DNA from: Candidatus Eisenbacteria bacterium
GTDB lineage: Bacteria; Eisenbacteria; RBG-16-71-46; JAFGJU01
DNA length: 18,726 nucleotides
NCBI GenBank assembly: GCA_026388185.1
Contig: JAPLKG010000019.1
Span: forward strand, 1 to 18,726
Reading direction: 5' to 3'
Shown here piece after piece: positions 1 through 18,726 of the stretch. The position numbers and the translations under genes are program-made. The number at the start of each line of letters is the position of its first letter. Within the stretch, counting starts at the first letter, position 1. Under the pieces are notes generated by a model. That model saw only the letters and a list, made by a program, of their open reading frames with translations. It was not told the DNA's origin and ran no database searches.

Positions 1-217
1 AAGCTTCATCGTTGAGAAAGCTGACAAGGGCATCCGCGTGATGGTGAAGGGCAAGCCTGAAAGCGAGGAGTTAATCACGCTGGCAGTGCTCAAGGCGTCG
101 GTGAACAAGGCGGCCTACGCTTACACCGACAAGCACGTCGGTCCGCGAGAGCGAGTCGGCAACAAGGGAGGGACGCTCGGAAACAGGCTGAGAGCTGTGA
201 CGGCTGGGAAGAAGTAG
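1..217 (+). CDS. 3' end of repeat A gene (conserved basic C-terminal domain), copy 1
   Basis: The frame open from base 2 to the TAG at 215-217 encodes about 71 residues that match the C-terminal half of the complete gene at 12644-13171, including KAAYAYTDKHVGPRERVGNK. The 5' part lies outside the window. Most DNA differences from the complete copy are silent, so both copies appear to have been kept under protein-level selection. I do not recognise the family and assign no function. The tail is rich in Lys, Arg and Gly, so a nucleic-acid-binding role is possible but is only inference. The window opens with AAGCTT, and the same six bases occur at the matching position of the other copy (12956). 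Confidence 0.75.
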   Translation, partial: SFIVEKADKGIRVMVKGKPESEELITLAVLKASVNKAAYAYTDKHVGPRERVGNKGGTLGNRLRAVTAGKK

Positions 218-327
218 CACCAACCTGAGTGAGGACCGTCTGTGGAGGCGGGCCTTGCTCTTTCTTTTCGGCGCCGGTTCAGCGAACGGCTTCGCAATTG
301 ACAGGCAAGCACCTCAGAGCTATGCTC
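1..327 (+). repeat. Dispersed repeat A, copy 1 (gene end plus about 110 bp downstream)
   Basis: Similarity to 12956-13270 runs past the stop codon into non-coding DNA. Shared blocks include CTGAGTGAGGACCGTCTGTG just after the stop, GGCCTTGCTCTTTC, TTGACAGGCAAGC and finally AGCTATGCTC at 318-327. Right after that point the two copies diverge, and here the IS3-type sequence begins. The repeat therefore covers a gene with its 3' flank, not just a coding domain. Confidence 0.75.
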
Positions 328-1220
328 CCGGCCAGGTTTACGCCACCTTGCTTGATGAGGGCCTGTACCTGTGTTCGGAGCGGACCATGTACCGCATCCT
401 CGCGGATAACGCCGAGGTGCGCGAGCGGCGCGATCAGCTACGACACCCGGTTTACCGTAAACCCGAGCTGTTGGCCACGGCTCCAAACCAGGTCTGGAGT
501 TGGGACATAACCAAACTGCTCGGTCCGGTGAAGTGGACATACTTCTATCTGTACGTGATCCTCGACATCTTCGGCCGGTATGTTCCCGGCTGGCTTCTGG
601 CGAGGGAAGAGAGCGCCGCCTTGGCCAAGCTGCTCATTGAGGAAACGTGTGAGCGGCAGGGGATAATGCAGGATCAACTCACCGTCCACTCGGATCGTGG
701 CCCGTCGATGACCAGTAAGCCCGTGGCTCTCCTGCTGGCCGACCTAGGGGTCACCAGGTCTCTGTCCCGACCCCACGTCTCCAACGACAATCCGTATTCC
801 GAGTCCCAGTTCAAGACCATCAAGTACCGGCCTGAGTTCCCCGAACGCTTCGCTTCAGAACAGGACGGCAGGGAGTTCTGCCGCGACCTGTTCACCTGGT
901 ACAACACCGAGCACCGGCACTCGGGAATCGGTATGATGACGCCGGAAGCGGTCCATTACGGGAGGGCACACGAGATCAGAGCGGCACGACAGAAGACGTT
1001 GGACATCACATATGCTCTGCATCGGGAAAGGTTCGTGAAACGGCCGCCGTCTCCCCCGGAATTGCCGGCAATGGTCTGGATCAACCCTCCGGTGGAAAAA
1101 GCGGTGCGCCAGGATGCCCCAGGACCGACGATCTCGGCGGTGGATGACCCAGAGTATCCCCCCAACATGAGTCTTACAACCCTGATGAGAGGAGGTTTTT
1201 CAGAGAAGGCTGTACAGTAA
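328..1220 (+). pseudogene. IS3-family transposase (DDE integrase), N-terminally truncated
   Basis: This is the catalytic half of an IS3-family transposase that cuts and joins DNA with a DDE RNase-H fold. Counting from the ATG at 255, the DDE residues are D84 (WSWDITK), D147 (HSDRGPSMTSK) and E183 (NDNPYSESQFK). Downstream WYNTEHRHSGIG and TPEAVHYGRA are family hallmarks. Similarity begins at about QVYATLLDEG, so the N-terminal DNA-binding region is missing. The first 25 or so codons of the open frame (255-327) read through repeat A and are not transposase. The catalytic triad is intact, but without its N-terminus and left end it is probably inactive. Confidence 0.85.
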
Positions 1221-1259
1221 ATACGCATGGCCAGTGTCTCAAAATCGTTGACAGGTTCC
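328..1259 (+). mobile_element. 5'-truncated IS3-type insertion element
   Basis: The element starts abruptly inside repeat A's downstream DNA, without the left end or the upstream OrfA-type helix-turn-helix part. It ends at about 1234-1259 with TGTCTCAAAATCGTTGACAG followed by GTTCC, which resembles the right terminal inverted repeat of this group. The open frame of a broken neighbour gene resumes at 1259, consistent with the element's edge being there. No left inverted repeat was found, so the element is a fragment and cannot move alone. The exact left limit is inferred from where identity with the second repeat A copy stops. Confidence 0.65.
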
Positions 1260-2116
1260 GAACTCGGTATGCCACCGTAAAGAATACCGCTGACGAGGGC
1301 TGCATCCCCGTATTCGATGTCGTAGAATCCGAAAAGCCAGACGATCCGCCTGAGGATATAGGCTTAGCATACTACCATGTGTGTCCAGTTCTGATCGGTC
1401 CCGGGGGAGGTGACGTAGCTCATAGAGATGATTCTACGAAAGTCGTGGATGACGCCAAGATCGACGTACCAGCCGGTGCGCTTGTGGGTTATAAGCCTTT
1501 TCACATTCAGCAGCTCAGCGAGATCCCTGGCCAACCAAGTGACAGCCTATTGCTTGTTAGCGGCATCTTTGACTTCTCACCATGGGGAGTCACCTTCCCG
1601 TTGGAGCCTCCTACTCGAATCACGCTGAGATACTACTGGGAGGGACCTACCCGAATTGACGTGTACTCATGCTTGGAAGGTGGGGTGTGGCAGTGTATTT
1701 CCGAAGGCAGAACTGTAGACGACTCCACCGGTACTATCTCGGTCACGGTGACACAGCTCTCGCCAATGGCAGTTTTTGCCAGGGATACCACCGTTAGCGT
1801 GGGTGAAGCTCCTGCTCCTCCCAGGCTGATTCTTCCTCAAAGCCACCCAAACCCTACACGTGCTGGTGCAATAATAGAATATCAGCTTCCTTCTAGAGGG
1901 CATGTTTCGATGAAAGTCTTCGACGTCTCCGGAAGACAGATTCGCGCACTGATTGACTCAGAGCAAAGCGCTGGATCTCAGCGCGCTGTTTGGGATGGAA
2001 TGACGGCCCGGGGGAAGAGAGCGAGTTCAGGAGTCTATTTCTACCGGTTTGAATTCAGAAGCGCTGAAAGCCGCCAGAAGGTAGTGATGACGAAGAAACT
2101 TGTCATTCTCGAATGA
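1259..2116 (+). pseudogene. Secreted-type protein with FlgD-like/T9SS-type C-terminal domain, 5' end lost to IS
   Basis: The frame is open from 1259 to the TGA at 2114-2116 (285 codons) and continues back into the IS3 end, so the gene has lost its start; the in-frame GTG at 1379 is probably not native. The middle (about 1440-1790) has a beta-rich pattern, with VPAGALVGYK, ITLRYYW and VYSCLEGGVWQCI then a phrase ending SPMAVFA. This resembles ZU5-like domains of surface proteins. The end (about 1830-2113) is a FlgD-like Ig/T9SS type A sorting domain: HPNPTRAGAIIEYQLP, VKVFDVSGR-type (here MKVFDVSGRQIRAL), SGVYFYRFE and KVVMTKKLVILE. In FCB-type bacteria such tails direct export or cell-surface attachment. 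The N-terminus and signal peptide are gone. Confidence 0.7.
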
Positions 2117-2132
2117 GTGCCCGGTGAAGTGC

Positions 2133-2235
2133 ACCGGCGACTTCGTGGCCACGCGGAAGACGGTGCTGGTTCGCTAACGGCTTGCCCTGCAGCTATGAAC
2201 GCGGTGCACAGTGGTGGGAACACGGTTCACACTAC
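2133..2235 (+). repeat. Dispersed repeat C, uninterrupted copy (FlgD-type tail plus palindromic 3' unit)
   Basis: The first part encodes TGDFVATRKTVLVR and then TAA, a typical FlgD-like C-terminal strand, but it has no gene body attached: it lies 16 bp after the stop of the gene before it. The stop is followed by AACGGCTTGCC and a unit flanked by TATGAAC (2194-2200) and GTTCACA (2225-2231), an imperfect inverted repeat. The same order occurs at 9603-9646 plus 11096-11155, where an IS110 element splits it. The piece looks like a leftover gene end brought in by recombination. Confidence 0.7.
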
Positions 2236-2289
2236 GAGACTCAGTTCGCACTGCCGCTAACTCCGTTCACACCTCTGCTTCCCCTCTAG

Positions 2290-2406
2290 AATCGATCCTG
2301 CTACTCTAAACCCCCGCTTTTTGCAGCATTTCTCTGACTATCTCCTGCCGGTTATACATCTGACTAGGGTCCCCTGAATTTCACGCAGCAACCCGCGCCG
2401 TTTTCC
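2290..2406 (+). repeat. Dispersed repeat B, copy 1
   Basis: This matches 12382-12496. The left part is diverged (AATCGATYCTGCYACT), while the right core is strong: CTATCTC, TACATC, GACTAGGGTCCCCTGAATT, CACGCAGCAA, CCGCGCC and TTTTCC. It is non-coding and has no obvious partner gene. It may be the relic of a mobile-element end, but I could not identify one. Confidence 0.65.
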
Positions 2407-2412
2407 TCCGGG

Positions 2413-2463
2413 ATGTGACAGAAGTTTCCGCTTGCGTGAGGCGATACTTTGGTGATATAATGC
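2413..2463 (+). promoter_or_regulatory. Strong sigma70-type promoter in a duplicated block, copy 1
   Basis: TTGCGT (2432-2437) and TATAAT (2456-2461) are separated by 18 bp, with an extended -10 TGA just ahead of TATAAT. The surrounding 50 bp is repeated at 6600-6651, including the identical run CGATACTTTGGTGATATAAT. Transcription to the right would begin near 2468. The next clear gene starts at 2865, leaving a leader of nearly 400 bases. Confidence 0.6.
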
Positions 2464-2864
2464 CGAAGATCCGAAGTTACGGCATCAAGAGAGAAATGCA
2501 ACTCCCTTACACTCGGTTTGGTTCCAGGCGGCGTGTTGCTGTGCGGAAACCAGATAAGCCCGGACCAATTGTCGAGATCGGCGCAACGAGCTTCGCCACA
2601 TGCGGTTTGTGGAGCGGAGGGACGTGGGGTTGTCCTGATCAGAATGCGTTCTATAGGCAGTTATCCGGAAATAGCGTAAGCCATAGTTAGACTCTCGAAG
2701 GACAACAAGTAAGGGGGCGACCAGATGAACGCCAAACTGCCGCAATCTCGTGGCTCGCGAGCCAGACGAACTTGAGCAGTCGATTCGGTCGACGACCTCA
2801 GTCGATCTGAATCTAGTGCAGTCAAATGAGGATACGGGCTGCTGTAGCCCTGGAGGAAGTTGCC
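2464..2864 (+). other. Gene-free stretch: long leader or decayed DNA
   Basis: A short open frame crosses this stretch on each strand, but neither has a ribosome site or a recognisable protein. The plus-strand frame would also run through the promoter. An imperfect hairpin, ATGCCG ... CGGCAT (about 2460-2485), lies at the expected transcript start. AGCGTAAGCCATAGTTAG near 2673-2692 resembles GGCGTGAGCCGTAGTTAG at 13342-13359. I see no gene. A long 5' leader or a small RNA from the upstream promoter is possible. Confidence 0.4.
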
Positions 2865-3512
2865 ATGCGAACGGTCGTCGTGAGGGCGTCAGGTGTTCTC
2901 TTACTCATACTGCTTCTCGGTGCGATTTGCCCAGAGAATGGTCGTGCTCAGCTATGGAGGGAGGAGTATCGGAAAATGCAAGCAGAGGCCCAGGCTGAAG
3001 CTGGCATGTGGGCACTCTATCTAGTCAAGGCCCAGGTCAGGGATGACGGCGAGAACTCGTCACGCGAACCCGGCGACATCGGACTGCACATCTATAGTTC
3101 TGACGGCTTCCATCACAACGTACGACTCTATGGCATGCACTTCACGGAGGTTGACGACGATGGGAGTCAGAAATACGAATGGTACGATGACGAGACCGTG
3201 TGTTATGAAGGCTTCCTTATCCTCAACGGCTCCAATCTTGACGGGATGGGTTGCATACGGCTCGTGGCCGAAGAAGGCGACGAATCGACTATCCTCGGTT
3301 TCATCCCGATACCCAATATCGGTAGTCTGTCGGCCGATGACATCGTTTTCGAAGCGACTGTATGCGAGAATCAACTCAGCCATGATCTGATAACACAGAT
3401 AGAAGGAGACTGCGACATTCCAGGGCGGTGCGCTACGCTGTGGCTGCGCCTCGACCGGAACTGGGACGGGCATGATTGTGAAGTGGTTCTCCCTCCGAAG
3501 CCATGCCGCTAG
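2865..3512 (+). CDS. Secreted cysteine-containing protein of unknown function
   Basis: The start is the ATG at 2865, preceded by GGAGG at 2852-2856. The more upstream in-frame ATG at 2826 lacks such a site. The 215-residue product has a signal peptide (MRTVVVRAS, a leucine-rich core LLLILLLGA, and a likely cut after GRA at residue 28). It is followed by a Glu/Ala/Gln-rich helical start and then an acidic, beta-rich body with motifs such as LYLVKAQVRD and GIGLHIYSSD-like DIGLHIYSSDG. Seven cysteines remain after the signal (113, 130, 167, 183, 189, 205, 214), suggesting disulfides outside the cytoplasm. I recognise no family. It lies 70 bp upstream of another secreted protein on the same strand, and the two could be cotranscribed from the promoter near 2460. 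Confidence 0.75.
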   Translation: MRTVVVRASGVLLLILLLGAICPENGRAQLWREEYRKMQAEAQAEAGMWALYLVKAQVRDDGENSSREPGDIGLHIYSSDGFHHNVRLYGMHFTEVDDDGSQKYEWYDDETVCYEGFLILNGSNLDGMGCIRLVAEEGDESTILGFIPIPNIGSLSADDIVFEATVCENQLSHDLITQIEGDCDIPGRCATLWLRLDRNWDGHDCEVVLPPKPCR

Positions 3513-3582
3513 CAGCCTGCGGAATCCTATGGAGAGTCCACACGACCTCACTGAATCCGCGCGCAGAAAGGAGGTGAACATT

Positions 3583-4095
3583 ATGCTGGGAACGAGAAGT
3601 CAGATTTCGACACTGCTAGTCACGATGTGCCTCTGTGCCGGTCTCATCTGCACAAACTCGGAAGCGCAGGTGCCAAGTACGAGAGCGGTTGTTGAGTACA
3701 TGGGTCATGTTCAAGGGGTTGGTGACGTATCGTGGGTGACGCAACCAGGGACCTGTGGAACTGTCGGGCAGGGCAAGCGTCTCGAAGGATTTGCCATCCG
3801 CCATACTGTGTGGTCAAAGGACCAGGTGGGCCTGCGCTACAAGGCGCATCTCCAGGACCTGAGTGATACTAGCTGGTTCTATATGCCCGACTATTGCGGT
3901 ACGAGAGGTGAGAAGAGGCGGATGGAGGCAATCTGGATAGAGGTAATTGAGAAACCAGATAGGTACTCCGTATACTATCGCGCTCATCTTGCGGGTACCG
4001 GCTGGACGGTGTGGTATAGAGACGGAGACATGTGTGGGACGCGAGGTAAGCAGCGTCAGATCGAGGCCATTGAAGTGATGATCGTTGATAGATAG
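3583..4095 (+). CDS. Small secreted protein made of three ChW repeats
   Basis: The start at 3583 follows a near-perfect AAAGGAGGTGA (3567-3577); the longer upstream reading is discarded. The 170-residue product has a signal peptide (MLGTRSQIS, core LLVTMCLCAGLI, cut near EAQ at residue 29). Three repeats follow, at about 36-74, 83-121 and 128-167. Each has the ChW plan: V.Y..H, then a D/TGW-like tryptophan, then GT.G...R.EA and a hydrophobic strand. ChW repeats were described in clostridial extracellular proteins and are thought to bind partners or cell-surface material. Each repeat here carries CGT where the usual form has a non-Cys residue before GT (Cys58, 105, 151). It has no catalytic domain, so it is likely a binding protein. 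It ends 31 bp before the IS481 element. Confidence 0.75.
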   Translation: MLGTRSQISTLLVTMCLCAGLICTNSEAQVPSTRAVVEYMGHVQGVGDVSWVTQPGTCGTVGQGKRLEGFAIRHTVWSKDQVGLRYKAHLQDLSDTSWFYMPDYCGTRGEKRRMEAIWIEVIEKPDRYSVYYRAHLAGTGWTVWYRDGDMCGTRGKQRQIEAIEVMIVDR

Positions 4096-4126
4096 GGCGG
4101 TAGTGTCTTGGCGTAGGCACCGTGAC

Positions 4127-4176
4127 CGGTCGGGGAGATAGGTGACAAGAAAGTCTGGGGACATGGGTTACACTTT
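4127..4176. repeat. IS481 left terminal inverted repeat (double motif)
   Basis: The outer unit CGGTCGGGGAGATAGGTGAC at 4127-4146 and the inner unit GTCTGGGGACATGGGTTACA starting at 4153 are related to each other and to the two units at the right end. The paired units are probably transposase binding sites. Confidence 0.7.
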
Positions 4177-5346
4177 GTGTCGTTTGAGTCTACCATATTC
4201 GTCCTCGATGCGCATGTGTCGTTCATGTAGCCGGCCAAGTTTGAGGGGGCCGAAGTAGACGTTCCAGATGTCGTTGTCGATTTCTTCCAAGCCGATGTAC
4301 TCCCCGGCGCACACGATGGAGACATTGATCCATTTTGAGTTCCAGCGGATGCCGCCGTTGGCGCTGACATAGCGGACCTCGAAGCGGTCGGGGTATTGGA
4401 GTGGTGGAACTTTCGTTGGCATTTGGCGTGGGGATGACTCATAGACGGAAGCCGGTGTCTGCTGATCCAGGGCCTCGTGCGGGCGTTCTTCGTTGAATTC
4501 CGTGCGGAAGTGGTTGAACTTGCGTTGTTGGGCGGTGAGGTTACCCGCTGGCGGTCGGGTTGCTTCGACCCTGAGGGTTTTGTGCATGCGTTCATGGCGG
4601 CCGTTCTGCTGTGGTTTACCGGGTTCAATGAGTTCTGGCAGCACGCCGAGGCGTACCCACCAGGCTGAGAGTGTCGAGAGTCGTGCGAGGGAGTTGGTGG
4701 CAAAGGGGACGCCGTTATCCGTGCGTATACGTTTTGGCAGGCCGTATTCTTGGAACAGTCGGCTGAACACTGGTTTTGCCCCGGCCACGGCCGTGGAACA
4801 CAGCGCCTGGCAACCCAGAAGATAACGGCTGAAGCCATCGGTGACAGTGAGTGGATAACAGTACATGCCATCGCCGGTCTTGAATTGCCCTTTGAAGTCG
4901 GCGCTCCAGACGTCGTTGGGTGCGAGGATCGAGCTCGTGGGCTTGCCGGGATGGCCGATATGTCGGCGGTGCCGTGACTTGGGCACCATGCCGTGGCGGC
5001 TCATGATGTCGCAGACGGTGGAGCGGCCCGGCAGGTCCGAACGAGGGTGACGCTTGTGTACGATTGTGAGCAGCTTCTTGCCGCCCCAGGACGGATGGCG
5101 GCGACGTGCTTCGAGGAGTGCCGCGACGATCTCGGCTGCGGTCTCATTGGGCGAATGTCGGGGTCTTCGCGAGCGTTCTTCGAGACCCGCAGGCCCGAGC
5201 CGCAGATAGCGGTCGATCCATTTGTAGGCGGTTTTGCGTGAGACCCCGTAGAGCTGGCAAAGCTCTGTGACTGACAGGGAGTCACGCAAGTAATCGGCAA
5301 TGAATTGAGTTCGTTGGTCCATAGGTGATGTCTCGCTCCATGGCAT
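4168..5346 (-). CDS. IS481-family transposase
   Basis: This DDE transposase moves the surrounding element. The start (ATG at 5346, reading MPWSETSPMDQRTQFI) is set by AAGGAGGTG at 5351-5359; a longer upstream reading is less likely. The 392-residue product has an N-terminal helix-turn-helix (about 16-60, SVTELCQLYGVSRKTAYKWI). The integrase core has D150 (VWSADFKGQF), D210 (RTDNGVPF) and E252 (NGRHERMH), all present, and the C-terminal beta region ends GRLHERHMRIEDEYGRL. The length and intact triad suggest a functional enzyme. The stop overlaps the left inverted repeat, a compact arrangement. Confidence 0.92.
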   Translation of the reverse strand: MPWSETSPMDQRTQFIADYLRDSLSVTELCQLYGVSRKTAYKWIDRYLRLGPAGLEERSRRPRHSPNETAAEIVAALLEARRRHPSWGGKKLLTIVHKRHPRSDLPGRSTVCDIMSRHGMVPKSRHRRHIGHPGKPTSSILAPNDVWSADFKGQFKTGDGMYCYPLTVTDGFSRYLLGCQALCSTAVAGAKPVFSRLFQEYGLPKRIRTDNGVPFATNSLARLSTLSAWWVRLGVLPELIEPGKPQQNGRHERMHKTLRVEATRPPAGNLTAQQRKFNHFRTEFNEERPHEALDQQTPASVYESSPRQMPTKVPPLQYPDRFEVRYVSANGGIRWNSKWINVSIVCAGEYIGLEEIDNDIWNVYFGPLKLGRLHERHMRIEDEYGRLKRHKV

Positions 5347-5380
5347 AGGGCACCTCCTTGCGGTGCCCGTGAGTGTGGCA

Positions 5381-5432
5381 CAACATGTCACCCATGTACC
5401 CGGACTAAAGTGTTACCTATGTGTCTGGACCG
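5381..5432. repeat. IS481 right terminal inverted repeat (double motif)
   Basis: Read on the minus strand, the outer unit is CGGTCCAGACACATAGGTAA (from 5432) and the inner unit AGTCCGGGTACATGGGTGAC (from 5406). They match the left-end units in the same order. The terminase frame continues directly past 5432. Confidence 0.7.
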
Positions 5433-6597
5433 TACCCTCATAGCTTCAAACACGCAGCTCCAGTCAGAGGTGTTCTTGCGAGAGATCAAGTTCCACCTGG
5501 AGCACAATCCGCTCCTGACCTACTACTTTGGCCGCTTCTTCAGCCCTGAGAAATGGGATGTGCGAGAGATTGTTGTTGCGCCGAGGACATCATCAGCCAA
5601 GGAGAGCAGGGTCACCTGCGTTGGAGTGGGCGGCCCTGTTGCCAGCAGGCACTATGACATCATCATCGCTGATGACCTTGTAGATGAAGAGAACTCAAGG
5701 ACCGAGGTACAGAGAGAAAAGACAAGGGTGTGGTTCTATAAGACCTTGCAGCCCTGCCTCGAGCCAGACGGGAAGCTATTCATCGTAGGGACCAGGTATC
5801 ACTACCTTGACCTCTACGGCCATCTCATCAAGAACGAGTTCAGAGATAGGCACCAGATTGACTCTGACGGCACTACCCCATGGCCGGAGAAGTTCTCGCT
5901 CGAGTGGCTGGAGGAGAGACGGAAGCAGGTGGGGTCGGTGATTTTCAACGCTCAGTATCAGAATGATACCGAGCTGATGAAGGGGCACATCTTCAAGGAA
6001 GAGTGGTTCAGGTTCTACGAGGTTGAGCCGGACTGGAGCAAGATGGATTTCTTCATAGGGTGCGACCCTGCGGCTACGAGCAGAGAAGCACTCCTTCAGG
6101 GCAAGAAGGCGGAGACTGACTGGTGGACCATAGTGGTTGGAGCAAGGAAGAAGGAGTCTCAAGGAGAGTGGGGAGCAGAGGTTTATCTCAAAGAGCTATG
6201 GAGAGCTCGCTGCACCAAGCAGGAGTACCTGGATGCGCTCAAAGGGTTCAATGAGCGATACCATCCTTTGAGAGTCGTTATAGAGACGGTGGCGGCGCAG
6301 GAGTACTTAGCCCAGGATGCAGAGAGGTGGATGCCGGTCGAGAGGCTAAAGAGGACGACTGACAAGGTTGCGAGGTCATACTGGCTACAGCCCTTCTTTG
6401 AGAACGGGCAGATTCTGATGCCGGCGAAGCATACGGTGAGTGATTACACACTCTGGCAGGCGTTGGTGGATGAGCTGGTGCTGTTCCCGCAGGGGGAGCA
6501 TGATGACCTTTTTGATGGGCTGCAAACAATGGTCGAGGGAGCGACGACCGGCCCAACAGTGAGAGCCTACCAGTACTCGCCGTTTCCGCGGTTCTAG
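5410..6597 (+). pseudogene. Phage terminase large subunit, N-terminus missing (IS-truncated)
   Basis: Terminase large subunits package phage DNA: an N-terminal ATPase drives translocation and a C-terminal RNase-H-like nuclease cuts the concatemer. The native frame is open from the IS481 edge (5433); the GTG at 5410 and ATG at 5419 lie inside the IS. Counting from 5410, visible parts are the acidic ATPase motif YDIIIADDLVDEE (82-94), the coupling motif VGTRYHYLDL (126-135) and nuclease residues D219 (GCDPAA), E292 (VVIETVAAQ) and D365/D366/D369 (HDDLFDG). The Walker A region, roughly the first 130-150 residues of a usual protein, is absent. No portal, capsid, small terminase or tail gene lies nearby, so this is an orphan prophage relic. 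Confidence 0.85.
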
Positions 6598-6599
6598 GC

Positions 6600-6651
6600 A
6601 TGTGACACGCGTTGTTTCCATTGTGTTAGCGATACTTTGGTGATATAATGC
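6600..6651 (+). promoter_or_regulatory. Strong sigma70-type promoter in a duplicated block, copy 2
   Basis: TTGTGT (6621-6626) and TATAAT (6644-6649) are spaced by 17 bp, with an extended -10 TGA. The block starts with ATGTGACA and matches 2413-2463. It begins a few bases after the terminase stop and could drive the channel fusion gene at 6938 through a leader of about 280 bases. Confidence 0.65.
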
Positions 6652-6937
6652 ATGCTTGCATCAGGCGAATGCAGCTGAAGGCGTAGCCCTTGAGATCATG
6701 CTCCAAGCGGCAGGAGAGTGTACTGATCCAGAGTGGTTTGCGGCAATTGGCTTGGATTCCAAAGTCGTTCCCCACAGGTGTTGATCGACGGTGAAGACTA
6801 CTTGGATATTCTCTCTGAAACGGGACGAAAGAGGACCCCAAAGGGCGTGTTCTCCAGTGCATGGAGCGGGGGATCTCAGAGAAGAAGATGACTGAAGAAT
6901 TCTCAGTGTCACAAAGGCTACAGCAAGGAGATTGACG
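6652..6937 (+). other. Leader or gene-free stretch ahead of the channel fusion
   Basis: No recognisable gene is present. Two short plus-strand frames exist, one reading ALEIMLQAAGECTDPEWFAA and another LIDGEDYLDILSETGRKR. Neither has a good start site, and each ends within 50 codons. They may be relics of a small gene that once followed this promoter. The strong promoter upstream makes this stretch the likely 5' leader of the 6938 gene. Confidence 0.4.
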
Positions 6938-9175
6938 ATGCGGGTGTCTCGCTCACGATTAGCAGTCAACTGCCTCGTTGCGTTTCTATTTCTTGTAATC
7001 GGCTCGAGCCCCGTCTTTTCCCAAAATCAGTTAGTCCTAGCGACTGGTGGGAAGGAAGGGACATATTTCGCTCTAGGCGAAGGAATCAAACGAGTTCTTG
7101 AACGCGAAATACCCAATTTGGATGTTGTCGTAGTTCAAACAGAAGGGTCCGTCCAAAATGCCGAGCTGATGACCGCCGGTGCCGCGCAGCTAGCTCTTAT
7201 GCAGAATGACGTGGCGTACAATTTCTATAAGGGCGAGAGGATATTCAAATTTCCCTCAGATAAGGTCAAGGGACTGGCTGCCTTGTATACAGAGATCATC
7301 CAGATAGTATGCAGGAAGGAATTGGGCATTACCAGACTATCAGATCTGAGAGGCAAGACGATTGCCGTCGGACCGCGAGGTAGCGGTACCGAGTTCAACG
7401 CCGCCGCAATTCTAGACGCCGTTGGAATAAGATACGAAGACATAGAGGAAAGGTTTATCTCCTTCGAAGAGGCGAAATACTCCATCTTGGCAGGGACAAT
7501 TGATGCCGCATTCATAACAGCAGGAATTCCAACCGCTGCCGTGCGAGACATGGCTCATTCCATCGTGTTCATTCCTATCGACATAGGCACCATCGATAAG
7601 ATCCGGCGTGCATATCCGTATTTCGTGTCGGCGAGCATTCCTGCTACCTCGTATCCAAGCCAGAATAAGGAAATTCCTAGTGTTGGCGTGAGAGCGTTAC
7701 TGGTCGCAAGCGCGAATCTCAAGCCTAGGCTTGCTAAGCAAATAACGGCCGCAATCTTCAAGAGAGTCGATATGTTAGCGGAGGCCCATCCGGTCGCATC
7801 CGAAGTAAAACTAAGGGATGCACGGTGGGGAATGCCTATTCCGCTGCACCGGGGGGCTCAAGACTACTACGAAGGTCAAGGCCTAGCTGAACGTGATTTC
7901 TCTGTCTATTTGAGGCCTTTCTTTCTTCCACTTCTTGTCTGCCTCGTGGTTGTGATTGTCTTGATCAAGTACAGGCAGGACCTGAGAACGATCCTGACTA
8001 GGCGTGTTTTCATAAGGCTTCTCCTGGTGTTTATCATTATGTATGTGTTGGCAACGATCGGCATTCACTTATTTGAAAGAGAGGTGAATCAAAGCTTTAG
8101 GACACTCTATGAGTCCTTCTGGTCGACAATGGTATTTGTTCTGAGTGGCCTTGATCTGGGTATCCCTGTAACAAAGTGGGGACGACTGTTTTCTGCACTA
8201 ATACTTATCTCAAGTATGGGGATATTCGGCATGATCGTCGCACAGGTTGGGAGCATTCTCGCCAGAAAGGGGGAGGTAAAAATGTCCGGAAACATAAGCG
8301 GCCATATAGTGATATGTAATTGGAATGAGAAAGGGGAAAGAGTAGTTCATGAGTTACATTCCACAGATGGAAAGTCTGAAATACCCATAATTGTGATCAC
8401 GAAGAATAGACCCAGTAATGAGCAGGACGATTTGAGAACCAACTATCCTGAAGAGTACAGCAATGTGGAGTTCAGAGAGAGCGATCCGTCTCTGGAGCAA
8501 GTTCTTGAAGCCGCAAATGCGCATCGCGCAAAAAGCGTAATCATCTTGGCCGACGAAAAGAGCTCCGATCCTGATGCAGCTTCTGCCCTTATTGCACTTT
8601 CTGTCAAGCATCTATGGGGAGAACGAGTGCCAAAAGAGAGACGCAGCGATGCCAAGGGTCAGTTGGATGTAATGGACAAACAGGAAGACTCACAAGAAAG
8701 TGAGGAGAAGAGCAAATCTAGGAAACCCCACATCGTGGCCGAAGCAGTGAATCATCGCAGGATGGAAAGTCTGAAGAATGCTGGTGTAGACGAGGTGATC
8801 TGTGCATCAGACTTCGGGATAGGAATTCTGGCACAATGCGCACTATATCGAAAGCTCTCAGAATGCTATCAACAGCTCCTTTGTTATTCAGACGAAACAT
8901 GTGAACTTTACCTCGTTGACGATCCGAACGTCAGCAACTCATTGGATGGCAAAACGTTTCAGGAGGCCGCTCACCACTTCATCGAAAATAGGAACCCGGA
9001 CAATCCAACGATACTAATCGGTTTCAGGCGGGGTGACAAGATTGTTTTGAACCCGAGGGAGAGTGGAACTGAGAAGGAGTACTTACGATTTCGCAGAGAG
9101 GACTGCCCGATATTCCTCTCATATAGGTGTCCAAAGCCAGACGACATGCATCTTGGCATTGGGTCAAGAAGTTGA
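6938..9175 (+). CDS. TAXI-type ligand-binding domain fused to membrane channel and TrkA-N/RCK region
   Basis: The start at ATG 6938 follows AAGGAG at 6925-6930. The 745-residue product has these parts in order. A signal peptide covers 1-28. A TAXI-family (TRAP-associated extracytoplasmic) solute-binding domain covers about 31-310, with TGGKEGTYFALGEGI at 36-50, QTEGSVQNAEL near 67-77 and VGPRGSGTE at 144-152. Hydrophobic segments lie at about 327-345 and 357-377, a re-entrant pore-like stretch at 391-412 and another membrane segment at 415-441. A cytoplasmic TrkA-N/RCK-like Rossmann region starts at HIVICNWNEKGE (456-467), has a charged linker (about 565-595) and a second Rossmann-like part with AEAVNHRRMESLKNAGVDEV. 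The pore reads LSGLDLGIPVT instead of TVGYGD, so potassium selectivity is not supported. The plan fits a ligand-gated channel: binding domain outside, pore in the membrane, nucleotide-sensing ring inside. Ligand and ion are unknown. Confidence 0.85.
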   Translation: MRVSRSRLAVNCLVAFLFLVIGSSPVFSQNQLVLATGGKEGTYFALGEGIKRVLEREIPNLDVVVVQTEGSVQNAELMTAGAAQLALMQNDVAYNFYKGERIFKFPSDKVKGLAALYTEIIQIVCRKELGITRLSDLRGKTIAVGPRGSGTEFNAAAILDAVGIRYEDIEERFISFEEAKYSILAGTIDAAFITAGIPTAAVRDMAHSIVFIPIDIGTIDKIRRAYPYFVSASIPATSYPSQNKEIPSVGVRALLVASANLKPRLAKQITAAIFKRVDMLAEAHPVASEVKLRDARWGMPIPLHRGAQDYYEGQGLAERDFSVYLRPFFLPLLVCLVVVIVLIKYRQDLRTILTRRVFIRLLLVFIIMYVLATIGIHLFEREVNQSFRTLYESFWSTMVFVLSGLDLGIPVTKWGRLFSALILISSMGIFGMIVAQVGSILARKGEVKMSGNISGHIVICNWNEKGERVVHELHSTDGKSEIPIIVITKNRPSNEQDDLRTNYPEEYSNVEFRESDPSLEQVLEAANAHRAKSVIILADEKSSDPDAASALIALSVKHLWGERVPKERRSDAKGQLDVMDKQEDSQESEEKSKSRKPHIVAEAVNHRRMESLKNAGVDEVICASDFGIGILAQCALYRKLSECYQQLLCYSDETCELYLVDDPNVSNSLDGKTFQEAAHHFIENRNPDNPTILIGFRRGDKIVLNPRESGTEKEYLRFRREDCPIFLSYRCPKPDDMHLGIGSRS

Positions 9176-9259
9176 GGCTTTGCTGCACTGGCGGTAGCTC
9201 TCCGAGGTCACTTGTGTAGAAACGACATGAGCCGCATTCAGCCCTGAAAGGACCGACCT

Positions 9260-9550
9260 ATGAGTGTTCAGATTGTCATTATTGAACGGACGGGAAACGC
9301 TGCAGTCGTGAGGTGTGGCAGCTGTAACGGTAGTGGCGAGAGCCGTCATCATTCGTACTGCAAAGCATGCAATGGCGCCGGACACGTCACAATCGTTTGC
9401 GAGGATCCTGGTACACCCATTCTCAAATGCGGGAGTTGTGAGGGGCGAGGTGAAAGCCGCCATCATGCCTATTGCGAGGCATGCGGTGGCACAGGGGTTG
9501 TACCGGCATATGGCGAATTCACGATTCGAAAGGCCAAGAAGGCTGATTGA
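9260..9550 (+). CDS. Small protein with duplicated DnaJ-type CxxCxGxG zinc motifs
   Basis: ATG 9260 follows AAAGGA at 9247-9252. The 96-residue product contains four CxxCxGxG motifs: CGSCNGSG (19-26), CKACNGAG (34-41), CGSCEGRG (57-64) and CEACGGTG (72-79). They are arranged as two copies of a CGSC-GESRHH-YC-AC unit 38 residues apart. DnaJ/Hsp40 proteins use four such motifs to bind two zinc ions and unfolded protein. There is no J domain here, and in this protein the motifs are paired within each unit. The extra conserved SRHH could also bind metal. It probably folds as two small zinc knuckles in the cytoplasm; its function is unknown. It follows the channel gene by 84 bp on the same strand. 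Confidence 0.75.
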   Translation: MSVQIVIIERTGNAAVVRCGSCNGSGESRHHSYCKACNGAGHVTIVCEDPGTPILKCGSCEGRGESRHHAYCEACGGTGVVPAYGEFTIRKAKKAD

Positions 9551-9602
9551 AGGGCTAACCCTTATGATGCCTCCGCGCGTCAAGGGGGCAAGCTCGGCCG
9601 GG

Positions 9603-9646
9603 ACCGGCGACTTCGTGGCCACGCGGAAGATGGTACTGCTCCACTA
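9603..9646 (+). repeat. Dispersed repeat C, second copy, left part (split by IS110)
   Basis: This encodes TGDFVATRKMVLLH and reaches a stop at the edge of the IS110 element. It is almost identical in DNA to 2133-2173. The rest of the repeat resumes at 11096. In the restored sequence the stop would be TAA as in the other copy; the insertion changes it to TAG. Confidence 0.75.
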
Positions 9647-9659
9647 GTATGGATCTGGC

Positions 9660-9865
9660 TGGAGTCAAGCGTATTTTTTTTGAGAGGAGAGCGATTTACC
9701 GACGATCATCAGGCTAGTATTCGTGTGTTGGTTACCACATCTTCTTCAGTTCGTCCGGAGCTGCCTCTGTCTGAGCACGCGGGTTAGGGTTTAGGCCGTA
9801 CCGCACATCGCAGGCGAGGATTCTCCTATCGTACAGCTCTCCTCTCTTTATGGTTGAGCGGCGTC
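9660..9865 (-). ncRNA. Candidate bridge RNA of the IS110/IS1111 element
   Basis: IS110-family elements make a structured bridge RNA from a non-coding end that pairs with donor and target DNA. In the IS1111 group this RNA lies downstream of the transposase. Here the downstream non-coding end is 218 bp (9648-9865), against 126 bp upstream (10973-11098), and it has no reading frame of note. Location and length fit; I have not folded it, and the exact limits are unknown. Confidence 0.4.
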
Positions 9866-10972
9866 TCAGTTAGTCTGAGGCGCTGCTTTCATAATGGCCC
9901 ACACGAAGCCGCAGAGTTCACGAGCTACTGCTGTGATGGCGACGTGCAGGTGTTTTTTGTGGCTTAGATAGTAGAACCTCCTTGATAGACGATGTTGGGC
10001 TTTTAGGGCTATTGCCACGATTTCAGGTGATTGTCCCTGCCTGCGTCTGTTGAGGATGAGGTCGGCACCTGCGTTATGTCTGTTATTCCAGGCTGCTTCT
10101 ATGAGTATGCGTCTTGCGTATCCGTTGCCGGCCTTGGTGATGGGGCCCTTTCGCTCTCGGTCTCCAGAGGAGTGCTCACTGGGGACGAGACCGAAGTATG
10201 CCATTAGAGCCCTTGGGGAGCGGAAGCGATGGATGTCGTCTATCTCGGAGAGCAGCGTCATCGCAGTTAAGATCTTTACTCCTCTGAGGCAGCAGAGGGC
10301 ATTTACGTATTTGTTGTACGGCGGTTGCTGAGAGAACATGTCAATGTCTCGGTCGAGGGCGTTGCGTTGCATTTCCAGGTACTCGAAGTGTTCGAGTTCA
10401 GCGGTGAGGGCTGTCTTGAGAGGGCCTTCGAGTCGATGCCGTAGTTCAGTGAGCCAGAGCTTGTGCTTCTTGGTCCAGAGTGATTTGCCATCCCTGTAGA
10501 TGAGCCCTTGGGCTAGGAGGATAGAGCAGATACGTCGTTTTGTGGACTTGCATTGTTCCTGATAGCTGTAGCGTAGCCTGATGAGCTGACGCACAGCCTC
10601 GTGGTCCTCCGCTGGCACGTGGATCGGGGTGAGGTGACCGTTTCGATAGAGTTTAGCCAGCATTACTGCGTCGAGTCTGTCTGTTTTCCTATGGTCACCT
10701 AGTTTGCGTGGAATGAGTGAGGGCGCGATGATGTCGCAGTGGAAGCCGTCTCGCTTGAGCACTCTGTGGAGGACGTAGCCTGCACAAGAAGCTTCGTAGC
10801 AGGCCCTGACCGGAGCTTTCTCCGACAAGCGACGGAAGAGACGTCTCACCTTCATGAGATCGCCTGACATCTTGACGACCTGGGTATCGTTGCTGTCGTC
10901 CTCAAGGACGGCGGCTGTGATAGAATCCATGTGGACATCGAGACCTACCCATATATACTTGGACTCAGACAT
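9866..10972 (-). CDS. IS110-family DEDD transposase (recombinase)
   Basis: The 368-residue protein starts at ATG 10972 with GGAAAGGAG upstream (10980-10988). The RuvC-like N-terminus has the DEDD residues D12 (VGLDVHMD), E60 (CYEASCAGY), D98 and D101 (KTDRLDA). The C-terminal Tnp domain carries GLVPSEHSSGDRERKGPITK with the serine pair at 268-269 that is catalytic in this family, followed by GNGYARRILIEAAW. Everything expected is present, so the enzyme is probably active. It works with a guide RNA made by the element. Confidence 0.95.
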   Translation of the reverse strand: MSESKYIWVGLDVHMDSITAAVLEDDSNDTQVVKMSGDLMKVRRLFRRLSEKAPVRACYEASCAGYVLHRVLKRDGFHCDIIAPSLIPRKLGDHRKTDRLDAVMLAKLYRNGHLTPIHVPAEDHEAVRQLIRLRYSYQEQCKSTKRRICSILLAQGLIYRDGKSLWTKKHKLWLTELRHRLEGPLKTALTAELEHFEYLEMQRNALDRDIDMFSQQPPYNKYVNALCCLRGVKILTAMTLLSEIDDIHRFRSPRALMAYFGLVPSEHSSGDRERKGPITKAGNGYARRILIEAAWNNRHNAGADLILNRRRQGQSPEIVAIALKAQHRLSRRFYYLSHKKHLHVAITAVARELCGFVWAIMKAAPQTN

Positions 10973-10992
10973 GGCTGGGCTCCTTTCCTTCT

Positions 10993-11068
10993 TGAGTGTG
11001 TTCAGACACTCATGTGGCTCTGGTCGGAACGGTTAGCAACAACAGTTCCACACTAACCCACGGTTAGT
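10993..11068. other. Hairpin-rich region upstream of the IS110 transposase
   Basis: TGAGTGT-6 nt-ACACTCA (10993-11012) is a perfect 7-bp inverted repeat. ACTAACC-CAC-GGTTAGT (11052-11068) is another, and GGAAC/GTTCC (11026-11049) overlaps the space between. They may shield the transposase from outside transcripts or act in end recognition. Confidence 0.45.
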
Positions 11069-11095
11069 TGAGGAGTCCAGCCAGATCCATAAAGT

Positions 11096-11155
11096 CTAAC
11101 GGCTTGCCTCGCAGCTGTGAACGCGGTGCACAGTGGAGGGAACGGAGTTCACACC
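11096..11155 (+). repeat. Dispersed repeat C, second copy, right part
   Basis: CTAACGGCTTGCC, CGCAGCTGTGAACGCGGTGC and CACAGTGGAGGGAAC match 2172-2220. The flanking TGTGAAC (11116-11122) and GTTCACA (11147-11153) form a perfect 7-bp inverted repeat, better preserved than in the first copy. Confidence 0.75.
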
Positions 11156-11198
11156 CGGATGCTGCAGGGAGGCCGAAGTATCGCCCGCTGCACCGTAT

Positions 11199-11210
11199 CT
11201 AGATATCTAG
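11199..11210. promoter_or_regulatory. 12-bp perfect palindrome, possible operator
   Basis: CTAGATATCTAG lies upstream of the TIR gene and about 70 bp ahead of its likely promoter. It is a candidate regulator site, but a palindrome this short and AT-rich can occur by chance. Confidence 0.25.
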
Positions 11211-11277
11211 CAAGTAAAGACTGTCCAGTCTCGAGCAAATGAAACAGTTAAGGCGAGGCGTCTTGGGAATGAAAATG

Positions 11278-11286
11278 TGATATACT
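11278..11286 (+). promoter_or_regulatory. Extended -10 promoter candidate for the TIR gene
   Basis: TGA followed by TATACT resembles the -10 of the two stronger promoters in this window; no good -35 is seen. A second -10-like TATAAT (11324-11329) with a GTGACA 15 bp upstream is an alternative. Confidence 0.4.
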
Positions 11287-11367
11287 GAAAGGGCCGGTCA
11301 GGGTGACATACTACATAGTTCTGTATAATACATGTTGGGCCGGCGACGGGAGTTGAACGGAGAGAGC

Positions 11368-12219
11368 ATGCCAGTCGAAGCGGGCGAGATCCCCCAGGTG
11401 TTCCTTTCCTATGCTGCCCAGGATCGAGCGTTCGCGCAACGTCTCTCGCACGATCTGCGTTCCATCGGTTTCTCCGTCTGGCGCGACGAGGACGCCATCG
11501 AATCCGGAGCGGAATGGACCTCCTCCGTCCTCGATGCTCTGCTCCGTGCGTGTGCGCTGATCCTCGTTGGTACCCGCGCAGCGGCCGACTCAGCGTTTGT
11601 GCGGAAGGACGTGCTCACGTTCGTACAACAGAAGCGGGGGCCCGTGATACCGCTGCTGCTTGAGGACGTCGAACCAACGCGCTCGCTGCAGGTTGCAGTA
11701 GCTCCATTTCCAACTGTTGATTTCCGCTCGTCCTACGACAGCGGACTGCAGGCGCTGATTCAGGCCCTGCCGACGGTCGCACGACAAGGTACCGGAGGAG
11801 CATGGCCTGGTGGAGCCTCGAGGCCAGCCACAAGAGGATATGCATTCATCAGCTACGCAGAAGAGGATCTTGATTTCGTGGTCGGCCTAACCGGTTTCAT
11901 GGGCAACCGAGGCTACGCCTACTGGGATTACGAAAAGAGCGACCGCAACTACCACACTCAGTTGTATCTTGAGATCGAGGAGGCTATCACGCGTGCGCGG
12001 GCGGCCCTCTGTGTCCTGTCGCCTGCGTGGAGGGGTTCACTCTGGACGGTCAAGGAGTACCTGTACGCAGAGGAGGTCGGTACCCCAACATTCCTGCTCA
12101 GAGCCAAGGCGATTCCGCCAACCCTTGTGATTGCCGGTGCGCACTATATTGATTTCGTTTCGGACGCATCCAAGGGCTATGCCCGACTAGAGCGAGAGCT
12201 AGGGCGGAAGGGGCTGTAA
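11368..12219 (+). CDS. Double TIR-domain protein
   Basis: The ATG at 11368 is preferred because GGAGAG (11359-11364) lies just upstream; ATG 11332 has none. The 283-residue protein has two TIR domains joined by a Gly/Pro-rich linker (about 136-156). TIR1 (10-120) opens with VFLSYAAQDRAFAQRL and has FSVWRDED. At the place of the usual catalytic glutamate it has D81 (FVRKDVLTF). TIR2 (158-265) opens AFISYAEEDLDFV, has GYAYWDYEKSD and keeps a glutamate at E230 (LWTVKEYLYAEE). Bacterial TIRs often cleave or modify NAD+ in anti-phage defence, or act as adaptors. Only the second domain looks potentially catalytic. No sensor domain is fused; the STAND protein 2 kb downstream is a conceivable partner. 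Confidence 0.85.
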   Translation: MPVEAGEIPQVFLSYAAQDRAFAQRLSHDLRSIGFSVWRDEDAIESGAEWTSSVLDALLRACALILVGTRAAADSAFVRKDVLTFVQQKRGPVIPLLLEDVEPTRSLQVAVAPFPTVDFRSSYDSGLQALIQALPTVARQGTGGAWPGGASRPATRGYAFISYAEEDLDFVVGLTGFMGNRGYAYWDYEKSDRNYHTQLYLEIEEAITRARAALCVLSPAWRGSLWTVKEYLYAEEVGTPTFLLRAKAIPPTLVIAGAHYIDFVSDASKGYARLERELGRKGL

Positions 12220-12643
12220 GAGGCTCAGAGTGACATTCCCCTAGATTCTGGTCCAGTTCTGGAGGTAGTTTCTGGGCCAGGGAGGTACTTGGTATGGCTC
12301 GGAGACGGTAGCAGATCGTAGCGATTCTTGGAGAGGCCGAGCGCTGGCCCTCTTGCTTTGCTGGTTGCGGCAGCCCGCCACAATCGATTCTGCCACTGAA
12401 AAAGGCCACCTACGTGTGCACTTTGCGAGCTATCTCACTTCGGGGGTACATCCGACTAGGGTCCCCTGAATTCACGCAGCAAACCGCGCCTTTTCCCGTC
12501 GTTTTCTGCCCTGCTTTCCCGCTGAAAGAATCTTCGCCTGAGCCTCACAATTAGCTTGCTATCTCTTGCCACCAGAGGGTTCATGTACTTGGCGGTCGAC
12601 GTAATCGCTTGACTGAAAAGCTGTTAGAAGGGAGGTGAGAAGC
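12220..12643 (+). other. Gene-free stretch with repeat B
   Basis: No intact gene is seen. From 12293 an MARRR start followed by a TAG and then QIVAILGEAERWPSCFAGCG reads faintly like the degenerate beginning of an insertion-sequence accessory protein, but I cannot identify it. Repeat B occupies 12382-12496. The 3' end supplies the promoter and leader of the gene at 12644; I saw no clear -10/-35 pair. Confidence 0.4.
12382..12496 (+). repeat. Dispersed repeat B, copy 2
   Basis: This shares with 2290-2406 the core TACATCYGACTAGGGTCCCC, then TGAATT, CACGCAGCAA, CCGCGCC and TTTTCC, with single-base gaps that rule out a conserved reading frame. Different genes follow: a promoter block in copy 1, the repeat A gene in copy 2. 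Confidence 0.65.
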
Positions 12644-13171
12644 ATGGCAAAGAAGGCGAAGAAAGGCAACGGCAAGGCCAAAGTGGCGGCGAAACCTGAG
12701 CCAAAGCCCAAGACAAAACCCAAAGGCGAGGCTCCCGATCTCGACGCCCTGCGCAAGCCGGTACTCGATGCCAACGCTGGCCTGACGAAGGCTGAAACCG
12801 AGGCGAAGGCGCTCTTGGACAAGGCACAAGTCCTCGTTGCAACGGCTAGAAGTCAGTACCGCGAGGCAGCAGCGCTCTACCGGCAAGCCTGCAGCAAGGC
12901 CGGGGTAGAGTGCGAGTTTGAAGGCGGACGCTCTGAGAACGTGAGCCCGAAGGTAAGCTTCATCGTCGAGAAGGCGGACAAGGGCATCCGCGTGATGGTG
13001 AAGGGCAAGCCGGAGAGCGAGGAGCTGATCCCGCTGGCAGCGCTCAAGCCGAGCATCGGCAAAGCGGCCTACGCCTACACCGACAAGCACGTAGGGCCGC
13101 GAGAGCGAGTCGGAAATAAGGGAGGCACGCTCGGCAACAGGCTGAGAGCTGTGATGGTGGGGAAGAAATAG
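12644..13171 (+). CDS. Repeat A gene, full-length copy: Lys/Ala-rich tail, coiled coil, conserved basic C-terminus
   Basis: ATG 12644 follows GGAGGTGA (12631-12638). The 175-residue protein has a histone-like N-terminal tail (1-30, MAKKAKKGNGKAK then repeated KPK). A helical, probably coiled-coil stretch covers about 32-85 (LDALRKPVLDANAGLTKAE and onward). The C-terminus (about 103-175) is compact and basic, with KVSFIVEKADKGIRVMVKGK and AAYAYTDKHVGPRERVGNKG. Copies of that C-terminus recur at both window ends. I do not recognise a named family. The basic tail suggests nucleic-acid binding, and the conserved end may bind a partner; both are inference. The downstream 100 bp is conserved with copy 1, so gene and flank appear to have spread together. 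Confidence 0.8.
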   Translation: MAKKAKKGNGKAKVAAKPEPKPKTKPKGEAPDLDALRKPVLDANAGLTKAETEAKALLDKAQVLVATARSQYREAAALYRQACSKAGVECEFEGGRSENVSPKVSFIVEKADKGIRVMVKGKPESEELIPLAALKPSIGKAAYAYTDKHVGPRERVGNKGGTLGNRLRAVMVGKK

Positions 13172-13270
13172 CATCAAGCTGAGTGAGGACCGTCTGTGAT
13201 AGGCGGCCTTGCTCTTTCCTGTTCTGTGCGCATTCAGGGATTGACAGGCAAGCGAGTCACAGCTATGCTC
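12956..13270 (+). repeat. Dispersed repeat A, copy 2
   Basis: This starts at AAGCTTCATCGT, identical to the window's first bases, and ends at AGCTATGCTC. It is highly similar to 1-327 through the coding end and about 100 bp of 3' flank. The first 300 bp of the complete gene have no counterpart in the window because copy 1 is cut by the window edge. Confidence 0.75.
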
Positions 13271-13384
13271 GTTGCGGCGGATCATGCATAGAGTTTTGTT
13301 ACGTGGAAAAGCAAGCGTTCTGAAGGTACTCATCCAGAAACGGCGTGAGCCGTAGTTAGCCCTACGCCACAGGGATAATTGACA

Positions 13385-13948
13385 ATGGCGATTCAACTGG
13401 TGAGCTACAAGGCATCCTTTGACCTCCTAAGGAAGGAACTCGAACAACTCACGAAATTCATCGAGCCCGTCGATGCCAACGTACAGGCGTTCTCCCATCG
13501 AACATACGGGCTTCTCTTAAGAATCTGCACCGACTTCGAGAGTCTGGCCAAGGAGTTGCTCGTCTCCACTTCATGCTCGAAGGGGCCTGACAGCATGACG
13601 ATACAAGATTATCGTATTCTTGAATCCAGCCTCCATCTGGAGACCGTCGAAGTCGAGTTTCTACTCTGGCGCCCGAGCCCTCGCCGCGTATTACCCTTCA
13701 AAGATTGGTCTACTGCCCAGCCGCCGGTCCGATGGTATCAAGACTACAATGTGGTAAAGCACAATCGCGAGGCCGAGTTCTCCCAGGCCAGTTTTTGTAC
13801 TGTACTGGATGCCATGTCCGGCCTTTTCGCGATGTTAGCCAAGGCATCTGATTTCGACTGGGGCGATTTTTGCTCGTGGGGCAACCAGGACGGCAAGAAC
13901 TCATTCTGGCGGGCGCCATTCTGTATGTACTGGTCCGACCCGAGTTAA
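13385..13948 (+). CDS. Small HEPN-like protein (putative)
   Basis: ATG 13385 has AGGG at 13371-13374. The 187-residue protein is mostly helical. LLLRICTDFESLAKELL (44-60) and WYQDYNVVKHNREAEFSQAS (117-136), followed by LDAMSGLFAMLAK, match the pattern of small HEPN-type proteins in which an E.L..LL helix pairs with a YN.VKH.R helix. HEPN proteins are often RNases in toxin-antitoxin or defence loci. The conserved lysine-histidine-arginine cluster could be the active site, but the classical R-x4-6-H is not clear. The C-terminus is Trp/Phe-rich. No antitoxin-like partner is adjacent. The TAA stop sits in GTTAAC. Confidence 0.5.
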   Translation: MAIQLVSYKASFDLLRKELEQLTKFIEPVDANVQAFSHRTYGLLLRICTDFESLAKELLVSTSCSKGPDSMTIQDYRILESSLHLETVEVEFLLWRPSPRRVLPFKDWSTAQPPVRWYQDYNVVKHNREAEFSQASFCTVLDAMSGLFAMLAKASDFDWGDFCSWGNQDGKNSFWRAPFCMYWSDPS

Positions 13949-14395
13949 CTTGCGGTTGGAGCTGACAGGGACACCCCACCGCTCACCAGCGTCGTTAGAC
14001 AGCCCCGTGGAGATGGCCATGCAGCGCGGCAGCAGAAGGCATATCCTGACTTGGGTTGAGCGCCTGCGCAATAGGTAGAGACTTGCAGGCAGCGAGTGTT
14101 ATCTGGGAATGAGACGTTGCAAAGTCACTTATCTTGAAACGGTACAAGCCGCAGTTCGCATCCGACGATGAATCGACAGATGAAGAGACTGTCGGCAATG
14201 GGGCTCGTCTTGGTGCCTGCGGCCGGTTGTGTGTCGCATCGCATCGGCCGGGCACTCGGGATGTGGGCCATGAGGACCAGCCCTTGAGAAAGAAGTCTGC
14301 GGCGAACTGTCAAGCGCGAAAGTCCAACGTCAAGGGCCGACCGCGATGCCTTGCACGACCAATGAAGATAATGAGCAGGTTGGTTTGGGTAACCC
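13949..14395 (+). other. Gene-poor stretch before the STAND gene
   Basis: No intact conserved gene is seen. Two overlapping open frames cover 14134-14421, but neither looks like a known protein. It includes a short lipoprotein-like frame (14168-14287, listed separately). No convincing promoter or terminator was recognised, although it must contain the start signals of the 14396 gene or lie within a longer transcript. Confidence 0.4.
14168..14287 (+). CDS. Very short lipoprotein-like open frame (doubtful)
   Basis: The 39-residue frame begins MNRQMKRLSAMGLVLVPAAG followed by C. It has a basic start, a hydrophobic core and a lipobox-like PAAGC, which looks like a lipoprotein signal peptide. Only 18 residues follow the Cys before TGA, and no ribosome site is visible. 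It may be a relic of a longer lipoprotein, a tiny lipoprotein or a chance frame. Confidence 0.2.
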   Translation: MNRQMKRLSAMGLVLVPAAGCVSHRIGRALGMWAMRTSP

Positions 14396-17300
14396 ATGAA
14401 CAATACAACCCCATCGTCTGATAACCGCCGCATCCGCATCTTCGTCTCCTCCACCTTCCGCGACATGGTGGAGGATCGCAATTCGTTAATGACGCATGCT
14501 TGGCCAGAACTGCGGCGGTTCTGCCGGGAGCGCCGACTGGAACTGGTCGAGGTGGACTTGCGCTGGGGTATTTCCGAGGAGCAAAGCACACGCAAGGAAA
14601 CCCTCAAGCTCTGCCTTGACGAAATCCGCGCCTGCCGTCCCTACTTCATCGGCCTGCTGGGCGAACGGTACGGCTGGGTACCGGACGACGAAGCCTTCAC
14701 CGCCGACCTGCTGGAAGAACAGCCTTGGCTGGTGAACCTTCGCGGGCGAAGCGTTACCGAACTGGAGATTATCCATGGTGTTCTGCGCGAAGAACAGATG
14801 CATGGACGTGCTTTTTTCTATTTCCGCGATCCGGCATATCTGCGTTCTGTTCCGGAGCCGAACCGGGAAGATTTCACCACAGAGGACGCCGAGAGCACCG
14901 AGAAGCTCGAAAGACTGAAGCAGCAGATCCGAGCGGCCCGAGACGAGAACGTCTGTCACCTGCGCGAGAACTATCCGAACCCGCGTCGGCTTGCCGAATC
15001 GGTTCTTGAAGACCTGAGAACCGTCATTGACGCTCAGTTCCCCATCGAGAGCATCCCCGACGTAATTACCCGCGCAGCCCGCGACCAAGAGGCTTTTGCC
15101 GAAACCCGCCGTCGCACCTACATCGGTCGGCTCGATTACTTCGTGGCGCTCGACCGCCACGCAGCGAGCGATGACGGCCCGCTGGTGCTGCTCGGCGACT
15201 CCGGAAGTGGGAAGTCTTCCCTGTTGGCCAACTGGATTGACCGGTGGCGCAAGACGCATCCGCGTGATTTCATCTTCCAGCACTACATCGGCGGCACGCC
15301 CATGAGGGCCGATCACTGGGCACTTATGTTCCGCCTGGTCGCCGAAATCAAACGGTGGACCGGGGATTCCGAAGACCTACCCCGCACGGGTGAAGACATT
15401 CTCAAGGTCTTCGACTCTTGGCTGGTCAAGCTGCGAAACAAAGCGGAGCGTGCCAGCCTCCGAGCTATTGTCGTTCTCGACGCCCTCAATCAACTCGAAG
15501 ACGACGACCACGCTCGCCTGCTGAGTTGGCTTCCGTCGCATCCGTTCACCGGCCCCCTCCGGCTGGTCGTTTCCACTCTGCCTGTCGAACCTCCCAGGGA
15601 TGACCCGAAAGCGGTGGTGGACGATCCGCTGAAGGTCGTGCAAGAGCGCGGATGGATCTCGCTGTGCGTCCAACCGCTCACGCCCGACGAGCGCTGCCGG
15701 ATGGTTGCCGACTACCTTAAACGTTTCGGCAAGAAGCTTGACACACCCAGCCTTGAGCGGATTGCCGCCGCGCCCGCCACCGCCAATCCCCTCTACCTAA
15801 AAATCCTCCTTGACGAACTGCGCGTGACCGGCACGCACGACCGCTTGGACGAACGACTTGGTGGGTATCTGGCCATGAAGGATATCCCATCGCTATTGGA
15901 TGCCATCTTCGCTCGCTATGAGCGCGACTACGAACTTGACCGGTCGGGTCTCGTGCGCGAAGCGCTCGCCCTCATCTGGGCCGCGCGGTGTGGTCTCACG
16001 GAAGCGGAATTGCTCTTCATTCTGCGGCCAATGGACAGACCGCAATTGCCGGTAGCCTCCTGGACACCTCTGAGATCGGCGCTAGAAGAATCGCTCGTGG
16101 ACCGTGCTGGTGTCCTGAACTTCGCCCACGACTTCTTTCGCGTCGCCGTCGCCCGCCGCTATGTCGCAGGTGAAATAGGTGCGAAAGCGTTGCGCCTTCG
16201 GATGGGCGACGCCTTGGCCTTGTTGCCCACGGATGCGCGTCAAGCCGACGAACTCCCATGGTTGCTGCGGCAAGTCGAAGCGCGTGGGTCACTCCGTGCC
16301 TGTCTCCTCGATATAGACCGTTTCCTCTTCATCATGGCGCGCGACCAGAACGAGTTACTCCGCTATTGGGTGTGGCTAGGTGAGGAGAAGATGATGGGGA
16401 AAGCTTATCTGAAGAACTTTGAGAGATGGGCGCGAGCACCGGGCAGGCAAGCCGAAGACATCGCGGATGCTGCCAATACTCTGGCTTTTTTTCTTTTTTC
16501 CCAAGCCTCTCTCCACGCTGAGGCGGAACCGCTCTTTCGGCGGGCGCAGGCCACTTACGAGCAGTCATTCGGCCTGAATCATCCCCATGTGGCCACCGCC
16601 CTCAACAACTTGGCACTCCTCTTACTGGACAGCAACCGGTTGGCGGAAGCCGAGTCGCTGTTGCGGCGGGCGCTAGCTATCGACGAGCAAAGCTATGGAG
16701 TCGGCGACCCGACGGTAGCAACGCCTCTCATCAATCTGGCAGCCCTGTTGAAGAAAACTAACCGACTTGCGGAAGCCGAACCGTTACTCCGACGGGCGCT
16801 GAGCATTTTGGAGCGAGCCTTTGGCGAGAATCATCCCCAGGTTGCCATGGGCCTTGGCACTTTGTCGAGCCTTCTGCAGGCCTCCAACCGGATCAGGGAG
16901 GCCGAGTTGACGGATCGGCGCGTGCTGGAGATTATGGAGAGGAACTTCGGAGAGACCCACCCCAACGTCGCCGTCGCCGTTGGTAACTTGGGTTGGCTGT
17001 TGAAGGAAACTGAACGTCCGGAGGAGGCCGAACCGCTGCTTCGACGGGCTCTGGCCATTGCGGAAACTAGTTATGGGGCCAATCATCCGAGAGTCGCAGT
17101 TTGCCTAAACAACTTGGCGCAGCTTTTACACGACACCAGGCGGCTCGGAGAAGCGGAGCCGTTGATGCGGCGGGCGCTCGCAATTGACGAGCAGAGCTAT
17201 GGGACTAACCATCCGAGAATCGCCGTGCGCCTGAACAATCTCTCGCTGTTACTGAAGGACATGAATCGGTTGGAGGAGGCCGAGCGGTTGATGCAACGGG

Positions 17301-17602
17301 CGAACGCGATTGAGGAGTTAGATTTTGGCCGTGACGATCCCGATGTTGCAAACGAACTGAATGACATCGCACGGTCATTGCTGTCCACTGAGCAGCGGGA
17401 GGTGACCGAGCCGTGGATGCGGCGCATGGTCGGGATCCTCCTGAGTTCAACGAGACGCACGGGCACCCCCCACCCGCGCCTGAACGATGCGATCAATGGA
17501 TACGCTCAGTTGCTGAGGCAGATGGGCCTCTCCCAAGCCCAGATCGTCGCCAAGCTCAAGGAACTCTGCCACGAGTATGGCCTCCCATTGGGTGGAGAGT
17601 GA
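14396..17602 (+). CDS. DUF4062-STAND (NACHT-like) ATPase-TPR protein, NPHP3/TEP1-like architecture
   Basis: The 1068-residue protein has an N-terminal DUF4062 domain (13-100) with IFVSSTFRDMVEDRN, VDLRWGISEEQ and IGLLGERYGWVP. A helical linker leads to a NACHT/STAND ATPase with Walker A GDSGSGKSS (267-275) and Walker B-like IVVLDALNQLED (358-369). A winged-helix-like part (about 515-600) includes GLTEAELLFILRP and NFAHDFFRVAVARRYV. The C-terminus (about 690-1045) is a run of kinesin-light-chain-like TPRs of 42 residues, each with NHP.VA..LNNLA.LL and EAE.L.RRALAI. The order matches animal NPHP3/TEP1-type and many bacterial NLR-like proteins. STAND proteins oligomerise when their repeats sense a ligand. 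Here DUF4062, distantly TIR-like, may signal. The ribosome site is weak, and the start is supported by the domain beginning at residue 13. Confidence 0.88.
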   Translation: MNNTTPSSDNRRIRIFVSSTFRDMVEDRNSLMTHAWPELRRFCRERRLELVEVDLRWGISEEQSTRKETLKLCLDEIRACRPYFIGLLGERYGWVPDDEAFTADLLEEQPWLVNLRGRSVTELEIIHGVLREEQMHGRAFFYFRDPAYLRSVPEPNREDFTTEDAESTEKLERLKQQIRAARDENVCHLRENYPNPRRLAESVLEDLRTVIDAQFPIESIPDVITRAARDQEAFAETRRRTYIGRLDYFVALDRHAASDDGPLVLLGDSGSGKSSLLANWIDRWRKTHPRDFIFQHYIGGTPMRADHWALMFRLVAEIKRWTGDSEDLPRTGEDILKVFDSWLVKLRNKAERASLRAIVVLDALNQLEDDDHARLLSWLPSHPFTGPLRLVVSTLPVEPPRDDPKAVVDDPLKVVQERGWISLCVQPLTPDERCRMVADYLKRFGKKLDTPSLERIAAAPATANPLYLKILLDELRVTGTHDRLDERLGGYLAMKDIPSLLDAIFARYERDYELDRSGLVREALALIWAARCGLTEAELLFILRPMDRPQLPVASWTPLRSALEESLVDRAGVLNFAHDFFRVAVARRYVAGEIGAKALRLRMGDALALLPTDARQADELPWLLRQVEARGSLRACLLDIDRFLFIMARDQNELLRYWVWLGEEKMMGKAYLKNFERWARAPGRQAEDIADAANTLAFFLFSQASLHAEAEPLFRRAQATYEQSFGLNHPHVATALNNLALLLLDSNRLAEAESLLRRALAIDEQSYGVGDPTVATPLINLAALLKKTNRLAEAEPLLRRALSILERAFGENHPQVAMGLGTLSSLLQASNRIREAELTDRRVLEIMERNFGETHPNVAVAVGNLGWLLKETERPEEAEPLLRRALAIAETSYGANHPRVAVCLNNLAQLLHDTRRLGEAEPLMRRALAIDEQSYGTNHPRIAVRLNNLSLLLKDMNRLEEAERLMQRANAIEELDFGRDDPDVANELNDIARSLLSTEQREVTEPWMRRMVGILLSSTRRTGTPHPRLNDAINGYAQLLRQMGLSQAQIVAKLKELCHEYGLPLGGE

Positions 17603-17639
17603 GAATGCTTGCAACAGATCGGTCGAACGCGTTTTGGGG

Positions 17640-17651
17640 GTGAGCGCTCAC
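17640..17651. promoter_or_regulatory. Perfect palindrome GTGAGCGCTCAC, possible operator
   Basis: It lies 38 bp after the STAND gene stop and 22 bp ahead of the -35 of the next promoter. A 12-bp perfect GC-rich dyad at this spot suits a regulator site, though it might also be part of a terminator stem; no T-run follows directly. Confidence 0.35.
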
Positions 17652-17673
17652 TCGGTTCGGTACGTTTTGGTTA

Positions 17674-17703
17674 TTGATCAAATCCTACTACCTGCGGTAG
17701 AAT
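17674..17703 (+). promoter_or_regulatory. Sigma70-type promoter for the 17776-18503 pair
   Basis: TTGATC (17674-17679) and TAGAAT (17698-17703) are spaced by 18 bp. The transcript would start near 17710. This favours the downstream start at 17776 for the following gene, because ATG 17710 would be leaderless. Confidence 0.5.
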
Positions 17704-17775
17704 GGCAACATGAGACGCAATTCCATTGGCGCGGTTGTCTCGGTGTGGGGTATCGGGGAGTTTAAGGGTCAATAC

Positions 17776-17997
17776 ATGTCATGTGTCTGCAGCATCTGTG
17801 GAGAGGTCTTCACGCCGTCTGACACCGAAGATTGCTTCGTGCTCACACAGAAGAGGGCCGCAGATGGTGAATGTCCTCTCAGCTGCGAGCGGTGTCATGA
17901 CCAGCAGACGCTGGCCGCAGGTATGGACATCCTTGACTTAAGTGATCCGTGGCACCCAGTGCTCAGACGAGCGAATCCGCGCCCGCCGAAGAAGTAG
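17776..17997 (+). CDS. Small cysteine-rich, zinc-finger-like protein
   Basis: ATG 17776 with AAGGG at 17764-17768 is chosen over ATG 17710, which lies at the predicted transcript start. The 73-residue product begins MSCVCSICGEVFTPSDTEDC and later has CPLSCERCHDQQ. The CSIC and CERC pairs could form a treble-clef or zinc-ribbon site. It ends in a basic RRANPRPPKK. The stop is 11 bp before the start of the next gene, so the two are probably translated together. The family is not recognised; a DNA-, RNA- or protein-binding role is possible. Confidence 0.6.
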   Translation: MSCVCSICGEVFTPSDTEDCFVLTQKRAADGECPLSCERCHDQQTLAAGMDILDLSDPWHPVLRRANPRPPKK

Positions 17998-18008
17998 TCT
18001 TTCCGCCT

Positions 18009-18503
18009 ATGCCTAAGGTGCCCCAAGAACTTGACGCGTTCCTTGACGCGCACGACTGGGAGACTTCGAGGGACATCCTCTTGGCCCACCCAGAGCTCCT
18101 GAGTGAATCATTTGATTCCTTACTCGATCAAATGGCCGAGTTTTACACAATAACTGTTAGCAAAAAGGGCCGAACGGTCGAGGGTATCCGTGAACATCAA
18201 GAACTGTTGCGGCACTGCCGGGAAACAGGTGTCGACGTTGGTTTTGCCGGGAAAAGAGGGAGGAAGAATCGCTCCCTCGAATCTCTCATCTGCTGCTTCT
18301 TTTTCACGGACAGTTTGGAAGAGGCGCGAAAGATCGTGGAACGATATCCTGAGGTTCTGCTTGAGAGTTCCAATGACCTTGTTGACCGCGTGGTTGGGTT
18401 CTCATTAACAGCCGAAGGCACCCGCAAGACGGAAGAACGTCGGCAATTGTTGCGCCGTTGTAGAGAAAACGGAATCGAAATCGCATTCGCCTTTTTGCGT
18501 TGA
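18009..18503 (+). CDS. Two-repeat helical protein related to N-terminal repeats of CHAT/TPR proteins
   Basis: ATG 18009 is preferred; the GTG at 17949 would overlap the previous gene. The 164-residue product is two tandem helical repeats of about 80 residues (3-82 and 85-164). Each reads roughly F...s...AR.I...PE.LLES...L.D......a...G......R...R.LLR.CRE.GI..AF. The first has LLAHPELLSESFDSLLDQ and LLRHCRETGVDVGFA; the second has IVERYPEVLLES and LLRRCRENGIEIAFA. I know this unit from large multidomain proteins with TPR and CHAT protease domains in filamentous and environmental bacteria. No catalytic domain is present here. It is probably a stand-alone interaction module with the Cys-rich neighbour. 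Confidence 0.6.
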   Translation: MPKVPQELDAFLDAHDWETSRDILLAHPELLSESFDSLLDQMAEFYTITVSKKGRTVEGIREHQELLRHCRETGVDVGFAGKRGRKNRSLESLICCFFFTDSLEEARKIVERYPEVLLESSNDLVDRVVGFSLTAEGTRKTEERRQLLRRCRENGIEIAFAFLR

Positions 18504-18516
18504 GGGGCGTGTGTGA

Positions 18517-18654
18517 TTGATCAGAAAGCCGAAGGCGGCCTACCCCTACACCGACAAGCACGTAGGGCCGAGGGAACGTGTGGGGAACAAGGGAGGTACG
18601 CTCGGTAACAGGCTGAGAGCTGTGATGGCGGGGAAGTGGCCACGAGCTGAGTAA
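18517..18654 (+). pseudogene. Repeat A gene, copy 3: broken C-terminal fragment
   Basis: From 18532 to the TAA at 18652-18654 the frame encodes KAAYPYTDKHVGPRERVGNK and GGTLGNRLRAVMAGK, then a shifted end WPRAE. The upstream part of the protein is absent; only a TTG at 18517 could start it. It lies 13 bp after the previous gene's stop. Most codons match copy 2, so it was separated recently or is still selected. After the stop the DNA (GTAAGGGCGG...) only weakly follows the flank of the other copies. The last 72 bases of the window hold nothing I can name. Confidence 0.65.
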
Positions 18655-18726
18655 GGGCGGTTGACATAGACCCACAGGTGTTCAGAGGGCTTTCCCTCAG
18701 TCGGTTCTATCAACTAGACTGCATCG

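Follow-up and report, generated by a model that had tools for sequence, protein, structure and literature searches.

A recurrent bacterial fusion of a TAXI binding domain, a two-helix pore, and an RCK domain, most probably an amino-acid-gated cation channel

Can a periplasmic binding domain of the TAXI family serve as the outer sensor of an ion channel? The question was raised by a preliminary description, made from the letters alone, of an 18,726-nucleotide contig of a Candidatus Eisenbacteria bacterium (JAPLKG010000019.1 of assembly GCA_026388185.1; the whole stretch analyzed, hereafter the window). It pointed to a gene that seemed to encode a signal peptide, a TAXI domain, three membrane segments with a re-entrant pore, and an RCK region in one chain. 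We found this layout confirmed by a single unbroken open reading frame of 745 codons (ATG at 6938, TGA at 9173-9175), by profile matches, and by a structure model, and its features are collected in Table 1. Hydropathy of the 745-aa protein shows a signal peptide and three membrane segments. The N-terminal part matches NMT1_3 with 226 bits against a cutoff of 27 bits (residues 34 to 315) and the TAXI profile TIGR02122 with 279 bits against a cutoff of 84, the TAXI-family match spanning residues 14 to 315. The RCK families match from residue 453, with TrkA_N (36.6 bits) and Slo-like_RCK (34.2 bits) both above cutoff. Among the Pfam and NCBIfam profiles run on this protein, Ion_trans (20.7 bits) and Castor_Poll_mid (22.6 bits) stayed below their own cutoffs. 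When the protein was compared with the PDB by phmmer, TAXI proteins were closest overall (E value of 2e-46), and the membrane part together with the RCK domain was closest to MthK (E value of 1.5e-11, best stretch 344 to 539).

Table 1. Features of the TAXI-pore-RCK gene, in window positions
Feature	Position	Strand	Remark or basis
Whole gene: TAXI domain, TM-A, TM1, pore loop, TM2, RCK	6938..9175	+	745 aa, stop included
AAGGAG, likely Shine-Dalgarno site for the full-length start, ATG 6938	6925..6930	+	sequence
Signal peptide, residues 1-28	6938..7021	+	hydrophobic helix 4-21, then SSPVFSQ
TAXI periplasmic binding domain, residues 28-318; glutamate-pocket residues Y43, S71, Q89, E119	7019..7891	+	
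TM-A, residues 319-344; chain passes from outside to inside	7892..7969	+	hydropathy, model
TM1 (S5-like) helix, residues 357-380	8006..8077	+	hydropathy, model
Pore helix and filter loop, residues 390-412	8105..8173	+	model
Filter SGLDLG, residues 403-408, in the position of TVGYGD	8144..8161	+	alignment
TM2 (S6-like) helix, residues 413-444	8174..8269	+	hydropathy, model
Internal Shine-Dalgarno GGGGGAGGT (8269-8277) and in-frame ATG 8282-8284 (Met449)	8269..8284	+	predicted start of a free 297-aa RCK subunit
RCK domain, residues 453-730	8294..9127	+	profile matches, MthK alignment, fold comparison
Charged RCK insert, residues 566-596	8633..8725	+	absent from all other fused members; low model confidence

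AlphaFold2, given 36 alignment rows, modeled the full protein with a mean pLDDT of 85, although the relative placement of the domains is uncertain (pTM of 0.54). The clamshell, TM-A, TM1, and TM2 have the limits given in Table 1; a short helix (346 to 355) lies between TM-A and TM1, a pore helix (390 to 403) is followed by the filter loop, and the RCK fold begins at residue 457. The model thus places a pore helix and a filter loop between the last two helices, where the preliminary description had advised looking for a pore, and it agrees with an RCK-regulated P-loop channel in having two pore helices, a re-entrant loop, and an RCK domain after the inner helix. Against the PDB, the clamshell matched glutamate-bound TAXI proteins (Z of 37.5, 2.3 to 2.4 Å, 290 residues), and the RCK part matched the gating ring of CASTOR best (6o7a; Z of 20.4, 5.2 Å, 232 residues), followed by GsuK and MthK. 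The pore modeled alone (pLDDT of 88) matched KcsA (Z of 10.9, 2.5 Å, 92 residues) as well as SK and cyclic-nucleotide-type pores, KcsA-type pores giving Z of about 10 to 11. Because Foldseek E values for this short helical unit are weak (best 0.004) and a Z near 10 can be reached by helical bundles through arrangement alone, the pore assignment rests on the sequence match to MthK.

A profile scan over a collection of 84,980 species yielded 59 loci, 15 of which have a TAXI domain ahead of pore and RCK, in the same order and frame. Nine are Planctomycetota of the Phycisphaerae/Sedimentisphaerales kind, three of them cut by contig ends; the others come from Uabimicrobium amorphum (complete genome), two Myxococcota, one Aminicenantes, and two unclassified bacteria (one cut). 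NMT1_3, Slo-like_RCK, and TrkA_N were matched in all 16 fused proteins, the window's included. Comparison of Planctomycetota pairs shows purifying selection on every module, with dN/dS of 0.05 to 0.14 in each of the TAXI, pore, and RCK parts; these figures come from the pairs in which dS could be estimated, dS being largely saturated in more distant pairs. Among 150 genomes of the class of locus L078, a long frame with an E value below 1e-30 occurred solely in L078's own genome, next to one weaker match of 536 aa elsewhere in the sample, so the fused family appears rare and patchy. Viral contigs, scanned with the single sequence and with the alignment, gave no relative, and a plasmid collection gave only weak generic channels.

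The reading that we favor, with a probability of roughly 0.6, is that the gene encodes a subunit of a tetrameric cation channel that a glutamate-like ligand opens from the outer side, with an RCK ring as its modulator on the inner side. Outside the cytoplasmic membrane, the exported clamshell would close around an amino or dicarboxylic acid resembling glutamate, and closure would pull TM-A and then, via the short linker, TM1, so that the K+-channel-like two-helix pore opens. The tetramer would place four acidic residues in the filter (D406 in the window protein, E in most relatives) and so form a cation pore that is not K+ selective and is probably Ca2+ permeable. Four tethered RCK domains and four free ones made from the internal start at Met449 would form an octameric ring, which may set the open probability through an inner ligand, Ca2+ being a candidate.

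The outer ligand is suggested by the binding pocket. VcGluP contacts glutamate through residues that include Y45, S75, Q93, and E125 (PMC11574862), which align to the four pocket residues of the window protein. Every one of the 15 fused proteins in which the site is covered has Y43 and Q89, and all 16 have E119. Stand-alone TAXI proteins from other genomes vary at the aligned positions, where 7 of 14 have the Y, 4 of 15 the Q, and 4 of 14 the E; since the nine Planctomycetota members are close relatives, about six independent lineages stand behind this conservation. The Y and Q are the two decisive glutamate-binding residues in VcGluP and BP0403, in the latter case as established by mutation (PMC12344293). 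As the ligands of other TAXI proteins include 2-oxoglutarate (PMC12344293), we call the ligand glutamate-like. The earlier idea of a small acid as the outside ligand is strengthened by these invariant residues; that such an acid gates the pore, and that the pore conducts, is what we infer.

It may be asked whether the channel is instead gated solely from inside by the RCK ring, with the TAXI domain acting as a sensor or docking site for MscS or other envelope partners. Many close channel-RCK relatives exist without a TAXI domain, and an MscS gene adjoins three Planctomycetota copies. At two of them (L058 and L060) it has the same orientation and ends about 20 nt before the channel gene, and at the third (L055) it lies adjacent on the opposite strand, which hints at an osmotic role. 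However, the ligand pocket varies less among fused proteins than among free TAXI proteins, and the model has a single short helix joining clamshell to pore, which would be a natural mechanical coupling. We regard gating from inside only as unlikely.

A second alternative is uptake: the TAXI domain would capture a small acid and pass it to the pore, making the protein a facilitator that conducts its own ligand. TAXI domains are transport proteins, and the lack of a nearby TRAP membrane subunit, noted at the outset, holds genome-wide. DctM (PF06808) is absent from the window's genome (97.86% complete), while 7 of 14 control genomes were positive, so the DctM-type membrane subunit that defines a TRAP transporter is missing; nor does this genome encode a second TAXI protein. 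In the case of the fused TAXI-GltS transporter and BP0403, a TAXI glutamate domain is likewise joined to a non-TRAP membrane protein without a TRAP subunit, and the key Y and Q residues are shared with the window protein (PMC12344293). The partner in TAXI-GltS, however, is a Na+/glutamate symporter, supposedly of the elevator type, rather than an ion-channel pore, and has no RCK domain. A two-helix P-loop pore with acidic filter residues would be ill suited to anionic ligands, and RCK rings are typical of cation channels and cation transport, which makes a facilitator quite improbable.

The filter itself departs from that of all K+ channels. SGLDLGIPVT aligns where K+ channels have VGYGDxxPxT, and the TVGYG signature is found neither here nor in relatives, which have SGFED, TGYED, or AGYED. 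A G-[FYL]-[E/D] filter with an acidic residue is present in 14 of the 16 fused proteins, as SGFED in Planctomycetota, AGYED in Uabimicrobium, and TG[FY]ED in Myxococcota; the pattern is broken in two relatives (L095 and L104). Most relatives have two acidic residues (GFED), while the window filter, GLDL, has one, D406. The preliminary description had suggested that SGLDLG might confer a new ion preference. That this is not a K+ filter stands, and a new preference is plausible, yet the window protein shares SGLD with stand-alone cousins from WOR-3, Cloacimonadota, Aminicenantes, and others, which carry SGLDSGxPxT.

We also considered a receptor whose pore has lost conduction along with TVGYG and which signals through its RCK domain. 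This appears very unlikely, because the pore region is under purifying selection with the pore helix, a conserved Gly, and the acidic residue kept, and because a natural counterexample exists. The plant Ca2+ channels CASTOR, POLLUX, and DMI1 also lack TVGYG, have an acidic filter residue and an RCK ring, and CASTOR is Ca2+ selective and loses its current when the acidic residue, D265, is neutralized (PMC6697748). These channels differ from the window protein in their tandem RCK domains (a single one here), four TM segments, AD(S/A)GNHA filter, and lack of a binding-protein domain, and the window protein is thus not a CASTOR/POLLUX member. Since an acidic non-TVGYG filter with an RCK ring conducts Ca2+ in CASTOR, our best guess for the fused channel is a divalent-permeable or nonselective cation pore.

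The cytoplasmic part was first described as a Rossmann/TrkA-N region. It is a Rossmann-type RCK with TrkA_N above cutoff, but the GxGxxG nucleotide motif of KTN/TrkA domains is missing: the stretch reads CNWNEKGERV, and CNW is invariant in all 36 aligned sequences. A nucleotide as the inside ligand, part of the original interpretation, therefore lacks support, and the nearest RCK folds, those of CASTOR and MthK, are both Ca2+ regulated. The Ca2+ ligands of MthK are D184, E210, and E212, which align to L537, E602, and V604, so that one of the three is kept.

Predicted internal translation starts point to a possible ring of mixed composition. Met449 follows GGGGGAGGT and lies seven codons ahead of the first conserved His of the RCK domain; its Shine-Dalgarno pairing energy of -12.6 kcal/mol beats that of all 12 other internal Met codons of the gene. 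Family-wide, 43% of RCK-proximal Met codons reach -9 kcal/mol or better, versus 1.2% of other internal ones, an enrichment (P of about 2e-11, 20 representatives) that conserved linker codons could explain in part. In MthK, four free RCK domains are produced from a comparable internal start, Met107 (PMC9440719), and the window gene has a predicted counterpart in the same place just before the RCK domain. L098 and L104 have a separate RCK gene just downstream (297 and 303 aa), likely encoding second ring subunits; as each also has the internal Shine-Dalgarno site, the internal start is perhaps redundant there. Given the predicted internal start, the MthK precedent, and these separate genes, a mixed 4+4 RCK ring would be the natural inference. 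Separate RCK genes directly 3' of channel-RCK genes were seen at L098:1955-2848, L104:6237-7148, L063:6025-6852, and L108:4956-5810.

MthK shares the two-helix pore and single RCK domain with the window protein but lacks the extracellular binding domain and TM-A, has a canonical K+ filter, and relies on Ca2+ ligands of which two-thirds are not conserved here. Cyanobacterial two-helix channel-RCK proteins (about 355 to 390 aa) are about 34% identical over pore and RCK and have the CNWN motif, but are without TAXI and TM-A and have a GEYPDKP filter. Cyanobacterial (and Lentisphaerota) two-helix RCK channels with this filter and no K+ signature, at L003, L032-L045, and L068-L088, are apparently undescribed. 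Bacterial tandem-RCK channels of BK-like order were also found (L100, L102, and L107), with BK_channel_a matches in L102 and L107.

To our knowledge, the known tetrameric glutamate-gated channels are all of the iGluR lineage, with a split clamshell. GluR0 and other prokaryotic glutamate receptor channels couple an outer clamshell amino-acid domain to a P-loop pore, but their clamshell is split by the pore, and RCK domains are unmentioned in the text of a survey of them (PMC2950845). In contrast, the TAXI-type clamshell of the window protein is contiguous and wholly N-terminal, with no S1/S2 division around the pore, and an RCK domain follows the pore. PMC full-text searches returned no report of a TAXI or binding-protein fusion to an RCK domain or ion channel.

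Phylogenetic analysis of the channel part requires two or three label changes for the fused proteins. Relatives without TAXI lie between the fused clades, so the pore can do without the TAXI domain. The tree of TAXI domains joins the window's domain to the fused domains of Planctomycetota rather than to free TAXI proteins (support of 94/94, just under threshold), so the window and Planctomycetota genes probably go back to one fusion. The low GC content of the gene (0.482, versus 0.564 ± 0.020 for pieces of the genome, which the contig otherwise resembles) and its absence from both family relatives compared suggest horizontal gain. The contig being rich in insertion sequences and the gene low in GC, the window copy may have arrived recently and may be silent. 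The IS-rich 18.7-kb contig and the missing orthologue in the two relatives could also be read as an assembly or frame error fusing a TAXI gene to a channel gene, for which 7910-7930 had been named as the place to look, but the same in-frame fusion in 15 proteins from independent assemblies, one in a complete genome (L093), together with purifying selection, refutes this, and we give it practically no weight.

An operon with the window neighbors was considered and rejected, these being a phage terminase fragment, transposases, and unrelated genes. Directly upstream (5410-6597, + strand), the terminase large-subunit fragment (phrog_38, 261 bits, C-terminal half of the profile only) marks a prophage remnant. 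An integron cassette array, suspected from repeats in the window, was also rejected, as a search for attC-like pairs came back empty. One repeat, about 100 nt long, runs unbroken through 2133-2232, and its second copy is split (9603-9646 and 11096-11154) around an IS110-type transposase gene (9866-10972), as if an insertion had interrupted it. Diverged copies (86 to 90%) of part of a small gene at 12635-13171 lie at 1-264, 12955-13218, and 18532-18636, two of them near the contig ends. Other genes, all on the + strand, encode an exported protein with three ChW (clostridial hydrophobic W) repeats (3580-4095), in a genome that does not look clostridial; a protein with two TIR domains (11332-12219) that partially matches TIR effectors in PADLOC defense models; and a 1,068-aa DUF4062, STAND-type NTPase, and TPR protein (14396-17602) with a nephrocystin-3-like domain order.

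Taken as a whole, the original interpretation is partly supported. The architecture is real, recurrent, and, as far as the literature searched shows, undescribed, and it most probably works as an amino-acid-gated, RCK-controlled cation channel. More tentatively, at somewhat less than even odds, we propose a separate class of bacterial ligand-gated channels that would combine a TAXI clamshell with an acidic pore like that of CASTOR and a mixed RCK ring in the manner of MthK. Such channels would answer glutamate outside the cell with a Ca2+ or mixed-cation signal and would receive a second input on the cytoplasmic side. The NCBI rule TIGR02122 labels such proteins "TAXI family TRAP transporter solute-binding subunit," a name under which fused channels would go unnoticed. 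If the proposal is true, these proteins would be an independent solution to glutamate-gated channels, built from other parts and with outside and inside sensors on one pore; they would give TAXI proteins, so far defined as transport subunits, a role in signaling and would offer a bacterial model for CASTOR-like pores.
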